Part shown: piece after piece, positions 1 through 64,000 of the stretch | Position numbering within the stretch: the first letter of the stretch is position 1 | How the letters are laid out: each line of letters begins with the position of its first letter | DNA from: Rhodobacter sp. CZR27 | GTDB taxonomy: Bacteria; Pseudomonadota; Alphaproteobacteria; Rhodobacterales; Rhodobacteraceae | Direction: 5' to 3' | Assembly (NCBI RefSeq): GCF_002407205.1 | Contig: NZ_CP023548.1 | Span: 1,078,501-1,142,500, forward strand | DNA length: 64,000 nt | Made by a program: the position numbers and the translations under genes | The notes under the pieces: model-generated | Seen by the model: only the letters and a program-made list of their open reading frames with translations | What the model was told of the DNA's origin: nothing | Databases searched by the model: none

Positions 1-297
1 CGCTTCCTTCCACGCCTTCATCTGCTGAAGTTCTCGGCGCAGCTCCTGGTTCTGCTCGTAGATCCGCGTATAGGACTGGAAGTTCTCGACCATGCCCGCG
101 ACCTTGGTCATCGGCCGCATCAGCCATTCAAACGAGGGCACGACACGGTCGATCAATGCCGCGCGGAACTGTTCGACACGCGGGCTGTCGATGCGCCAGA
201 TCAGGAAGATCCCGAGCAGCAGCAGCACCAGCCCGCCGACGAGGATGCGGCGGAGCGGACGGGTGAAATCCTCCGGTCTGGTCCGGTCGCGGGCCAC
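1..297 (-). CDS. mreC: Rod shape-determining protein MreC, N-terminal part (cut by window edge)
   Basis: MreC is the periplasmic scaffold of the elongasome that links the MreB filament to the peptidoglycan synthases. Only the first 99 codons are in the window. They show a basic cytoplasmic start (MARDRTRPEDF), a single hydrophobic segment at about residues 20-34 (GLVLLLLGIFLIW), and then a region rich in E, Q and R (IYEQNQELRRELQQMK) typical of the MreC coiled coil. The start is a GTG preceded by GAGG about 7 bases upstream. It lies 30 bp downstream of mreB on the same strand, the usual mreBC order. The identification rests on context plus this topology. Confidence 0.85.
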   Translation of the reverse strand, partial: MARDRTRPEDFTRPLRRILVGGLVLLLLGIFLIWRIDSPRVEQFRAALIDRVVPSFEWLMRPMTKVAGMVENFQSYTRIYEQNQELRRELQQMKAWKEA

Positions 298-327
298 GGT
301 CGTTCCTCGTCAGAAGCCGACGCGCCG

Positions 328-1712
<1,385 letters not shown>

Positions 1713-2666
1713 TTGACCATACCCCCTGCCGCCCCTGCACCGCTCCGCAACCTGTCGCTCGACGCTCTCAAGATCGTGATGGCCGTGATGGTCGTCGGGC
1801 TCCATGCGGGCTTCCTGCGCGACGTGAACCAGCTTGCCTCCGACTACTTCACCAACTGCCTGTTCCGCATCGCCGTCCCGACCTTCCTGGTCATCAACGG
1901 CTATTACCTCGAGCGGCAGCTGGACCGCGGGGTGTGGCGCTGGGCCGGGCGGCTGGCGCTGCTCTATGCGATCTGGATGGCGCTTTACGCACCGCTCTGG
2001 CTGCCGGGCGCGATCCGCATTCCTGCCTATGGCCGGGAGGTGCTGTTCTTCGGCTACTATCACCTGTGGTATCTGCTCGCCCTGCTGCTGGCGGGGCTGA
2101 TGGTCGCCGCCCTGCGCGCGCGGACGGGCGTGCTGGTCCTGACCGGTGCGGCGACGTTCCTTGCCGGGATCGGCATCCAGTATGCCGGCAACTTCCACCT
2201 CGCGCCCGAGCCTCTCGATCCGCTGCTGAACCGGGTGCAGACCTACCGGAACTTCCTGCTGGTGGGGTATCCGTTCCTCGTCTGCGGCGTGCTGATCGCC
2301 CGGCACGAGCAGAAGCTTGCCCGCTTCGGTTCGTGGAAGCTGCTGGCCGGGGCGCTGGCGCTGCTGACGGCGGAATGGGCGGCCAACATGATCTGGAACC
2401 CGAAGGACCCGGTGTTCGAGATCTATTTGTCGCTCGCCGTGCTCTGCCCAATCCTGTTCCTGACCGCGAAGGGCGGGCGCCTGATGGGAAGCAGCCGGAA
2501 CCTCGGGCTGCTGGCCACGGCGCTCTACCTCATCCACATTGCCGTCCTGCACTTCACATACGACGTCGAGATGGGCGACACGCTGCGGACGCTGATCGGG
2601 CTGGGGGTGTCGCTGGCGCTGGCGCCGCTGGTGATCCTTGCGAACCGGCGGCTGCCACTGCTGTAG
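1713..2666 (+). CDS. Acyltransferase family 3 integral membrane protein
   Basis: Family 3 acyltransferases move acyl groups (often acetyl) onto envelope sugars across the inner membrane. The product is about 317 residues, almost wholly hydrophobic, with eight to ten predicted membrane segments. The family opening is visible: NLSLDALKIVMAVMVVGLHAG followed by FLVINGYYLERQ, matching the usual arrangement of a catalytic His in the first membrane helix and an F-x-x-x-x-G-Y-x-L motif. I chose the TTG at 1713 because it has GAGG 6 bases upstream and starts just before the conserved region. A GTG at 1683 and an ATG at 1524 are in frame but lack a ribosome site. The acceptor substrate is unknown. Confidence 0.75.
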   Translation: MTIPPAAPAPLRNLSLDALKIVMAVMVVGLHAGFLRDVNQLASDYFTNCLFRIAVPTFLVINGYYLERQLDRGVWRWAGRLALLYAIWMALYAPLWLPGAIRIPAYGREVLFFGYYHLWYLLALLLAGLMVAALRARTGVLVLTGAATFLAGIGIQYAGNFHLAPEPLDPLLNRVQTYRNFLLVGYPFLVCGVLIARHEQKLARFGSWKLLAGALALLTAEWAANMIWNPKDPVFEIYLSLAVLCPILFLTAKGGRLMGSSRNLGLLATALYLIHIAVLHFTYDVEMGDTLRTLIGLGVSLALAPLVILANRRLPLL

Positions 2667-2694
2667 CGGGACAGGCCTCCCTTCCGGGATGGCC

Positions 2695-2718
2695 GGGTCC
2701 GCCTCGGCAGGCGGACCC
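2695..2718. terminator. Bidirectional terminator hairpin between the acyltransferase and leuA
   Basis: A perfect 10-bp stem (GGGTCCGCCT pairing with AGGCGGACCC) with a CGGC loop sits between two converging genes, 28 bases after the acyltransferase stop and 10 bases after the leuA stop. There is no strong T tract. Confidence 0.7.
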
Positions 2719-2728
2719 GGGCAGGATC

Positions 2729-4318
2729 TCAGGCGTGGGACGTGTAGTGGATGTCCTTCACGTCGGCGCCGGGGGCCGATTTCTGCCGGCGGTGGATCAG
2801 CCGGTTCAGCGCGTTGACATAGGCCTTCACGCTGGCCACGACCGTATCGGTGTCGGCGGCCTGACCGGTCGAGATCTTGCCGTCCTCCTCCAGCCGCACC
2901 GAAACGGTCGCCTGCGCATCCGTGCCCTCGGTCACCGCATGGACCTGATAGAGATGCAGCTTCGCGTGGTGCGGATAGAGCATCTTCACCGCGTTGAAGG
3001 CCGCATCCACCGGGCCGTCGCCGGTGGCGTCGATCGAGTGGTCCTCGCCCTCGATGCTCAACGTCATCTCGGCCTCCTGCGGGCCTTCGGTGCCGCAGAC
3101 GACGCGCAGGCGCTTCAGTTGCAGGATGTCATGCTCGGCCGAGGTGACCTGATCCTGGATCAGCGCCACGATGTCGTCGTCATAGACCTCCTTCTTGCGG
3201 TCGGCGAGTGCCTTGAACCGCACGAAGACGTCGTTCAGCTGGTTGTCGGCCAGATCGTAACCCAGGTCCTTGAGCTTCGCGCGCAGCGCCGCGCGGCCCG
3301 AATGCTTGCCCATGACCAGCGAGGTATCGGCGAGGCCCACATCCGCGGGGCGCATGATCTCGAAGGTCTGGGCGTTCTTCAGCATCCCGTCCTGATGGAT
3401 GCCGCTTTCATGCGCGAAGGCGTTCTTGCCGACGATGGCCTTGTTGAACTGCACCGGGAAGCCCGAGACGGCGGCAACCTTGCGGCTGATGTTCATGATC
3501 CGCGTCGTGTCGATGCCGGTGCGATAGGGCATGATGTCGTTGCGGACCTTCAGCGCCATCACGACCTCTTCCAGCGCGGTGTTGCCCGCCCGTTCGCCGA
3601 GGCCGTTGATAGTGCATTCGATCTGCCGCGCCCCGGCTTCCACGGCCGCCAGAGCGTTCGCGGTCGCCATGCCCAGATCGTTGTGGCAATGCGTGGCGAA
3701 GACCACGGTATCGGCGCCCGGCACCCGCTCCAGCAGCATGCGGATCAGCTCGGCGCTTTCGCGCGGCGCGGTGTAGCCCACGGTGTCGGGGATGTTGATC
3801 GTGGTGGCGCCCGCCTTGATCGCGATCTCGACCACCCGGCACAGATAGTCATGCTCGGTCCGCGTCGCGTCCATCGGCGACCACTGGATGTTGTCGCAGA
3901 GGTTGCGTGCGTGGCTCACCGTGTCGTGAATCCGCTCGGCCATCTGGTCCATGTCGAGGTTCGGGATCGCGCGGTGCAGCGGCGAGGTGCCGATGAAGGT
4001 GTGGATGCGCGGGGATTTCGCGTGTTTCACCGCCTCCCAGCAGCGGTCGATGTCCTTGTAGTTCGCGCGGGCGAGGCCGCAGATCGTGGCGTTCCTCGAC
4101 TGCCGCGCGATGGCCGCGACGGCCTCGAAATCGCCCTCGGAGGCGATGGGGAAGCCGGCCTCGATGATGTCCACGCCCATCTCGTCCAGCAGGGCGGCGA
4201 TCTCGAGCTTCTCGTCATGGGTCATGGTCGCGCCGGGCGACTGCTCGCCATCGCGCAGCGTGGTATCGAAAATCAGGACGCGGTCCTGCTCGGAGGCGGT
4301 CTTGGTCGTGTCGGTCAT
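2729..4318 (-). CDS. leuA: 2-isopropylmalate synthase
   Basis: LeuA condenses acetyl-CoA with 2-oxoisovalerate in the first committed step of leucine synthesis. The 529-residue product has the metal-binding and catalytic opening FDTTLRDGEQSPGATM, the HxH-type element THCHNDLGMATANALAAVE and the motif NGLGERAGN, followed by a C-terminal LeuA allosteric domain (from about residue 390) where leucine feedback binds. Length suits the LeuA1 class. The gene follows a leader with a leucine-rich peptide and a hairpin, so it is probably controlled by attenuation as well as by feedback. It stands alone, as leuA usually does in this group. Confidence 0.96.
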   Translation of the reverse strand: MTDTTKTASEQDRVLIFDTTLRDGEQSPGATMTHDEKLEIAALLDEMGVDIIEAGFPIASEGDFEAVAAIARQSRNATICGLARANYKDIDRCWEAVKHAKSPRIHTFIGTSPLHRAIPNLDMDQMAERIHDTVSHARNLCDNIQWSPMDATRTEHDYLCRVVEIAIKAGATTINIPDTVGYTAPRESAELIRMLLERVPGADTVVFATHCHNDLGMATANALAAVEAGARQIECTINGLGERAGNTALEEVVMALKVRNDIMPYRTGIDTTRIMNISRKVAAVSGFPVQFNKAIVGKNAFAHESGIHQDGMLKNAQTFEIMRPADVGLADTSLVMGKHSGRAALRAKLKDLGYDLADNQLNDVFVRFKALADRKKEVYDDDIVALIQDQVTSAEHDILQLKRLRVVCGTEGPQEAEMTLSIEGEDHSIDATGDGPVDAAFNAVKMLYPHHAKLHLYQVHAVTEGTDAQATVSVRLEEDGKISTGQAADTDTVVASVKAYVNALNRLIHRRQKSAPGADVKDIHYTSHA

Positions 4319-4348
4319 CTGAAATCTCTCTTGTTCCTCAGCTTCATT

Positions 4349-4385
4349 CCCGGGCGCTGGTCACCTCCGAGCGGTCGCGCCCAAG
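4349..4385 (-). promoter_or_regulatory. Attenuator hairpin in the leuA leader
   Basis: On the leuA strand CTTGGGCGC can pair with GCGCCCGGG (9 bp including G-U pairs, loop of about 19 bases). It begins 8 bases after the stop codon of the leucine-rich leader peptide and ends about 30 bases before the leuA ATG. Ribosome position on the leader would decide whether it forms. A clear U tract is missing, so it could work on translation or through Rho rather than as a classical terminator. Confidence 0.55.
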
Positions 4386-4392
4386 GGCACGC

Positions 4393-4479
4393 TCAGAGGC
4401 AGCTAAGGAGAAGAAGCGCACGGGCAGCCTGCGCGCGAGGCGCGGCCGGATGGATCGCAATGGAACGGTCCCGTGTCAT
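4393..4479 (-). CDS. leuL: Leucine-rich leader peptide of leuA
   Basis: This 28-residue open frame ends in Ala-Leu-Leu-Leu-Leu-Ser-Cys-Leu-stop, with five Leu codons (CTT, CTT, CTC, CTT, CTC) in the last seven sense positions. It lies directly upstream of leuA, 75 bases before the leuA start and just before a hairpin. That is the arrangement of transcriptional attenuation, where scarce Leu-tRNA stalls the ribosome on the Leu run. The ribosome site before the ATG is weak and the exact start is uncertain; the C-terminal part and its position are the evidence. The function is inferred from layout. Confidence 0.7.
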   Translation of the reverse strand: MTRDRSIAIHPAAPRAQAARALLLLSCL

Positions 4480-4634
4480 GGCGCCGGATATTACGGAGCG
4501 CGCGGCAAAAGGGAAGCGGCATTTTGCGGATCGCGCACCGCGTCGCGCCGGGCTTCGGCGCCCTTGCATTTCCCGCAATGCTGCCATGCGGAAATTGCCT
4601 GCGCGCAGAGGACGCGCCGCCCAAACTTCCCGAA

Positions 4635-4648
4635 TTGATGCAGCGCAA
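4635..4648 (+). promoter_or_regulatory. FNR/NnrR-type box upstream of the pseudoazurin-like gene
   Basis: TTGAT-GCAG-CGCAA has one FNR-like half (TTGAT) and one NnrR-like half (CGCAA) with the usual 4-base spacer. It ends 80 bases before the ATG at 4729, a reasonable distance for an activator site. Control by low oxygen or nitric oxide is inferred. Confidence 0.45.
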
Positions 4649-4728
4649 GCCCCGCGGGCGCAAGCAGGAGTAGATCAATGCCGGTGAACATCTCTCTTCG
4701 GAATGAAACCGCACAAAGGACGACTCAC

Positions 4729-5190
4729 ATGCTCGCGAAATTCCCGATGATCGGCATCGCCGCCGGGTTCGCCGCGGCCCTTGCCGCGCCCGCGGCCCTT
4801 GCAGCCCACCACGAGATCGCCATGGTCAACATCGGTTCGACCGGCGCCAAGGCCTTCGAGCCGAGCTACATCCAGGCCGAGGTCGGAGATACCGTGACCT
4901 TCGTGCCCGTCGACAGGGGCTTCAACGCCGAGATCATCCCCGGCATGCTGCCGCTTGGCGCCCTTGGCTTCAGGGGCGAGATGAACAAGCCCGTCACCAT
5001 CACCCTGACCCAGGAAGGCGTCTGGGGGGTCAAGAGCATGCCCTACTATGGCATGGGCATGGTGGCGCTGATCCAGGTCGGCGCGCCGGTGAACCTCGAG
5101 GATGCGCTGTCGGTGCCGCAACCCGCCCGGGCGCAGGCCCGGCTGGAGCCGATGTTCGCGCAGGTGATGCAGAACTACGAGGCGAACTGA
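4729..5190 (+). CDS. Pseudoazurin-like periplasmic cupredoxin lacking copper ligands
   Basis: Pseudoazurins are periplasmic blue copper proteins that carry electrons to nitrite reductase. The 153-residue product has a signal peptide (cleavage after about residue 25, ALAA) and keeps the pseudoazurin framework: FEPSYIQAEVGDTVTFVPVD in the N-terminal half and the GMGMVALIQVG strand. Three of four type 1 copper ligands are changed. Mature His40 is Phe (precursor F65), Cys78 is Ser (S103) and His81 is Tyr (Y106); only Met86 (M111) remains. The offset to standard numbering is exactly 25 at all four sites. It should not bind type 1 copper. The ATG at 4729 has AAAGGA upstream; the in-frame ATG at 4678 would spoil the signal peptide. 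It sits next to nirV-nirK. Confidence 0.85.
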   Translation: MLAKFPMIGIAAGFAAALAAPAALAAHHEIAMVNIGSTGAKAFEPSYIQAEVGDTVTFVPVDRGFNAEIIPGMLPLGALGFRGEMNKPVTITLTQEGVWGVKSMPYYGMGMVALIQVGAPVNLEDALSVPQPARAQARLEPMFAQVMQNYEAN

Positions 5191-5231
5191 CGCGGGGGCA
5201 GGGGCCCTTTCGTCGAGCCCGAGGAATGGAA

Positions 5232-5256
5232 AATGCCCGGCCATCGGCCGGGCATT
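5232..5256. terminator. Bidirectional terminator hairpin between the pseudoazurin-like gene and nirV
   Basis: An 11-bp perfect stem, AATGCCCGGCC with GGCCGGGCATT, encloses a 3-base loop. It lies between converging genes, with A residues before and a short T-rich stretch after. Confidence 0.8.
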
Positions 5257-5304
5257 CGCCTTGCCCGACGCCGCACATTGGCGGCCGGCTCGGCGCATCA
5301 GGGA

Positions 5305-6126
5305 TCAGCCGGCGTCGCGCACCAGCCGGAAGCCCAGAAAATCCGGCGGCACGCCCGCCGCGCAACCGCCCGAGCGGGCGTCGCGGACGAAATCCACGAT
5401 GAACGCGCGGTGCTTGCCCTGCGCCACGCGCACTCCGCAGAACCGCTCGGTCGCGAGTATGCGGCCGTCCTCGGACAGCTGGCTCTTCTCGTCGCAGCTG
5501 TCGGTCCATTCCCAGACGTTTCCGGCCGCATCCGCCAGCCCCAGGCTGTTCGTGCCGAAATGTCCGCGCGGATGCGGCACCAGATCGGCCTCGCCGCGGC
5601 GCTCCACCTCGGCGCGGTAGCTTGCCAGCCAACGCTCCGAGGGATCGAGCCCCTCGGCGCCAAGCGCGCCGTCGAAGCCGCGCTCGGCCGCGGCGCGCAG
5701 CCACTCCTCGTCCGTCGGCAGCCGCCAGCTTCCGCCCGTGCGGCGCGACAGCCATGCGGCATAGGCGGTGGCATCCGACCAGTTCACCCCGGTCCGGGGC
5801 AGGTCGCCGTTGCGGTCGGCGTCCGACGCGGCACCGCCTTCGCCCGTCGCCTCTGCCGGCGGGCAGGCGCCGTCGGCGACGCAGCGGGCGTAGTCCTGAC
5901 GCGTCACCTGATACTGCATGATCTGGAAGGCTGCCGCCTCGCGCCTCTCGAGCGGGGCGTCAACGCGACGGGTGCCGATCCGGAACTCGCCCGAGGGGCG
6001 GTAGGCATGACTGCCGCCGGGCACCGTCACCAATGCGGGAAGGTCCGGCGCCTCTGCGGGCTGCAGGCCGATGCCGGCCGCGGCGGCAAGGGCCAGGATG
6101 CCGACCGGAAGGGCGAGGCGCAGCAT
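5305..6126 (-). CDS. nirV: NirV-like formylglycine-generating-enzyme (SUMF1) family protein
   Basis: NirV proteins are encoded with copper nitrite reductase in several denitrifiers; their exact role is unsettled. The 273-residue product begins with a hydrophobic export signal (ALPVGILALAAAAGIG) and then shows the FGE/SUMF1 fold: the Q-Y-Q-V-T-R-Q-D-Y element at about 75, a VNWSDATAYAAWLSRRTG segment, WRLPTDEEWLRAA, GNVWEWTDSC, and a C-terminal FLGFRLVRD. Of the two active-site cysteines of true FGE, one is matched by Cys in RSGGCAAG and the second is not obvious, so formylglycine formation is not assumed. It lies about 145 bp downstream of nirK on the same strand and probably belongs to the same transcript. 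Confidence 0.85.
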   Translation of the reverse strand: MLRLALPVGILALAAAAGIGLQPAEAPDLPALVTVPGGSHAYRPSGEFRIGTRRVDAPLERREAAAFQIMQYQVTRQDYARCVADGACPPAEATGEGGAASDADRNGDLPRTGVNWSDATAYAAWLSRRTGGSWRLPTDEEWLRAAAERGFDGALGAEGLDPSERWLASYRAEVERRGEADLVPHPRGHFGTNSLGLADAAGNVWEWTDSCDEKSQLSEDGRILATERFCGVRVAQGKHRAFIVDFVRDARSGGCAAGVPPDFLGFRLVRDAG

Positions 6127-6241
6127 GACGGGTATTCCTTCGCTGGGGTGGACCGGCCGCCCCCGCGATCCCGACCGGTCGGGGAGCCTGCCGTGGCTTC
6201 AGGCGCAGCCCGAAGGCCGCGCCTGAGGAAGGCGCAAGGAG

Positions 6242-6261
6242 GGTGCCGCCGGGGCGGCACC
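6242..6261 (-). terminator. Hairpin in the nirK-nirV gap
   Basis: An 8-bp stem (GGTGCCGC/GCGGCACC) with a 4-base loop starts 11 bases after the nirK stop. It could stabilise the nirK message or stop part of the transcripts before nirV. Confidence 0.5.
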
Positions 6262-6272
6262 GGGGCCGGGCC

Positions 6273-7394
6273 TCAGCCGGTCAGGCCGACAGGCGCCACC
6301 ACCTGCTCCATCAGGTCGTTGTCCCACTCGCCTTCGACCAGCACATGCGCGGTGGCGCCCTTATGGACCGCCTCGATCAGGTTGTGGTTCACATAGGCAT
6401 AGACGCCCGGCTGCAGGAACTGGTAGAGCGCCGCCCCCGCCGAGCCGCCGCGGATGAACCAGGTTTCGAGGTCGCGCTCGGGCGTGTTGTGGAACTTGCC
6501 GGTTTCCCAGACCAGGTCGCCGTGGCCGCCGATCAGGTGCGGGCGGCTGTCGCGGTTGGGCTGGCTGTGCACGAACAGAACGCGCTCTCCCACCCTGGAC
6601 TTCATCGCGTTGTCGCCGGTCAGCGCGCCCACCGCGCCGTTGAAGACGACATGCGAGGGCGTCAGCGTGTTCATCACCTCCACCATGTCGTCATAGCCCT
6701 CGGAGGGGTCCGAGTAGCGCTTGTAGGCGCCGTTCTCGTCCTTCGGGATGTAGTGGTCGCTTTCGCCGATGTAGTAGAGGCGGTCATACTGGACCGGCTT
6801 GCCGTCGGCGTCCTTCAGGCCGTCGCGCGGCAGCACCATGATGCAGCCCGCCATGCCCGAGACGACGTGCCAGGGGATCATCGGGCCGCCGGGGGCGCAG
6901 TGATAGACGAAGGTGCCGGCGCGCGTCGCCTTGAAGCGCAGCACCACCTTCTCGCCGGGGTTGATCAGCGTCAGCCCGCCGCCGCCGAGCGCGCCGGTCG
7001 CCGCGTGGAAGTCGATGTTGTGCGGCATCGTGTTCTCGGCGCGGTTGATCAGCGTGAGTTCGACATAGTCGCCCTCGTGCACCACCATCAGCGGACCGGG
7101 GATCGAGCCGTCGAAGGTCATCGCCTGCATGTGGGCATCTTCGTCGAGCTGGACTTCCTGCTCGATGATCGTCATCTCGAACTCGTTGATGACCGGGCCC
7201 GAGGTCGCGACCTGCGAATGCTCGTGCACGAACGGCGGCTTGACCAGCTTGTGCTTCACCCGCGGCAGGGCGCTGAGATCCACCGGCGCCGCGCCAGCGG
7301 TCAGGACGGCTTCCTCGGCCGCTGCCGTCCGCAGGACGAGGGGCGCTGTGGCTATTGCGGCGGCTCCCATCAGGGCGGCTCGGCGGGTGAACAT
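6273..7394 (-). CDS. nirK: Copper-containing nitrite reductase
   Basis: NirK reduces nitrite to nitric oxide in the periplasm. The 373-residue product starts with a Tat-like signal ([18 protein letters not shown]), then two cupredoxin domains. All copper ligands can be seen: MPHNIDFH (type 1 and type 2 His), [21 protein letters not shown] (type 2 His, type 1 Cys, His and Met) and [10 protein letters not shown] (type 2 His). The HLIGGHGD motif supplies the second-sphere His of the active site. The ATG at 7394 has GGAGAG upstream; the frame stays open further upstream but that part is not protein-like. An exact NnrR box lies 66 bases upstream, and nirV follows. Confidence 0.97.
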
Positions 7395-7459
7395 CTGATC
7401 TCTCCTTCGATGGATCGTGTCTATGACGCCATCGGTAGATCCACTCGTGAGTCCCGAGT

Positions 7460-7473
7460 TTGCGATTGCGCAA
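7460..7473 (-). promoter_or_regulatory. NnrR box of the nirK promoter
   Basis: TTGCG-ATTG-CGCAA is a perfect inverted repeat with a 4-base spacer, the form bound by the nitric-oxide-responsive regulator NnrR (CRP/FNR family). Its centre is about 72 bases before the nirK ATG, which fits an activator site centred near -41. Confidence 0.85.
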
Positions 7474-7664
7474 CGAGGCCGGCAGGCCGGCGCGGGCCGG
7501 TCACAAATGTCGCACCCCTGCGGTTGAACACGCGTCCCGCGGCTGCACGGCCGGAGACAGCTGCGTCGGAGGCGACCGGCCGGCCACCGTCGGCAGGTTC
7601 CCCTCGGGCCGCGGTTGGCCGGCGGCTGTCGCGGGACGCGCACCGGCTGCCGGCGGGCAGGCGT

Positions 7665-9185
7665 TCAGTCGGTCGTGGGCGCGGCTTCGGCCGGCGGCGC
7701 GACATCCGCCGGGGGACTGCCCGGCTCTTCGGCCGGAGCGGGCGTGCCGGGCGCCTCGGCCGGACGGGCGAGGATCCCGTCCCTCCATTCCCCCGCGCTC
7801 TCCTGCCCGGTGGCGTAGCGCATCACGCCCTGGCCCTGACGCTTGCCGGCGGTGAAGGTGCCCTCGTAGACATCGCCGTTGGCATATGTCGCGACGCCCT
7901 TGCCGTCGATCTCGCCGGCCTTCCAGCTGCCCTTGTAGCGGAAGCCGTCGGCCATCACGATCTCGCCCTCGCCCTCGCGCTGGCCCCTGACGAAGCCGCC
8001 GACATATACGGTGCCGTCGGCATAGGTGGCCTTGCCCTGGCCGTGACGCTCGCTGTCCTGCCAGGCGCCCTCGTAGCGGTAGCCGTCGGGATAGGTCATG
8101 ACGCCCTGGCCGTGGTTCTTCGCGGCCTTGAACTCGCCTTCGTAGACCAGACCATTGGCATAGGTCGCGCGGCCCTTGCCCTCGATCACGCCGGCCTTCC
8201 ACTCGCCGTCATAGGTCGAGCCGTCGGGATAGGTGATCTTGCCGCGCCCCTCGGGCTGGTCGGCCATGAACTGCCCGACATAGACCGAGCCGTCGGGATA
8301 GGTGACCTTCCCCTTGCCCTCGATCCGGCCGTCAACCCAGTCGCCTTCGTAGATGTAGCCATCCGCGCCGCGGAAGGTGCCCTTGCCGTGGCGCCGGTCG
8401 GCCTTGAAGTCGCCCTCGTAGATGTCGCCATTCTTGTGGGTGACCTTGCCGCGCCCCTCGCGCTGGCCGTCCTTCAGCGGACCCTCGTAAATGTCGCCAT
8501 TGGGCTGCGTAAGCTTGCCGGTGCCGTTGATCTGGCCGTTCTGCCAGTCGCCGACATAGACCAGCCCGTCCGGCATGGTCAGCGTGCCCTTGCCCTGCCG
8601 CTGGCCCTTCACCAGGTCGCCCTCGTAGACCGCGCCATCGGGATAGGTGATCTTGCCGCGGCCTTCCTTGACGCCCTCGACCCAGTCGCCCTCGTAGCGG
8701 TAGCCGCCGGGGTTCTGCATCGTGCCGCGACCGTGGTGCACCGCGTTCCTGAAGCCGCCCTCGTAGACCGAGCCGTTGGCATAGCGCGCCTTGCCCTGGC
8801 CCGTCATCTGGCCGCCCGCCCAGTCGCCTTCGTAGGTGCCGCCGTCCGAGAAGGTGATGCGCCCCTTGCCCTCGGGCTTGCCGGCGACGAAGCTGCCCTC
8901 GTAGACCGAGCCGTTGGGGAAGCGTGCGGTGCCCTGGCCGCGGATCTCGCCGTCGACCCATTCGCCGGTGTATTCGTAACCGTTCGGCAACCGGTAAGTG
9001 CCGGTGCCGTGCTGCAGTCCGTTGCGGAAGGTGCCCTCGTAGACCGAGCCGTCGTCATATTGCTTGGTCGCGACCGGCCCGAGGTCCTGCGCACCTGCCG
9101 CACCCGTCCCGACCGCAGTGCCCAGTGCCATCCCGATCAGGCCGACCCGCATGGCCCGCCCGATCTGTCCGTTCTTCATTCGCAT
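7665..9185 (-). CDS. Secreted protein of about 19 tandem MORN repeats
   Basis: After an N-terminal signal-like segment (GLIGMALGTAVGTGAAGAQ), nearly all of the 506-residue product is a run of about 19 MORN repeats, each 23 residues, with the pattern YxxGxVYEGxFxxGxxxGxGxxx. The last repeat is degenerate and the tail is rich in Pro, Ala and Glu. MORN repeats form an elongated beta-sheet and bind lipids or partner proteins; in bacteria their role is mostly unknown. Repeats are 69 bp in DNA and diverged enough that the array should be stable. I chose the ATG at 9185 (ATG at 9179 is equally possible) because the signal starts there. It stands alone. Confidence 0.85.
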   Translation of the reverse strand: MRMKNGQIGRAMRVGLIGMALGTAVGTGAAGAQDLGPVATKQYDDGSVYEGTFRNGLQHGTGTYRLPNGYEYTGEWVDGEIRGQGTARFPNGSVYEGSFVAGKPEGKGRITFSDGGTYEGDWAGGQMTGQGKARYANGSVYEGGFRNAVHHGRGTMQNPGGYRYEGDWVEGVKEGRGKITYPDGAVYEGDLVKGQRQGKGTLTMPDGLVYVGDWQNGQINGTGKLTQPNGDIYEGPLKDGQREGRGKVTHKNGDIYEGDFKADRRHGKGTFRGADGYIYEGDWVDGRIEGKGKVTYPDGSVYVGQFMADQPEGRGKITYPDGSTYDGEWKAGVIEGKGRATYANGLVYEGEFKAAKNHGQGVMTYPDGYRYEGAWQDSERHGQGKATYADGTVYVGGFVRGQREGEGEIVMADGFRYKGSWKAGEIDGKGVATYANGDVYEGTFTAGKRQGQGVMRYATGQESAGEWRDGILARPAEAPGTPAPAEEPGSPPADVAPPAEAAPTTD

Positions 9186-9366
9186 CCGTACCCGCCCCGT
9201 TCGCCGACTGCCCCGTGCCATGGCATCTGGCCGGCCGGGGGCAAAGCGTAGAGGCTGCTCCTCCGGCTGACAAGCGCCTCGGCCGCTATCGCCTTTTCCT
9301 TGCCTCGCAGTCTGGTAGAAGACAACCCAAACCCGCGTGAGCCGCGCCCGCAGACGGATCAGGATG

Positions 9367-11025
9367 ATGACAGAACGCTTCCGCCTCACCCTCGCGCAGT
9401 TGAACCCCACGGTCGGAGACCTTGCGGGCAACGCGGCGCTGGCGCGGGGGGCGTGGCAGGCGGCGCGCGAGGCCGGCTCGCGGATGGTGGCGCTGACCGA
9501 GATGTTCCTGACCGGCTACCAGACGCAGGATCTGGTCATGCACCCGGCCTTCCTGCGCGACACGATGGCGACCATCGAGCGGCTTGCGGCCGACTGCGCC
9601 GACGGTCCCGCCATCGGCATCGGCGGCCCCTGCCTGCGGGAGGGGCGGCTGATGAACGCCTATTACGTGCTCGACGGCGGGCGCGTGACCGCGACCGTCT
9701 TCAAGCATCACCTGCCGAATGCCGAGGTCTTCGACGAGAAGCGCCTGTTCTCCTCGGGCGAGGTGCACGGCCCCTGCCGGGTCGGGCCGCTGCGCATCGG
9801 CATCCCGATCTGCGAGGACAGCTGGCACCCCGACGTCTGCGAGACGCTGGCCGAGACCGGTGCGGAGATCCTGCTGGTGCCGAACGGCTCGCCCTATCAC
9901 CGCGAGAAACTCGACGTGCGGGTGAACCTGATGGTCAGCCGGGTGATCGAGACCGGCCTGCCGCTCGTCTACCTGAACATGGTGGGCGGGCAGGACGATC
10001 AGGTGTTCGACGGCGCCTCCTTCGTGCTGAACCCCGGCGGCCGCCTGATGGCGCAACTTCCCGCCTTCGAGGAGGCGCTGGTCCACATCGACTTCACCGA
10101 AACGCCCGAGGGCTGGCGCGCAGGCCAGCAGGCGATCGTGGCGCAGCCCGACCTGTGGGAGGCCGACTATCACGCGATGGTTCTGTCCATGCGCGACTAC
10201 CTGCGGAAAAGCGGCTTCTCGCGCGTGGTGCTGGGCCTCTCGGGCGGCGTGGATTCCGCGCTGGTGGCGGCCATCGCGGTGGATGCGCTGGGGCCGGAGG
10301 CGGTGCGTTGCGTGATGCTGCCCTCGCGCTACACCTCGCGCGCCTCGCTCGAGGATGCGGCGGCGGTGGCACGCGCCCTTGGCTGCCGGCTGGACGAGGT
10401 GCCGATCACCGGCCCGCAGGAGGCGGTGGGCGAGGCGCTGGCGCCGCTGTTCGCGGGCACGGCACCGGGCATCACCGAGGAGAACATCCAGAGCCGGCTG
10501 CGCGGCCTTCTGCTCATGGCGCTGTCGAACAAGTTCGGCGAGATGCTGCTGACGACCGGCAACAAGTCCGAGGTCGCGGTGGGCTACTGCACGATCTACG
10601 GCGACATGAACGGCGGCTACAATCCGATCAAGGATCTCTACAAGACGCGGGTGTTCCAGACCTGCCGCTGGCGCAACACCCACCACCGGCCGTGGATGCT
10701 GGGGCCGGCGGGCGAGGTGATCCCGCCGCGGGTGATCGACAAGCCGCCCTCGGCCGAGCTGCGGCCGGACCAGAAGGACGAGGACAGCCTGCCGCCCTAC
10801 GGCACGCTCGACGCTATCCTTGAAGGGTTGGTCGACCGCGAGGACAGCCTGGCCGATCTGGTGGCCATGGGCTTCGATGCGGACACCGTCCGGAAGGTGG
10901 AGCGGCTGATCTTCCTCAGCGAATACAAGCGATTCCAGTCGGCGCCGGGCACGCGGCTCACTCGGCGGGCATTCTGGCTCGACCGGCGCTACCCGATCGT
11001 GAACCGCTGGCGCGACGGCGGCTGA
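9367..11025 (+). CDS. nadE: Glutamine-dependent NAD+ synthetase
   Basis: NadE makes NAD+ from deamido-NAD+, ATP and glutamine. The 552-residue product has two domains. The N-terminal nitrilase-type amidase (about 1-250) shows its Glu (ALTEMFLTGY), Lys (FDEKRLFSSGEV) and Cys (IPICEDSWH). The C-terminal synthetase (about 280-550) shows the ATP pyrophosphatase loop LGLSGGVDSALVA and TTGNKSEVAVGYCTIYGDMNGG. Length suits the two-domain bacterial form. An ATG immediately upstream (9364) is an alternative start. The gene is divergent from the MORN gene and monocistronic. Confidence 0.95.
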   Translation: MTERFRLTLAQLNPTVGDLAGNAALARGAWQAAREAGSRMVALTEMFLTGYQTQDLVMHPAFLRDTMATIERLAADCADGPAIGIGGPCLREGRLMNAYYVLDGGRVTATVFKHHLPNAEVFDEKRLFSSGEVHGPCRVGPLRIGIPICEDSWHPDVCETLAETGAEILLVPNGSPYHREKLDVRVNLMVSRVIETGLPLVYLNMVGGQDDQVFDGASFVLNPGGRLMAQLPAFEEALVHIDFTETPEGWRAGQQAIVAQPDLWEADYHAMVLSMRDYLRKSGFSRVVLGLSGGVDSALVAAIAVDALGPEAVRCVMLPSRYTSRASLEDAAAVARALGCRLDEVPITGPQEAVGEALAPLFAGTAPGITEENIQSRLRGLLLMALSNKFGEMLLTTGNKSEVAVGYCTIYGDMNGGYNPIKDLYKTRVFQTCRWRNTHHRPWMLGPAGEVIPPRVIDKPPSAELRPDQKDEDSLPPYGTLDAILEGLVDREDSLADLVAMGFDADTVRKVERLIFLSEYKRFQSAPGTRLTRRAFWLDRRYPIVNRWRDGG

Positions 11026-11130
11026 GGGCGCGACCCCTCTGGCCCTTCGCGTGATCGCGCCGAAGCGGCACTTGACTGTGTGAGCCGGGCGTGACGCAGC
11101 GCCGGACGTGCCGCCCGGCCTTTCCCGCCC

Positions 11131-11157
11131 GTGCCATTCGCGCTTCGTGAATGGCAC
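11131..11157. terminator. Hairpin between nadE and the pfkB-type gene
   Basis: A 9-bp stem (GTGCCATTC/GAATGGCAC) with loop GCGCTTCGT lies between two converging genes. A related GCGCTTCG loop with TTTC/GAAA-type arms is seen after pdxH near 20150. Confidence 0.6.
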
Positions 11158-11169
11158 CGGCGGGCCGGT

Positions 11170-12114
11170 TCAGATCGGCACGGCCGTGCAGGAGGGCAGG
11201 AGGGACTCGAAATCGTTGCGATGGCAGAGTTCCGTGGCTTCGGTCATCACCGCGGCCGCCGCCCCGGCCACGCCATGGGCAAGCGCGACCTCCGGCGGCT
11301 CTCCGCGCGCCATCGCCAGCACGAAGGCGCCCACGAAGGTGTCGCCAGCCCCTACGGCGCTGACCAGCGCCACCGGGGCTGAGCGCGAATGCCAGCGGCC
11401 GCGCGCATCGGCCAGAACCGAGCCGTCCGGGCCGCGGGCGATGATCACGCATTCCGCCACCCCGCGCGACACGAGATGCGAGGCAAAGTCGGCCGTTTCG
11501 GTCAGCCCCTCGAGCGGGTGACCGGCAAGGCTTGCCGCCTCGGTATCGTCCATGCGCAGGATGTCGAGATCGGGAACGCCTCCGGCCGCAAGATGCGCGA
11601 GCGGGGCGCCCGAGGTATCCACCAGAAGCTTCGCGCGCTGGCCAAGGAGGTTCGAGACCATGGCGGGAAAATCCGCCGGCACGCCCGGCGGCAGCGAACC
11701 CGACAGCACGACCATCCCGCCCTCGGGCACCGCCCTGTCGATCCGCGCCAGCGCCGCCTCGACCCGGGTGCGGCTCCAGGGTGCGCCGGGCAGCATGAAG
11801 CGGAACTGCTGCCCGGTCGAGGTTTCCGTCACCGTGAGACTTTCGCGCGTCTCGCCGGGGCCTGCGAAGGCCACCATCTCGATCCCCGCCGCCGCCACCA
11901 GCGCCGCGAGCCGCCCGCCGAGGTTGCCGCCCAGCGCCACGAAGGCGGTGCTCTGCCCGCCGAGAATGCGGATCGCGCGGCTGACGTTCAGCCCGCCGCC
12001 GCCGGGATCGACCCGCGGCTCGGTGCAGCGCAGCTTGATGCCCGGGCGAACCTCGGGGACATCCGCCGCAAGGTCGATCGCCGGGTTCAGCGTCAACGTC
12101 AGAATGGGGATCAT
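11170..12114 (-). CDS. pfkB: PfkB-family sugar kinase, 6-phosphofructokinase II-like
   Basis: The 314-residue product is a ribokinase-fold kinase. It shows the PfkB opening [16 protein letters not shown], the glycine-rich substrate loop [18 protein letters not shown], the segment [15 protein letters not shown], and the second signature with the catalytic Asp, [15 protein letters not shown]. The GGGG loop and the SGSLPPG-(11-20)-D-x-S-G pattern resemble E. coli Pfk-2 more than 1-phosphofructokinase, but 1-phosphofructokinase or tagatose-6-phosphate kinase cannot be ruled out. The start is the ATG at 12114, right before the conserved MIPILTL. There is no sugar transporter nearby. Confidence 0.8.
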
Positions 12115-12279
12115 GTGCCGGGTTCCCGTTTTCGGGCGAGAGTGCCAGAGGCGGCGGCACGGCACAATGCACCGCGCGGCCGGTTTCGTGCAGCGATGCA
12201 CAGCGCCGGCGCGCGGGCAGGGGATGGGCGGCGGCCGCCCCCGCGCTATCCTGATCCCCACCCATCCGAGGAGGCCCCC

Positions 12280-12873
12280 ATGACCGTCAAGCTTGCCGTC
12301 CTGTTCTACTCGACCTACGGCACCAATCACCGCATGGCCGAAATCGCCGCCGAGGCCGGGCGCGAGGCCGGCGCCGAGGTTCGACTGCTGAGGATCGCCG
12401 AAACCGCACCCGAGTCGGTGATCGCCGGGCAGGAGGCGTGGAAGGCGCAGGTCGAACGGGCCGGGCAGATCCCTGCTGCGACACCGGCTGACATGGAATG
12501 GGCCAACGCCTACCTGTTCTCGGCTCCCACGCGCTTCGGGCAGGCGCCCAGCCAGGTCCGCGCCTTCATCGACACGCTGGGCGGGCTCTGGTCGCAGGGC
12601 AAGCTGGCCGACAAGGCGGCGAGCGCCATGACCTCGGCGCAGAACGCGCATGGCGGGCAGGAGGCGACGATCCTCGGCCTTTACACCACCTTCCTGCATT
12701 GGGGGGCGGTGATCGTGGCCCCGGGCTACACGGACCCCGCGATCTACAGGACGGGCGGCAACCCCTACGGCTACAGCCACACGCAGGGCGCCGAATTCGA
12801 CGAGGCCGCCCGGGCCTCGATCTCGCATCAGGCCGCGCGGCTGGTCGCGATGGCCGGCCGACTGTCCGCCTAG
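12280..12873 (+). CDS. wrbA: NAD(P)H:quinone oxidoreductase, WrbA family flavodoxin-like protein
   Basis: WrbA enzymes use FMN to reduce quinones by two electrons and protect against oxidative stress. The 197-residue product has the flavodoxin phosphate loop [13 protein letters not shown], the mid-region [25 protein letters not shown], and the signature [16 protein letters not shown] followed by [11 protein letters not shown], as in the family. The ATG has GAGGAGG upstream. It converges on the next gene with a 4-base overlap of stop codons. Confidence 0.93.
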
Positions 12874-13109
12874 TCGTCCTTGCCTGCCAGCCGGTAGCTG
12901 CCTTCCGGCAGGTTCAGCGCGGCAGCAAGGTCGCGCAGCTGCGCCATCGAGAGCGTGAGCCGGATCACCTCGTCCCGCCGCGGGTCGAGCTGTTCCAGGG
13001 TGACCGCATCCTCGAAGGCGCAGATCGTGACGTCTTCCTGCAGATGCGCGGCGCCCTCGTCGATGAGGGTGATGACGGTCGCGTCGAAGTCGTGCTCGAT
13101 GGTGAACAT
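12870..13109 (-). CDS. Small conserved-type hypothetical protein
   Basis: A 79-residue acidic protein (starts [19 protein letters not shown]) with no signal peptide or membrane segment and no domain I recognise. The composition and a predicted alternation of strands and one helix suggest a compact soluble fold. Its stop overlaps the wrbA stop by 4 bases, end to end. Codon use is like that of the neighbours, which supports it being real. Confidence 0.65.
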
Positions 13110-13225
13110 GGGGCGATGCTAGGGCAGGCGGGGCGCAACCTCAAGGGCTGCACCTTTCCGTGACAGCCTCTTCCGCCTGCCATCCGTTCTGCTAAGGTTC
13201 GCCCGGGTTCAGGACGAGGTGAGGA

Positions 13226-13972
13226 ATGAGCCGGATCGGCAGTGCCGCCATCCTTCTTCTGCTGGCGGGCTGCGCCGCCCCACCGATGGAGCCGGTGGCG
13301 GGATATCCGGGCGCAGGCGTGCCCGTGATCGCGCCCGCGCCGGACCCCGGCCCGATCCGGAACGCGGCAGAGGCGCAATGGGCCTTTGCCGGCGTCGTCG
13401 CCCGTGTCGAGCCGGTGGCCGAGGGCATCTGCCGCGAGCGCACGCGCGGCGTGCCCTGCGATTTCCAGATCGTCGTGGACACGCGGCCCGGCGAGGATCC
13501 CAACGCCTTCCAGACGCTGGACGATCAGGGTAGGCCGGTTATCGGCCTGACGCTGGCTCTGCTGGCCGATGCGCGCAACGTGGACGAGCTGGCCTTCGTG
13601 GTCGGGCACGAGACGGCGCACCACATCCTTGGCCACATCCCCCGCCAGCGCGAGACGGCGATGACCGGCGCCGTGCTGGCCGGGGTGATCGCGCAGATGG
13701 GCGGTGCAAGCGTCGACACGATCCGCTCTGTCCAGCAGATGGGCGCAACCGTCGGGGCGCGCAGCTTCTCGAAGAACTTCGAACTCGAGGCCGATGGGCT
13801 CGGCACCGAGATCGCGATCCTGGCGGGCTATGACCCGGTGCATGGCGCGATGTTCTTCACGCGTCTGCCCGACCCGGGCGACACCTTCCTCGGCAGCCAC
13901 CCGCCCAATGCTCAGCGCATCGAGGTGGTGCGGCGGGCGGCCGAAGGCTTTGGCTACGTCAGCCGCTGGTAG
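13226..13972 (+). CDS. M48-family zinc metalloprotease, lipoprotein
   Basis: The 248-residue product starts with a lipoprotein signal (MSRIGSAAILLLLAGCAAP, lipobox LAGC). It carries the zinc protease motif VGHETAHHILGH (HExxH at about residues 129-133) and the third ligand in FELEADGLGTEI, the pattern of M48 peptidases of the BepA/LoiP type that work on outer-membrane proteins in the periplasm. SHPPNAQRIEVV near the end matches the M48 C-terminal HP element. It is probably an envelope quality-control protease; the substrate is unknown. Confidence 0.88.
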   Translation: MSRIGSAAILLLLAGCAAPPMEPVAGYPGAGVPVIAPAPDPGPIRNAAEAQWAFAGVVARVEPVAEGICRERTRGVPCDFQIVVDTRPGEDPNAFQTLDDQGRPVIGLTLALLADARNVDELAFVVGHETAHHILGHIPRQRETAMTGAVLAGVIAQMGGASVDTIRSVQQMGATVGARSFSKNFELEADGLGTEIAILAGYDPVHGAMFFTRLPDPGDTFLGSHPPNAQRIEVVRRAAEGFGYVSRW

Positions 13973-14045
13973 GCTTGATCTGCATCATGGCTCCCGGGCC
14001 TGCCGCGCAGGATGGTCGCCCCGGGACGTTCCTGAGGAGGATCGC

Positions 14046-14297
14046 ATGATCGGTTATGTCGAGGCGCCGAGGGCTTGGTCGCTGACCCGCGGCATGGCGC
14101 GGGTGGCGGGTGTGAACCTGACCGGCGCGGTGATCGAGGGCTGGCTCAGCCGGGCGGAACTGGCCGAGATGGTGGACCGCTGCCAGACCTGCACGGCTTC
14201 GGATGCCTGCACCGGCTGGCTGTCGCACTGCGCACGCTCGGCCACGCTGCCGGCGTTCTGCCGCAACAAGGCCGAGATCGAAGCGCTGGCGTCCTGA
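14046..14297 (+). CDS. DUF6455-like small cysteine-containing protein
   Basis: An 83-residue protein with a strong ribosome site (GAGGAG). The C-terminal half has four cysteines in CQTC, DACTGWLSHC and FCRN, a pattern I associate with the DUF6455 family of Rhodobacterales, possibly a metal or redox site. There is no signal peptide. It precedes a PRC-barrel gene that has its own stress-type promoter, so the two need not be co-transcribed. Function unknown. Confidence 0.7.
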   Translation: MIGYVEAPRAWSLTRGMARVAGVNLTGAVIEGWLSRAELAEMVDRCQTCTASDACTGWLSHCARSATLPAFCRNKAEIEALAS

Positions 14298-14318
14298 CCC
14301 CGGCCGGCCCGGTGGCGG

Positions 14319-14344
14319 GGAACAACGCCGCGGTGCGGATCGTT
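14319..14344 (+). promoter_or_regulatory. EcfG-type promoter, GGAAC-N17-CGTT, upstream of the PRC-barrel gene
   Basis: Exact GGAAC (14319-14323) and CGTT (14341-14344) with a 17-base spacer, 48 bases before the ATG at 14392. This is the consensus of alphaproteobacterial general-stress sigma factors. Confidence 0.65.
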
Positions 14345-14391
14345 TTCCTGCGGACGCGCCGTCTTGGCGCGGTTCAGCAGGAGGCATCGAC

Positions 14392-14754
14392 ATGACCCCG
14401 CACACAGCCACCGTCTCGAGCAGCATGGTCTCGAGTTCCGATGTCAACGGCACCGCCGTCTACAGCCCGGCGGGCGATCATCTGGGACACATCGACCACC
14501 TGATGATCGACAAGCAGTCCGGCCTGATCGCCTATGCCGTGATGGGATTCGGAGGGTTCCTCGGCATGGGTGAGGATCACCATCCGATTCCGTGGAAGAA
14601 GCTCAGCTACGATCCAGCCCTGGGCGGATTCGTGACCGACATCACGCGCGAGCAACTGGAAGGCGCACCGCCCCGCGGCGACGACTGGCGCGACGACCGG
14701 GCGTGGAGCGCGGCGACCTACAACTATTACGGCATCCCGCCCTACTGGATCTGA
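14392..14754 (+). CDS. PRC-barrel domain protein
   Basis: A 120-residue protein whose centre is a PRC-barrel: VNGTAVYSPAGDHLGHIDHL followed by MIDKQSGLIAYAVMGFGGFLGMGEDHHPIPW. PRC-barrel proteins are small adaptor-like proteins linked to photosynthetic reaction centres, RNA processing and, in many alphaproteobacteria, stress. The C terminus is rich in Trp and Tyr. An exact stress-type promoter lies just upstream, suggesting induction in stress or stationary phase. The role is not otherwise defined. Confidence 0.85.
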   Translation: MTPHTATVSSSMVSSSDVNGTAVYSPAGDHLGHIDHLMIDKQSGLIAYAVMGFGGFLGMGEDHHPIPWKKLSYDPALGGFVTDITREQLEGAPPRGDDWRDDRAWSAATYNYYGIPPYWI

Positions 14755-14766
14755 GGCGGCCAGCCC

Positions 14767-16125
14767 TCAGACGGGCCTGCCCCACAGGTCGTATTCGCCC
14801 GCTTCCTCGACCTCGACCGTCAGGATGTCACCGGGGGCGAGGCCTTCGAAACCGTTGTCGATGAACAGGTTGCCGTCGATCTCGGGGGCGTCCGCCTTCG
14901 TGCGGCAGGTGGCGCCCTCGGCGTCCACCTCGTCCACGATGACCTCGAGCCGGTGGCCCACCTTGGCCGCCAGCTTCGCCTCGGAAATCGCCTGCGCCTT
15001 CTGCATGAAGCGGTCCCAACGGTCCTGCTTCACCTCGTCGGGCAGGTGGTCGGGCAGCGCGTTGGAGCGCGCACCCGCGACATTCTCATACTGGAAGCAA
15101 CCCACGCGGTCGAGCTGCGCCTCGTCGAGCCAGTCGAGCAGGGTCTGGAACTCGGCCTCGGTCTCGCCGGGATAGCCTACGATGAAAGTCGAGCGCAGCG
15201 TGATGTCGGGGCAGTCGCGCCGCCACGCGGCGATCTCGTCCAGCGTGCGGGCTGCCGCGGCCGGGCGCGCCATGCGTTTCAGCACGTCCGGGTGGGCGTG
15301 CTGGAACGGGATGTCGAGGTAGGGCAGGATCAGCCCCTCGGCCATCAGCGGGATCAGCTCGCGCACATGGGGGTAGGGATAGACATAGTGCATCCGGACC
15401 CAGGCGCCGAGCTGCCCCAGTTCGCGCGCCAGAGGCAGGATCGGAAACCGCGTCTCGCCCTTCCAGTCGGTGCCATAGGCGCTGGTGTCCTGGCTGATGA
15501 CCAGAAGCTCGCGCACCCCGGCCTCGACCAGCTTCTCGGCCTCGCGCAGGACCGCGCGTTCCGGGCGGCTGACAAGCTTTCCGCGCATGTCGGGGATGAT
15601 GCAGAACCGGCAGGCGTGGTTGCAGCCCTCGGAGATCTTGAGATAGCTGAAATGGCGCGGCGTGAGGCGAACGCCGGTGGCCGGCAGCAGGTCCACGAAC
15701 GGATCGGGCGAGGGCGGCACCGCCGCGTGCACCGCGTCCAGAACCTGCTCGTACTGATGCGGGCCGGTCACAGCCAGCACCTTCGGATGCGCCCCTGTGA
15801 TATAGTCGGGCTCGACCCCGAGGCAGCCGGTCACGATCACGCGACCGTTCTCGCGCAAAGCCTCGCCGATCGCGTCGAGGCTTTCGGCCTTCGCGCTGTC
15901 GAGGAACCCGCAGGTGTTCACGATCACCGCATCCGCGCCGGAATAGTCCGGCGAGATCGCATAGCCCTCGGCGCGGAGCCGGGTCAGGATGCGCTCGCTG
16001 TCCACCAGCGCCTTGGGGCAGCCGAGCGAGACCATGCCGATGGTCGGCTGACCCTCGCGGCGCGGGCTGTCGATCACCAGGCGGGGCGCGAGGTCGGGGC
16101 GGAGGTTGGGCGGGTTCTGCGACAT
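14767..16125 (-). CDS. rimO: Ribosomal protein S12 methylthiotransferase RimO
   Basis: RimO adds a methylthio group to an Asp of ribosomal protein S12. The 452-residue product has the UPF0004 domain with three cluster cysteines ([34 protein letters not shown]), the radical-SAM motif CNHACRFC at about residue 150, and a C-terminal TRAM domain. [10 protein letters not shown] and the S12-type spacing separate RimO from MiaB. The ATG at 16125 begins MSQNPPN; a further upstream start in the same frame would add a short unrelated tail. Confidence 0.95.
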
Positions 16126-16210
16126 CGCGCCGATATAGCGAACGGACGGGCGTGGGAAAAGGCCCCGCATCCGCCGGGGCGGTAAATGGCAGAAGCAGGG
16201 GCAGGCGCGG

Positions 16211-17389
16211 TCAGCGCGCCAGCGCGGCCAGACGGGCGAAGAGCTCCGCGATGCCGGCGGTGTCGATGTTGGCGAAGGCGATGCGCAGCTGGCGCCGGCC
16301 CTCCTCGGAGCCTTCGGGCTGGAACATCGTGCCCGGCAGCATCAGCACGCCCGCCTCATGCACCAGACGTTTCGCAAGCGCGTCGGAGGGGGTCGCAAAG
16401 GGATGCTCCACATAAGCGAAATAGGCGCCGCAGCCGAGCAGCTGCCAGCCCTGCAGCGCCGAGAAGCCGCCCGTCACCGCGGTGCGCCGCGCCAGGACCT
16501 CGGCCCGTTCGCCCGCCACCCATTGCGCAAGGTTCCGCATGCCCCAGAGCGCGCCGATCTGGCCAAGCTGGCTCGGGCAGATCGCCACCGTGTCGAGGAA
16601 CTTCTCGACCTCCGCCAGCCGTGGCGCTGCTGCGACGATGGCGCCGACGCGGTGTCCGGTCAGCCGATAGGCCTTGGAGAAGGAGTAGAGATGCACGAGC
16701 ACCTCGCTCCACTCCGGGTCGGCGAACAGCTCGTGCGGTGCGCCGCTGCGGCTGTCGAAGTCGCGGTAGGTCTCGTCCACGATCAGCGCGAGGCCGCGCT
16801 CGCGGCAGAGGTCGCGGAACGCTGCCAGCGTCGCCGCCGGATATTCGACGCCCCCAGGGTTGTTCGGCGTCACGAGGACGATGGCGCGGGTGCGCGGCGT
16901 CACGAGAGCCGCGGCGCGTTCGGCGTCCGGGATGAGCATCGGACCCGTCGGCAGCGGAACGGCGGCCACCCCTTGCATGTCGAGCCACATCTTGTGGTTG
17001 AAATACCACGGCGTGGGCAGGATCACCTCGTCGCCCGGTCCGGCGATGGTCGCCATGATCGCGCAGAACGCCTGGTTGCAGCCCTGGGTGATGGCGACCT
17101 GCGACGGCTCGATCCTGCCGGCATAGGCCTGCGACCATTGCCCCGCAATCTCCTCGCGCAGCGCGGGCAGCCCCAGCACCGCCCCGTAGCGATGCGCCTG
17201 CGGATCGTTCAGCGCGGCCTCGGCCAGCGCCTCGCGCAGGGCCCGCGGCGGCGGATCGACCGGCGCGGCCTGGCTCACGTTGATCAGCGGGCGGTCGTGC
17301 GGGAAGGTCACGCCCTCGATCCAGCGCCGCGCCTCCATCACGGGGGGCGGGAAGGTGGCGGCCATCGCGGGGTTCAGCGGCAGGGTCAT
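16211..17389 (-). CDS. Class I/II PLP-dependent aminotransferase
   Basis: A 392-residue fold-type I aminotransferase. It shows [15 protein letters not shown] (PLP phosphate side), [12 protein letters not shown], the cofactor Asp in [12 protein letters not shown], and the Schiff-base Lys in [15 protein letters not shown]. Substrate is not clear: the family contains aspartate, aromatic and N-succinyl-diaminopimelate aminotransferases. The ATG at 17389 has GGAG upstream and lies 38 bases after the gpt stop, so it may be the last gene of the fabI-lysE-gpt run on this strand. Confidence 0.85.
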
Positions 17390-17427
17390 CGGCAACTCCG
17401 TCCGGGCGCGGGCCCTTGCAGGCGGGA

Positions 17428-17931
17428 TCAGTCGCGGCCGCGATACGGCTCGACGTATTGCAGCGCCATGTCCCAGGGGAAGAAGATCCAGGTGTCCTGG
17501 CTCACCTCGGTGATGTAGGTGTCCACCATCGGCTTGCCCGAGGGCTTGGCATAGACGGTGGCGAAATGCGCCTTGGGGTAAAGCCTGCGCACCAGCTCCA
17601 GAGTCTTGCCGCTGTCGACGAGGTCATCGACGACAAGAATCCCGGTGCCGTCGCCCATCAGATCGGCCTGCGGCGCCTTGATGACCTGCGGCTGGGTCTG
17701 CGACTGGTGGTTGTAGCTTTTCACGCTGATCGTATCGACCACGCGGATGTCGAGCTCGCGGCTGACGATCATCGCCGGCACCAGCCCCCCACGGGTGATT
17801 CCCACCACCGCGCGCCACGAGCCGTTGTCGGGGCCACGGCCGTCCAGCCGCCACGCCAGCGCCCGCCCATCGCGGTGGATCTGGTCCCAGCTGACGTGGA
17901 AGCCTTTCTCGTGCGGAAGGCGCTCTCTCAT
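17428..17931 (-). CDS. gpt: Xanthine-guanine phosphoribosyltransferase
   Basis: Gpt salvages xanthine and guanine with PRPP. The 167-residue product has the PRPP-binding motif [17 protein letters not shown] at about residues 98-114, the PPi loop region [17 protein letters not shown] and the C-terminal WIFFPWD that stacks on the purine. The length suits gpt. It sits in a same-strand run after fabI and the LysE-type exporter, with a 9-base gap. Confidence 0.93.
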
Positions 17932-17940
17932 GGTGGTCTC

Positions 17941-18552
17941 CTAGAACGCGGCGAGCTTCAGCCCCAAGGCACCCAGCAGCCCGCCGAAGCTGCGGTCGAT
18001 GACGGATTTGAGGCTGATATATCCGCTGCGCGCCCGCTCAAAGGAGAAAACGCGGGCGACGATCAGGTTCCAGGCCAGCTCGTTGACGAAGATCGCGACA
18101 AGCATCAGCGCGACGGCCCAGCCCGGCGCTTCGGGCGGGATGGTACCGACGAAGACCGCCGAGAAGAAGAGGGCGGCCTTGGGATTGGCGTATTGCACCA
18201 GCAGGCCGCGCAGGAAGGCAGAGGCCGCGCTGCGCGGCGCCTGCGGCCCGGTCCCGAGGTCGAACGGCCGGTCCGCATCGCGCCACATGTGGATCGCCAC
18301 CCAGATCAGGTAGAGCGCGCCGACGATCTTGAGCGTCGCGAGAAGCGCCGGGGCCAGTTCGAACAGGAGCGCCAGCCCCGAGAGGGCCGCTGCCGCCCAG
18401 GTGAGCGCGCCTGCGGCGATCCCGACCGACAGGGGCACTCCGGCCCGCAGCCCCTCGGTCATGCCCACGCGCGCGGTCATGAGCGTCGCGGGGCCGGGGC
18501 TCATGGCGGCAAGCAGGTGGATGAACCAGGCGGCCGCGAAGGCGGCGAGCAC
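17941..18552 (-). CDS. LysE/RhtB-family amino acid exporter
   Basis: A 203-residue membrane protein with six likely transmembrane segments. The LysE family start is clear (FIHLLAAMSPGPATLMTARVGMTEGLRAG), as is the mid-protein LVQYANPKAALFFSAVF. The substrate cannot be told from sequence; family members export Lys, Thr, homoserine or other metabolites. Its start is 1 base past the fabI stop, so the two genes are almost certainly co-transcribed. Confidence 0.9.
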   Translation of the reverse strand: MLAAFAAAWFIHLLAAMSPGPATLMTARVGMTEGLRAGVPLSVGIAAGALTWAAAALSGLALLFELAPALLATLKIVGALYLIWVAIHMWRDADRPFDLGTGPQAPRSAASAFLRGLLVQYANPKAALFFSAVFVGTIPPEAPGWAVALMLVAIFVNELAWNLIVARVFSFERARSGYISLKSVIDRSFGGLLGALGLKLAAF

Positions 18553-18553
18553 C

Positions 18554-19378
18554 TCAGCCGTCCTTGCGGCCGGTCACGGCGTCGATGTCGGGCGCGTCCA
18601 CCGCCTTCATGCCCACGACGTGATAGCCGGCATCGACATGCAGCACCTCGCCGGTGGTGCCCGAGCCCAGATCCGACAGCAGGTAGAGCGCGGCCTTGCC
18701 CACCTCCTCCTGCGTCACGTTCCGGCGCAGCGGCGAGTTCAGCTCGTTCCACTTCATGATGTAGCGGAAATCGCCGATGCCCGAGGCCGCCAGCGTCTTG
18801 ATCGGACCGGCCGAGATCGCGTTCACGCGGATGCCGTCCTTGCCCAGGTCCTCGGCGATATACTGGACCGAGGTTTCCAGCGCCGCCTTGGCGAGGCCCA
18901 TGACGTTGTAGTGCGGCATCACCTTCTCGGCGCCGTAGTAGGACAGCGTGAGCAGGCTGCCGCCCTCCGGCATCATGGCCGCGGCGCGCTGGCAGACCGC
19001 GGTGAAGGAATAGACCGAGATGTCCATCGTCATGCGGAAGTTCGCAGCCGAGGTGTCGACGTAGCGGCCGCGCAGCTCGGTCTTGTCCGAGAAGCCGATG
19101 GCATGGACCACGAAGTCCAGCGTGCCCCAGACCTCCTTCAGCCGGTCGAACAGCCGGTCGAGCGAGCCTTCGTCGGCGACGTCGCACTCCACCATCTCGG
19201 TCGCCCCGATCGAGGCCGCGAGCGGTTCGACCCGCTTCTTCAGCGCCTCGCCCTGGTAGGAGAAGGCCAGCGTCGCGCCGTGGTCGGCGCAGCATTTCGC
19301 GATGCCCCAGGCGATGGACTTGTCATTCGCGAGTCCCATGATGAGGCCGCGCTTGCCTGCCAGCAGTCCGTTCGCCAT
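18554..19378 (-). CDS. fabI: Enoyl-[acyl-carrier-protein] reductase FabI
   Basis: FabI performs the last, NADH-dependent step of each fatty acid elongation round. The 274-residue product has the FabI cofactor motif GLANDKSIAWGIAKCC, then SYQGEALKKRVEPLA, and the catalytic Tyr-x6-Tyr-x6-Lys arrangement in LTLSYYGAEKVMPHYNVMG followed by LAKAAL. The ATG at 19378 has GAGGGACAG upstream; a much longer frame upstream is not coding. The gene heads a run with lysE and gpt. The pdxH gene is divergent, about 165 bp away. Confidence 0.96.
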   Translation of the reverse strand: MANGLLAGKRGLIMGLANDKSIAWGIAKCCADHGATLAFSYQGEALKKRVEPLAASIGATEMVECDVADEGSLDRLFDRLKEVWGTLDFVVHAIGFSDKTELRGRYVDTSAANFRMTMDISVYSFTAVCQRAAAMMPEGGSLLTLSYYGAEKVMPHYNVMGLAKAALETSVQYIAEDLGKDGIRVNAISAGPIKTLAASGIGDFRYIMKWNELNSPLRRNVTQEEVGKAALYLLSDLGSGTTGEVLHVDAGYHVVGMKAVDAPDIDAVTGRKDG

Positions 19379-19543
19379 CGGCTGTCCCTCGTTATTGTCT
19401 CCGTGGTGTGCGCGAGGTTTAGGGCATCGGCGGGCATGCATCAAGTGCGGCAGGATGCGGCGGATATTGCCGACCCCGGCGCACGGCACTAGGGTCGGCC
19501 GACGCAGGTGGCGGAGCGGCCACGCAAGCCCGGGGGAGGCGGC

Positions 19544-20146
19544 ATGGACAGGTCTGGCATCTTCGCGGGGGACGACCCCTTCGCCATCGCGCGGGCCTGG
19601 CTCGCCGAGGCCGAGCCGGTCGAGCCGAACGACGCCAACGCGATCGCACTGGCGACGGTGGATGCCGCGGGACTGCCCAACGTGCGCATGGTGCTGCTGA
19701 AGGAGATCGAGGAGGCGGGCTTCGTCTTCTACACCAACTACGGCTCGGCCAAGGCCGAGGAGATCGCCACCGCGGGCAAGGCCGCGTTCGTGCTGCACTG
19801 GAAGTCGCTGCGCCGCCAGATCCGGGTCCGCGGGCTGGTCGAGCGCGAGGAGGGGTCGCAGGCCGACGCCTACTACGCCTCGCGCTCGCTCAAGAGCCGG
19901 CTGGGCGCCTGGGCCTCGCAGCAGAGCCGGCCGCTGGCCTCGCGCGCCAGCCTGATGGCCGAGGTCGGCAAGGTCACCGCGCGGTTCGGAACAAACCCGC
20001 CGCGTCCCGCGTTCTGGGGTGGTTTCAGGATATTGCCGCTGGAGATCGAGTTCTGGGCCGACGGGGCCTTCCGCCTGCACGACCGCTTCCGGTGGCGTCG
20101 GGCAAGCCCCTCGGAGGACTGGAGCATCGACCGTCTGCATCCGTGA
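19544..20146 (+). CDS. pdxH: Pyridoxine/pyridoxamine 5'-phosphate oxidase
   Basis: PdxH oxidises PNP and PMP to pyridoxal phosphate with FMN. The 200-residue product shows the family elements [50 protein letters not shown] and the C-terminal signature [19 protein letters not shown]. The ATG at 19544 has GGGGGAGG directly upstream; an ATG 12 codons earlier lacks a site. Confidence 0.95.
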
Positions 20147-20262
20147 AGTTTCGCGCTTCGCGAATGAAAGGTTCAGATGCCAGTGATAATTTCCACTTGA
20201 ATCCGCCGGAGGATTGACGGCACTACTTTCAGTCGACGGGCTCATCTGGGGACAGCTCTGGA

Positions 20263-20805
20263 ATGGTTGAAGACGAAAAGGCTCTGCAGGTCGTGCATGG
20301 CCGTGTGAAATGGTTCGATCCGGCAAAAGGCTTCGGGTTCATCGTGACCGAGGACAATGGAGCCGATATCCTGCTTCACGCCAACGTCCTGCGGAACTAC
20401 GGCCAGAGCTCGGTCGCCGACGGGGCCGGGATCACGGTCAAGGTCCAGAGCACCCAGCGCGGCGTGCAGGCCGTCGAGGTCATGCAGATCGAGCCCCCCG
20501 CCGGCACGGCCTTCCATCTGAGCGAGGACAGCGAAGCCACGAGCCCCGAGGAGATCGCCTCGCGCCCGCTCGAGCCCGGTCGCGTCAAGTGGTTCGACAA
20601 GGGCAAGGGCTTCGGCTTTGCCAACGTCTTCGGCCGGCCCGAGGATGTCTTCATCCATGTCGAGGTCCTTCGCATGTCGGGCTTTGCCGACCTTGCGGCG
20701 GGCGAGGCGGTGGCGCTGCGCATCATCGAGGGGCGGCGCGGGCGCATGGCGGTGCAGGTGGTCTCGTGGGAAGCAGCGGCGCGGCAGCATCAGCTGGAGG
20801 GCTGA
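20263..20805 (+). CDS. Double cold-shock-domain protein
   Basis: A 180-residue protein with two cold-shock domains, about residues 10-75 and 105-170. Each has the RNP1-type motif (VKWFDPAKGFGFIV; VKWFDKGKGFGFANV) and the RNP2-type motif (DILLHANVL; DVFIHVEVL). They are joined by an acidic linker (HLSEDSEATSPEE). Two-domain CSPs of this kind are typical of alphaproteobacteria and act as single-strand nucleic-acid chaperones. Its end overlaps the next gene's likely GTG start by 40 bases, so the two are probably linked. Confidence 0.93.
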   Translation: MVEDEKALQVVHGRVKWFDPAKGFGFIVTEDNGADILLHANVLRNYGQSSVADGAGITVKVQSTQRGVQAVEVMQIEPPAGTAFHLSEDSEATSPEEIASRPLEPGRVKWFDKGKGFGFANVFGRPEDVFIHVEVLRMSGFADLAAGEAVALRIIEGRRGRMAVQVVSWEAAARQHQLEG

Positions 20806-21266
20806 GGGCGGCATTCGGCATTGTGCTGGCCCTTCTGCCCGCGATGGCCTCGGCGGACTGCCGGGCCGACGCGGTCGAGGTCAGGACGCCGGGCGGCACG
20901 GCAGTGCGCTTCAGCGTGGAACTGGCCGACACACCCGCCGAACGCGCCAGGGGGCTGATGTTCCGCGAAAGTCTGCCGCGCTCGGCGGGAATGCTCTTCC
21001 TGTTCGACGCGCCCCAGGTGGCCAGCTTCTGGATGCGCAACACGCTGATCCCGCTCGACATGATCTTCGCGAGCCCCGATGGCACGGTGAAGTCGGTGCA
21101 TGCGAACGCCGTCCCCCGTGACCTGACGCCGATCCGGGGCGGCGAGGGCATCCAGAGCGTGCTCGAGATCAACGGCGGGCTGGCCGGTCGGCTCGGGATC
21201 GTGCCGGGCAGCGTGTTGCGGCATCCGGCACTGGACCCATCCACCGCGGCCTGGCCCTGCGACTGA
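20766..21266 (+). CDS. DUF192 family exported protein
   Basis: A 166-residue protein with an N-terminal signal (AAFGIVLALLPAMASADC) and a DUF192 domain: VELADTPAERARGLMFRESLP, GMLFLFDAPQVASFWMRNTL, then PLDMIFASPDGTV. DUF192 proteins are small periplasmic or secreted proteins of unknown function. No ATG is available; GTG at 20766 gives a full signal but overlaps the cold-shock gene, and GTG at 20823 would give a very short one. The start is therefore uncertain. Confidence 0.82.
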   Translation: MGSSGAAASAGGLRAAFGIVLALLPAMASADCRADAVEVRTPGGTAVRFSVELADTPAERARGLMFRESLPRSAGMLFLFDAPQVASFWMRNTLIPLDMIFASPDGTVKSVHANAVPRDLTPIRGGEGIQSVLEINGGLAGRLGIVPGSVLRHPALDPSTAAWPCD

Positions 21267-21306
21267 CCCTTCCCATCCGGCAGCCGACGCGATAGGAAGA
21301 CCTCGG

Positions 21307-21383
21307 CGGAGTGTAGCGCAGTCTGGTAGCGCGCCTGCTTTGGGAGCAGGATGTCGGGGGTTCGAATCCCTCCACTCCGACCA
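21307..21383 (+). tRNA. tRNA-Pro (anticodon TGG)
   Basis: A full cloverleaf of 77 bases including an encoded CCA. The acceptor stem is CGGAGTG/CACTCCG, the anticodon stem CCTGC/GCAGG holds loop TTTGGGA (anticodon TGG), and the T arm carries GTTCGAATC. TGG reads proline codons. Confidence 0.97.
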
Positions 21384-21589
21384 GTCCGTTCCGGCCCGTC
21401 CATCCGCTCCGGCACGTCCGCTGAGACCAGCAGGTCCACTCCGGCCCCCTCGGCTTCGGCTGTTGCGGCCGGCCCGCTCCGACCTTTCGGCTCCGCTCCG
21501 GCAGGATCGTGCCGAAACACACCTCCGTCATTTGACTCAGGTCTCCTCCGATCGCAGGTTTCGAACTTCCACCAGCCCAAGGAGTACCG

Positions 21590-22102
21590 ATGCATCGCCT
21601 GCTTCCCACCGCAACCGTCGTCGGGCTCGCACTGCTCTTCGGTGCGCTGGTGCCGGCGCATACGCTGGACGAACTCATCCCGCCGCTGATCCTCGTCCTG
21701 CCGATGATGGCGGCTGCCCTGGTGCTGAGGGCGGGCGCGCCGGTTCCCGAGCGGGGGTGGGAACGGATCGACCCGATCCGGCGCCACCGCTTCACCCGCC
21801 GTCTGGTCGAACGCGCCCTGGCCTATCGGCGCGCCGTGATCATCCTGTCGGGCAGTTTCGTGGTGCTGTCGGCAGTTCTGGCGATTGGGACGGGTGGGCT
21901 GATGGACGGCGTGCTCTCCCCGCGCGAGGAAAAGCTGGTGCCGGCCGCGGTGGGCGCGTTGCTTGGCCTGTGCGGCGCCTGCCTGCCGGACGTCCTGCGG
22001 CGCGAATGCGCGGTGGCCGATGTGCAGAAGCGCCTGCTCGACGAGCTTCCGGTGCATGCCGCTGGGCGGCCGGCGGCCCGCGTGCTTCGCCTCGTCCGCT
22101 GA
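21590..22102 (+). CDS. Hypothetical membrane protein
   Basis: A 170-residue frame with a good ribosome site (AAGGAG) and four likely membrane segments (about 5-22, 32-47, 83-102, 121-137), with a basic stretch between (IRRHRFTRRLVERALAYRRA). The C terminus is Arg-rich and soluble. No domain recognised. It lies about 200 bp after tRNA-Pro in a region of irregular composition, so lineage-specific or acquired origin is possible. Regular alternation of hydrophobic helices supports it as real. Confidence 0.6.
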   Translation: MHRLLPTATVVGLALLFGALVPAHTLDELIPPLILVLPMMAAALVLRAGAPVPERGWERIDPIRRHRFTRRLVERALAYRRAVIILSGSFVVLSAVLAIGTGGLMDGVLSPREEKLVPAAVGALLGLCGACLPDVLRRECAVADVQKRLLDELPVHAAGRPAARVLRLVR

Positions 22103-22484
22103 CGGTCACGCCGTCCCGGCAGGAGGGCGGGTCCGGGGGCCTTCCTCGGTCGCGTGGTGGTGGACCGGCCGCCGGGACGGGCGGCCGTGCGCGAACACGG
22201 ATCCCGCACCGTCTCCGCGATCTCCTGCGGGCCGCATCTGCCATGGCCGGAGCGTCCGCAGAATGCCCTCTCGGGTTGCCCCAACAACTCGGCCAGGTGC
22301 CGGCAGTCTGTTCCCGGCGCCCGAAGCTCCTCATGCACCGCGATCCGGCAATGTCCGGCTGCCACAGCGCAAGGGCGTCACGATCTCGCAATGACAATCG
22401 CAAAGCGACGGTCCGGCTGATGTGGTGCTTGCTCTCGCCTGCCGGACAGCCATATCCTGAAAAAGGGATCTTCGGCGGGAACTT
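22103..22484 (+). other. Intergenic stretch without a supported gene
   Basis: About 380 bases before selO. Open frames here lack start sites and protein-like composition. The last 100 bases are less GC-rich and probably hold the selO promoter. No RNA or repeat was recognised. Confidence 0.5.
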
Positions 22485-23930
22485 ATGACCTTCATCTTCG
22501 ACAACAGCTATGCGCGGGACCTTCCGGGCTTCTACGTGGACTGGCGCGCCTCGGCAGCGCCGGCGCCGCGCCTGTTGCGCCTGAACCGCGGGCTGGCGGA
22601 GGAGCTTGGCCTTGATCCCGATCTGTTGGCCCGCGAGGGCGCAGGGATCTTTTCCGGCAACGCCCTGCCCGAGGGGGCGCATCCGCTGGCGCAGGCCTAT
22701 GCCGGGCACCAGTTCGGCGGCTTCTCTCCGCAACTGGGCGACGGGCGGGCGCTGCTGATCGGCGAGGTGACCGACCGGAACGGGCGGCGGCGCGACATCC
22801 AGCTGAAGGGGTCGGGCCGGACGCCGTTCTCGCGCGGGGCTGACGGCAAGGCGGCACTGGGCCCGGTGCTGCGGGAATATCTGATTGGCGAGGCGATGCA
22901 CGCGCTGGGCATCCCGACCACCCGGGCGCTGGCCGCGGTGACCACGGGCGAGACCATCCTGCGGCAGGAGGGGGAGCTGCCCGGCGCGGTCCTGACGCGC
23001 GTGGCCGCCAGCCACATCCGCGTGGGCACGTTTCAGTTCTTCGCCGCCCGCGGCGACGAGGCCAAGGTCCGCCAGCTGACCGCCTATGCCATCGCGCGGC
23101 ATTATCCCGAACTGGCCGCGGCGCCCGAGCAGCCGCTCGCCTTCTTCGAAGCGGTGGTCGAGGCGCAGGCGGCACTGGTTGCGCGCTGGATGCTGGTGGG
23201 CTTCATCCACGGCGTGATGAACACCGACAACATGGCGATCTCGGGCGAGACCATCGACTATGGCCCCTGCGCCTTCATGGAGGCCTATGACCCCGCCACG
23301 GTCTATTCCTCGATCGACCTGCAGGGCCGGTATGCCTATGGCAACCAGCCGCTGGTCCTGGGCTGGAACCTCGCGCGGCTGGCCGAGGCGCTGCTGCCGC
23401 TGCTCGACCCCGATCCGCAGCGTGCGGTGACGAAGGCGACCGAGGTGCTGGAGACGGTGGGCGCGCGGTATCGCCGGCACTGGCTGGCGGGCATGCGGGC
23501 CAAGCTGGGGCTGGCGGGCGAGGAGCCGGGCGACGGGACGCTGGCCGAGGATCTGCTGGCGGCGATGCAGGCGCAGGGCGCCGACTGGACGCTGACCTTC
23601 CGGCGGCTGTCGGATGCGGTGGCCGATGCGGGGATGCTTCGCCCGCTGTTCCGTGACGCCTCGGCGCTCGATGCGTGGCTGCCAAGGTGGCGCGCGCGGC
23701 TGGCGCCGGATGCCGCGGAGCGGATGGCGGCGGCGAACCCGCTCTACATCCCGCGCAACCACAAGGTCGAGCAGGCGCTGGCCGCGGCGCTTGCAGGCGA
23801 CATGGGGCCGTTCGACACCCTGCTGGAGGTGCTGGCCGATCCCTTCACCGAGCGGCCGGGGCTCGAGGCCCATGCGCTGCCGGCGCCCGCAGATTTCGGC
23901 TCGCGCTATCGCACCTTCTGCGGAACCTGA
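22485..23930 (+). CDS. selO: Protein adenylyltransferase SelO (YdiU/UPF0061 family)
   Basis: SelO is a pseudokinase-fold enzyme that transfers AMP to Ser, Thr or Tyr of target proteins, linked to redox stress. The 481-residue product shows [20 protein letters not shown] at about 70-90, the ATP-binding Lys/Arg motif [32 protein letters not shown] and the active-site [20 protein letters not shown]. The C terminus ends [11 protein letters not shown] and SRYRTFCGT, as in bacterial SelO with its conserved terminal Cys. It precedes kbl by 34 bases. Confidence 0.95.
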
Positions 23931-23963
23931 GCCGCGATCCGGCGCGGCAGGAGGGGTGGGAAC

Positions 23964-25154
23964 ATGACGGGACGAGCGGACTTCCTCGGACATCTGAAGG
24001 AGGTGCTGGCCGGCATCGAGGCCGAGGGGCTGACGAAGCGGGAGCGGCCGATCCTGTCGCCACAGGGGGCGCGGGTGCGGGTCGCGGGTCGCGAACTCGT
24101 CAACCTATGCGCCAACAACTACCTCGGGCTCGCCGACCATCCCGCGCTGATCGCGGCCGCGAAGCGGGGCATGGACGAGCACGGCTACGGCATGGCCTCG
24201 GTGCGCTTCATCTGCGGCACGCAGGACATCCATCGCGAGCTGGAGGCGCGCCTTGCGCGGTTCCTGGACATGGACGACGCGATCCTTTTCGCCGCCTGCT
24301 TCGACGCGAACGGCGGCCTCTTCGAGCCGCTGCTCGGCCCCGAGGATGCGGTGGTGTCGGACGCGCTGAACCATGCGAGCATTATCGACGGCATCAGGCT
24401 CTGCAAGGCGCGGCGCTACCGCTACGCCAACTCCGACATGGCCGATCTCGAGGCGCAACTGCGGCAGGCGCGCGACGACGGGGCGCGGCACATCCTGATC
24501 GCCACCGATGGCGTGTTCTCGATGGACGGCTATCTGGCGAAGCTGCCCGAGATCGTGGATCTGGCCCAGCGGTTCGGCGCGATGGTGATGGTTGACGACT
24601 GCCATGCCACCGGCTTCATGGGGCCACAGGGCCGCGGCACGCCCGCCCACCACGGGGTGCGCGTCGATATCCTGACCGGGACGCTCGGCAAGGCGCTTGG
24701 CGGCGCGATCGGCGGCTATGTGGCGGGGCCGCAGCCGGTGATCGACCTGCTCCGGCAGCGGGCGCGACCCTACCTCTTCTCGAACGCGCTGCCGCCCGCC
24801 GTGGTGGTGGCGGGCATCGCCGCGCTCGATCTGGTCGAGGCGGCGGACAATCTGCGCGCGCGGCTCTTCGACAATGCTTCCTTCTGGCGGGCGGGCCTGA
24901 CCGAGGCAGGCTTCCGCCTTCTGCCGGGCGAGCATCCGATCATCCCGGTGATGCTGGGCGAGGCGCAACTGGCGCAGGACATGGCGGCGGCGCTTTACGA
25001 CCGCGGGGTCTATGTCTCGGGCTTCTTCTTCCCCGTGGTTCCGAAGGGGCAGGCGAGGATCCGCACGCAGATGAACGCGGCGCTGACGCGCGAGGATCTG
25101 GAATTCGCGCTCGCGGCGTTCCGCGAGGCGGGCACGGCGGTGGGGGTGATCTAA
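23964..25154 (+). CDS. kbl: Glycine C-acetyltransferase (2-amino-3-ketobutyrate CoA ligase)
   Basis: Kbl splits 2-amino-3-ketobutyrate with CoA into glycine and acetyl-CoA, the second step of threonine breakdown. The 396-residue alpha-oxoamine synthase-fold product shows [20 protein letters not shown], the PLP Asp/His region [20 protein letters not shown] and the Schiff-base Lys in [17 protein letters not shown]. Its stop TAA shares one base with the ATG of tdh, so translation is coupled. Confidence 0.96.
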
Positions 25155-26179
25155 TGCGTGCGCTGGTGAAGTCGAAGCCCGAGCCGGGCCTGTGGATGGA
25201 GGAGCGCCCGACGCCCGAGATCGGTCACGACGAGGTGCTGATCCGGGTCCGCAAGACCGGGATCTGCGGCACGGACGTCCACATCTGGAACTGGGACGAA
25301 TGGGCGGCGCGGACGGTGCCGGTGCCACTGGTGACGGGGCACGAATTCGCGGGCGAGATCGTCGAGGTCGGCCGCGACGTGGACGACCTGAAGGTCGGGC
25401 AGCGCTGCTCGGGCGAGGGGCACCTGATCGGCCACCACTCGCGTCAGGTCCGGGCGGGGCGCTTCCATCTAGATCCCGAGACGCGGGGGATAGGGGTGAA
25501 TGTGCCCGGCGCCTTCGCCGACTACCTGCGGCTGCCCGCCTTCAACGTGGTGCCGCTGCCCGACAGCATCGATGACGAGATCGGCGCCATCCTCGATCCG
25601 CTCGGCAATGCCGTGCACACCGCGCTCAGCTTCGATCTGGTGGGCGAGGATGTGCTGATCACGGGCGCGGGCCCCATCGGCATCATGGCGGCGGCGGTCG
25701 CGCGTCATGTGGGGGCGCGACATGTGGTGATCACCGACGTGAACCCCGCGCGGCTGCGGCTGGCGGCCGAGGTGGCGGACGTGGTGCCGGTGAACGTGGC
25801 GCAGGACGACCTGCGCGAGGTCATGCAGGGGCTGAAGATCGTGCAGGGCTTCGACGTCGGCATGGAGATGTCGGGGGCGCCCGCCGGCTTCGACCAGATG
25901 GTCGAGGCCATGGTGATGGGCGGCCGGATCGCCATGCTCGGCATCCCGCCCGGCCGCAGCCCGGTGGACTGGAGCCGCATCGTCTTCAAGGCGCTGACCA
26001 TCAAGGGCGTCTATGGCCGCGAGATCTTCGAGACCTGGTACAAGATGATCGCAATGCTGGAAAACGGCCTCGACATCCGCAAGGTGATCACCCACCGCTT
26101 CCCGGTCGAGCGCTTCGCCGAAGGCTTCGCCGCGATGCGCGAGGGGTCGAGCGGCAAGGTCGTCCTCGACTGGGGCTGA
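25154..26179 (+). CDS. tdh: L-threonine 3-dehydrogenase, form lacking the structural zinc cysteines
   Basis: Tdh oxidises threonine to 2-amino-3-ketobutyrate with NAD+, the substrate of Kbl encoded just upstream. The 341-residue medium-chain dehydrogenase keeps the catalytic zinc site (Cys38 in TGICGTD, His63-Glu64 in TGHEFAG) and the Rossmann motif [14 protein letters not shown]. The four structural-zinc cysteines of E. coli Tdh (93, 96, 99, 107) are Gly, Ser, Val and Asp here, in the segment [19 protein letters not shown]. The surrounding residues align without gaps, so the loop is kept but zinc is not. I believe related alphaproteobacterial Tdh share this. Confidence 0.95.
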
Positions 26180-26182
26180 TGC

Positions 26183-26410
26183 CGCGCGGCCCTGCGGTCG
26201 GAGGATCGGGACGGACTCTCCCGGCGCGACCCTGCAGCCGGACCCTTGGGGAACGTCGAGCGCCCGGCGCGACCCTGCCGCCGGAAGGGTCAGTCGCGCG
26301 GCGCGATACCTGCTGTCGGTAGACCGGGAACCATCAGGCGCCCGTTGCGACCCCGCCGTCAGAAGAACAGGGCTGGCCGGTCAAGCGCCCGGCGCGGCCC
26401 TTTTGTGCGG
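26183..26410. repeat. Degenerate repeats of about 40 bp after tdh
   Basis: Five or six decayed copies of a unit resembling GGCGCGACCCTGCCGCCGGA occur near 26183, 26223, 26265, 26303, 26343 and 26390, each followed by a variable spacer often ending in GAGCGCC or GGCGCC. The stretch holds no gene. It may be a decayed intergenic repeat cluster or a stack of old terminators. Confidence 0.5.
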
Positions 26411-26444
26411 TCCGGGCGGGCCACGTGCCCGGTCCGGCGTGTCG

Positions 26445-26531
26445 TCAGAAGATCAGCGCAAGCAGTCCGACGACCACCAGCAAGCCGATGATGAAGATGA
26501 GGCCGATGGTGCCTCCGATGAATTTCAGCAT
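26445..26531 (-). CDS. Small hydrophobic membrane peptide, 28 residues
   Basis: A short frame starting MLKFIGGTIG and continuing as one hydrophobic helix rich in Leu, Ile and Val to the end. The ATG has a strong ribosome site (GGAAGGAG, 5 bases of spacing). It begins 23 bases after the stop of the cytochrome P450 gene on the same strand, so it is almost certainly on that transcript and under the same stress-type promoter. A single-span inner-membrane peptide is the likely product. It is too short for standard gene finders. Function unknown; a regulator or stabiliser of a membrane complex or a toxin-like peptide are possibilities only. Confidence 0.65.
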   Translation of the reverse strand: MLKFIGGTIGLIFIIGLLVVVGLLALIF

Positions 26532-26554
26532 GGGATACTCCTTCCGTTGCAGGG

Positions 26555-27880
26555 TCAACCGGCGGCGGAAGGCTCTGTTCCCGTGCGGGAGCGGATCCGG
26601 CCGAGGATCATTCCGCTGCGCGGCTGGGCCGGGATGCGGTTCAGCCGCACGCCCAGATCCTGCTCGGGCACTTCGTAGTCCATGTCCCGGCAAAGCAGGC
26701 GGATCGCCTCCTTCATCAGTTCGACCGTGATCATCTCGCCGGGGCAGCGGTGCGTCGTGGCCACGTCGCCGCCGCCCTGCGGCACGAAGCAGTCGTCCTG
26801 CCCGGCCCAGGACAGCATCCGCTCGGCCCGGAAGCGGTGGGGGTCGGGGAAGTTCCGCGCGTCGTGGGTGGTGCCGTAAAGGTCCAGCATCAGCCACTGG
26901 TCCGCCGGCAAGTCGTGACCTTCCCACCGCAGGGGGCGGGTCGTCACGGCGGCCGTGAAGGGGAAGAAGGGCGAGATCCGGCGCACCTCCTCGGCGAAAT
27001 CCCCGGCGAGTTCGAGGTTGCCGGAGCGGAAGAGTTCCCGCCACGTTGCCTCGCGGTGCAGGGCGAGCGCGAGGAAGGTGATGTAGCGGCCGACGGCCAC
27101 GGTGGGGCGCAGGATGTTCAGAAGCTCTACCGCGGCGATCTCCGGCGGCAGCATCCCGCCCGCGGCATCGCGGTGGAACGCGATGACGTGCAGCGCGGTC
27201 GCTGCATCGGGCACCACCTCGCCGGCGCGCACCTTCTCGACCAGCCGCGACAGGCGGCGTTCGGTGCCCACGCGGCGCAGCTGCGCAAGCCAGTTGCGCG
27301 GGCCGAAGCTGCCCGCCTTGTCGATCATGTCGAAGATCTCGTCGGCCAGCCGGTCTTCCGGCTGGTTCTCCACCCCTGTCCAGCGGCAGGCGGCGCGGGT
27401 CAGGACGCGGGCCGCCTCCTGCTGGAGGACGATACTCTCCTGCCGCTCCCAGTCGGGCAGGGCTGCCCGCCACTCGTCCCGGAAGATCTCGATGAGTGTC
27501 GCCACGCGCGCGCGATCCATGGCGATCGACAGGAACAGCGCCTTGCGGTGCCGATGCTCCGGCCCCTCGAGTTGCTGGACGGATCCGCGGTCCTGCAGCA
27601 GGTGGAGCACCGAACCGGGCATCGCACCCACCCGCGTCAGCCCCTCGGCGCCGTAGAACAGGCCGACGGCGCTGCCGCCCCGCAGGCAGATCACGTCGCG
27701 CAGGCGGATGCGGGTGCTGGCGATGTCACTGCCCGCGCTGTCGCAAAGGTCCGAGATGAAGCGGTATCCCTCGCGCAGCAGTCCTACCGAACCGTCCAGC
27801 CGCGGGTCGCGCGGTATCCTGCTCTCCCCGGCCCATGCAGGGGCTGCGCCCCCGCGCATGTCGCGCTCCGATGCGGTCAT
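26555..27880 (-). CDS. Cytochrome P450 of the CYP152 type (fatty acid peroxygenase/hydroxylase)
   Basis: CYP152 enzymes use hydrogen peroxide directly to hydroxylate or decarboxylate fatty acids. The 441-residue product has the I-helix substrate-carboxylate motif with Arg258-Pro259 (LNILRPTVAVGRYITFLALA) in place of the acid-alcohol pair of ordinary P450s, FFPFTAAVTTRPLRW, and the heme loop QGGGDVATTHRCPGE with the thiolate at Cys379. The length is slightly above the usual 415-430. No redox partner gene is adjacent, which fits peroxide use. The ATG at 27880 has AAGGGGGG upstream, and an exact GGAAC-N16-CGTT promoter lies 27 bases before the ATG. Natural substrate unknown. Confidence 0.88.
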   Translation of the reverse strand: MTASERDMRGGAAPAWAGESRIPRDPRLDGSVGLLREGYRFISDLCDSAGSDIASTRIRLRDVICLRGGSAVGLFYGAEGLTRVGAMPGSVLHLLQDRGSVQQLEGPEHRHRKALFLSIAMDRARVATLIEIFRDEWRAALPDWERQESIVLQQEAARVLTRAACRWTGVENQPEDRLADEIFDMIDKAGSFGPRNWLAQLRRVGTERRLSRLVEKVRAGEVVPDAATALHVIAFHRDAAGGMLPPEIAAVELLNILRPTVAVGRYITFLALALHREATWRELFRSGNLELAGDFAEEVRRISPFFPFTAAVTTRPLRWEGHDLPADQWLMLDLYGTTHDARNFPDPHRFRAERMLSWAGQDDCFVPQGGGDVATTHRCPGEMITVELMKEAIRLLCRDMDYEVPEQDLGVRLNRIPAQPRSGMILGRIRSRTGTEPSAAG

Positions 27881-27906
27881 GTGTCCCCCCTTCTTGCCCG
27901 CAGTGC

Positions 27907-27931
27907 AACGCACCGCTCAGGGGGTTGTTCC
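27907..27931 (-). promoter_or_regulatory. EcfG-type promoter, GGAAC-N16-CGTT, of the P450 operon
   Basis: On the minus strand GGAAC lies at 27931-27927 and CGTT at 27910-27907 with a 16-base spacer, both exact. The P450 ATG is at 27880, leaving a leader of about 20 bases. Confidence 0.7.
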
Positions 27932-28018
27932 CCGCGCCCTACACCTGCGGGCGTGCATCGTCCGACCCGGAAGACGGATCGGACGAAGGCAATGCATCCT
28001 TCGGGCAGGGCTCGGGCG

Positions 28019-28255
28019 TCAGTAATTGCCCGGCGCGTCGCTGGCCGGGAAGGACTCGTCGAGCCGCTCGTCCACCTCGTCCCAGTCGCGGGGCGGATCG
28101 CGCATCGCGTCGGGACCAGCCGCGCGGACGTCGGAATATCCGTCCGGGCGGCGGCCGTGCATCAGGTGCCGCACCGCAAGCGCCCCGAAGGCGCCCAGCA
28201 CCACCGCCGATGCGATCATGAGCGTCGATGACCGGCTTTCCGTTGCATGAACCAT
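28019..28255 (-). CDS. Small single-span membrane protein with C-terminal DESFPASDAPG motif
   Basis: A 78-residue protein with one membrane segment (LMIASAVVLGAFGALAVRHLM, about residues 12-32) and an acidic C-terminal tail ending in DERLDESFPASDAPGNY. Tails of the SFPASDxP type recur in small stress-linked proteins. It starts 31 bases after the katE stop, so it is probably read with katE. Function unknown. Confidence 0.7.
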   Translation of the reverse strand: MVHATESRSSTLMIASAVVLGAFGALAVRHLMHGRRPDGYSDVRAAGPDAMRDPPRDWDEVDERLDESFPASDAPGNY

Positions 28256-28286
28256 TGCCGTTCCCTTTCTTTCCTGCCCGAAGGCG

Positions 28287-30416
<2,130 letters not shown>

Positions 30417-30538
30417 CGGGATCTCCTTGAACGGGAAGGGGGACGGCCCCGGGACGGGACGGCCGCTTGTCAGGCTCGGGGGTCGGGCCCCGCGGCGCGA
30501 GGGGTCGGGCGCCCGCCCTGCCGGATGGCAAAGCTGCA

Positions 30539-30561
30539 GGCGCGTGCCGCGGGCACGCGCC
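30539..30561 (-). terminator. Terminator hairpin after the secreted 168-residue protein gene
   Basis: A 10-bp perfect stem (GGCGCGTGCC/GGCACGCGCC) with a 3-base loop lies 7 bases after the stop at 30568 and before katE, so katE is probably not on the upstream transcript. Confidence 0.7.
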
Positions 30562-30567
30562 GACGGG

Positions 30568-31074
30568 TCACTGCGACTGGAAGGAGGTCACGAAGGAACA
30601 GGCCTGCGTCCAGACGCTCGCATCGCCGGGCGACGCCGGGGCATTCGACGAATTCGTGGTGTCCGACGCGACCGGAGCAGGATTGTCCGGCGCCGCCGGT
30701 TCCTCATTGGTGGCGACATCCGGATCGGGCGTCACCGCACCCCCCAGCCCGCCCGACGAAGCCCCGCCCATCGAGCCTGCGTCCATCAGATAGGCCTGGC
30801 AGTCGCGCTTGGCCTGCGCCTTCGACTCGGGGTCCAGCTCGGCCCAGCGGTCCGCCATCTCGTCGGTGGGTCGCAGCGAGGTCATCGCCTCGTCGGCGAA
30901 GAACACCTCGCGGACGGCCGGCGCCCATGTCTGCGCGCTGATGTCGGTCATCGCGCCCGAGCCGGTGTCGGTGGCCACGGGGCGGTTGGGGTCCATGCCG
31001 TCCGCGCCGCTCTGGGCAAGGGCAGGCAGGGCGGCACAGGCAAGAAGGCCGGCAGCGGCGAGAAATTTCATCAT
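30568..31074 (-). CDS. Secreted hypothetical protein
   Basis: A 168-residue protein with a clear signal peptide ([20 protein letters not shown]), a central segment with [10 protein letters not shown], and a low-complexity region rich in Ala, Ser, Asp and Pro in the second half. The two cysteines of the mature part (in RDCQAY and TQACSFV) could form a disulfide. An exact GGAAC-N16-CGTT promoter lies upstream. No known domain recognised. ATG at 31074 or 31071. Confidence 0.7.
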
Positions 31075-31138
31075 GCTTCACTCTTCCTTCGGTCAATGGG
31101 TGAAAGGGATGGCGCCCGCAGGGGCGCCGGCGCCACTG

Positions 31139-31163
31139 AACGGAGGCGCGGGGCGAATGTTCC
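31139..31163 (-). promoter_or_regulatory. EcfG-type promoter, GGAAC-N16-CGTT
   Basis: On the minus strand GGAAC at 31163-31159 and CGTT at 31142-31139, both exact with a 16-base spacer, 65 bases before the ATG at 31074. Confidence 0.68.
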
Positions 31164-31220
31164 GGGCCTTTCCTGCCTCGCATCCCGGGTTATCCTTCCG
31201 TCGGCCACCGGAGGACCCTG

Positions 31221-31775
31221 ATGCAGTTCGATGCCGCCTTCTTCGCGCGCGACGCGGCCTCGGTCGCGGCGGACCTGATCGGGGCGCATCTCGAGGTGCG
31301 GGGGGCCGGCGGGCGCATCGTCGAGACCGAGGCCTATGCCCCGGACGATCCGGCCTCGCACAGCTACCGGGGTCCAACGGCGCGCAACGCGTCGATGTTC
31401 GGCCCGCCGGGCTGCGCCTATGTCTACCTGTCCTATGGCGTGCATCTCTGCCTCAACGTGGTCTGCGCACCCGGCCATGCCGTGCTGGTCCGGGCACTGG
31501 AGCCGAGCGAGGGCCTGCCCCAGATGGCGGCCCGACGCGGGATCGACGATCCGCGCCGGCTCTGCTCGGGGCCGGGCCGGATCGGACAGGCGCTCGGCCT
31601 GACGCTGGCCGATGACGGGACGCCCTTCGGCAGCCGGGGCTTCCTGTTGCGCCCCGGACCGCCGGCGGGCCATCATGAGATCCGCTGCGGGCCGCGCATC
31701 GGCCTCAGCCGGGCGACGGAGGTGCCCTGGAGGTTCGGCCTAGGCGGGTCGCCCTGCCTGAGCCGCCGGTTCTGA
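31221..31775 (+). CDS. 3-methyladenine DNA glycosylase (AAG/MPG family)
   Basis: This family removes alkylated or deaminated purines from DNA. The 184-residue product has the catalytic Glu region IVETEAYAPDDPASHSYRG, ARNASMFGPPGCAYVYLSYG with the intercalating Tyr and VLVRALEP, and the C-terminal GPGRIGQALGL. The length suits the bacterial enzyme. It is divergent from the secreted protein gene. Confidence 0.93.
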   Translation: MQFDAAFFARDAASVAADLIGAHLEVRGAGGRIVETEAYAPDDPASHSYRGPTARNASMFGPPGCAYVYLSYGVHLCLNVVCAPGHAVLVRALEPSEGLPQMAARRGIDDPRRLCSGPGRIGQALGLTLADDGTPFGSRGFLLRPGPPAGHHEIRCGPRIGLSRATEVPWRFGLGGSPCLSRRF

Positions 31776-31778
31776 GCC

Positions 31779-31804
31779 GGAACATTTCCGCGCCCCGCCG
31801 CCTT
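31779..31804 (+). promoter_or_regulatory. Candidate EcfG-type promoter, GGAAC-N17-CCTT
   Basis: Exact GGAAC and a three-of-four match to CGTT with a 17-base spacer, 46 bases before the ATG at 31851. It is weaker than the exact sites but properly placed. Confidence 0.4.
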
Positions 31805-31850
31805 GACGAAGGAAGGGACGCAGCCGCGTCCCAGGGAGAGGAGACCAGAG

Positions 31851-32012
31851 ATGAGAGACGAGATCGCCGCCGGCCCGAACGATCCTCCGGACCCCGATCC
31901 GATGCCGGAGCCCAATCCCTATCCGGATCCGATGCCGGATCCCGATCCGATCCAGCCCGGCGATCCGGACATCCCGGACCCGGGCGAGCAGACGCCGCCG
32001 ATCTATTCCTGA
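31851..32012 (+). CDS. Small Pro/Asp-rich repetitive protein
   Basis: A 53-residue protein with a very good ribosome site (GGAGAGGAG). After a short start (MRDEIAAGPNDPP) it is almost only Pro, Asp, Met, Tyr and Asn in a PxPxP pattern with repeated PDPMP units, ending TPPIYS. Such a chain would be extended and strongly acidic. There is no signal peptide or membrane segment. It lies in the stress-type gene region behind a GGAAC element. Function unknown; the low complexity makes homology search weak. Confidence 0.6.
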   Translation: MRDEIAAGPNDPPDPDPMPEPNPYPDPMPDPDPIQPGDPDIPDPGEQTPPIYS

Positions 32013-32075
32013 TCGCGCGGCATACCCTGCGGTCGCAAGGAAGCGGGGCGGACCGATGGTCCGCCCCGTTCCGCA

Positions 32076-33287
32076 TCACAGCACCTTGCTCGGGCGCGTC
32101 GGGTCGCTGCTGCTGCCCGACCCCGAAGCTCCGGTTCCGGACGATACGCCGGTCCCCGTGCTGCCCGTGCCGAAGGTTCCGGCACTCGTCCCCGTGCTGC
32201 CGGTGCTGGCCGAGCCAGTGCTGCCGGTGCCCGTGCTGCTGCTGCCTGCGCCCGTTTTCCCCGACATGCCGGACACCTGTTCCGGCGACTTCCCTTCTGA
32301 CGGGTGCAGCACCGGCTCGACCTGTGCCTTCGCCTCGGCGGCAGCGGCCTCCGCGACACGGCCCAGCTTCGAGCTGATGGTCTCGCCCTTCTCGGGAACC
32401 AGACCCTCGTCGCGGGCGGCATCGACGGCGGCGTCATAAGTGTGCCGCGCGGCCTGCATCGCCCGCTCGCGCAACTCGGCCGAGCTTGCCCGCGCCTCGT
32501 CCCAGAGCTGGTCGCGGGTGCGGCCCATCCAGCGGTCCTCGGTCCGGGTGCGGGGCATCGCGGCGCCGATCACCGCCCCAAGCGCCACCGCCGCCGCGCC
32601 GACGAGCAGCGGCTGCTGCTCCATCCGGTAGGCCATGCTGTCGCGCACCTGATGGGCCCCGCTCGAGGCGCGGTGCGCCCATTCCCCGGCGCGCTCACCG
32701 ATGCGGCCGGAGCGCGAGGACAACTCGTCGCGCCACTGGCCGGCACGGTGGTAGGTGTCCTCCCGCAGGCGGCCCGCCCGGTCGTGGAGGTCCTCGCGCA
32801 TGTGCGAGGCACGCTCGCGTGTGCCGGAGAAGGTATCCGACACCTTCTCGCCTGCGGAGTGCACCGCCTGGCCCACGCTCTCCGCGGCGTCGCCGACAGC
32901 GTGCTTGACCTTCGAGAACACGCCCTCGCGCCGGTCGTCCCGGTAGTCGCTGCCGCCATAGGGATCATAGGTGGACGAGCCCGACCAGTCCGGCCGCCGG
33001 TCGTCCCAATCATCGTCATGGGCGCTGCGGCGACCCGAGGACGAACCGCCCCCGAAAGCAAGCCAGGCAAGGCCGAGGCCGATCATGCCCAGGGCAACGG
33101 GATTGTCGCGCACCTGCCGCCCGGCGGTGTGCATGATGCCGCGGACGTCCTCGACGCCCACGAAATGCGCAAGGTCGTCGACAAGCTGGTTGACCGACAT
33201 GCGCTCCTTCAGCGCGTCGAGCGTGCTTTCGACCCGGGCGCGGTTTTCTTCCACTTCGCGTTCGATGTGATCAGGGGTGTCGGTCAT
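32076..33287 (-). CDS. DUF3618-domain membrane-associated protein with Ser/Thr/Gly-rich tail
   Basis: A 403-residue protein. Residues 1-75 form a DUF3618 domain (HIEREVEENRARVESTLDAL, then a short hydrophobic span GMIGLGLAWLAFG). The middle is charged and helical (SVGQAVHSAGEKVSDTFSGT; RERASHMRED), like plant LEA/ElaB-type stress proteins, with a second hydrophobic span VGAAAVALGAVIGAAM. The tail is a Gly/Ser/Thr repeat of GTGSTGS-like units. It is the last gene of a three-gene operon: its ATG overlaps the preceding stop (TGATG). It is probably an envelope-associated stress protein. Confidence 0.8.
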   Translation of the reverse strand: MTDTPDHIEREVEENRARVESTLDALKERMSVNQLVDDLAHFVGVEDVRGIMHTAGRQVRDNPVALGMIGLGLAWLAFGGGSSSGRRSAHDDDWDDRRPDWSGSSTYDPYGGSDYRDDRREGVFSKVKHAVGDAAESVGQAVHSAGEKVSDTFSGTRERASHMREDLHDRAGRLREDTYHRAGQWRDELSSRSGRIGERAGEWAHRASSGAHQVRDSMAYRMEQQPLLVGAAAVALGAVIGAAMPRTRTEDRWMGRTRDQLWDEARASSAELRERAMQAARHTYDAAVDAARDEGLVPEKGETISSKLGRVAEAAAAEAKAQVEPVLHPSEGKSPEQVSGMSGKTGAGSSSTGTGSTGSASTGSTGTSAGTFGTGSTGTGVSSGTGASGSGSSSDPTRPSKVL

Positions 33288-33688
33288 CAGATCTGCTCCC
33301 GTGCAAGCCGCGCGTCGCGGCTGGTCTGTTCGATGGTGCGCTCGGGCACCAGGCGCGCGGCGGTCATGTCCTTGCGGCCGCGGGCGATCAGCAGTCCGCC
33401 GATCGCCGCAAGGCCGACGCCGACGATCAGCGAGGCCCAGGCGGGCCCGACCCATTCGGCCAGCAGGACCACCAGCGCCTGGACCAGCACGATCAGCGCT
33501 ACAAGAAGAAGGATGGCGCCGGCGGCGATCAGTTCGGCGCCAACGGCCACGCTGCGGCCCGCCTCGGCGATCTCGGCCCGGACAAGCCGGCCCTCGCTGC
33601 GCACGAGGCCCGAGACATCGCGGACAAGGTCGCCGAGCAGGTCGGCGAAGGACCGGTCATCCGCATACGGTCGCTTAGGCGCTTCCAT
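33287..33688 (-). CDS. Phage-holin-like (Actinobacterial holin-X/DUF1469) membrane protein
   Basis: A 133-residue protein with a helical start (SFADLLGDLVRDVSGLVRSE) and two membrane spans separated by a short turn (about 52-77 and 81-101), the layout of the holin-superfamily III group. In alphaproteobacteria such genes sit beside DUF3618 and ElaB-like genes and are not phage-derived. It overlaps the upstream gene by 14 bases and the downstream gene by 1, so translation is coupled. Confidence 0.8.
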   Translation of the reverse strand: MEAPKRPYADDRSFADLLGDLVRDVSGLVRSEGRLVRAEIAEAGRSVAVGAELIAAGAILLLVALIVLVQALVVLLAEWVGPAWASLIVGVGLAAIGGLLIARGRKDMTAARLVPERTIEQTSRDARLAREQI

Positions 33689-34694
33689 CTTTGTCCTCCG
33701 TCGTGCCCGCCTGGCCCACGCCCCGCTTCATCTTGTCGAAGTCGGGCGAGGAGGAGCCGCCCGTCGCGGACGTGCTGCCCGAGCCGAGGTTGCGCGCCTC
33801 TCCCTCGCCCATCCGGCCCGCCGCCGAACCCGTGCCGGCGGAGGCCATGGACGAGCCGTCGGACGCGGCGAAGGCCCCGGTTCCCGAACCGCGCGTGCCG
33901 GTGCCCTGGCCCGAGGGATTGCCCGCACCTGCCGCCGTGCCGGCCACGCCCGTGCCCGAGGGCAACTCGTCCGCCCCGCGGTAGCCCGAACCGGTCCGGC
34001 CCATGCCGGCCTGGCCCTGCGCACCCTGGCCGAACCTGCTCCGGTCGCCGAAGTCCTGCCCGCCACGGGCCGAGCCGGTGCCGAAGCCCTGCCCACCGTA
34101 GTTCGACGCAGCATGGCCTGACCCCGTGCGGCCGAAGTCGCCACGGGTGCCGGAGCCCGAGCCCATCCTGCGCCGGTCTTCGTCCCACTCGTCGCTCTGA
34201 TGCCGCGGCGACGAGGACGACACGAGGAACCGGCCGAGCGCGAGGCCCGCGAACAGCGCGCCGGCGACGAAAAGCGCCGGATTCTCGCGGCCGAAGCGCG
34301 AGACCGCGCCGGTGAGGTCCTCGGTCGAGCGATGGCGCATCCGGTCGGCAAGATCGTCAAGCGTGTCGATCGCCTGATGGATCAGCCGCGGCGGTGTCGG
34401 CGCATCGTCGCGCCGCTCGGCTTCCTCGGCCCCCTTGCGCATCGACTGCGCGAGGCCGTGCAGGTTGTCGCAGAGTTCGTCCTTCCTCTTGTCCATCTCG
34501 TCCATCACGATGCGCGAGACGCTGCTGCGTGCATGCCGCGCCTCGGAGCGCGCCCGGTCGGCAGCGCCGGAGACGCGCTCGCGTGCATCGTCCATCTCGC
34601 GACGGGCGGCCTCTCGCGCGCTGTCGACGATGCCCGGACGGCCCGACTGTGCCGAGGTGCTCCCCGGGCCGGTCGTCGTGTTCTCGGTCTGCAT
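33675..34694 (-). CDS. Membrane-associated protein with helical N-terminus and Gly-rich tail
   Basis: A 339-residue protein. The first about 130 residues are charged amphipathic helix (DSAREAARREMDDARERVSG; ADRARSEARHAR). One hydrophobic span follows (NPALFVAGALFAGLALGRFLV), then a long Gly/Ser/Thr/Arg-rich low-complexity tail with FGRTGSG- and GTGTRGS-like units. The layout resembles ElaB/CsbD-like membrane stress proteins with an added disordered region. It is the first gene of the operon; the ATG at 34694 has GAGGAG upstream and a GGAAC-type promoter lies 60 bases before it. Function unknown. Confidence 0.75.
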   Translation of the reverse strand: MQTENTTTGPGSTSAQSGRPGIVDSAREAARREMDDARERVSGAADRARSEARHARSSVSRIVMDEMDKRKDELCDNLHGLAQSMRKGAEEAERRDDAPTPPRLIHQAIDTLDDLADRMRHRSTEDLTGAVSRFGRENPALFVAGALFAGLALGRFLVSSSSPRHQSDEWDEDRRRMGSGSGTRGDFGRTGSGHAASNYGGQGFGTGSARGGQDFGDRSRFGQGAQGQAGMGRTGSGYRGADELPSGTGVAGTAAGAGNPSGQGTGTRGSGTGAFAASDGSSMASAGTGSAAGRMGEGEARNLGSGSTSATGGSSSPDFDKMKRGVGQAGTTEDKDGSA

Positions 34695-34752
34695 CTTGAT
34701 CTCCTCGCGATTGCTGGATGCGGGCCGGTCGGTGCCGGACCTGTCGCCAAGA

Positions 34753-34778
34753 AACATGCCCCGCGCGGCATTTGTTCC
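34753..34778 (-). promoter_or_regulatory. EcfG-type promoter, GGAAC-N17-TGTT, of the three-gene envelope operon
   Basis: On the minus strand an exact GGAAC (34778-34774) and TGTT (34756-34753), three of four bases of CGTT, with a 17-base spacer. Confidence 0.5.
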
Positions 34779-34826
34779 GTCGCAGGCCGGGCCTCCTCCG
34801 CAACCCGCCTCGGCGCATCGGGTGCG

Positions 34827-34851
34827 GGAACCAACCGGAGCCGTGACGGTT
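34827..34851 (+). promoter_or_regulatory. EcfG-type promoter, GGAAC-N16-GGTT
   Basis: An exact GGAAC (34827-34831) and GGTT (34848-34851), three of four bases of CGTT, 16-base spacer, 35 bases before the ATG at 34886. It is back to back with the divergent promoter at 34753-34778. Confidence 0.5.
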
Positions 34852-34885
34852 GGATCGCGATTTCCGATGGATGAAGGAGGGCCGC

Positions 34886-35383
34886 ATGGCCGACAGGAAA
34901 CTTGCCCGGACCGATCCGAAGGCCCTGCTCTGGAAGGAGCTCGGGTCGGTGCGTGCCGGAATGCTCGGCTTGGTCGGGTCCGGCCAGCACATGCAGCCGA
35001 TGGCGCATCATGCCGACGAGGAGGGCGGCCGGATCTGGTTCCTGACCAAGCGCAGCACCGATCTGTTCCGGGCGGTCGGGCCCGGCAGCACGGCGCATTT
35101 CTGCGTGATCTCGAAGGATCAGGATTTCCATGCCTGCATGTCCGGGCCGCTGACCGCCGAGATGGACCGCGCGAGGCTCGACGAGATGTGGAACGCGGTC
35201 AATGCCGCCTGGTTCGAGGGCAAGGACGATCCGGATCTGGCCATGCTGGCGCTGACCCTGAAGAGTGCGGCGATCTGGGCCTCGACCGACTCGACGGCGC
35301 GTTTTGCCTACGAGATCGCCAAGGCGAACCTGACTGACGACATGCCCGACGTCGGCGTGCACAACATCGTGGAATTCGTCTGA
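34886..35383 (+). CDS. General stress protein of the pyridoxamine 5'-phosphate oxidase-like fold
   Basis: A 165-residue split-barrel protein like B. subtilis GS26/YdaG and its relatives. It starts with a short helix (DPKALLWKELGSVRAGMLGL) and shows GGRIWFLTKRSTDLFRAVG, AHFCVISKDQDFHACMSGPL and a middle acidic helix (WNAVNAAWFEGKDDPD). Family members bind FMN or FAD. The ATG at 34886 has AAGGAGG upstream; the frame runs 12 codons further back without a site. Its promoter-like element supports stress control. Substrate unknown. Confidence 0.88.
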   Translation: MADRKLARTDPKALLWKELGSVRAGMLGLVGSGQHMQPMAHHADEEGGRIWFLTKRSTDLFRAVGPGSTAHFCVISKDQDFHACMSGPLTAEMDRARLDEMWNAVNAAWFEGKDDPDLAMLALTLKSAAIWASTDSTARFAYEIAKANLTDDMPDVGVHNIVEFV

Positions 35384-35403
35384 CGAATTTGCGCGGGGGC
35401 CGC

Positions 35404-35429
35404 GGAACCGGCCCGGAACCCGCCGCGTT
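35404..35429 (+). promoter_or_regulatory. EcfG-type promoter, GGAAC-N17-CGTT
   Basis: Exact GGAAC (35404-35408) and exact CGTT (35426-35429) with a 17-base spacer, 24 bases before the ATG at 35454. Confidence 0.65.
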
Positions 35430-35453
35430 GGGCGGCGGAGAAGGAGGGTGACA

Positions 35454-35657
35454 ATGGCATATTCTCTTGGAGTTCTCGTCTTTCTGGGTCTGCTTGCCGT
35501 CTGCTGGTTCGGCTTCATGTCTGCCGAACGTCAGTCCCGGCATGTTCACGCTCGCAACCCCGCGGCCGAGCCCCCGACAACGAACCGACCGTCGGCGGCC
35601 TCCCCGCCGCCGGCTGCACCCGGGACCACTGGCACGACCCCGACCGAGGGCGTCTGA
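35454..35657 (+). CDS. Small single-span membrane protein with Pro/Thr-rich tail
   Basis: A 67-residue protein: one N-terminal membrane span (LGVLVFLGLLAVCWFGFMSA, about residues 5-24) and a disordered tail rich in Pro, Ala and Thr. The ATG at 35454 has AAGGAGG upstream, and an exact stress-type promoter lies immediately before. No known domain; function unknown. Confidence 0.7.
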   Translation: MAYSLGVLVFLGLLAVCWFGFMSAERQSRHVHARNPAAEPPTTNRPSAASPPPAAPGTTGTTPTEGV

Positions 35658-35664
35658 GGGTCTA

Positions 35665-35695
35665 GGACCCGGACGTCTGCCCCACATCCGGGTCC
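35665..35695 (+). terminator. Terminator-like hairpin after the 67-residue protein gene
   Basis: A 9-bp perfect stem (GGACCCGGA/TCCGGGTCC) with a 13-base loop starts 7 bases after the stop. There is no T tract. Confidence 0.6.
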
Positions 35696-35851
35696 CGGAG
35701 CGCAGCCTTCCCCCGGAGGATGCGCTCCAACTTTTTTCCAAGCCTGCCCATTCCGTCCGGAAGCTCCCTGTCCTTGCCGGACCTTGCCTCTCGCCATTGC
35801 CCCGGCGGCCGCGCGCCCTAGCATCCGGGTGTCACGAGTCGAGGAGGTCCG

Positions 35852-36268
35852 ATGCCCCTGCCGGAAGAGGTCGCACAGGATCCGGCGCCCGGTGCCGGCA
35901 AGGCCGAGGAGGCGCTGCTGGTCGCAGCTCTGGGTGCCATCGAGCGCGGGTTGCTGGTGATGGTCGCGCTGCTGACGCTTGCCGCAACCGCCATCGAGAT
36001 CTGGTCCATTGCCATGCGATGGAGCGTGAACCTGGGCGACATCCTGCTGATGTTCCTCTATACCGAGGTCATCGCCATGGTCGCGGTGTTCTACACCGGC
36101 AAGGGTCTGCCCTTCGTCTATCCGATCTTCATCGCCATCACGGCGCTCGCGCGGCTGATCGTGCTGCAGGGCAAGGACATGGACCCGCAGAACATCGTGC
36201 TCGAGGCTTCGGCAATCCTCTTGCTGTCGGTCGCCGCAGTGGTGCTGCTTCGCCTCGCCCGCCGGTGA
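35852..36268 (+). CDS. PsiE-family (phosphate-starvation-inducible) membrane protein
   Basis: A 138-residue protein with four membrane spans (about 33-54, 65-82, 86-103, 117-134). PsiE marks are FLYTEVIAMVAVFYTGKGLPF and IFIAITALARLIVLQGKD. PsiE proteins are small inner-membrane proteins of unknown mechanism, induced by phosphate starvation in E. coli. No Pho box was recognised in the 200 bases upstream. ATG with GAGGAGG upstream. Confidence 0.85.
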   Translation: MPLPEEVAQDPAPGAGKAEEALLVAALGAIERGLLVMVALLTLAATAIEIWSIAMRWSVNLGDILLMFLYTEVIAMVAVFYTGKGLPFVYPIFIAITALARLIVLQGKDMDPQNIVLEASAILLLSVAAVVLLRLARR

Positions 36269-36308
36269 CCCGGGCCGGGGCCATCCGGCACGGTGAGGCG
36301 GCGGCGGA

Positions 36309-37403
36309 TCAGGCCGCGCCGCGGGCGAAGTCGGGGAACATGGCGGCCATTGCCGCGGGGTTTGCGGCACAGATCCCGCGCTCGGTGATCAGGCCGGTCA
36401 CGAGACCCGCCGGCGTCACGTCGAAGGCCGGGTTGCGTGCCCCGGTCCCGTCGGGCGAGATCTGCACCGAGAGGATGCTGCCGTCCGGTCCCTTGCCCTG
36501 CACATGTGTGACTTCCGACGCCGCGCGCTCCTCGATCGGGATCTCCTTCACGCCGTCGCGCACCGTCCAGTCAATGGTTGGCGAGGGCAGGGCTACATAG
36601 AACGGCACGCCGTTCGCCCGGGCCGCAAGGGCCTTCAGATAGGTGCCGATCTTGTTGCAGACATCGCCGTTGGCGGTCGTGCGGTCGGTGCCGACGATCA
36701 CCATGTCCACCTCGCCGTGCTGCATCAGGTGACCGCCGGCATTGTCCACGATCAGGTCGTGGCTCACCCCGTGCGAGTTCATCTCCCACGCGGTCAGCAG
36801 GGCCCCCTGGTTGCGCGGCCGCGTCTCGTCCACGAACACATGCACATCGATCCCGGCCTCGAGCGCGTGATAGATCGGCGAGGTCGCGGTGCCCCAGTCC
36901 ACCGTGGCGAGCCATCCCGCGTTGCAATGCGTCAGGATGTTCACCCGGCCCTGCTTGCGCGCCGCGATCTCGCGGATGATCGACAGGCCGTGCTCGCCGA
37001 TGCGGCGGTTGATCTCCACATCCTCGTCGCAGATCTCGGCGGCACGCTTCGCCGCCGCAGCCGCACGCTGCCCCACGGGCAGCGGGGCAAGCAGACGCTT
37101 CATCTCGTTCAGTGCCCAGCGCAGGTTGATCGCCGTGGGGCGCGTCTCGTGCAGCACGTCCCAGGTCTCGGCGAGCGAGGCATCCGAAGGGTCCGCGGCC
37201 ATCTGCACTGCCATGCCCCAGGCCGCGGTGGCCCCGATCAGCGGCGCGCCGCGCACCCACATGTCGCGGATCGCCGCGGCGAAATCGGCCCGCGTCTCCA
37301 GCGCGACGATGCGCAACTCATGCGGCAGCCAGCGCTGGTCGATGATGCGGACCTGGCCCTCTTCGAACCAGATCGAGCGGAATGGGGTGCCGTTGATCTT
37401 CAA
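36309..37403 (-). CDS. mtnA: S-methyl-5-thioribose-1-phosphate isomerase
   Basis: MtnA converts methylthioribose-1-phosphate to methylthioribulose-1-phosphate in methionine salvage; in purple bacteria it also feeds the anaerobic MTA-isoprenoid or RuBisCO-like shunts. The 364-residue product shows the family elements [18 protein letters not shown], the catalytic Cys in [20 protein letters not shown] and the Asp in [21 protein letters not shown]. No mtnB/D/E neighbours lie in the window. Confidence 0.95.
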
Positions 37404-37556
37404 GGGGGGCCTCCGGTCAGTCGCGAAGCGGGAATGGCATGCCGCGCCAGATGGCCCCGCGCCATGGCCGAGGTCAAGGCGGCGCGGCCCGGGCGCGACG
37501 ATCCGCGCGGCTGTCGCAGGACCCGAGTTGCCGTCAGACCGCGGCAGGACGCCCGG

Positions 37557-37985
37557 TCAGTTCACCTTGCGCTGCGCGACGAAAGGCAGGGGGGCGACCG
37601 GCACGCCATCCTCGAGCAGCCGTCGCGCCTCCTCCAGCTTCGCCTCACCGTAGATCGAGCGCTCCGGGGCGTCTCCCGTGTGGATCTTCCGTGCTTCCGA
37701 GGCGAAGTTCATCCCGACATATTCGGAATTCTCCTCGATCTGGCGGCGCAGCGCCTGGAACGCCTGCTCGATGCCGGAGGTCGGGGTGGAAAGCGGCCGG
37801 GGTTCCGGGGCGGCCTTGCGCGCCGGACGGACCGCGGGAGCCATCAGGACCTTGCTCACGTCCGTCGAGCCGCAGACCGGGCAGGACACCCGACCCGCGC
37901 CGGTCAGGCTGTCATAGGCATCGGCCGACTGGAACCAGCTTTCGAAGCCGTGTCCGGCGGCGCATCGCAGTGAGTAGCGGATCAT
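37557..37985 (-). CDS. DUF1178 family protein
   Basis: A 142-residue protein opening MIRYSLRCAAGHGFESWFQS, the DUF1178 start, with a second cysteine pair in VSCPVCGSTDVSKVLMAPAV that could make a small zinc ribbon with Cys8. The C terminus is helical (QAFQALRRQIEENSEYVG). Function unknown. It lies 70 bases downstream of the NUDIX gene, the usual neighbour of DUF1178 genes in this group. Confidence 0.87.
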   Translation of the reverse strand: MIRYSLRCAAGHGFESWFQSADAYDSLTGAGRVSCPVCGSTDVSKVLMAPAVRPARKAAPEPRPLSTPTSGIEQAFQALRRQIEENSEYVGMNFASEARKIHTGDAPERSIYGEAKLEEARRLLEDGVPVAPLPFVAQRKVN

Positions 37986-38055
37986 GTCGGCACCCGGTGA
38001 AGGTGGCGGAAGGTCGGCCACCCATCCTTGCAGGTAAACGTCCCGCGGACGAGCT

Positions 38056-38565
38056 TCAATGGGATCGCAGCGGCAAACTGTCCGGCGTGCCGGCCCCCTC
38101 GGGCGCGAAGTGCAGCAGGATCTCGCGCAGCTCCGGCTCGGCCACCTTCCGGGCGGCCTTGTCGGGGCTGAACCACTTGCGCTTGCGTTGCCCGCGCTCG
38201 GGGAAGGCATCAAGCATCTCGCTGACCCGGAGGGGAAAGACCGCCACGTCGCACAGCACGTCGGCCGAGGTCTTGAGCAGCTTGCGGTAGCTGAAGCGGC
38301 CCAGCGGGCGATGATCGACCTCGCCGCGGATGCCGGCTTCCTCCCAGGCTTCCTGCGCTGCCGATTCGGCATCATCCAGGCCCTCGATCCGGCCGCCCTT
38401 CGGGATGACCCAGCGCCCGGTGTCGCGGCTGGTGATGAGAAGGACCAGCACCTTCCCGCCCTCGGCCCGCCAGCAGACCGCGCCGCATTGCGCGCGCGTC
38501 GCCGCGGGGGCGGCTGCCGTTCCGGTCGATGTATCCTGCGCCATTCCGAACTGCCCGTCGTCCAT
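38056..38565 (-). CDS. NUDIX hydrolase
   Basis: A 169-residue protein with a Nudix box in the segment IPKGGRIEGLDDAESAAQEA plus WEEAGI. The box is atypical: the first Glu (G-x5-E) is Leu and the Arg of REU is Gln, while the metal-binding EExG is intact. This variant looks like the diphosphoinositol-phosphate-type NUDIX enzymes common in Rhodobacterales. The substrate is unknown. ATG at 38565 has GGGAGAGG upstream; a longer frame above it is not coding. Confidence 0.87.
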   Translation of the reverse strand: MDDGQFGMAQDTSTGTAAAPAATRAQCGAVCWRAEGGKVLVLLITSRDTGRWVIPKGGRIEGLDDAESAAQEAWEEAGIRGEVDHRPLGRFSYRKLLKTSADVLCDVAVFPLRVSEMLDAFPERGQRKRKWFSPDKAARKVAEPELREILLHFAPEGAGTPDSLPLRSH

Positions 38566-38843
38566 CAGCCTCTCCCGCCGGGAGCCGCGTCCCGGTTCTA
38601 ATGTTGTCCCGCCGCTCCGGCCATGCGCGCCGGAACCCTCGACCCGTGGCCGGACCCAACGCGGGAGCGTTCCGGAAGTTCGGGAAGTCTGGCACGCAGC
38701 ACCGGAAAAACCCACCAGGAAAGACGACCGAATGTCGCAGATTTGACGAAACGCCGGTTCCATCTATGCTCTCGGGGCAGGCGGCGCATCTCCTGCCGCT
38801 CCGCGCGCCTCCGGATGAGGCGCTTTCGTGCCGGAACACCGCC

Positions 38844-39374
38844 ATGACTGTCCGAACCGCCCTTGCGCTTTGCGCCGCCCTCGTGCCGACGCTTGCCCTT
38901 GCCGCCGGTCCGCCGCCGGCCCGCTTCGCCTCGATCGACGGAGGCGAGATCCGGCTGGACCAGCTTCGCGAACGCGGGCCGGTGCTGGTGGTCAACACCG
39001 CCTCGCTTTGCGGCTTCACGCCGCAATACGACGACCTGCAGGCGCTGTGGGACCGCTACGGCCCGCGCGGGCTGACGGTGCTGGCCGTCCCCTCCGACGA
39101 CTTCGAGCAGGAGCTGGGCACCGAGGGCGAGGTGCGCGATTTCTGCGCAACGAACTTCGACCTTACGATCCCGATGACGACGATCACCCGCGTGAAGGGC
39201 GAGGCCGCGCATCCATTCTATCGCTGGCTGGCCGACGAGCATGGCGTGGTGCCGGGCTGGAACTTCCACAAGGTCCTGCTCGACCGCGAGGGGGATGTCG
39301 TGGCCTCGTGGGCCTCGCCGGTGCGGCCGACCTCGCGCACGATCACCGACCGGATCGAGGCCCTGCTGCCGTGA
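38844..39374 (+). CDS. Exported glutathione peroxidase-family protein
   Basis: A 176-residue thiol peroxidase with a signal peptide (ALALCAALVPTLALAAGPP). The catalytic Cys is in VVNTASLCGFTPQYDDLQAL, the Gln in AVPSDDFEQELG-like region is partly changed, and the Trp-Asn pair is in GWNFHKVLLD. Periplasmic Gpx proteins usually reduce hydroperoxides with thioredoxin-like partners. Its stop overlaps the GTG start of the next gene (GTGA), so it heads the gpx-HDAC-thpR operon. The ribosome site is weak. Confidence 0.87.
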   Translation: MTVRTALALCAALVPTLALAAGPPPARFASIDGGEIRLDQLRERGPVLVVNTASLCGFTPQYDDLQALWDRYGPRGLTVLAVPSDDFEQELGTEGEVRDFCATNFDLTIPMTTITRVKGEAAHPFYRWLADEHGVVPGWNFHKVLLDREGDVVASWASPVRPTSRTITDRIEALLP

Positions 39375-40480
39375 GCGAGGCCGGAGGGCCAGTATTCATC
39401 GGGTCCGAGATCTATCGCGGATCGAGCTATGGCCTGCGCCACCCGCTGCGGGTTCCGCGCGTCTCGACGGTGATGGATCTGGCACGCAGCCTGGGATGGC
39501 TGCCGCAGGCGCGCTATCGCACGGCACCCCGCGCAAAGCCCGCCGCGCTGACGCTCTGGCACGATCCGTCCTATATCGAGGCGCTGCAGGCGGCCGAGGC
39601 GGGACATGCCGCATCCGACACGCTTCTGTCCTTCGGACTCGGAACGCTGGCGAACCCGGTCTTCCCCGAGATGTTCCGCCGACCCGCCACCGGCGCGGGC
39701 GGGGTCATGCTGGCCGCGGACCTGCTGCGCGACGGCGGCTGCATCCATGTTCCGGGCGGCGGGACGCACCACGGCATGCCTGGGCGCGCCAATGGCTTCT
39801 GCTACCTCAACGATCCCGTGCTGGGGATGCTGGTGCTGCGACGGGCCGGGGTGCGGCGCATCGCCTATGTCGACATCGACGCCCATCATCCCGATGGCGT
39901 GGAACATGCCTTCGCCGGCGATCCCGACGCGTTGCTCATCTCGGTGCATGAGCAGGGCCGCTGGCCCTTCACCGGGGCGCTCGAGGACGATGGCGGCGGC
40001 AACTGCTTCAACCTGCCGGTGCCGCGCGGCTTCAACGACAGCGAGATGCGGGCCGCGCTCTGCGACCTCATCCTGCCGCGGCTGGACGCGTTCCGTCCCG
40101 AGGCGCTGATCCTGCAATGTGGCGCCGACGCGCTGGAGGAGGATCCGCTGTCGCGCCTGTCGCTGTCCAACAACGCGCATTTCGAGGTGGTGGCCGCGCT
40201 GAAGGGCATCGCGCCGAGGCTCCTCGTGCTTGGCGGCGGCGGCTACAACCCGTGGTCGGTCGGCCGGTGCTGGACGGGGGTCTGGGCGGTTCTCGCCGGC
40301 CACGAGATCCCCGACCGTCTGCCCGAGGCGGCGCGCGCGGTGCTCTCGGGCTTGCAGTGGGGCGGCGGTGGGCGGCCGCCGCCGGCGCCCGGGATGCTCG
40401 ACACGCTGCGCGATCCACCGCGCGAGGGGCAGGTGCGCCCCGAGGTGAGGGAGCGGCTTCGCCGTCTCGCCGCACGATGA
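39371..40480 (+). CDS. Histone deacetylase-family (AcuC/acetylpolyamine amidohydrolase-like) zinc hydrolase
   Basis: A 369-residue class I HDAC-like amidohydrolase that removes acyl groups from Lys or polyamines. It shows the active-site HH pair in PGGGTHHGMPGRANGFCYLN, the zinc ligands Asp-x-His in YVDIDAHHPDGVEHAF and Asp in LQCGADALEEDPL, and the GGGGYN loop with its catalytic Tyr. It starts with GTG overlapping the gpx stop and ends overlapping the thpR ATG (ATGA), which implies coupled translation. The natural substrate is unknown. Confidence 0.9.
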   Translation: MSEAGGPVFIGSEIYRGSSYGLRHPLRVPRVSTVMDLARSLGWLPQARYRTAPRAKPAALTLWHDPSYIEALQAAEAGHAASDTLLSFGLGTLANPVFPEMFRRPATGAGGVMLAADLLRDGGCIHVPGGGTHHGMPGRANGFCYLNDPVLGMLVLRRAGVRRIAYVDIDAHHPDGVEHAFAGDPDALLISVHEQGRWPFTGALEDDGGGNCFNLPVPRGFNDSEMRAALCDLILPRLDAFRPEALILQCGADALEEDPLSRLSLSNNAHFEVVAALKGIAPRLLVLGGGGYNPWSVGRCWTGVWAVLAGHEIPDRLPEAARAVLSGLQWGGGGRPPPAPGMLDTLRDPPREGQVRPEVRERLRRLAAR

Positions 40481-41022
40481 TCCGCGCCTTCGTCGCCATC
40501 GACCTGCCGGACGAGATCCGCTCGGCCCTGACGCTCGAGCAGTTCCTGCTGCCGATGCCGCGCAAGATCGAGCCCGAGAACCTGCACCTGACACTGGTCT
40601 TCCTCGGCGAGGTGTCGGACGAGGTTCTGGAGGCCGCTCACGAAGGCTTCGCCGGGATCACCGTTCCGCCGTTCCGGATCGCGATCGCCGGGCTTGGCCT
40701 GTTCGGAGGGTCGCGGCCGCGGGTGGTCTGGGCCGGGGTCGAGGCGGGCGACGAACTGGCCCGGCTCCAGTCCAAGATCGATCGCGCGGCGCGGGTCGCC
40801 GGGGCCGAGCCGGACAGCCGCCGCTTCCTGCCCCATGTCACGCTGGGCCGCTTCACCCCGCCGGGGCCGGAGGAGCGGATGCGGCTCGAACGCACGGTGG
40901 CCGAACGCGGGGCGTTCCGGGCCGGCGACTTCGAGGTTGAAAGCTACGCGCTCTATCGCTCCCGCCTCGGCGCGAAGGGGGCGCGCTACGAGGAGCTTGC
41001 CCGCTATCCGCTGCGGCGCTGA
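40477..41022 (+). CDS. thpR: RNA 2',3'-cyclic phosphodiesterase (2'-5' RNA ligase family)
   Basis: A 181-residue 2H phosphoesterase. The two HxT motifs are in PENLHLTLVFLGEV and RFLPHVTLGRFTPP, about 80 residues apart, with the family start MIRAFVAIDLPDEIR. The enzyme opens 2',3'-cyclic phosphates on RNA. The ATG overlaps the previous stop by 4 bases. Confidence 0.93.
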   Translation: MIRAFVAIDLPDEIRSALTLEQFLLPMPRKIEPENLHLTLVFLGEVSDEVLEAAHEGFAGITVPPFRIAIAGLGLFGGSRPRVVWAGVEAGDELARLQSKIDRAARVAGAEPDSRRFLPHVTLGRFTPPGPEERMRLERTVAERGAFRAGDFEVESYALYRSRLGAKGARYEELARYPLRR

Positions 41023-41121
41023 CACAGCCTCTGCCCGGGCCATCCGTGCGGAGCCCTTGTTGCATTGTTCCGGGCGATCGGGATTGCCGCCGGCAGGTCG
41101 GCGGCCCCCGCCCGTCCGCGT

Positions 41122-41679
41122 TCAGTAGTAGCTTCCGACAAACGGGTTGTGGTTGAGATAGATGTGGGTCGAGGTGATGGCGCCATAGAGCGCAAGGCCG
41201 ATGCCGACCAGAACCGCGTCGCGCCGCAGCGGGCCGGGCGGCGGACGCACCCAGTCTCCCTCCTGCGAGTTGATGAGCAGGATCGATCCCGCGGCCCAGA
41301 GCCACATGCTGCCGAACAGCACCACCGAGGCAAGGTCGCCGTTCACCAGAAGATGCGCGCTGGCCCAGATGATCGTGGCAAGGAATTGCGGATGGCGGAT
41401 GCGCGTCCAGATTACGCCCTTCAGCACGCCCGCCCCGAGCAGCACGATGGCGATCAGCATCAGCAGGTTGTTGAGATAGCCGATCTCGGGAAGCGGCGTG
41501 TAGACCGGGACGAACTCGGCGGTGCGATAGCCATAGATCATCAGCGCGAGCCCGATCGTGATGGCGACGGTGATGAGCCCCTTGCCCGGGTCGCCCATCC
41601 GCGCCCGGAGATCGGGCCAGATCCGCTTGAACAGATGGCCTCCGACCCAGAGGAAGATCCCCAATGTGAGCGAGAGCAT
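41122..41679 (-). CDS. nnrU: NnrU family membrane protein
   Basis: NnrU was described in denitrifying R. sphaeroides as needed with nitric oxide and nitrite reductase expression. The 185-residue product has six likely membrane segments. It shows the NnrU/isoprenylcysteine-methyltransferase-like elements IFLWVGGHLFKRIWPDLRAR, WTRIRHPQFLATIIWASAHL and GDLASVVLFGSMWLWA. It is about 34 kb from nirK here and has no NnrR box that I can see. Its ATG at 41679 has GGAG upstream. The mechanism is unknown. Confidence 0.88.
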   Translation of the reverse strand: MLSLTLGIFLWVGGHLFKRIWPDLRARMGDPGKGLITVAITIGLALMIYGYRTAEFVPVYTPLPEIGYLNNLLMLIAIVLLGAGVLKGVIWTRIRHPQFLATIIWASAHLLVNGDLASVVLFGSMWLWAAGSILLINSQEGDWVRPPPGPLRRDAVLVGIGLALYGAITSTHIYLNHNPFVGSYY

Positions 41680-41985
41680 GACACGGCACTCCGGCGGACT
41701 GACAAGATGCACGGAGGATGCAGGAAATGTGGCAAAAGTTCCCGGCGCGGCGGACTGCCGTGGGGTCAAATTTCATTGAAGCCAGAGGGCGATTTCCCCG
41801 GGTTGCGGCTCTTCCGGATGCGCCGGGGCGCGGCGCTGCGGGCATCTCTCGCAGGCACCCGGCACCGGTATGCCATCGCCGCCGCTCCGTCCCGGGTGGC
41901 GGAGGCGCCTCAAGGGACGCGCTCCCCGAGGACATCCTCCGCGGCCCCTTGCGCCGGACGTGCAACCAGCCAGGGGAAAGCGGGC
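41680..41985. other. Intergenic stretch between the Kdo-transferase-type gene and nnrU
   Basis: About 300 bases with no supported gene. It should contain the nnrU promoter and the end of the upstream transcript. No FNR or NnrR box and no clear terminator were seen. Confidence 0.5.
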
Positions 41986-43215
41986 TCAGCCGGGGCGGCG
42001 GGCGAGGCGGTCGAGCGCGTCGAGGATCGGACGCGGATCCGCGCGCTGCGGCAACCGGGCGGCGACGGCGGCAAGCCGGGCCTGCCGCTCGGGCGAAAGC
42101 CCGTTCAGCGCCGGCGCGAGGTCGGCCTCTCCGGTCACCGGCACCGCCCCGCCGCTTGCATCCAGTGCGGCAAAGATCTCGGCGAAGTTGTGGACCGAGG
42201 GGCCGTGCACGAGGGCGGAGCCCGCGACGATCGGCTCGAAGGGGGTGTGCCCGCCCTTCGCGACTAGCGTGCCGCCGATGAAGGTCGTGCCGCAAAGGGC
42301 ATACCACAACCCCATCTCGCCCAGCGTGTCCGCGACATAGACGGGTCCGGTTGCCCCTTCGCCGCGCGAGCGCAGGCCGGCGGCCAGCCCGCGCGCCTTG
42401 GCAAGGGCGGCGATGGCGGGGCCGCGCTGCGGATGGCGCGGGGCGATCACCAGCAGGTCGAACTGCGCCCGCGCCGCAAGGAAGGCGTCCAGCACCTCGG
42501 CGTCCTCGCCTTCGTGGGTCGAGGCGGCCAGCAGGCAGCGGGCGCGCGGCGGCGCGGGAAACGGCGGCTCCGCCGGCGATGCGCCCGTCACGCCGGCCTT
42601 CAGCACGAGGCGCGGTCCCAGCCGGTCCTGTGGCAGGCCAGCCGCGACAAGGCGCCGCTCCGAGGCCGCGTCCTGCGCCGAAAGCCACGCAAGCCGGTCG
42701 AGCGTCCGGCGCAGCAGTCCCGGCGCCAGCCGGGCCCAGCTGCGCGCGGACCTCTCCGACAGCCGGGCCGCGATGGCCAGCACCGGCACGCCCTCGGCTG
42801 AGCAGCCGGCGATCCGCTCGGGCCAGAGTTCGTTTTCCAGCACGAGAAGCGCCCGCGGCCGCCAGCGGCGCAGGAAGCGGCGGACCGCACCGCGCGTGTC
42901 CCAGGGCGCAAGGACCGACCGGACCCGGGGCAGGGCCCACGCTGCAACCATCGCCCGCGCCGTGGGATTGTTGCAGCTGACGAGGACCTCGAGCCGATCG
43001 TCGCGGGCCAGGATCTCCTCGATCAGCCAGCGGGCCGAGGCGATCTCGCCGTTGCTCGCGCCGTGCATCCAGATCACGGGCGCGGTGCCGCGTCCGCGAA
43101 GCGCCAGCCGCTCGGCCAGCTCATGGCTGGCGCCGTGCCCCCTCAGCCGGCGCCAGAGCGCGCCTGCCACCAGCGCGGGCAGCAGCAGGGCCATGATGAG
43201 GCGGTAGATCGTCAC
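41986..43215 (-). CDS. Kdo transferase-family glycosyltransferase (WaaA/KdtA-like)
   Basis: A 409-residue GT-B-fold enzyme. After one N-terminal membrane span (LIMALLLPALVAGALW) it shows the KdtA N-terminal domain (IWMHGASNGEIASARWLIEE, VLENELWPERI) and C-terminal domain (APRHPQRG, YVADTLGEMGLWYALCGTTFIGG, HTPFEPIVAGSALVHGPSVHNFAE). The usual HAVSVGE motif reads HGASNGE, so it may be the Rhodobacterales variant or a paralogue. It would add Kdo to lipid A. GTG at 43215 has AAAGGAG upstream. Confidence 0.8.
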   Translation of the reverse strand: MTIYRLIMALLLPALVAGALWRRLRGHGASHELAERLALRGRGTAPVIWMHGASNGEIASARWLIEEILARDDRLEVLVSCNNPTARAMVAAWALPRVRSVLAPWDTRGAVRRFLRRWRPRALLVLENELWPERIAGCSAEGVPVLAIAARLSERSARSWARLAPGLLRRTLDRLAWLSAQDAASERRLVAAGLPQDRLGPRLVLKAGVTGASPAEPPFPAPPRARCLLAASTHEGEDAEVLDAFLAARAQFDLLVIAPRHPQRGPAIAALAKARGLAAGLRSRGEGATGPVYVADTLGEMGLWYALCGTTFIGGTLVAKGGHTPFEPIVAGSALVHGPSVHNFAEIFAALDASGGAVPVTGEADLAPALNGLSPERQARLAAVAARLPQRADPRPILDALDRLARRPG

Positions 43216-43303
43216 CCGGATCTCCTTTCCCGGCTTTCTGGCGGGGATCGCGGCGCGACGCAAGCAAGCCGCGGCGACATGGCATTCGGCTACCAGATTA
43301 GAA

Positions 43304-43317
43304 TTGATCTAAGTCAA
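43304..43317 (+). promoter_or_regulatory. FNR box upstream of cytochrome c peroxidase
   Basis: TTGAT-CTAA-GTCAA matches the FNR/FnrL consensus TTGAT-N4-ATCAA at nine of ten positions. It ends 64 bases before the ATG at 43382, a typical activator position, implying induction at low oxygen. Confidence 0.75.
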
Positions 43318-43381
43318 AGGTTCTCGGGCAGTCGCGGGCTAGCGTCCTGATGCGCGTAATCGTTTGCACAGGAGAAGTACC

Positions 43382-44425
43382 ATGCGCCTCACCCTCACAG
43401 CCCTGATCGCGAGCACGGCCCTGGCCGGCGCGGCGCAGGCCGATGCCCTTCGGGACAAGGCGCTGGAATTCTTCGCGCCGCTGCCCTCGACTGTCCCGGC
43501 GGTGAAGGACAACCGCATCACGCCCGAGAAGATCGACCTCGGCCGGGCGCTGTTCTTCGATCCCCGGCTGTCGGCGTCGGGCGTGTTCTCCTGCGCCTCG
43601 TGCCACAACCTCGCGACCGGCGGCGACGACAACATGGAGACCTCGGTCGGCCACGGCTGGCAGAAGGGGCCGCGCAACGCGCCCACGGTGCTCAACGCGG
43701 TGCTGAACGAGGCGCAGTTCTGGGACGGCCGGGCGGACGACCTGAAGGCGCAGGCCAAGGGTCCGGTGCAGGCGGGGGTCGAGATGGCGAACACCCCCGC
43801 GCAGGTCGAACTGACGCTGGCGTCGATGCCGGCCTATGTCGAGTGGTTCAAGGCGGCCTTCCCCGACGAGGCGGCTCCCGCGACCTTCGACAACATGGCC
43901 AAGGCGATCGAGGCCTTCGAGGCCACCCTGATCACGCCCTCGCCCTTCGATGCCTTCCTGAACGGCGACGACGCGGCATTGGAAGAGGATGCGAAGGCCG
44001 GGCTCGCGCTCTTCATCGACAAGGGCTGCTCGTCCTGCCACTCGGGCGTGAACGTGGGCGGCCACGGCTACTATCCGTTCGGCCTGATCGAGAAACCCGG
44101 CGCGGACATCCTGCCGGCGGGCGACAAGGGCCGCTTCTCGGTCACCGAAACGGCCGATGACGAATATGTCTTCCGTGCCGCGCCGCTGCGCAACGTGGCG
44201 CTGACCGCGCCCTATTTCCACTCCGGCAAGGTCTGGGACCTGCGGACGGCCGTCGAGGTCATGGCGGAAAGCCAGCTTGGCCAGCAGATGACAGACCAGG
44301 AAGTGGGGCAGGTGGTGGCCTTCCTCGAAACCCTGACCGGCACGCTGCCGGCCGTGACCATCCCGGCCCTGCCGCCGGAAACCGAAACCACGCCGCGTCC
44401 GACGGCCGAGGTGAAGGTGCAATGA
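43382..44425 (+). CDS. Periplasmic di-heme cytochrome c peroxidase
   Basis: A 347-residue exported protein (signal MRLTLTALIASTALAGAAQA). It has two heme c sites: CASCHN at about residue 78 and CSSCHSG at about 221. It also has the MauG/CcpA-type elements LGRALFFDPRLSASGVFSC and LRNVALTAPYFHSGKVWDL. It reduces hydrogen peroxide in the periplasm with electrons from cytochrome c. The FNR box upstream fits the known micro-oxic induction of such enzymes. The C-terminal tail is Pro/Thr-rich. Confidence 0.93.
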   Translation: MRLTLTALIASTALAGAAQADALRDKALEFFAPLPSTVPAVKDNRITPEKIDLGRALFFDPRLSASGVFSCASCHNLATGGDDNMETSVGHGWQKGPRNAPTVLNAVLNEAQFWDGRADDLKAQAKGPVQAGVEMANTPAQVELTLASMPAYVEWFKAAFPDEAAPATFDNMAKAIEAFEATLITPSPFDAFLNGDDAALEEDAKAGLALFIDKGCSSCHSGVNVGGHGYYPFGLIEKPGADILPAGDKGRFSVTETADDEYVFRAAPLRNVALTAPYFHSGKVWDLRTAVEVMAESQLGQQMTDQEVGQVVAFLETLTGTLPAVTIPALPPETETTPRPTAEVKVQ

Positions 44426-44436
44426 TCTGGGCGATC

Positions 44437-44459
44437 GGGGCGGCCGCAAGGGCCGCCCC
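44437..44459. terminator. Terminator hairpin after cytochrome c peroxidase
   Basis: A 9-bp perfect stem (GGGGCGGCC/GGCCGCCCC) with loop GCAAG begins 11 bases after the stop, between converging genes. It is followed by C/T-rich sequence. Confidence 0.75.
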
Positions 44460-44477
44460 CTTCCCCTTGCGGGCCGG

Positions 44478-45506
44478 TCAGCGGCGGAATCTGCCGAGCG
44501 TCCGTCCGAGCCGGTCCACCAGCCGGTAAGGCAGCGTATTGCGGCACACCACGTAGCGCGGCCGGGTGACGCCGCCGAAGCCGGTGAAGAACACCCGGTT
44601 CCCGCGGGTGTAGAGCCCGTCGAAGTCGAAGATGAGCCCCATGCCGGAGGCATGACGGATCGCCTCCCAGATCAGCAGGGCGGTTGCCCCATGATCCTGC
44701 CCCCTGTCGCGCGTGCTGAGCAGGTAGTAGCAGGTCGTCGCATCCCAGGCACAGAAGATCGCGGCCGAGATCGACCCGTCCGCGGCCCGGGCGCAGAGGA
44801 TCCGTCCACGCCCCCGATCCACCGCCGCGGTGCAGATCCTCGTGATGCCCTCGGCGTCGTAGTAGGAGTCGTGACCGGCCTTCTCGATGTTGGCCTCGTA
44901 GAAGGCCGCGAATTCCGCGGGGCTGATCCGGTCCGAGGCAGTATAGCGCTCCTGCGCGCGCCGGATGATGTTGCGCGTCTTGTCGCGCATCTCGCTCCAG
45001 ATCCGCTGTTCCGGGGCGGGGGCGATCTCGAAGGTGAAGTTCACCAGGGTGTGCAGCCCCGCCTCGGCGAAGACCATCACGTCGGTGATGCCCCGGTGCA
45101 TCCGCTGGTAGAAGTTGTCGACACTCGGGATCTGTTCGTAAAGCTCGCGCACGATCTGCGCGTGCTTCAGCGCCCGGTTGCAGGGGGCGCCGCTGCCCTC
45201 GTCGACCGCCGGCCCCAGGAAATGCACGAAGTCCGGCATCTCGCAGGTGGTCAGGCCGAAGGCGCGCTTCGAGATCAGGTAAGGGAAGCGTCCCAAAAGC
45301 TTGCCGCCCGCGCTGACGGTCGCCTCGCTCCACTGTCCCGGCACCGCGGCATCAAGCCACCAGGATTCGTGAAAGATTGTCGGATTGAGGAGGTTCGTTC
45401 CGGGCTCACTGCACCGCGACGGGGGTGCCGAAGCCGGATCGTCGGAAGAGAGGGCTGCACTGGTTACAAGTCTGGCGTTGCGTGACTTCAGGACGCTGAG
45501 ATCCAT
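44478..45506 (-). CDS. FemAB/GNAT-like acyltransferase-fold protein
   Basis: A 342-residue soluble protein. The region from about residue 45 (IFHESWWLDAAVPGQWSEA) through RDKTRNIIRRAQERY and the C-terminal GATALLIWEAIRHASGMGLI followed by FDFDG is the pattern of peptidoglycan-bridge or BioF2-type GNAT acyltransferases. The acceptor is unknown; family members add amino acids or acyl groups to cell-wall or exopolysaccharide substrates. The first about 40 residues have no recognisable fold. The upstream region is less GC-rich, with a possible sigma-70-type promoter. It is monocistronic. Confidence 0.75.
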   Translation of the reverse strand: MDLSVLKSRNARLVTSAALSSDDPASAPPSRCSEPGTNLLNPTIFHESWWLDAAVPGQWSEATVSAGGKLLGRFPYLISKRAFGLTTCEMPDFVHFLGPAVDEGSGAPCNRALKHAQIVRELYEQIPSVDNFYQRMHRGITDVMVFAEAGLHTLVNFTFEIAPAPEQRIWSEMRDKTRNIIRRAQERYTASDRISPAEFAAFYEANIEKAGHDSYYDAEGITRICTAAVDRGRGRILCARAADGSISAAIFCAWDATTCYYLLSTRDRGQDHGATALLIWEAIRHASGMGLIFDFDGLYTRGNRVFFTGFGGVTRPRYVVCRNTLPYRLVDRLGRTLGRFRR

Positions 45507-45919
45507 GTACCGTTCCCGACCAAATACTTCAATGAAAGTGCCTGTGCATCGAATACCATAACAGCGAAACGCCCGACAACAGGAACTGCCCCTCAAATCA
45601 CTGTAAAAGGCCGGCTTTGACGGCATACCCGAAACCTTGGGTTGAGCAGCGCAACCGGGGGTGGTTGCGGCGCGCGCCCGGCGCGCGGCGCCTCGCGCGA
45701 CAGTCCACGCCAGGGGCCTAAACCCACGGTCGAGTCGCCCGCCTTGGCCCGCGGCCTCTGCCGCCCGCCCTCGGCCGTGCCGACCGAGGTGGCCGGCTGC
45801 TCCGCCAGGCGCCGGGCGCCGCGCATGGGGCGGCTTTGGGCCTCCGGTTGTCGCGACGGGTCGCGGACCTCTCGCCCCTGCGCCGATTGACGCGTGGCAA
45901 GCCAGCTTGCAGCGGCCAC
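45507..45919. other. Intergenic region between the acyltransferase-like gene and the B12 operon
   Basis: About 400 bases. The first 90 are relatively AT-rich and probably hold the leftward promoter. The rest is very GC-rich with frames that look like chance. No gene or repeat could be supported. Confidence 0.5.
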
Positions 45920-45947
45920 TTGACAGGGGCGATGCTTGTCCTATTGA
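45920..45947 (+). promoter_or_regulatory. Sigma-70-type promoter of the B12 uptake operon
   Basis: TTGACA (45920-45925), a 16-base spacer, then TATTGA (45942-45947), just upstream of the cobalamin riboswitch. Transcription should start near 45954. Confidence 0.65.
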
Positions 45948-45954
45948 GAAGGCG

Positions 45955-46125
45955 CTTCGGTTCCGGCGCAATGACCGGATGAAAAGGGAACGCGGTCCGG
46001 CCACACGGCCAAGTCCGCGGCTGCCCCCGCAACTGTAGGCGGCGAGCGACGGCCGATCATGCCACTGGGTCATCCCGGGAAGGCCGGTCCGAGCGGTGAC
46101 CCGTGAGTCAGGAGACCTGCCGAAG
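45955..46125 (+). promoter_or_regulatory. Cobalamin riboswitch
   Basis: The conserved cobalamin-aptamer elements appear in order: AAAAGGGAAC near 45980, GCGGCTGCCCCCGCAACTGTA (B12 box-side core), GCCACTGG with GGGAAGGC, and the terminal GTCAGGAGACCTGCC at 46107-46121. It lies about 150 bases before btuB. In this family B12 binding shuts off the downstream transport genes. End coordinates are approximate. Confidence 0.93.
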
Positions 46126-46271
46126 AGTTCACCCATCCCGTGGCGCGGGGCGCGCCGAGGGAGGCGGGCCATCCGCTTCAGGTGACGCTTTCACCGTCGG
46201 CGGAGGGGCGATCCCTTTCCAAGGACATCCAGGGACGAACTCCGGGTCGCCACCCGGACGGAGAGGGAAAG

Positions 46272-48182
46272 ATGAAGACCACAGCCGTATCCCTTCTGGC
46301 GCTGCTGGCCGCCATGCCGCTGCAGGCACAGGACATCGCACTGGACGAGATCGTGGTCTCGGCCAACATCGCGCCGATCGAGGCCTCGCGGACGGGCGCC
46401 TCGGTCGAGACACTTTCGGCCGAGGACCTGAAGCAGAGCGGCGCGATGCCCCTGGGCCGGGCGCTTGCGACGCTTCCTACGCTGTCTTATTCGGACACCG
46501 GGCCAATCGGATCTTCTGCGTCGCTTCGCTTGCGCGGCCTGCCCGGCGCCTACATCAAGGTGCTCGTCGATGGCATCGACGTCTCGGACCCGGCTCAGAC
46601 ACAGAGCCAGTTCGATTTCGGCACGCTCGGCACGGCGGACGTGTCGCGGGTCGAGGTGCTGGGTGGGTCACAATCGGCCCAGTATGGCAGCACGGCGGTT
46701 GCGGGTGTCATCAGCGTCACGACCAAACGACCTGAACAGGAAGGCATCTCCCAATCGGTCGCCCTGGAGGCGGGCAGCTATGAGACCCTGTCCGGGTCCT
46801 ACACCCTTTCGTCGCGGGGCGACCGGCATGAAGTCTCGGTCACCGCTTCACGCGTACATAGCGAAGGCTTTTCGGCCGGTGACGACAGCGCCGGAAACCG
46901 CGAAGACGACGGGTTCGATTCCGAGCGGCTGTCCTTTTCCGCTTCGTATGACGTAACCGACGTGTTGAGCGTCGGGGCTTCGGGCTTCTATCAGCACGCC
47001 GACTCGCAGATCGATGAGTGTTGCGAAGTCGATGGCGATTTCCATGATGGCGTCACCCCCGACGACGATCATTCCCTGCTGCACACCCGCGGTGGGCGGA
47101 TCTTCGCCACACTGACCGGTGACCAGCTGACACAAACCCTCTCGATCTACCGGTTCGAGAACGAACGGACGACGGAAGGCACGGAACGCAACTTCTTCGG
47201 TCCCGATCCCTCCCCCTACGAATGGTCCTATGACGGGACGCGTACGGTGATGGACTACCGCGCGAGCTATCTGCCGACCGACAGTTTGACGCTGGGGTTC
47301 GGCGCCACACATGCGCGCGAGGATCTCTTCAGTGCCACCTCAGACCAGTGGACCCTGCCAGGCACGGACAGCGGGGAACGTGAGATAGACGGCCTGTTCG
47401 GAGAGGCGACGCTGGCACTGACGCCGGCACTGGATGTCACGCTGGCCGCGCGCCACGACGACTATTCCGACTTTGGCGGCCACACCACCGCCCGCCTCGC
47501 CGCTGCCTGGCGCCTGGATGATACGTTGCTGCTGCGCGCCTCGGCCGGGTCCGGCTTCGTGGCGCCCTCGCTCTATCAGCTCTACTCCACGCAATATGGA
47601 AACGAGGACCTCGGACCAGAGCGTAGCAGGTCTGTGGATCTCGGTCTGGAGAAGACCTTCGGCAACGGCGCCGAGGTCAAGGCTACGCTGTTCCACCAGC
47701 AAGTCGAGGATCTGATCAAGTTCGTTACGCTCACCACCTTTCCAGCCTATACCGGCGAATATCAAACCGCCGACGGCACCTCGCGCTCCTCAGGGATTGC
47801 GCTGTCGGGTTCGGTTCCGCTGAATGATCGTCTGCAACTGAGTGGGGTAGTGACCTATACCCGTACCAGCGATCCGGACGGCGAGGCACTTCCGCGCGTT
47901 CCGGAAACCGATCTGCGGCTTGGTCTGGATGCTGACTTGACGGACCGGCTTGATGCCGGCATTGCGCTCCACGCCGTTCGCAATCTATACGATGAGCGCG
48001 CGAACAGCCTGATCGCCATGCCCGACTACGAGACCGTCGAGGCGACGGTCGAGTTTGATCTCGGGCAGGACGCGCAGGTCTACCTGCGGGCTGACAACCT
48101 GCTCGACGAGGACTATCAGGTAGTCAAGGGCTTCGGCACATCGGGCAGGGCGTTCTATGTCGGCTTGCGAAAGAGCTTTTAA
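46272..48182 (+). CDS. btuB: TonB-dependent outer-membrane cobalamin receptor
   Basis: BtuB brings corrinoids across the outer membrane using TonB. The 636-residue product has a signal peptide (MKTTAVSLLALLAAMPLQAQ), a TonB box (DEIVVSA), a plug domain (about 40-150, with RLRGLPGAYIKVLVDGIDVSD and VEVLGGSQSAQYGSTAVAGV) and a beta-barrel ending in the typical C-terminal aromatic residue (GRAFYVGLRKSF). Third codon positions are less GC-rich than in neighbouring genes, suggesting later acquisition or weaker constraint. It is read from a B12 riboswitch, and btuF follows with overlap. Confidence 0.93.
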   Translation: MKTTAVSLLALLAAMPLQAQDIALDEIVVSANIAPIEASRTGASVETLSAEDLKQSGAMPLGRALATLPTLSYSDTGPIGSSASLRLRGLPGAYIKVLVDGIDVSDPAQTQSQFDFGTLGTADVSRVEVLGGSQSAQYGSTAVAGVISVTTKRPEQEGISQSVALEAGSYETLSGSYTLSSRGDRHEVSVTASRVHSEGFSAGDDSAGNREDDGFDSERLSFSASYDVTDVLSVGASGFYQHADSQIDECCEVDGDFHDGVTPDDDHSLLHTRGGRIFATLTGDQLTQTLSIYRFENERTTEGTERNFFGPDPSPYEWSYDGTRTVMDYRASYLPTDSLTLGFGATHAREDLFSATSDQWTLPGTDSGEREIDGLFGEATLALTPALDVTLAARHDDYSDFGGHTTARLAAAWRLDDTLLLRASAGSGFVAPSLYQLYSTQYGNEDLGPERSRSVDLGLEKTFGNGAEVKATLFHQQVEDLIKFVTLTTFPAYTGEYQTADGTSRSSGIALSGSVPLNDRLQLSGVVTYTRTSDPDGEALPRVPETDLRLGLDADLTDRLDAGIALHAVRNLYDERANSLIAMPDYETVEATVEFDLGQDAQVYLRADNLLDEDYQVVKGFGTSGRAFYVGLRKSF

Positions 48183-49029
48183 GGCCGTTCTCGCGGTAGT
48201 CTCGGCCCTGTCGATGGTTGCCTCAGCCGCCGTGGCCGAGGCGCCGCGGCGGGTCGTGTCCGTCAACCTCTGCACCGACCAGCTGGCGATGATGCTGGCG
48301 GCGCCCGGCCAGCTGGTCTCGGTCTCGCATCTCGCCTCAGAGCCGCAGACCTCGGCCATGGTCGAGGAGGCCCGGGCCTATCCCGCCAACATGGGTCAGG
48401 CCGAGCAGGTGTTCCTGATGCGGCCGGATCTCGTGCTGGCCGGCACCTTCACCGCGCGGGCCAGTGTCGATCTGCTGCGCCGGCTCGGCGTCGAGGTAAT
48501 CGAGCTGCCGCCGGCGACGACGCTCGACGACGTGGCGGGCCACCTGCGCATAGTGGGCCGGGCGCTCGGCCGCGAGGCCGAGGCCGAGGAACTGGCCGCC
48601 GAGTTCGAGGCCGGCCTCGACCGGCTGAGGATCGAGGCGCCGCCGGCGCGCGCCGCGATGTATTATCCTTCGGGCTACACCACCGGCTCGGGCACGCTGG
48701 CCGACTCGGTCCTGCGGCACACGGGGTTCTCCAACATCGCGGCCGAGCTTGGCCTGGATGGCGGCGGCAACCTGCCGCTCGAGCGGCTGGTGATGGCGCA
48801 GCCTGAGGTGATCGTGACCTCGACGCCCTATCCCGGCGCCTCGCGGGCCGAGGAGATCCTTGTCCATCCGGCGCTGAAGGCCGTCCAGGACCGGGCCGGC
48901 TCTGCCGAGGTGACGGATGCAGACTGGATCTGCGGCACGCCCCATGTGCTGCGCGCGGTGCGCGGCATGGCCGAGGCGCGCGAGGCGCTGGCGGCCCTGC
49001 GCCTGACCATGCTGGATGGCGCACGGTGA
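48157..49029 (+). CDS. btuF: Periplasmic corrinoid-binding protein of an ABC importer
   Basis: BtuF captures corrinoids in the periplasm. The 290-residue product has a signal peptide ending near residue 30 (VASAAVAEA) and a class III binding-protein fold: RRVVSVNLCTDQLAMMLAAP, RPDLVLAGTFTARASVDLLR, LGVEVIELPPATTLDDVAGH and QPEVIVTSTPYPG. The ATG at 48157 overlaps the btuB end by 26 bases; no better start gives a whole signal peptide. Its stop overlaps the btuC GTG (GTGA). Confidence 0.9.
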   Translation: MSACERAFKAVLAVVSALSMVASAAVAEAPRRVVSVNLCTDQLAMMLAAPGQLVSVSHLASEPQTSAMVEEARAYPANMGQAEQVFLMRPDLVLAGTFTARASVDLLRRLGVEVIELPPATTLDDVAGHLRIVGRALGREAEAEELAAEFEAGLDRLRIEAPPARAAMYYPSGYTTGSGTLADSVLRHTGFSNIAAELGLDGGGNLPLERLVMAQPEVIVTSTPYPGASRAEEILVHPALKAVQDRAGSAEVTDADWICGTPHVLRAVRGMAEAREALAALRLTMLDGAR

Positions 49030-50015
49030 GATATCCCGTGCTTCTCGTAGCCCTTTCAGGGCTCGTGGTGCTGCTCTTCGCGGCATCGCTGCTGGTGGGG
49101 CCGGCGGCGCTCGGCCTTGCGGATTCGCTCTCGGCGCTTGTCACCGGGCAGGGCGAGGCGGTGGTTCTGGTGATGCGCGAGATCCGTCTGCCGCGGGCGC
49201 TGCTGGGGCTGATGGTTGGCGCGGTCCTCGGGCTGTCGGGCGCCGCGATGCAGGGCTATCTGCGAAATCCGCTGGCGGAGCCGGGACTTGTCGGCGTTTC
49301 TTCATCGGCAGCACTCGGGGCGGTGATCGCGTTGCAGACCGGGCTTGCTGCTGCGTTCACGCTGGCGCTGCCGGTGGCCGCGCTGGCGGGGGCGGGGCTT
49401 TCGGTGCTGCTGATCCTCGGGCTTGCGGGGCCCCGCGGCGGGGCGCTGGCGCTGATCCTTGCCGGCGTCGCGATCTCGGCGCTGGCGGCGGCGGGGGTGG
49501 CGCTGGTCCTGAACCTGTCGCCCAACCCCTTCGCCGCGATGGAGATCGTGTTCTGGATGATGGGCTCTCTGGCCGACCGGTCGATGACCCATGTCGCGCT
49601 GGCCGCGCCCTTCGTCATCGCCGGCATGGCGCTTCTGCTGACGCTGGGCCGCGGCCTTGACGCGCTGACGCTGGGCGAGGATGCGGCCGAGGCGCTGGGC
49701 GTTCGGATGAGCCGTCTCCGGCTGGTGCTGATCCTCGGCACGGCGATGTCGGTGGGCGCGGCCGTCGCCGTGGCGGGAACCGTCGGCTTCGTGGGCCTCG
49801 TGGTGCCGCACATCCTGCGGCCGCTGGTCGGCGCGCGGCCCTCGCGCCTGTTGCTCGCTTCGGCGCTGGGGGGGGCCGCGATGCTGCTGGCCGCCGACAT
49901 CGCGGTGCGGGTGATCGCGCCGGACCGCGACCTGAAGCTCGGGGTGCTGACGGCGATCGTCGGCTCTCCCTTCTTCCTGCACCTGATCTGGCGGATGCGG
50001 AGGCTCGAGGCATGA
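49026..50015 (+). CDS. btuC: Corrinoid ABC transporter permease
   Basis: A 329-residue FecCD-family permease with about ten membrane spans. Family marks are EIRLPRALLGLMVGAVLGLS, GAAMQGYLRNPLAEPGLVGV and GFVGLVVPHILRPLVG. It starts with GTG overlapping the btuF stop by 4 bases and ends overlapping btuD by 4, so all four transport genes are tightly coupled. Confidence 0.93.
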   Translation: MRYPVLLVALSGLVVLLFAASLLVGPAALGLADSLSALVTGQGEAVVLVMREIRLPRALLGLMVGAVLGLSGAAMQGYLRNPLAEPGLVGVSSSAALGAVIALQTGLAAAFTLALPVAALAGAGLSVLLILGLAGPRGGALALILAGVAISALAAAGVALVLNLSPNPFAAMEIVFWMMGSLADRSMTHVALAAPFVIAGMALLLTLGRGLDALTLGEDAAEALGVRMSRLRLVLILGTAMSVGAAVAVAGTVGFVGLVVPHILRPLVGARPSRLLLASALGGAAMLLAADIAVRVIAPDRDLKLGVLTAIVGSPFFLHLIWRMRRLEA

Positions 50016-50764
50016 GCCTGCTTGCGCTGACCGACCTGACCGTGCTGCGGGGCGAATGCCCGGTGGTCGATCATGTGACGCTCCGGGTGGAGCCGGGCGA
50101 GTTCGTCGGCCTGATCGGGCCGAACGGTGCCGGCAAGACCACGCTTCTGCGGGCGGCGATTGGGCTGCTGCCGCATTCCGGGCAGAGCAGTCTTGCCGCG
50201 CTGCCGCCGCGTGACCGGGCACGGGCCGCGGCCTTCCTGCCGCAGGCGCGCGAGATCGCCTGGCCGGTGGATGTCGAGACGCTGGTGACCCTCGGCCGGG
50301 TGCCGCATCTCGGCCGCCGACCCGGGCCGCGCGATCACGAGGCGGTGGCCCATGCGCTGGCGCGGATGGGCCTTGCCGGCTATCGCGCCCGCATCGCCAC
50401 CGCCCTGTCTGGAGGCGAGCAGGCGCGGGTGCTGATTGCCCGGGCGCTGGCGCAGGAGACGCCGCTGCTTCTGGCCGACGAGCCGGTGGCGGGGCTGGAC
50501 CCGGAAAGCCAGATCCGCGCCATGCAGGTCTTCGCCGACCTTGCGGCCGAGGGGCGCGCGGTGGTCGCCTCGATCCACGATCTGGGGCTTGCGGCCCGCC
50601 ACTGCACCCGGCTCGCGCTGATGGCACGGGGGCGTCTGGTGGCGCAGGGCGCGCCCTCGGAGGTGCTGACCGCCGAGCTTCTGTCCGAGGTGTTCGGCGT
50701 GCGTGCCTTCTTCGCCCAGACGCCGGACGGGCCGGTGTTCCAGCCGCTCGGCGTGACGCGGTGA
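50012..50764 (+). CDS. btuD: Corrinoid ABC transporter ATP-binding protein
   Basis: A 250-residue ABC ATPase with Walker A LIGPNGAGKTTLLRAA, signature LSGGEQARVLIARALAQE, Walker B LLLADEPVAGLDP and the switch His in VVASIHDLGLA. It energises the BtuC permease. The start overlaps btuC and the stop overlaps the GTG of cbiZ. Confidence 0.93.
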   Translation: MSLLALTDLTVLRGECPVVDHVTLRVEPGEFVGLIGPNGAGKTTLLRAAIGLLPHSGQSSLAALPPRDRARAAAFLPQAREIAWPVDVETLVTLGRVPHLGRRPGPRDHEAVAHALARMGLAGYRARIATALSGGEQARVLIARALAQETPLLLADEPVAGLDPESQIRAMQVFADLAAEGRAVVASIHDLGLAARHCTRLALMARGRLVAQGAPSEVLTAELLSEVFGVRAFFAQTPDGPVFQPLGVTR

Positions 50765-51426
50765 TCGAGGTCTCGCTTCGCAGGCCCTGGCTTCTGGCGC
50801 AGCTGCCGGGACCCATGCGGGTGCTGAGCTGGGCGCCGCACCGCCCAGGCCTGATCATGGCGGACCGGATCGTCTGGCGCGAGGTGCGCGACGCGGATCT
50901 GGGGCCGGAGTTTGATGCCGAGGACTGGCTGGCCGCGCAGCTTGCCCGCTGCGGCCTTGCCGACGCGGTCGGGCTTCTGACCTCGCGCGACCTGTCCGCC
51001 TATCGGCTCTCCGCCGCCGAGGCGGAGGGCGTGCGCGCGTCCTGCCTTGCAACTGTCGGGCTCGGCAATGCCGAGAGCGTCGGGCGGCGGATCTCCAGCG
51101 CGCGGGTGGCCGGAACGATCAACCTGCTGGTGGTTGCGGAGGCGGGGCTGACCGAGGCCGCCCAACTCGAGGCGCTGTCGATCGCTGCCGAGGCGCGGAC
51201 CGCCGCGGTGATGGAGGCGGGCCTCGTGCTGCCGACGGGGCCGGCGACCGGCACCGGGACGGACTGCATCGCGCTGGCCTGCCGGCCGGGGCCGATGCGC
51301 TACGCGGGGCTGCACACCGCCGTGGGCGAGGCCATCGGGGCGGCTGTCCGGACGGCGGTGCTGGACGGCGCAAGGGACTGGTGCCGGGCGAGGGGCGACG
51401 CGGCGGGAACGCCTGTCCGGACGTGA
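50761..51426 (+). CDS. cbiZ: Adenosylcobinamide amidohydrolase CbiZ
   Basis: CbiZ cleaves the nucleotide loop side chain of incomplete or foreign corrinoids to give adenosylcobyric acid, which the cell can rebuild into its own cobamide. The 221-residue product shows the CbiZ elements VGLLTSRDLSAYRLSAAEAE, GTINLLVVAEAGLTEAA, ATGTGTDCIALACRPG and YAGLHTAVGEAIGAAVRTAV. It starts with GTG overlapping btuD (GTGA). Placing it last in an uptake operon under a B12 riboswitch fits salvage and remodelling of imported cobamides. Confidence 0.92.
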   Translation: MIEVSLRRPWLLAQLPGPMRVLSWAPHRPGLIMADRIVWREVRDADLGPEFDAEDWLAAQLARCGLADAVGLLTSRDLSAYRLSAAEAEGVRASCLATVGLGNAESVGRRISSARVAGTINLLVVAEAGLTEAAQLEALSIAAEARTAAVMEAGLVLPTGPATGTGTDCIALACRPGPMRYAGLHTAVGEAIGAAVRTAVLDGARDWCRARGDAAGTPVRT

Positions 51427-51484
51427 GGCGCGCCATGAGCCGGGGGCAGTTCCGGCTTGCCATCGGATGCTGCGCAGGACAGCC

Positions 51485-51761
51485 TCAGGGATCAGGGATC
51501 AGGGATCAGGGATCAGGGATCAGGGATCAGGGATCAGGGATCAGGGATCAGGGATCAGGGATCAGGGATCAGGGATCAGGGATCAGGGATCAGGGATCAG
51601 GGATCAGGGATCAGGGATCAGGGATCAGGGATCAGGGATCAGGATCAGGGATCAGGGATCAGGGATCAGGGATCAGGGATCAGGGATCAGGGATCAGGGA
51701 TCAGGGATCAGGGATCAGGGATCAGGGATCAGGGATCAGGGATCAGGGATCAGGGATCAGG
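51485..51761. repeat. 7-bp tandem array (TCAGGGA/TGATCCC), about 39 copies
   Basis: Almost perfect head-to-tail copies of a 7-base unit run for about 277 bases. A single interruption is visible: a 6-base unit near 51641-51646 that lost one G. Read on the other strand the unit is TGATCCC. It lies between the stop of cbiZ and the stop of the histidine kinase, so it does not cut a gene. All three forward frames are open across it by chance of the repeat length. It is expected to vary in copy number between strains. Confidence 0.97.
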
Positions 51762-51812
51762 ACTTGCGGACGGAAGCCTGCCATCGGCGGGTGGCGGCCC
51801 TCATGCGGCCGC

Positions 51813-53561
51813 TCATTGCGGCATGGCCGCCCCTCGCGGCGCGCGCAGCGCGCGCAACAGTTCTGCCGCGATCCTGTCGGGCGTGACGGGCTTGGCAATG
51901 TAGCCGTCCAGCCCCGCGGCCAGATAGCCGTCGCGCTGATCCTCCATGGCATCCGCCGTCATGGCGACGACTGGCACGCGGCACGCCGGTTCCGGCAGGG
52001 CGCGGATGCGCCGGAAGGTCTCGAGACCGTCCATGTCGGGCATGTTCATGTCGAGCAGCACGAGGTCCACCGGCTCGCGCATCAGCGCCTCCAGCGCGGC
52101 GCTGCCGCTCGGGACCTCGATGGTGCGGATCCCGAAGAGCTTGAGGTAGGCCGCCGCCACCAGCCGGTTCGTCGCGATGTCGTCCACCACCAGCACCAGA
52201 TGCCCGGCAAGCCAGCCCTCGGCGCCCCTGCGGGGCGGCGGCGCGGTAGTCTCGGCAACCGGCTCCACCGCAAGCGTCAGCCCGAAGCGCGCGCCGCGGC
52301 CGTGAGGCGGCAGCACAGTCAGGTCGCCCCCCATCTGCCGGGCGAGTGCCCGGCTGATGGACAGACCGAGGCCGTTGCCCGGCATCCGGTTCGAGGCGCG
52401 GCCGGAACCGGCGGTGCGGGTGAAGGGCTCGAAGATCGCCTCGGCTTCCTCGGGCGGGATGCCCTCGCCGGTGTCCGAGACCTCGATGCGCAGGATCGGC
52501 CGCGGCCCGCCGTCCTCCATCGTCGCCTCGACGCGGATGCGGCCGCTGCGGGTGAACTTCAGCGCATTCGACAGCAGGTTCGACAGGCATTGCCGCAGGC
52601 GCTGCGGATCAAGCCGCACCCGGGGCGAGAGATTGCCCAGTTGCACCTGCAAGGCGACGCCGGCCTCCTCGATCAGCGGGCGGAACAGCTCGACGCTGGT
52701 CGAGATCTCGTCGCGCGGGTTCACCGTCTGCGGCCGGATCGGCATCCGGCCCTGCTGCACGGCGGACATGTCGAGGATGTCGTCAAGGATGGTCGAGAGG
52801 CCCTCGGCCGAGCGGATCAGGATGCCCAGCCGGTCGCGGCTGATGGGGTCCGCGGTGCGCCGAAGCTCGGCATGGCCCATGCCGAGGATCGCGTTCAGCG
52901 GCGTGCGCAACTCGTGGCTCATCTGCGCGAGGAACCGGTCCTTGGTGGCGTTGGCCGCGATGGCCTCGGCCCGGCCCGCGGCGGTCTCGCGGTGCAGGCG
53001 GTTGGTCAGGATGATCGCCCCGAAGGAATAGAACAGCGCCACCAGCGCGCAGGCCGTCGTCACCAGCAGCGCCAGCAGGTCGTGGCGCGGCACCCAGTAA
53101 AGCGTGTTCGAGCCGAGCGAGAGGATCGCCACGGCCGCGGCGCCCGCCAGCCCCATCGGCAGGTGGATCGACCGCACGGTGGCGATGTGCAGCATCGAGC
53201 AGACCACGAGGCCGATCGCGAAGGCCTTCACGAACGGGTTCTCGATGTGCCACATCATCACCGGCGGCGCGATGAAGGCGACCTCCAGCACGAAGGCCGT
53301 GCCGATGTAGACGGGGTGGCGCCATCCCTCGGCCATGCGGGCGGGCTCGGCGTCGAGCCGGTTGAGCACGACCTCGCAGAGGATCACCAGCGCGATGCAG
53401 CTGGCCACGATCCCCACCGGCAGGAAGAGAAGCGACACCGCGAAGGCCAGCGCCATGGCGGGGAAGCGCACCGGGGCCTCGCGGCGCAGCAGGGCGGCCT
53501 GCCGTGCGATCTCCTGCTCGAGATCGATTCGGGGCGGGCCTTGCAGCCAGGACAGGCGCAT
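51813..53561 (-). CDS. Membrane hybrid histidine kinase with C-terminal receiver
   Basis: A 582-residue sensor. It has an N-terminal region with about six membrane spans (35-190) and no periplasmic sensor domain. This is followed by a HisKA domain with the phospho-His in FLAQMSHELRTPLNAILGMG, an HATPase domain (LSNLLSNALKFTRSGRIRVE, SDTGEGIPPEEAEAIFEPF, GNGLGLSISRALARQMGG) and a receiver domain with the phospho-Asp in VDLVLLDMNMPDMDGLETF and the conserved Lys in GYIAKPVTP. The signal and output partner are unknown. ATG at 53561 has GGAG upstream; the array of 7-bp repeats lies just past its stop. Confidence 0.88.
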   Translation of the reverse strand: MRLSWLQGPPRIDLEQEIARQAALLRREAPVRFPAMALAFAVSLLFLPVGIVASCIALVILCEVVLNRLDAEPARMAEGWRHPVYIGTAFVLEVAFIAPPVMMWHIENPFVKAFAIGLVVCSMLHIATVRSIHLPMGLAGAAAVAILSLGSNTLYWVPRHDLLALLVTTACALVALFYSFGAIILTNRLHRETAAGRAEAIAANATKDRFLAQMSHELRTPLNAILGMGHAELRRTADPISRDRLGILIRSAEGLSTILDDILDMSAVQQGRMPIRPQTVNPRDEISTSVELFRPLIEEAGVALQVQLGNLSPRVRLDPQRLRQCLSNLLSNALKFTRSGRIRVEATMEDGGPRPILRIEVSDTGEGIPPEEAEAIFEPFTRTAGSGRASNRMPGNGLGLSISRALARQMGGDLTVLPPHGRGARFGLTLAVEPVAETTAPPPRRGAEGWLAGHLVLVVDDIATNRLVAAAYLKLFGIRTIEVPSGSAALEALMREPVDLVLLDMNMPDMDGLETFRRIRALPEPACRVPVVAMTADAMEDQRDGYLAAGLDGYIAKPVTPDRIAAELLRALRAPRGAAMPQ

Positions 53562-53604
53562 GCGGAACTCCGGCAGGACGCGACGGCCCTTCCTAGCGCA
53601 GAAA

Positions 53605-53922
53605 TCAGGGCTTGGGCGCGGAAATCCGCACTTCCTGCCGGAAGCTGCCGTCACGGTCGAAGATCAGCAGGCGGCCGTCCTCGGTCACCACCGCCAGCCA
53701 GTCCTTCGCCTGCGTGAAGGCCGCGGCGCGGGTGCCTTCGGGCAGGGCCAGCGCCTCGGGCACCGTGACGGGCGCGGTCAAGGCCGCAGGCATCCGGGTG
53801 ACAATCACCGCCACCACCGTTATGACGCCCCCGATCGTGGTGAGCGTCAGGATGAAGACGAGCGCCTTGAGCCACCTGAGGCTGGGCGGAAGCTGCCCAT
53901 CCCTGTCCGGAGCCTGCTGCAT
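53605..53922 (-). CDS. DUF6476-like small membrane protein
   Basis: A 105-residue protein with one membrane span (ALVFILTLTTIGGVITVVAVI, about residues 20-41) and a small C-terminal domain that reads like a beta-strand hairpin (DWLAVVTEDGRLLIFDRDGS, then FRQEVRIS). I associate this with DUF6476 of Rhodobacterales. Its ATG shares bases with the ATG of the divergent pseudouridine synthase gene (CATG), so both ribosome sites lie inside the other gene. Function unknown. Confidence 0.75.
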   Translation of the reverse strand: MQQAPDRDGQLPPSLRWLKALVFILTLTTIGGVITVVAVIVTRMPAALTAPVTVPEALALPEGTRAAAFTQAKDWLAVVTEDGRLLIFDRDGSFRQEVRISAPKP

Positions 53923-54973
53923 GGTCCAACCTCCGCGTGCCCCCGAGGGCATCCTTCTGGTGACGATCGGGGAGGATCCCCCGGACCGCCTTGATAAGGC
54001 GCTCGCGCGCGAGGTGCCAGAGGAAGCGGCACTGTCGCGCTCGCGGCTGATGAAGCTGATTGCCGAGGGGGCGGTCAGCCTTGGCGGCGTGCCGGTGACC
54101 GATCCGAAGGCCCGCGTGGCCGAGGGACAGGTCTACGAGGTCACCCTGGGCGAGGCGGCCGAGGTCGAGGCGGTGGCCGAGGACATCCCGCTGTCCGTGG
54201 TGTGGGAGGATGCCGACCTGATCGTGATCGACAAGCCGGTGGGGATGGTGGTCCATCCGGCGCCCGGGCAGTGGACGGGCACGCTGGTCAACGCGCTCCT
54301 GCACCATTGCGGCGAAAGCCTCTCGGGGATCGGCGGCGAGAAGCGGCCGGGGATCGTGCACCGGATCGACAAGGACACCTCGGGCCTTCTGGTGGTGGCC
54401 AAGACCGACCGCGCGCATCAGGGCCTTGCGGCCCAGTTCGAGGCTCATACGGTCGAGCGGCGCTATCTTGCGCTGGTGCATGGCGTGCCCGAGGCCTCCG
54501 ATCCGCGGCTGCGCGGCATCGGCGGGGTGAGCTTCGAGGCCGGCGGCGTGCTGAAGATCGCCACGCAGATCGCGCGCCACCGCACCGACCGGCAGCGGCA
54601 GGCGGTCTGCGCTGCGGGCGGGCGGCATGCCGTCACGCGCGTCCGGGTGCTGGAGCGGTTCGGCACGCCCCCCGCCTGCGCGCTGGTGGAATGCCGGCTG
54701 GAAACCGGGAGGACGCACCAGATCCGCGTGCACATGGCCCATGCCGGGCACGGGCTGATCGGCGACCAGACCTATGGCGGCAAGCGCAAGCTGTCGCCGC
54801 GCGCGGTGGGCGAAGCGGCCGCCGCCGCCGCGCAGGCCTTCCCGCGGCAGGCGCTGCATGCGGCAAGTCTCGGCTTCCTGCATCCCGTCAGCGGCGAGCA
54901 CCTGTCCTTCGAAAGCCCGTTTCCGCCGGATCTTGAGGCTCTTGTGGCGCTTCTGCGCGCCCATCAAGGGTAA
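53921..54973 (+). CDS. rluD: RluA-family 23S rRNA pseudouridine synthase
   Basis: A 350-residue enzyme with an S4-type RNA-binding domain ([20 protein letters not shown] plus [13 protein letters not shown]) and the RluA catalytic domain with the active Asp in [20 protein letters not shown], then [15 protein letters not shown]. RluD (positions 1911/1915/1917 of 23S rRNA) is the likeliest member given the S4 domain, but RluA-type specificity is not proven. The ATG at 53921 overlaps the divergent start codon; an in-frame GTG at 53960 would leave the conserved part whole. Confidence 0.88.
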
Positions 54974-55136
54974 AGCGGGATTACATTTGCGTGAAAAGCC
55001 GCAACAATCTTGGCGCCGCGACGGTTTCGTCAACATCTCTCGTTAAAACGTCCATGATAGCGCAGGTCTCGCGTCCTGGACGGCATGGAATGTGCCTTGC
55101 CCGTCCCGCGGAGCAAGCGCCAGAGGGGGTCAAGGA

Positions 55137-56033
55137 ATGAGTACATACACCAGTCTTCCCGCGCCGAGTCCCGAACAGGGTCTCAACCGCTACATGCAGG
55201 AGATCCGGAAGTTCCCGCTTCTGGAACCGGAAGAGGAATTCATGCTGGCGAAGCGCTGGGTGGACCATCAGGATTCCTCGGCCGCACACAAGCTGGTGAC
55301 CTCGCACCTGCGGCTGGCCGCCAAGATCGCCATGGGCTACCGCGGCTACGGCCTGCCGCAGGCCGAGGTGATCTCGGAAGCGAACGTGGGCCTGATGCAG
55401 GCGGTCAAGCGCTTCGATCCCGACAAGGGCTTCCGGCTCGCGACCTATGCCATGTGGTGGATCCGCGCCTCGATCCAGGAATACATCCTGCGGTCGTGGA
55501 GCCTCGTGAAGCTCGGCACAACCTCGGCGCAGAAGAAGCTGTTCTTCAACCTGCGCAAGGCGAAGGCCAAGGTCGGCGCGCTGGAAGAGGGCGACCTGCG
55601 CCCCGAGAACGTGGCCCAGATCGCCAAGGACCTCAGCGTCAGCGAGTCCGAGGTGATCGACATGAACCGCCGCCTGTCGGGCTCGGATGCCTCGCTCAAC
55701 GCGACCATCGGCTCGGATGGCGACGGGGCGACCCAGTGGCAGGACTGGCTCGAGGACGAGGACAGCGACCAGGCCTCCGACTATGCCGAGCGGGACGAGC
55801 TGGAGATCCGGCGCGAACTGCTGGCGCAGGCGATGTCGGTGCTGAACGAGCGTGAGAAGGACATCCTCGTGCAGCGGCGGCTTTCCGACGATCCGGTGAC
55901 GCTCGAGGAACTGTCGGAAGGCTACGGCGTCAGCCGCGAGCGCATCCGCCAGATCGAGGTCCGCGCCTTCGAGAAGCTGCAGGCGCGCATGCGCGAACTC
56001 GCGCGGACGAAGGGCATGGTGATCCCGGCCTGA
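55137..56033 (+). CDS. rpoH: Heat-shock sigma factor RpoH (sigma-32)
   Basis: RpoH directs RNA polymerase to heat-shock promoters. The 298-residue product has the sigma-70 region 2 (EFMLAKRWVDHQDSSAAHKL, LRLAAKIAMGYRGYGLP, ISEANVGLMQAVKRFDPDKG), the RpoH box QKKLFFNLRKAKAKV and region 4 with the helix-turn-helix TLEELSEGYGVSRERIRQIE. The ATG at 55137 begins MSTYTSLPAPSPEQGLNRYM. R. sphaeroides relatives have two RpoH forms; which one this is cannot be told here. The gene ends in a hairpin followed by repeats. Confidence 0.96.
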   Translation: MSTYTSLPAPSPEQGLNRYMQEIRKFPLLEPEEEFMLAKRWVDHQDSSAAHKLVTSHLRLAAKIAMGYRGYGLPQAEVISEANVGLMQAVKRFDPDKGFRLATYAMWWIRASIQEYILRSWSLVKLGTTSAQKKLFFNLRKAKAKVGALEEGDLRPENVAQIAKDLSVSESEVIDMNRRLSGSDASLNATIGSDGDGATQWQDWLEDEDSDQASDYAERDELEIRRELLAQAMSVLNEREKDILVQRRLSDDPVTLEELSEGYGVSRERIRQIEVRAFEKLQARMRELARTKGMVIPA

Positions 56034-56056
56034 ACGCCGCACAGGACGAGGCTTGC

Positions 56057-56240
56057 GGCCCGGCGGACAAAGCCGGGCCGTGGGAACTGGCCAGAGCAGG
56101 CCGGTGGACAAAACGGATCGTGTGCCCGGCCTGCGTGCCGCGAACGACCCGACCCGTGGGCCAGTGGACAATGCCGCGTAAGATACCGGGCCTGAGCGCC
56201 CGGCATGGCGCTGCCTGCGGCCCGGTGGACAACTCCCGGC
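56057..56240 (+). repeat. rpoH terminator hairpin and three decayed copies (GGACAA-loop repeats)
   Basis: The first copy (56057-56079) is GGCCCGGC-GGACAAA-GCCGGGCC, a perfect 8-bp stem 24 bases after the rpoH stop. Related copies follow near 56098, 56159 and 56219, each with a GGCC(C/A)G(G/-)TGGACAA core, and some can still fold (GCAGGCCGG with CCGGCCTGC). They fill the gap to the next gene. They may be serial terminators or a duplicated intergenic element. Confidence 0.6.
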
Positions 56241-56259
56241 CGTCATGCATTCTGGCGGG

Positions 56260-56817
56260 ATGAAGAACCGCCTTCCCGTTATCGTCACCTCCGCCACCGT
56301 TCTCGGTGCGGCCCTGATCCTCCTCGCGATGGGACGCGAGCCGATCTGCACCTGCGGCTACGTCAAGCTCTGGCATGGCGAGACGATGAGTTCCGGCAAC
56401 TCCCAGCACCTGTCGGACTGGTACACGCCCTCGCATCTGCTGCATGGCCTGCTGTTCTACGCGGCCCTCGTGCCGCTTGCCGGCCGGCTCTCGTTCAGCT
56501 GGCGCCTTGCCGTGGCGACGCTGGTCGAGGCGGTCTGGGAGGTGGTGGAGAACTCCGACGCCGTGATCGAGCGCTACCGCGCCGTGACGATCTCGCTCGA
56601 CTATTACGGCGATTCGGTCCTCAACTCGGTGTCGGACATCCTTGTGATGATGGCGGGATTCTTCGCGGCGCGGGTCCTGCCGGTCCGGGTCAGCGTCGCG
56701 CTGGTGCTGGGGTTCGAGCTTCTGACGGCCTGGACCATCCGGGACGGTCTGGCGCTCAACGTGCTGATGCTGCTCTGGCCGGTCGAGGCCGTCCGGGTCT
56801 GGCAGTCCGGCGGCTGA
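56260..56817 (+). CDS. UPF0314/DUF2585 family membrane protein
   Basis: A 185-residue membrane protein with about five spans. The family pattern is clear: GREPICTCGYVKLWHGETMS, NSQHLSDWYTPSHLLHGLLF, LVEAVWEVVENSDAVIERYR and DYYGDSVLNSVSDILVMMAG. The function is unknown; conserved charged and cysteine residues suggest an enzyme-like role. The ATG at 56260 has a weak GGCGGG upstream. A sugar oxidoreductase gene follows after 32 bases. Confidence 0.87.
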   Translation: MKNRLPVIVTSATVLGAALILLAMGREPICTCGYVKLWHGETMSSGNSQHLSDWYTPSHLLHGLLFYAALVPLAGRLSFSWRLAVATLVEAVWEVVENSDAVIERYRAVTISLDYYGDSVLNSVSDILVMMAGFFAARVLPVRVSVALVLGFELLTAWTIRDGLALNVLMLLWPVEAVRVWQSGG

Positions 56818-56849
56818 CCGGCGAACGGGGCCGCCAGAGGGGGAAGAAA

Positions 56850-57833
56850 TTGGAACCGTTGCGATGGGGCGTGATGGGCGCCGGCAAGTTCGCCCGCGAA
56901 CACATGGGACCGGCGTTTGCCGCGGCCAGCGGCGCGCGTCTGGTGGCGCTCGCCACCTCGGACCCGGCCAAGGCCGCGCCGTTTGCCGCCTTCGCCGGTC
57001 CGATCCGCCTGCATGACAGCTACGAGGCGCTGCTGTCCGATCCCGAGGTCGAGGCGGTCTACATCCCCTTGCCGAACCATCTGCACGTCGAATGGACGCT
57101 GAAGGCGCTGGAGGCCGGCAAGCATGTGCTGACCGAGAAGCCGATCGCCATGCGCGCCGACGAGATCGACCGGATCATCGCCTTGCGCGACCGGACGGGG
57201 CTGCATGCGGCCGAGGCCTTCATGATCCTGCATCATCCGCAGCGGCAACGCGTGCGGGAACTGGTCGCGGGCGGCGCGATCGGGCCGGTTCGCCATGTCG
57301 ACGTGGCCTTCTCCTACGACAACCGCAGCGACCCGGCCAACATCCGCAACCGGGCCGAGACCGGCGGCGGCGGGCTGCGCGACATCGGGGTCTATGCCTG
57401 CGGCTGCCTGCGCTTTGCAACCGGCGCCGAGCCGGTGGAAGTCGAGGCCCGCATCCAGCGCGAGAACGGCGTGGACACCTGGTCGCAGGTGGTGGGCCGG
57501 ATGCAGGGGCCCGAGGGCGGCTTCACCTTCTCGGCGATGACCTCGATGCGGCTCTTTCCGCGGCAGGAGGTGGTGCTGCAGGGCGACGGCGGCCTGATCC
57601 GCGTGCCGGCGCCCTTCAATGCCGAGATCTTCGGCGAGGTGCGGGTCGAACTGCACCAGCCCGGGTTCATCGCGACGGTGGAGCGGTTCCCCACGGCGCG
57701 CCACTACCGCCTGCAGGTCGAGGCCTTCACCCGCACCGTTCGCGACGGCGCGCCCTATGCCTGTCCGCTGGAATTCAGCCGCGGCACGCAGGCGATGCTC
57801 GACCGCATCCTGTCCGTCGCCCGCGAGATCTGA
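56850..57833 (+). CDS. Gfo/Idh/MocA-family NAD(P)-dependent oxidoreductase
   Basis: A 327-residue oxidoreductase with the Rossmann motif WGVMGAGKFAREHMGPAFA, the family signature EAVYIPLPNHLHVEWTLKAL followed by EAGKHVLTEKPIA, and the C-terminal catalytic region FSYDNRSDPANIRN and GGGGLRDIGVYACGCLRF. The substrate is probably a sugar or cyclitol, but it cannot be named. The start is a TTG at 56850 with GGGGGAAG upstream; no ATG or GTG starts the Rossmann region. Confidence 0.85.
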   Translation: MEPLRWGVMGAGKFAREHMGPAFAAASGARLVALATSDPAKAAPFAAFAGPIRLHDSYEALLSDPEVEAVYIPLPNHLHVEWTLKALEAGKHVLTEKPIAMRADEIDRIIALRDRTGLHAAEAFMILHHPQRQRVRELVAGGAIGPVRHVDVAFSYDNRSDPANIRNRAETGGGGLRDIGVYACGCLRFATGAEPVEVEARIQRENGVDTWSQVVGRMQGPEGGFTFSAMTSMRLFPRQEVVLQGDGGLIRVPAPFNAEIFGEVRVELHQPGFIATVERFPTARHYRLQVEAFTRTVRDGAPYACPLEFSRGTQAMLDRILSVAREI

Positions 57834-57845
57834 CGGCGGCCCGCG

Positions 57846-58661
57846 TCAGTCGGGCGCGCCGAGCAGGAAGCTGACCTGCAGCGCCGAGCGCAGCCGGCCG
57901 AAAGCGGCCCGATCCTTCAGGTCGGCCTCCATCAGCCGCTCGGCGAGGGAGCGGCCGAGGTCGGGGTGGATCACTCCCAGAGCCATGGCCGCCTTGGCAC
58001 GGCGGAACGGCGTCACGCAGCCGATCAGGTAGAAGCGTTCCGACAGCTCGCGCTTCACCTCCTCCGTCACGGGGAAATCCGGGGTTGCATCGGCGCGGAA
58101 CGGCCGGTCGATCCGGCGCAGCAGGCGAGTCAGCGGACCGCCCTCGGCCGGGTCGGTGGTCACGATGCGGCCCTCGATGGCCAGCTTCTTCAGCAGCCGG
58201 TCGAGGAGCGGGCCGCGATCGGCCAGACGATGCAGCACCGAATGCAGGTAGATCACGTCATAGCCGCCCTCGCGGAAGCTGCCCGACATCACGTCGGCCT
58301 CGATCAGGCGGGCGTTGCGGCCTTCGCCCAGAACGGGCTTCAACGCCTCGAGCCGGGCGGGGTCGGCATCGACGACATGGTAGGTGCGGGCCGTGGCTGC
58401 GAGCCAGCCGCTCAGCGGCGAACCGCCCCCCAGTTCGAGCACCTTCTTGCCCGAAAGGTCGCCCAGCCATTCCTTGTGGACGTCGTAAAGCCTGTCGTTG
58501 GCCTCGGGCGAGGCGGCGGACAGGGCGCGTGTCCGCATGCCCTTCCAGAGGTCCGAGGCAAGTCGCGCGGCGGTGTCCAGCGCGTTGCCGATCCTGCCGC
58601 CAACCTCCCCTTTCTGCTTCAGGGCGTCGCGCAACTTCTGCGGCATGGCGTAATTACCCAT
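57846..58661 (-). CDS. Class I SAM-dependent methyltransferase
   Basis: A 271-residue methyltransferase. Motif I is VLELGGGSPLSGWLAAT and the acidic motif II is YHVVDADPARLEAL. Motif IV-like sequence is YDVIYLHSVLHRLADRGPLL. The N-terminal 80 residues are helical with a basic patch. There is no signal peptide. Substrate is unknown. ATG at 58661 has GGAG upstream. It converges on the oxidoreductase gene, 12 bases apart. Confidence 0.82.
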   Translation of the reverse strand: MGNYAMPQKLRDALKQKGEVGGRIGNALDTAARLASDLWKGMRTRALSAASPEANDRLYDVHKEWLGDLSGKKVLELGGGSPLSGWLAATARTYHVVDADPARLEALKPVLGEGRNARLIEADVMSGSFREGGYDVIYLHSVLHRLADRGPLLDRLLKKLAIEGRIVTTDPAEGGPLTRLLRRIDRPFRADATPDFPVTEEVKRELSERFYLIGCVTPFRRAKAAMALGVIHPDLGRSLAERLMEADLKDRAAFGRLRSALQVSFLLGAPD

Positions 58662-58734
58662 CAAAAGAACTCCGGAGACAATCGTGCGGGGCCCGGAACC
58701 CCGCACGGGATGGTAGAAAGGGTGTCCTGCGGCG

Positions 58735-60555
58735 TCAATCGCCCATCGCTTCAAGCTCGTCGATGAAGCCCGCGATCATGCTGAGGCCCTTGTCCCAGAA
58801 CTTCGGATCCGAGGCGTCGAGCCCGAACGGCGCCAGCAACTCCTTGTGGTGCTTCGATCCGCCGGCGGACAGCATCTCGAAATACTTTTCCTGAAAGCCC
58901 GGCGTGCCCTCGGCATAGACCGCGTAGAGCGCGTTCACCAGTCCGTCGCCGAAAGCATAGGCATAGACGTAGAACGGCGAGTGGACGAAATGCGGGATGT
59001 AGGACCAGAAGGTCTCGTAGCCCTCCATGAACTCGAAGGCATCGCCGAGGGACTCGGCCTGCACGCTCATCCAGAGCGCGTTGATGTCCTCGGGCGTGAG
59101 TTCGCCCTGCCGGCGGGCATCGTGCAGCTTGCACTCGAAATCGTAGAAGGCAATCTGGCGCACGACCGTGTTGATCATGTCCTCGACCTTGCCGGCGAGC
59201 AGGGTCTTCCTCTCGGCCGGTGTCCTTGCCGCATCCAGCAGCTTGCGGAAGGTCAGCATCTCGCCGAAGACGCTGGCGGTCTCGGCCAGCGTGAGCGGGG
59301 TGGAGGACAGGAGTTCCCCCTGACCCGCGGCCAGCACCTGATGGACGCCGTGGCCGAGTTCATGCGCCAGCGTCATCACGTCCCGCGGCTTGCCGAGGTA
59401 GTTGAGCATCACGTAGGGGTGGACGGTTGTCACGGTGGGATGCGCGAAGGCGCCCGGGGCCTTGCCGGGCTTCACGCCTGCGTCGATCCAGCCCTTCTCG
59501 AAGAAGGGCTGCGCGATCTCGGCCATCCGCGGCGCGAAGGCGGAATAGGCCGAAAGCACCGTTTCCTTCGCCTCGTCCCAGCCTACCAGCTTCGGCGTCT
59601 CGATGGGCAAGGGAGCGTTGCGGTCCCAGACCTGCAGCCTGTCCAGCCCCATCCACTTCGCCTTCAGCCGGTAGTAGCGATGCGAAAGCTTCGGGTAGGC
59701 CGCCACCACGGCATTGCGCAGCGCCTCGACCACTTCGGGCTCGACCTGGTTCGACAGGTGCCGGCCGTATTGCGGCGAGGGCATCTTGCGCCAGCGGTCG
59801 TGGATCTCCTTCTCCTTCGCCAGCGTGTTGTGGACGCGCGCGAAGAGCTTGATGTTCTTGCCGAACACTTCGGCGAGTGCGCGGGCCGCGGCCTCGCGCT
59901 TCGAGCGGTCCGTATCGGTCAGCAGGTTCAGCGTCGACTCGAGGTTCAGTTCCTCGCCGTCGAGCGTGAAGGTCAGCCCCGCCATCGTCTCGTCGAAGAG
60001 CCGGTTCCACGCGGCCGCGCCCACGGTCGACTCGTCGTGGAGGAAGCGTTCCAGCTCGTCCGAAAGCTGGTGCGGCCGCATCGCGCGCATCCGGTCGAAC
60101 ACCGGCTTGTAGCGGGCGAGGCCTGCGTTCTCGGCCAGCAGCGTCTCGAGATGCGCGTCCTCGAGCCGGTTGAACTCCAGGCTGAAGAACACGAGCGAGG
60201 TGGTGTAGTCGGTCACCTTGTCCTGCGCATCGGCCATGAACTTGGCGCGCTCGCTGTCCATGGTGTTCTGATAGTAGCGCAGGCCTGCGAAGGACATCAG
60301 GCGGCCCGCGGTGATGTCGATCTTCTCGTAGGCCTCCACGCAGGCGAGCAGCCCCTCGGCATCGAGCGAGGCAAGCTTGCCTTCGTAGTTCGCGGCGAAG
60401 TCGGTGCAGGCGTCCTTCAGCCAGGCCATGTCCTGTGCGAATTGCGGAGAGTCGGCGGCGGGATAGAGGTCGCTCAGGTCCCATTCGGGCAGGTTGCCGA
60501 GCGCCCCGGCGCTGGCGTTGGCGTCGAAGACCGGGCGGGGCAGGGGCAGCGTCAT
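58735..60555 (-). CDS. pepF: Oligoendopeptidase F, M3 family
   Basis: A 606-residue cytoplasmic zinc endopeptidase that cuts short peptides. The zinc motif is MTLAHELGHGVHQVLAAGQG at about residue 390, with the third ligand in LTLAETASVFGEM. The N-terminal helical domain (WDLSDLYPAADSPQF) and the C-terminal FSPFY-like HSPFYVYAYAFG match the M3B group. Length suits the family (about 600). Confidence 0.95.
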   Translation of the reverse strand: MTLPLPRPVFDANASAGALGNLPEWDLSDLYPAADSPQFAQDMAWLKDACTDFAANYEGKLASLDAEGLLACVEAYEKIDITAGRLMSFAGLRYYQNTMDSERAKFMADAQDKVTDYTTSLVFFSLEFNRLEDAHLETLLAENAGLARYKPVFDRMRAMRPHQLSDELERFLHDESTVGAAAWNRLFDETMAGLTFTLDGEELNLESTLNLLTDTDRSKREAAARALAEVFGKNIKLFARVHNTLAKEKEIHDRWRKMPSPQYGRHLSNQVEPEVVEALRNAVVAAYPKLSHRYYRLKAKWMGLDRLQVWDRNAPLPIETPKLVGWDEAKETVLSAYSAFAPRMAEIAQPFFEKGWIDAGVKPGKAPGAFAHPTVTTVHPYVMLNYLGKPRDVMTLAHELGHGVHQVLAAGQGELLSSTPLTLAETASVFGEMLTFRKLLDAARTPAERKTLLAGKVEDMINTVVRQIAFYDFECKLHDARRQGELTPEDINALWMSVQAESLGDAFEFMEGYETFWSYIPHFVHSPFYVYAYAFGDGLVNALYAVYAEGTPGFQEKYFEMLSAGGSKHHKELLAPFGLDASDPKFWDKGLSMIAGFIDELEAMGD

Positions 60556-60607
60556 GGGAACTCCTTACTCTGTTCGGGTGGCAAGGTGGCGCGCCGGGGG
60601 CGGGACT

Positions 60608-62215
60608 TCAACCCCGCGACTGGGTCTCGCTGATCGCGAGCAACTCGCGCAGCGAGTCGAGCGTGTCGATTTCCGCCACCGGCTTGTCCTGCCGCCAGCG
60701 CACCATGCGGGGAAAGCGCAACGCGATGCCGGACTTGTGGCGCGGGCTGGCCTGTATGCCTTCGAAGGCGAGTTCGAACACCAGCTGCGGCGGGACGCGC
60801 CGGACGGGGCCGAAACGTTCCAGCGTGTTCCGGCGCACCCAGTCGGTGATCTGGCGGAACTCGGCGTCGGTCAGGCCCGAATAGGCTTTGGTGAAGGGCA
60901 CGAGGTCGTCGCCGTCGCGCACGGCGAAGGTGAAGTCGGTAAAGAGCGTCGCCCGCCGTCCCGCGCCCTGCTGGGCGTAGAGCATCACCGCATCGACCGT
61001 GTAGGGGTCGAGCTTCCACTTCCACCAGTCGCCGCGCTTGCGGCCGACGAAATAGGGCGAGACGCGGCGCTTCAGCATCAGCCCTTCGGCGTTGCGCTCC
61101 CGCGCCGTCAGGCGGACCTCGCCCAGTGCCTCCCATGCGTCGAAGGTGACCAGTGGCGAGGGCGAGATCGGCACGCCCGCCGGAAGCGCCGCGAGGATTG
61201 CCTCGAGCCGCGCGCGGCGGTGCGAGAGGGGGGAGGGGCGCAGATCCTCGCCCGCCTCCTCGAGCAGGTCGTAGGCCAGAAGATGCGCGGGCGCCTCGGC
61301 CAGGATCTTCTTCGGCACGTTGAGCCGCCCGATCCGCTTCTGCAGCGCCGCGAAGGGCATCGGGCCGCTGCCGGTCCAGGCCAGCACCTCGGCGTCGATT
61401 ACGAGGCCCAGGGGCAGGAAGTCGCGCAGCGGTGCAAGGTCGGGGAAGCGGTCGGTGATCAGCTCCTCGCCGCGCGACCAGAGCGCGAAGGCCCCGGCGC
61501 GGTTCACGACCTGGCCGCGGATGCCGTCCCACTTCCATTCCGCGAACCAGTCTTCGGGTAAGCCGAGGCTGTCGGCCTCGGCCTCCAGCGGCGAGGCGAG
61601 GGCAAAGGGGTAGGGTTTCGAGGCGTCGGCCTCGGGGTCATGCGCACCGGTCAGGCTCTCGAAGCTCGTGGTGGCGGGCTTCCAGTCGCCCATGAGACGG
61701 TGGGCGAGCACGGCTTCCTCGACACCCGTCGCCTGTGCGAGCGCGCGCGTCATCAAGCCCTGGCTCACCCCCATGCGGAAGCCGCCGGTGATCAGCTTGT
61801 TGAACAGGAACCGCTCGGGCGTGGTCAGCTGGTCCCAGGCATCGAGGATCGCCTGCCTCCGCACCGGGGCGGGCCGGCCGGTGAGGGCCAGCAACTCGCG
61901 CATCCAGCCGTCGAGCGTGCGGTCGCTCGCATGGCGCGGCTCGGGCAGGACGAGGGAGATCGTCTCGGCGAGGTCGCCGACGATCGGGTGGCATTCCTCG
62001 GTGAGCCAGACCGGCAGGCCGGCGACCTCCGCCGCCCATGTGCGCAGCTCGGTCGCATTTACCGCCCGCTTCGGCCTCCGGCCGGAGAGCAGCGCGATGG
62101 TCCAGACCCGGTCCTCCTCCGGCGCCTCGCGGAAATAGGCGGCAAGCGCCGCGACCTTCTCGCCGGTCTTGGTGGTGCGATCGAGTGCCTCGAACAAGGC
62201 GGCGAAGCGCTTCAT
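60608..62215 (-). CDS. ATP-dependent DNA ligase (cisplatin-resistance/LigB type)
   Basis: A 535-residue ligase. An N-terminal DNA-binding domain (about 1-200) is followed by the nucleotidyl-transfer Lys in WFAEWKWDGIRGQVV, motif III LLAYDLLEEAGED, motif IV EGLMLKRR, motif V WWKWKLDPYTVDAV and an OB domain. This group is encoded beside a metallo-beta-lactamase exonuclease in many bacteria, as here: its ATG overlaps the exonuclease stop (ATGA). It acts in DNA end repair. Confidence 0.92.
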   Translation of the reverse strand: MKRFAALFEALDRTTKTGEKVAALAAYFREAPEEDRVWTIALLSGRRPKRAVNATELRTWAAEVAGLPVWLTEECHPIVGDLAETISLVLPEPRHASDRTLDGWMRELLALTGRPAPVRRQAILDAWDQLTTPERFLFNKLITGGFRMGVSQGLMTRALAQATGVEEAVLAHRLMGDWKPATTSFESLTGAHDPEADASKPYPFALASPLEAEADSLGLPEDWFAEWKWDGIRGQVVNRAGAFALWSRGEELITDRFPDLAPLRDFLPLGLVIDAEVLAWTGSGPMPFAALQKRIGRLNVPKKILAEAPAHLLAYDLLEEAGEDLRPSPLSHRRARLEAILAALPAGVPISPSPLVTFDAWEALGEVRLTARERNAEGLMLKRRVSPYFVGRKRGDWWKWKLDPYTVDAVMLYAQQGAGRRATLFTDFTFAVRDGDDLVPFTKAYSGLTDAEFRQITDWVRRNTLERFGPVRRVPPQLVFELAFEGIQASPRHKSGIALRFPRMVRWRQDKPVAEIDTLDSLRELLAISETQSRG

Positions 62216-63231
62216 TCCACCACGGCCTCGGCAGCGTCCGAGGCTTCGCCCTCGTATTCGGTCGCGACGATGCCCGCGTCGTAGCCCTGTTCCTCCAGCC
62301 AGCGGCGGAAGATGGCGGTGTAGCCGTGGGTGACGAAGACGCGCTCGGCCCCGGTGGCGCGGATCGCGGCGTTCAGACCCGGCCAGTCGGCGTGGTCGGA
62401 CATCACGAAGCCGCGGGCGAGGCCGCGGCGGCGGCGCACCCCTCGCAGCGCCATCCAGCCCGAGGCGAAGGCCTCGGCCGCCGGGCCGAAGCGGTTGGCC
62501 CAGGTGGTCCCCAGCGCCGACGGAGGCGCGATCACCAGCGCGCCGGGGTGGCTCTTGCCGTCGATGCCGGAGCCTGCGTGCAGCGTCGGCGGCAGCGGCA
62601 GCCCCTGCTCGCGCAGGACGGCCGTCGTGGCCTCCACCGCGCCGTGGGTCAGGATTGGCCCGATCGAGGGATCGACCGAGGCCATGATCCGCTGCGCCTT
62701 GCCAAGCGTGTAAGCGCCGATGATCGAGGCCCGGCCCGCAGCGGCGTTCTCGCTCCACCACGTGTTGAGGTCGCCCGCGATCTCGGCCTGCGGCTTCCAT
62801 CGGAACACCGGCAGGCCGAAGGTACATTCCGAGATGAAGGCATGGCAGGCGACCGGCTCGAAGGGCTCCGACAGCCCGTCGGCGTCCGTCTTGTAATCGC
62901 CCGAGACCACCCAGACCTCGCCCGCGCGCTCGATGCGGATCTGGGCCGAGCCCGGCACATGGCCTGCAGGGTGGAACGAGACCGTGACACCGCCGATCTG
63001 GCGGCGCTCGCCGTAGCGGATGGTGGAAAGGTCTATCTCTCCCAGCCGGTAGCGGATCACCGGCGCCGAACCCTCGGTCGCGAGGTAGGAGCCGTGGCCG
63101 AAGCGAGCGTGATCGGAATGGCCATGGGTGATCAGCGCCCGCTCCACCGGGCGCCACGGATCGATGTGGAAACCGCCCTCGGGGCAGCAGATCCCGCGGT
63201 CGGTGAAGGTCAGAAGGGGCTCGCGCGACAT
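62212..63231 (-). CDS. Ligase-associated DNA exonuclease (metallo-beta-lactamase fold)
   Basis: A 339-residue metallo-beta-lactamase/beta-CASP-type nuclease. Zinc motifs are in ITHGHSDHARFGHGS, FHPAGHVPGSAQIRIE, VVSGDYKTDADGL and VTHGYTAIF, with SDHADWPGLN in the C-terminal part. It is the exonuclease partner of the ATP-dependent ligase encoded directly downstream with a 4-base overlap. Lhr helicase and the MPE phosphoesterase of the four-gene form are not adjacent here. Confidence 0.92.
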   Translation of the reverse strand: MSREPLLTFTDRGICCPEGGFHIDPWRPVERALITHGHSDHARFGHGSYLATEGSAPVIRYRLGEIDLSTIRYGERRQIGGVTVSFHPAGHVPGSAQIRIERAGEVWVVSGDYKTDADGLSEPFEPVACHAFISECTFGLPVFRWKPQAEIAGDLNTWWSENAAAGRASIIGAYTLGKAQRIMASVDPSIGPILTHGAVEATTAVLREQGLPLPPTLHAGSGIDGKSHPGALVIAPPSALGTTWANRFGPAAEAFASGWMALRGVRRRRGLARGFVMSDHADWPGLNAAIRATGAERVFVTHGYTAIFRRWLEEQGYDAGIVATEYEGEASDAAEAVVE

Positions 63232-63398
63232 GCTGCGGAGAATAGCGCAGCGCGGAACGCCTGCCAGCCGGACACGACGCCTATTCTTTGGGCAGAGCCG
63301 TCCGATCCCGCGGCAATCAGGGACTGCGCCCTTTCCGCACGCGAATCCGGCTGATTAAAGTCGAGGCAGGACGGCGCAAGAACGGTCGGGGGCGAGGC

Positions 63399-64000
63399 GT
63401 GATCACCTATTTCAACGAGATGTACGAGAAAGGAAGGGTCCGCCCGCCATACCGGCAGCTCGAGGACTGGACTCGCGCCATGCCGGCCGAGCTGCGCGAG
63501 ATGAAGCAGGCCGAGGCCGAGGCGCTGTTCCGCCGCATCGGCATCACCTTCGCGGTCTATGGCGAGGGTGGCGACCCGGACCGGCTGATCCCCTTCGACA
63601 TGTTTCCCCGCGTCTTCACGGCGCGCGAATGGGCGCGGCTGGAGAAGGGCATCAAGCAGCGGGCGCGGGCGCTGAACGCCTTCCTCGTCGATGTCTACGG
63701 GCGCGGCGAGATCGTGCGGGCGGGTCGCGTCCCGGGGCGCCTCGTCTATCGCAACGCAGCCTACGAGAAGGCGGTGGTGGGCTTCGTGCCGCCGAAGGGG
63801 GTCTATTCCCATGTGGTCGGCATCGACCTCGTGCGAACGGGGCCCGAGGAATTCTTCGTGCTCGAGGACAACTGCCGCACGCCCTCGGGAGTGTCCTACA
63901 TGCTGGAAAACCGCGAGATCATGATGCGGATGTTCCCCGAGCTGTTCCGCGAGAACCGCATCGAGCCGGTGGACAGCTACCCCGAGAAGCTGCGTCGCAC
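63399..64000 (+). CDS. Circularly permuted ATP-grasp protein (DUF404/DUF407), N-terminal part
   Basis: About 200 residues of a longer protein are in the window. It begins ITYFNEMYEKGRVRPPYRQL and shows GDPDRLIPFDMFPRVFTARE, VVGFVPPKGVYSHVVGIDLV and LEDNCRTPSGVSYMLENREI, the pattern of circularly permuted ATP-grasp enzymes that are encoded with alpha-E and transglutaminase proteins and probably join small peptides. It starts with a GTG at 63399 (GGGGGCGAGG just upstream); an ATG at 63420 is an alternative. The 3' end is beyond the window. Confidence 0.85.
   Translation, partial: MITYFNEMYEKGRVRPPYRQLEDWTRAMPAELREMKQAEAEALFRRIGITFAVYGEGGDPDRLIPFDMFPRVFTAREWARLEKGIKQRARALNAFLVDVYGRGEIVRAGRVPGRLVYRNAAYEKAVVGFVPPKGVYSHVVGIDLVRTGPEEFFVLEDNCRTPSGVSYMLENREIMMRMFPELFRENRIEPVDSYPEKLRR

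Follow-up and report, generated by a model that had tools for sequence, protein, structure and literature searches.

A ppaZ-like pseudoazurin paralogue without a type 1 copper ligand set, conserved with and without nirK in the genus of Rhodobacter sp. CZR27

The gene described here, which we call ppaZ-like, lies in a 64,000-nucleotide stretch of the genome of Rhodobacter sp. CZR27 (hereafter the window; coordinates in Table 1). As originally predicted, positions 4729–5190 encode a pseudoazurin homologue: the product scores above the cut-offs of both the NCBIfam pseudoazurin equivalog TIGR02375 (158.1 bits against 109.85) and PF00127 (29.2 bits against 21.2). In the AF2 model, based on an alignment of 41 sequences (the window's protein and 40 of the 120 listed), it has a cupredoxin fold with C-terminal helices and, by this modelling, the pseudoazurin fold is kept. 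A start further upstream, at 4678, would give a 170-residue product; we did not adopt it, as the alignment of the four species is well conserved after 4729 and poorly before it. The gene and the nirV–nirK pair are convergent, tail to tail. Within the genus, nirV shows about 69–72% identity and its neighbour nirK 85–88%. A MORN-repeat gene stands beside nirK in four genomes of the genus and next to the ppaZ-like gene in G051.

The type 1 copper ligands of pseudoazurin are His40, Cys78, His81 and Met86 (mature numbering). At these positions the ppaZ-like protein has Phe, Ser, Tyr and Met (F-S-Y-M, as opposed to the normal H-C-H-M), an earlier reading that is borne out by an alignment with 121 other rows; the offset of 25 to mature numbering was also right, residues 65, 103, 106 and 111 falling on 40, 78, 81 and 86. 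A second, normal ligand set elsewhere in the protein is absent: the mature part contains no Cys and therefore offers no alternative set. The N-terminal Ala-His-His was considered as a copper site and rejected because neither His is common to all eight F-S-Y-M proteins (see below); indeed, no His is common to the eight. Since the type 1 ligand set is missing, blue-copper electron transfer is out of the question, which supports the original claim that the protein is not an electron donor, in the sense of a blue-copper donor. Pseudoazurin itself (TIGR02375; e.g. PDB 1adw, 1paz and 1zia, and the apo form 1pzc) possesses both the ligands and Met16, whereas the ppaZ-like protein has three of the four ligands and Met16 replaced.

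Table 1. Features of the ppaZ-like locus (window coordinates unless stated otherwise)
Feature	Position	Strand	Basis or remark
NnrR/FNR-type box TTGATGCAGCGCAA	4635..4648	+	94 to 81 bp before the ppaZ-like ATG
Copper-free pseudoazurin homologue, ppaZ-like	4729..5190	+	153 aa
Hydrophobic N-terminal stretch, putative signal peptide	residues 1-25 of the ppaZ-like protein
Codon Lys41 = mature 16	4849..4851	+	Met in listed proteins outside F-S-Y-M
Codon Phe65 = mature 40 (copper ligand His in pseudoazurin)	4921..4923	+	alignment
Codon Ser103 = mature 78 (copper ligand Cys)	5035..5037	+	alignment
Codon Tyr106 = mature 81 (copper ligand His)	5044..5046	+	alignment
Codon Met111 = mature 86 (axial ligand Met, kept)	5059..5061	+	alignment
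Perfect inverted repeat of 11 bp, loop 3, in the gap that separates the convergent ppaZ-like gene from nirV	5232..5256	.
nirV, FGE-sulfatase domain	5305..6126	-	family model; named for its domain and its position after nirK
nirK, copper nitrite reductase	6273..7394	-	family models
NnrR box TTGCGATTGCGCAA upstream of nirK	7460..7473	.
MORN-repeat protein	7665-9350	-	15 matched MORN stretches

Ligand columns were read in an alignment of 122 rows comprising the query, the normal pseudoazurin of the same genome and the best 120 of 124 database matches. Nine rows are F-S-Y-M (the query, the identical entry P0001, and P0002–P0008), 112 are H-C-H-M and one has a deletion at the ligand columns. A profile search, of which the best 120 of 1820 matches were taken, brought the listed proteins to 214 (about 8,000 candidates were scored in each of the two protein searches). 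Eight of these are F-S-Y-M (P0001–P0008, P0001 being the window's own) and 204 combine H-C-H-M with Met16; position 16 is Lys in all eight F-S-Y-M proteins and Met in all other 206. The residues at 16, 40, 78 and 81 are invariant in the eight proteins despite whole-sequence identities to the window's protein of 73–88% (83% for P0006, an R. sphaeroides entry), and Met86 is kept in every one. Among the best 120 of the 1820 profile matches, the F-S-Y-M proteins score 288–317 bits and the next protein 179. Two odd patterns, each seen in one protein, could be errors: P0120 (H--M, ligand loop deleted) and P0189 (N-C-H-M, His40 to Asn).

At the genome level, 72 of 295 genomes sampled evenly across the family gave a match, and ligands were read at 97 loci (all 92 places of this family search and five from the genus search). 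Eighty-eight loci are H-C-H-M, four are F-S-Y-M and five are odd, namely L104 (H-S-H-M), L044 (a remnant in G051) and the fragments L123, L125 and L131. All four F-S-Y-M loci belong to the window's genus (G000, the window's own genome, G051, G295 and G297), where the ppaZ-like gene is thus found in four of five genomes. These counts, from the comparison of ligand positions proposed as a check of the original prediction, uphold it. The plasmid search returned 315 records, all below 60% identity and with no place covering 80% of the query, and the search of viral contigs for the gene gave no match.

In a tree of 212 rows, the 11 F-S-Y-M rows form one clade with an SH-aLRT support of 100. The tree was made by a quick method on 125 columns (with a few-columns warning), the ligand columns being kept and duplicates and fragments left out (L008, PAZ_FSYM, L044, L123, L125, L131, P0001, CAN_L001 and P0120). 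The stem of the clade measures 0.56 changes per column and its inner branches are shorter, which points to a burst of change followed by constraint. The NG86 dN/dS values of the ppaZ-like gene (0.145–0.204; six pairs from four species) fall within the range of the intact paralogue, the normal pseudoazurin (0.143–0.266; six canonical pairs); only NG86 values are quoted and they are rough at this G+C content, YN00 being unusable for 11 of the 12 pairs and the ML dS (10.8, 27.6 and 35.8) for three of the 12. The ppaZ-like coding sequence is under purifying selection and is not decaying. The selection originally suggested is thus supported by dN/dS, the invariant replacements and the upstream box that is kept (see below), and the gene is almost certainly a selected copper-free paralogue of pseudoazurin.

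The gene adjoins nirV–nirK in three of the five genus genomes; G000, G295 (83% complete) and G297 each carry it along with nirK, nirV and a normal pseudoazurin. In G051, a genome of C. sphaeroides (C. for Cereibacter, the putative name of the genus) whose ppaZ-like protein equals P0006 over the mature region, the gene is intact and has kept its position, with leuA on one side and the MORN-repeat gene on the other, and neither nirK nor nirV has a match in the genome at E <= 0.001. The only match to a normal pseudoazurin there is C-terminal, 46 residues long and 74% identical (L053:4683-4820, G051:C4). A candidate nirV remnant between the ppaZ-like gene and the MORN-repeat gene was rejected (best tblastn E 0.96), and short G+C-rich DNA matches of G051 to the nirV–nirK stretch, with E values as low as 0.004, were attributed to chance. 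The reverse situation is found in G296, an assembly of about 260 contigs in which nirK and nirV do not share a contig: it has both of these genes together with a normal pseudoazurin but lacks the ppaZ-like gene, of which the 759 bases separating nirV from leuA contain no significant trace (best E 0.058). Gene and nirK are therefore separable both ways in this comparison of one genome per species. The presence of the ppaZ-like gene does not depend on NirK, and a function linked to the adjacent nitrite reductase, as originally suggested, finds no support. G051 has nnrS-family genes (two matches) and one CbbQ/NorQ-family gene, at a distance of about 4.4 kb from one nnrS match; both families occur in all five genus genomes. 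TIGR04246 (nosZ) stays under its cut-off in all five, with full-length matches only in G000, G296 and G297.

A TTGN8CAA box precedes the ppaZ-like gene by 83–108 bp in all four carrier species (TTGATGCAGCGCAA at -94 in the window, TTGACTCACCGCAA at -83 in G051, TTGATGCAGCGCAA at -91 in G295 and TTGATGCAGCACAA at -108 in G297), and in each species the 350 bp of upstream sequence contain no second match. A TTGN8CAA box is likewise present before the four nirK genes found in the genus, at about -80 as counted from the second codon. PMC1274295 gives ctTTGcgnnnncgCAAag as the NnrR consensus; the window's nirK box fits the NnrR core TTGcgnnnncgCAA. In the ppaZ-like box, the right half fits the NnrR consensus (with one mismatch in G297), whereas the left half departs from it (TTGAT or TTGAC versus TTGCG) and resembles FNR. 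The whole window contains four TTGN8CAA boxes against 4.8 expected, i.e. not above chance, so that only position and conservation speak for the box. These suggest that the gene may be regulated by NnrR or FnrL. A sigma-70 scan of 4300–7700 yielded a single promoter-like site, inside the ppaZ-like gene, and none upstream of it; none of the three terminator-like sites of the scan lies immediately downstream of the gene in its own orientation. The normal-looking terminator of the original prediction finds no backing in this consensus scan, which does not report the inverted repeat between the convergent genes either; the repeat is there, however, and the A-run on its left would suit a terminator of the nirK–nirV strand.

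The original prediction presented the gene as new, but its type is already known. A 'novel pseudoazurin' gene, ppaZ, of Rhodobacter sphaeroides 2.4.3 was published in 2001 (Jain and Shapleigh, Microbiology 147:2505) according to PMC1262709, which places it in one operon with nirK–nirV; PMC4770552 likewise cites the 2001 paper. Compared by description, the two are alike in being pseudoazurin-type genes associated with nirK–nirV, and differ in that the window's gene is convergent with them instead of sharing their operon; the window's gene very probably corresponds to ppaZ. The ppaZ product is said to lack the copper ligands, which was reportedly the main point of the 2001 study and the reason for the name; the gene was reportedly studied under denitrifying conditions and is said to be controlled by NnrR. 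In the literature searched, with most subscription journals outside it, we found nothing on separability from nirK, the change of Met16 or a test of selection, and nothing on the function of ppaZ beyond one sentence in PMC1262709.

As a whole, the explanation that we favour, with somewhat less than even confidence, is that of a conserved copper-free pseudoazurin paralogue of the ppaZ type working as a non-redox binding protein. Gly39, Pro80 and Gly85 and the basic character of positions 38, 57, 77 and 109 are kept in all eight F-S-Y-M proteins, although Lys10, a Lys in 96 of the 112 normal rows, is lost in all eight. The hydrophobic patch and the basic residues presumably form the docking face of pseudoazurin. 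The kept fold, the largely kept docking face, the conserved box and retention without NirK together suggest a binding protein without redox function in the NO-responsive periplasm, most likely a metal-free member of the NO/denitrification regulon that would use the old docking face without electron transfer. Such a protein would be exported, would be produced on exposure of the cells to NO or low oxygen, and would bind through the hydrophobic patch and Lys/Arg 38, 57, 77 and 109. Once docked, it would occupy a periplasmic electron-transfer partner or tune its activity; this partner, for which it might compete with pseudoazurin or a cytochrome, would belong to NO/denitrification metabolism and be either a protein other than NirK or one bound in addition to NirK. 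We put this docking or competition mechanism forward as a tentative proposal. Depending on when the G051 lineage lost nirK, retention of the gene there may be recent inertia.

The same docking face could instead serve a NirK-specific partner or assembly factor, which would dock to NirK or its apo form and stabilize or regulate it together with NirV. The place of the gene beside nirV–nirK in three genomes and the TTGN8CAA boxes upstream of both genes agree with this, as does PDB 2p80, an entry shared by a pseudoazurin and a NirK sequence, which we take to be a complex of the two; nonetheless, G051 keeps the gene without any nirK or nirV match, G296 has both without the gene, and we consider such a role unlikely. 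Conversion of the copper pocket into another small-molecule or ion site (Lys16, Ser78, Tyr81 and Met86), binding or sensing an anion, NO or some other ligand, would account for the invariance of the replacements in otherwise divergent proteins, but Phe40 and Tyr81 might do no more than fill the pocket, and we regard this reading as quite improbable. We give very little credence to a decaying gene with its frame still open, as had been suggested: although the gene is absent from G296, its dN/dS, invariant replacements and kept box argue otherwise, and decay in this genus has the look of the 46-residue match to which the normal pseudoazurin of G051 is reduced. Hardly any more can be given to a copper chaperone or decoy, another early suggestion, which has proximity to a copper enzyme in its favour and, against it, a mature protein without Cys and eight homologues without a common His. 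Sequencing or assembly errors at the ligand codons are refuted by the same residues in the genomes of four species and in further database proteins.

The non-redox binding protein can be given a bolder form, which we hold to be speculative and on balance somewhat unlikely: a cupredoxin remade in one burst (Lys16, Phe40, Ser78 and Tyr81) as a periplasmic regulator, metal-free and under the control of NO, that would act through the docking face and serve NO metabolism independently of NirK, and that would for this reason persist in a C. sphaeroides genome after the loss of both nitrite reductase and the genuine pseudoazurin. If the mechanism were true, bacteria would offer a clear example of an electron carrier that became a non-redox binding protein through loss of its metal, in analogy to pseudoenzymes. 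Two genomes of the genus lend themselves as natural tests, one having the gene without nirK and the other nirK without the gene.

Copper-free cupredoxins also occur in plants as the early nodulin-like proteins (ENODLs), phytocyanins that belong to a different cupredoxin branch from pseudoazurin. Like the ppaZ-like protein, ENODLs are of the cupredoxin type and said to lack copper-binding residues; unlike it, they are plant proteins, mostly chimeric arabinogalactan proteins, according to PMC10048054. Finally, the pseudoazurin at L104 (G054:C12:97131-97469) has only its Cys ligand changed, to Ser, and sits on a long branch outside the F-S-Y-M clade; it is perhaps an independent copper loss.
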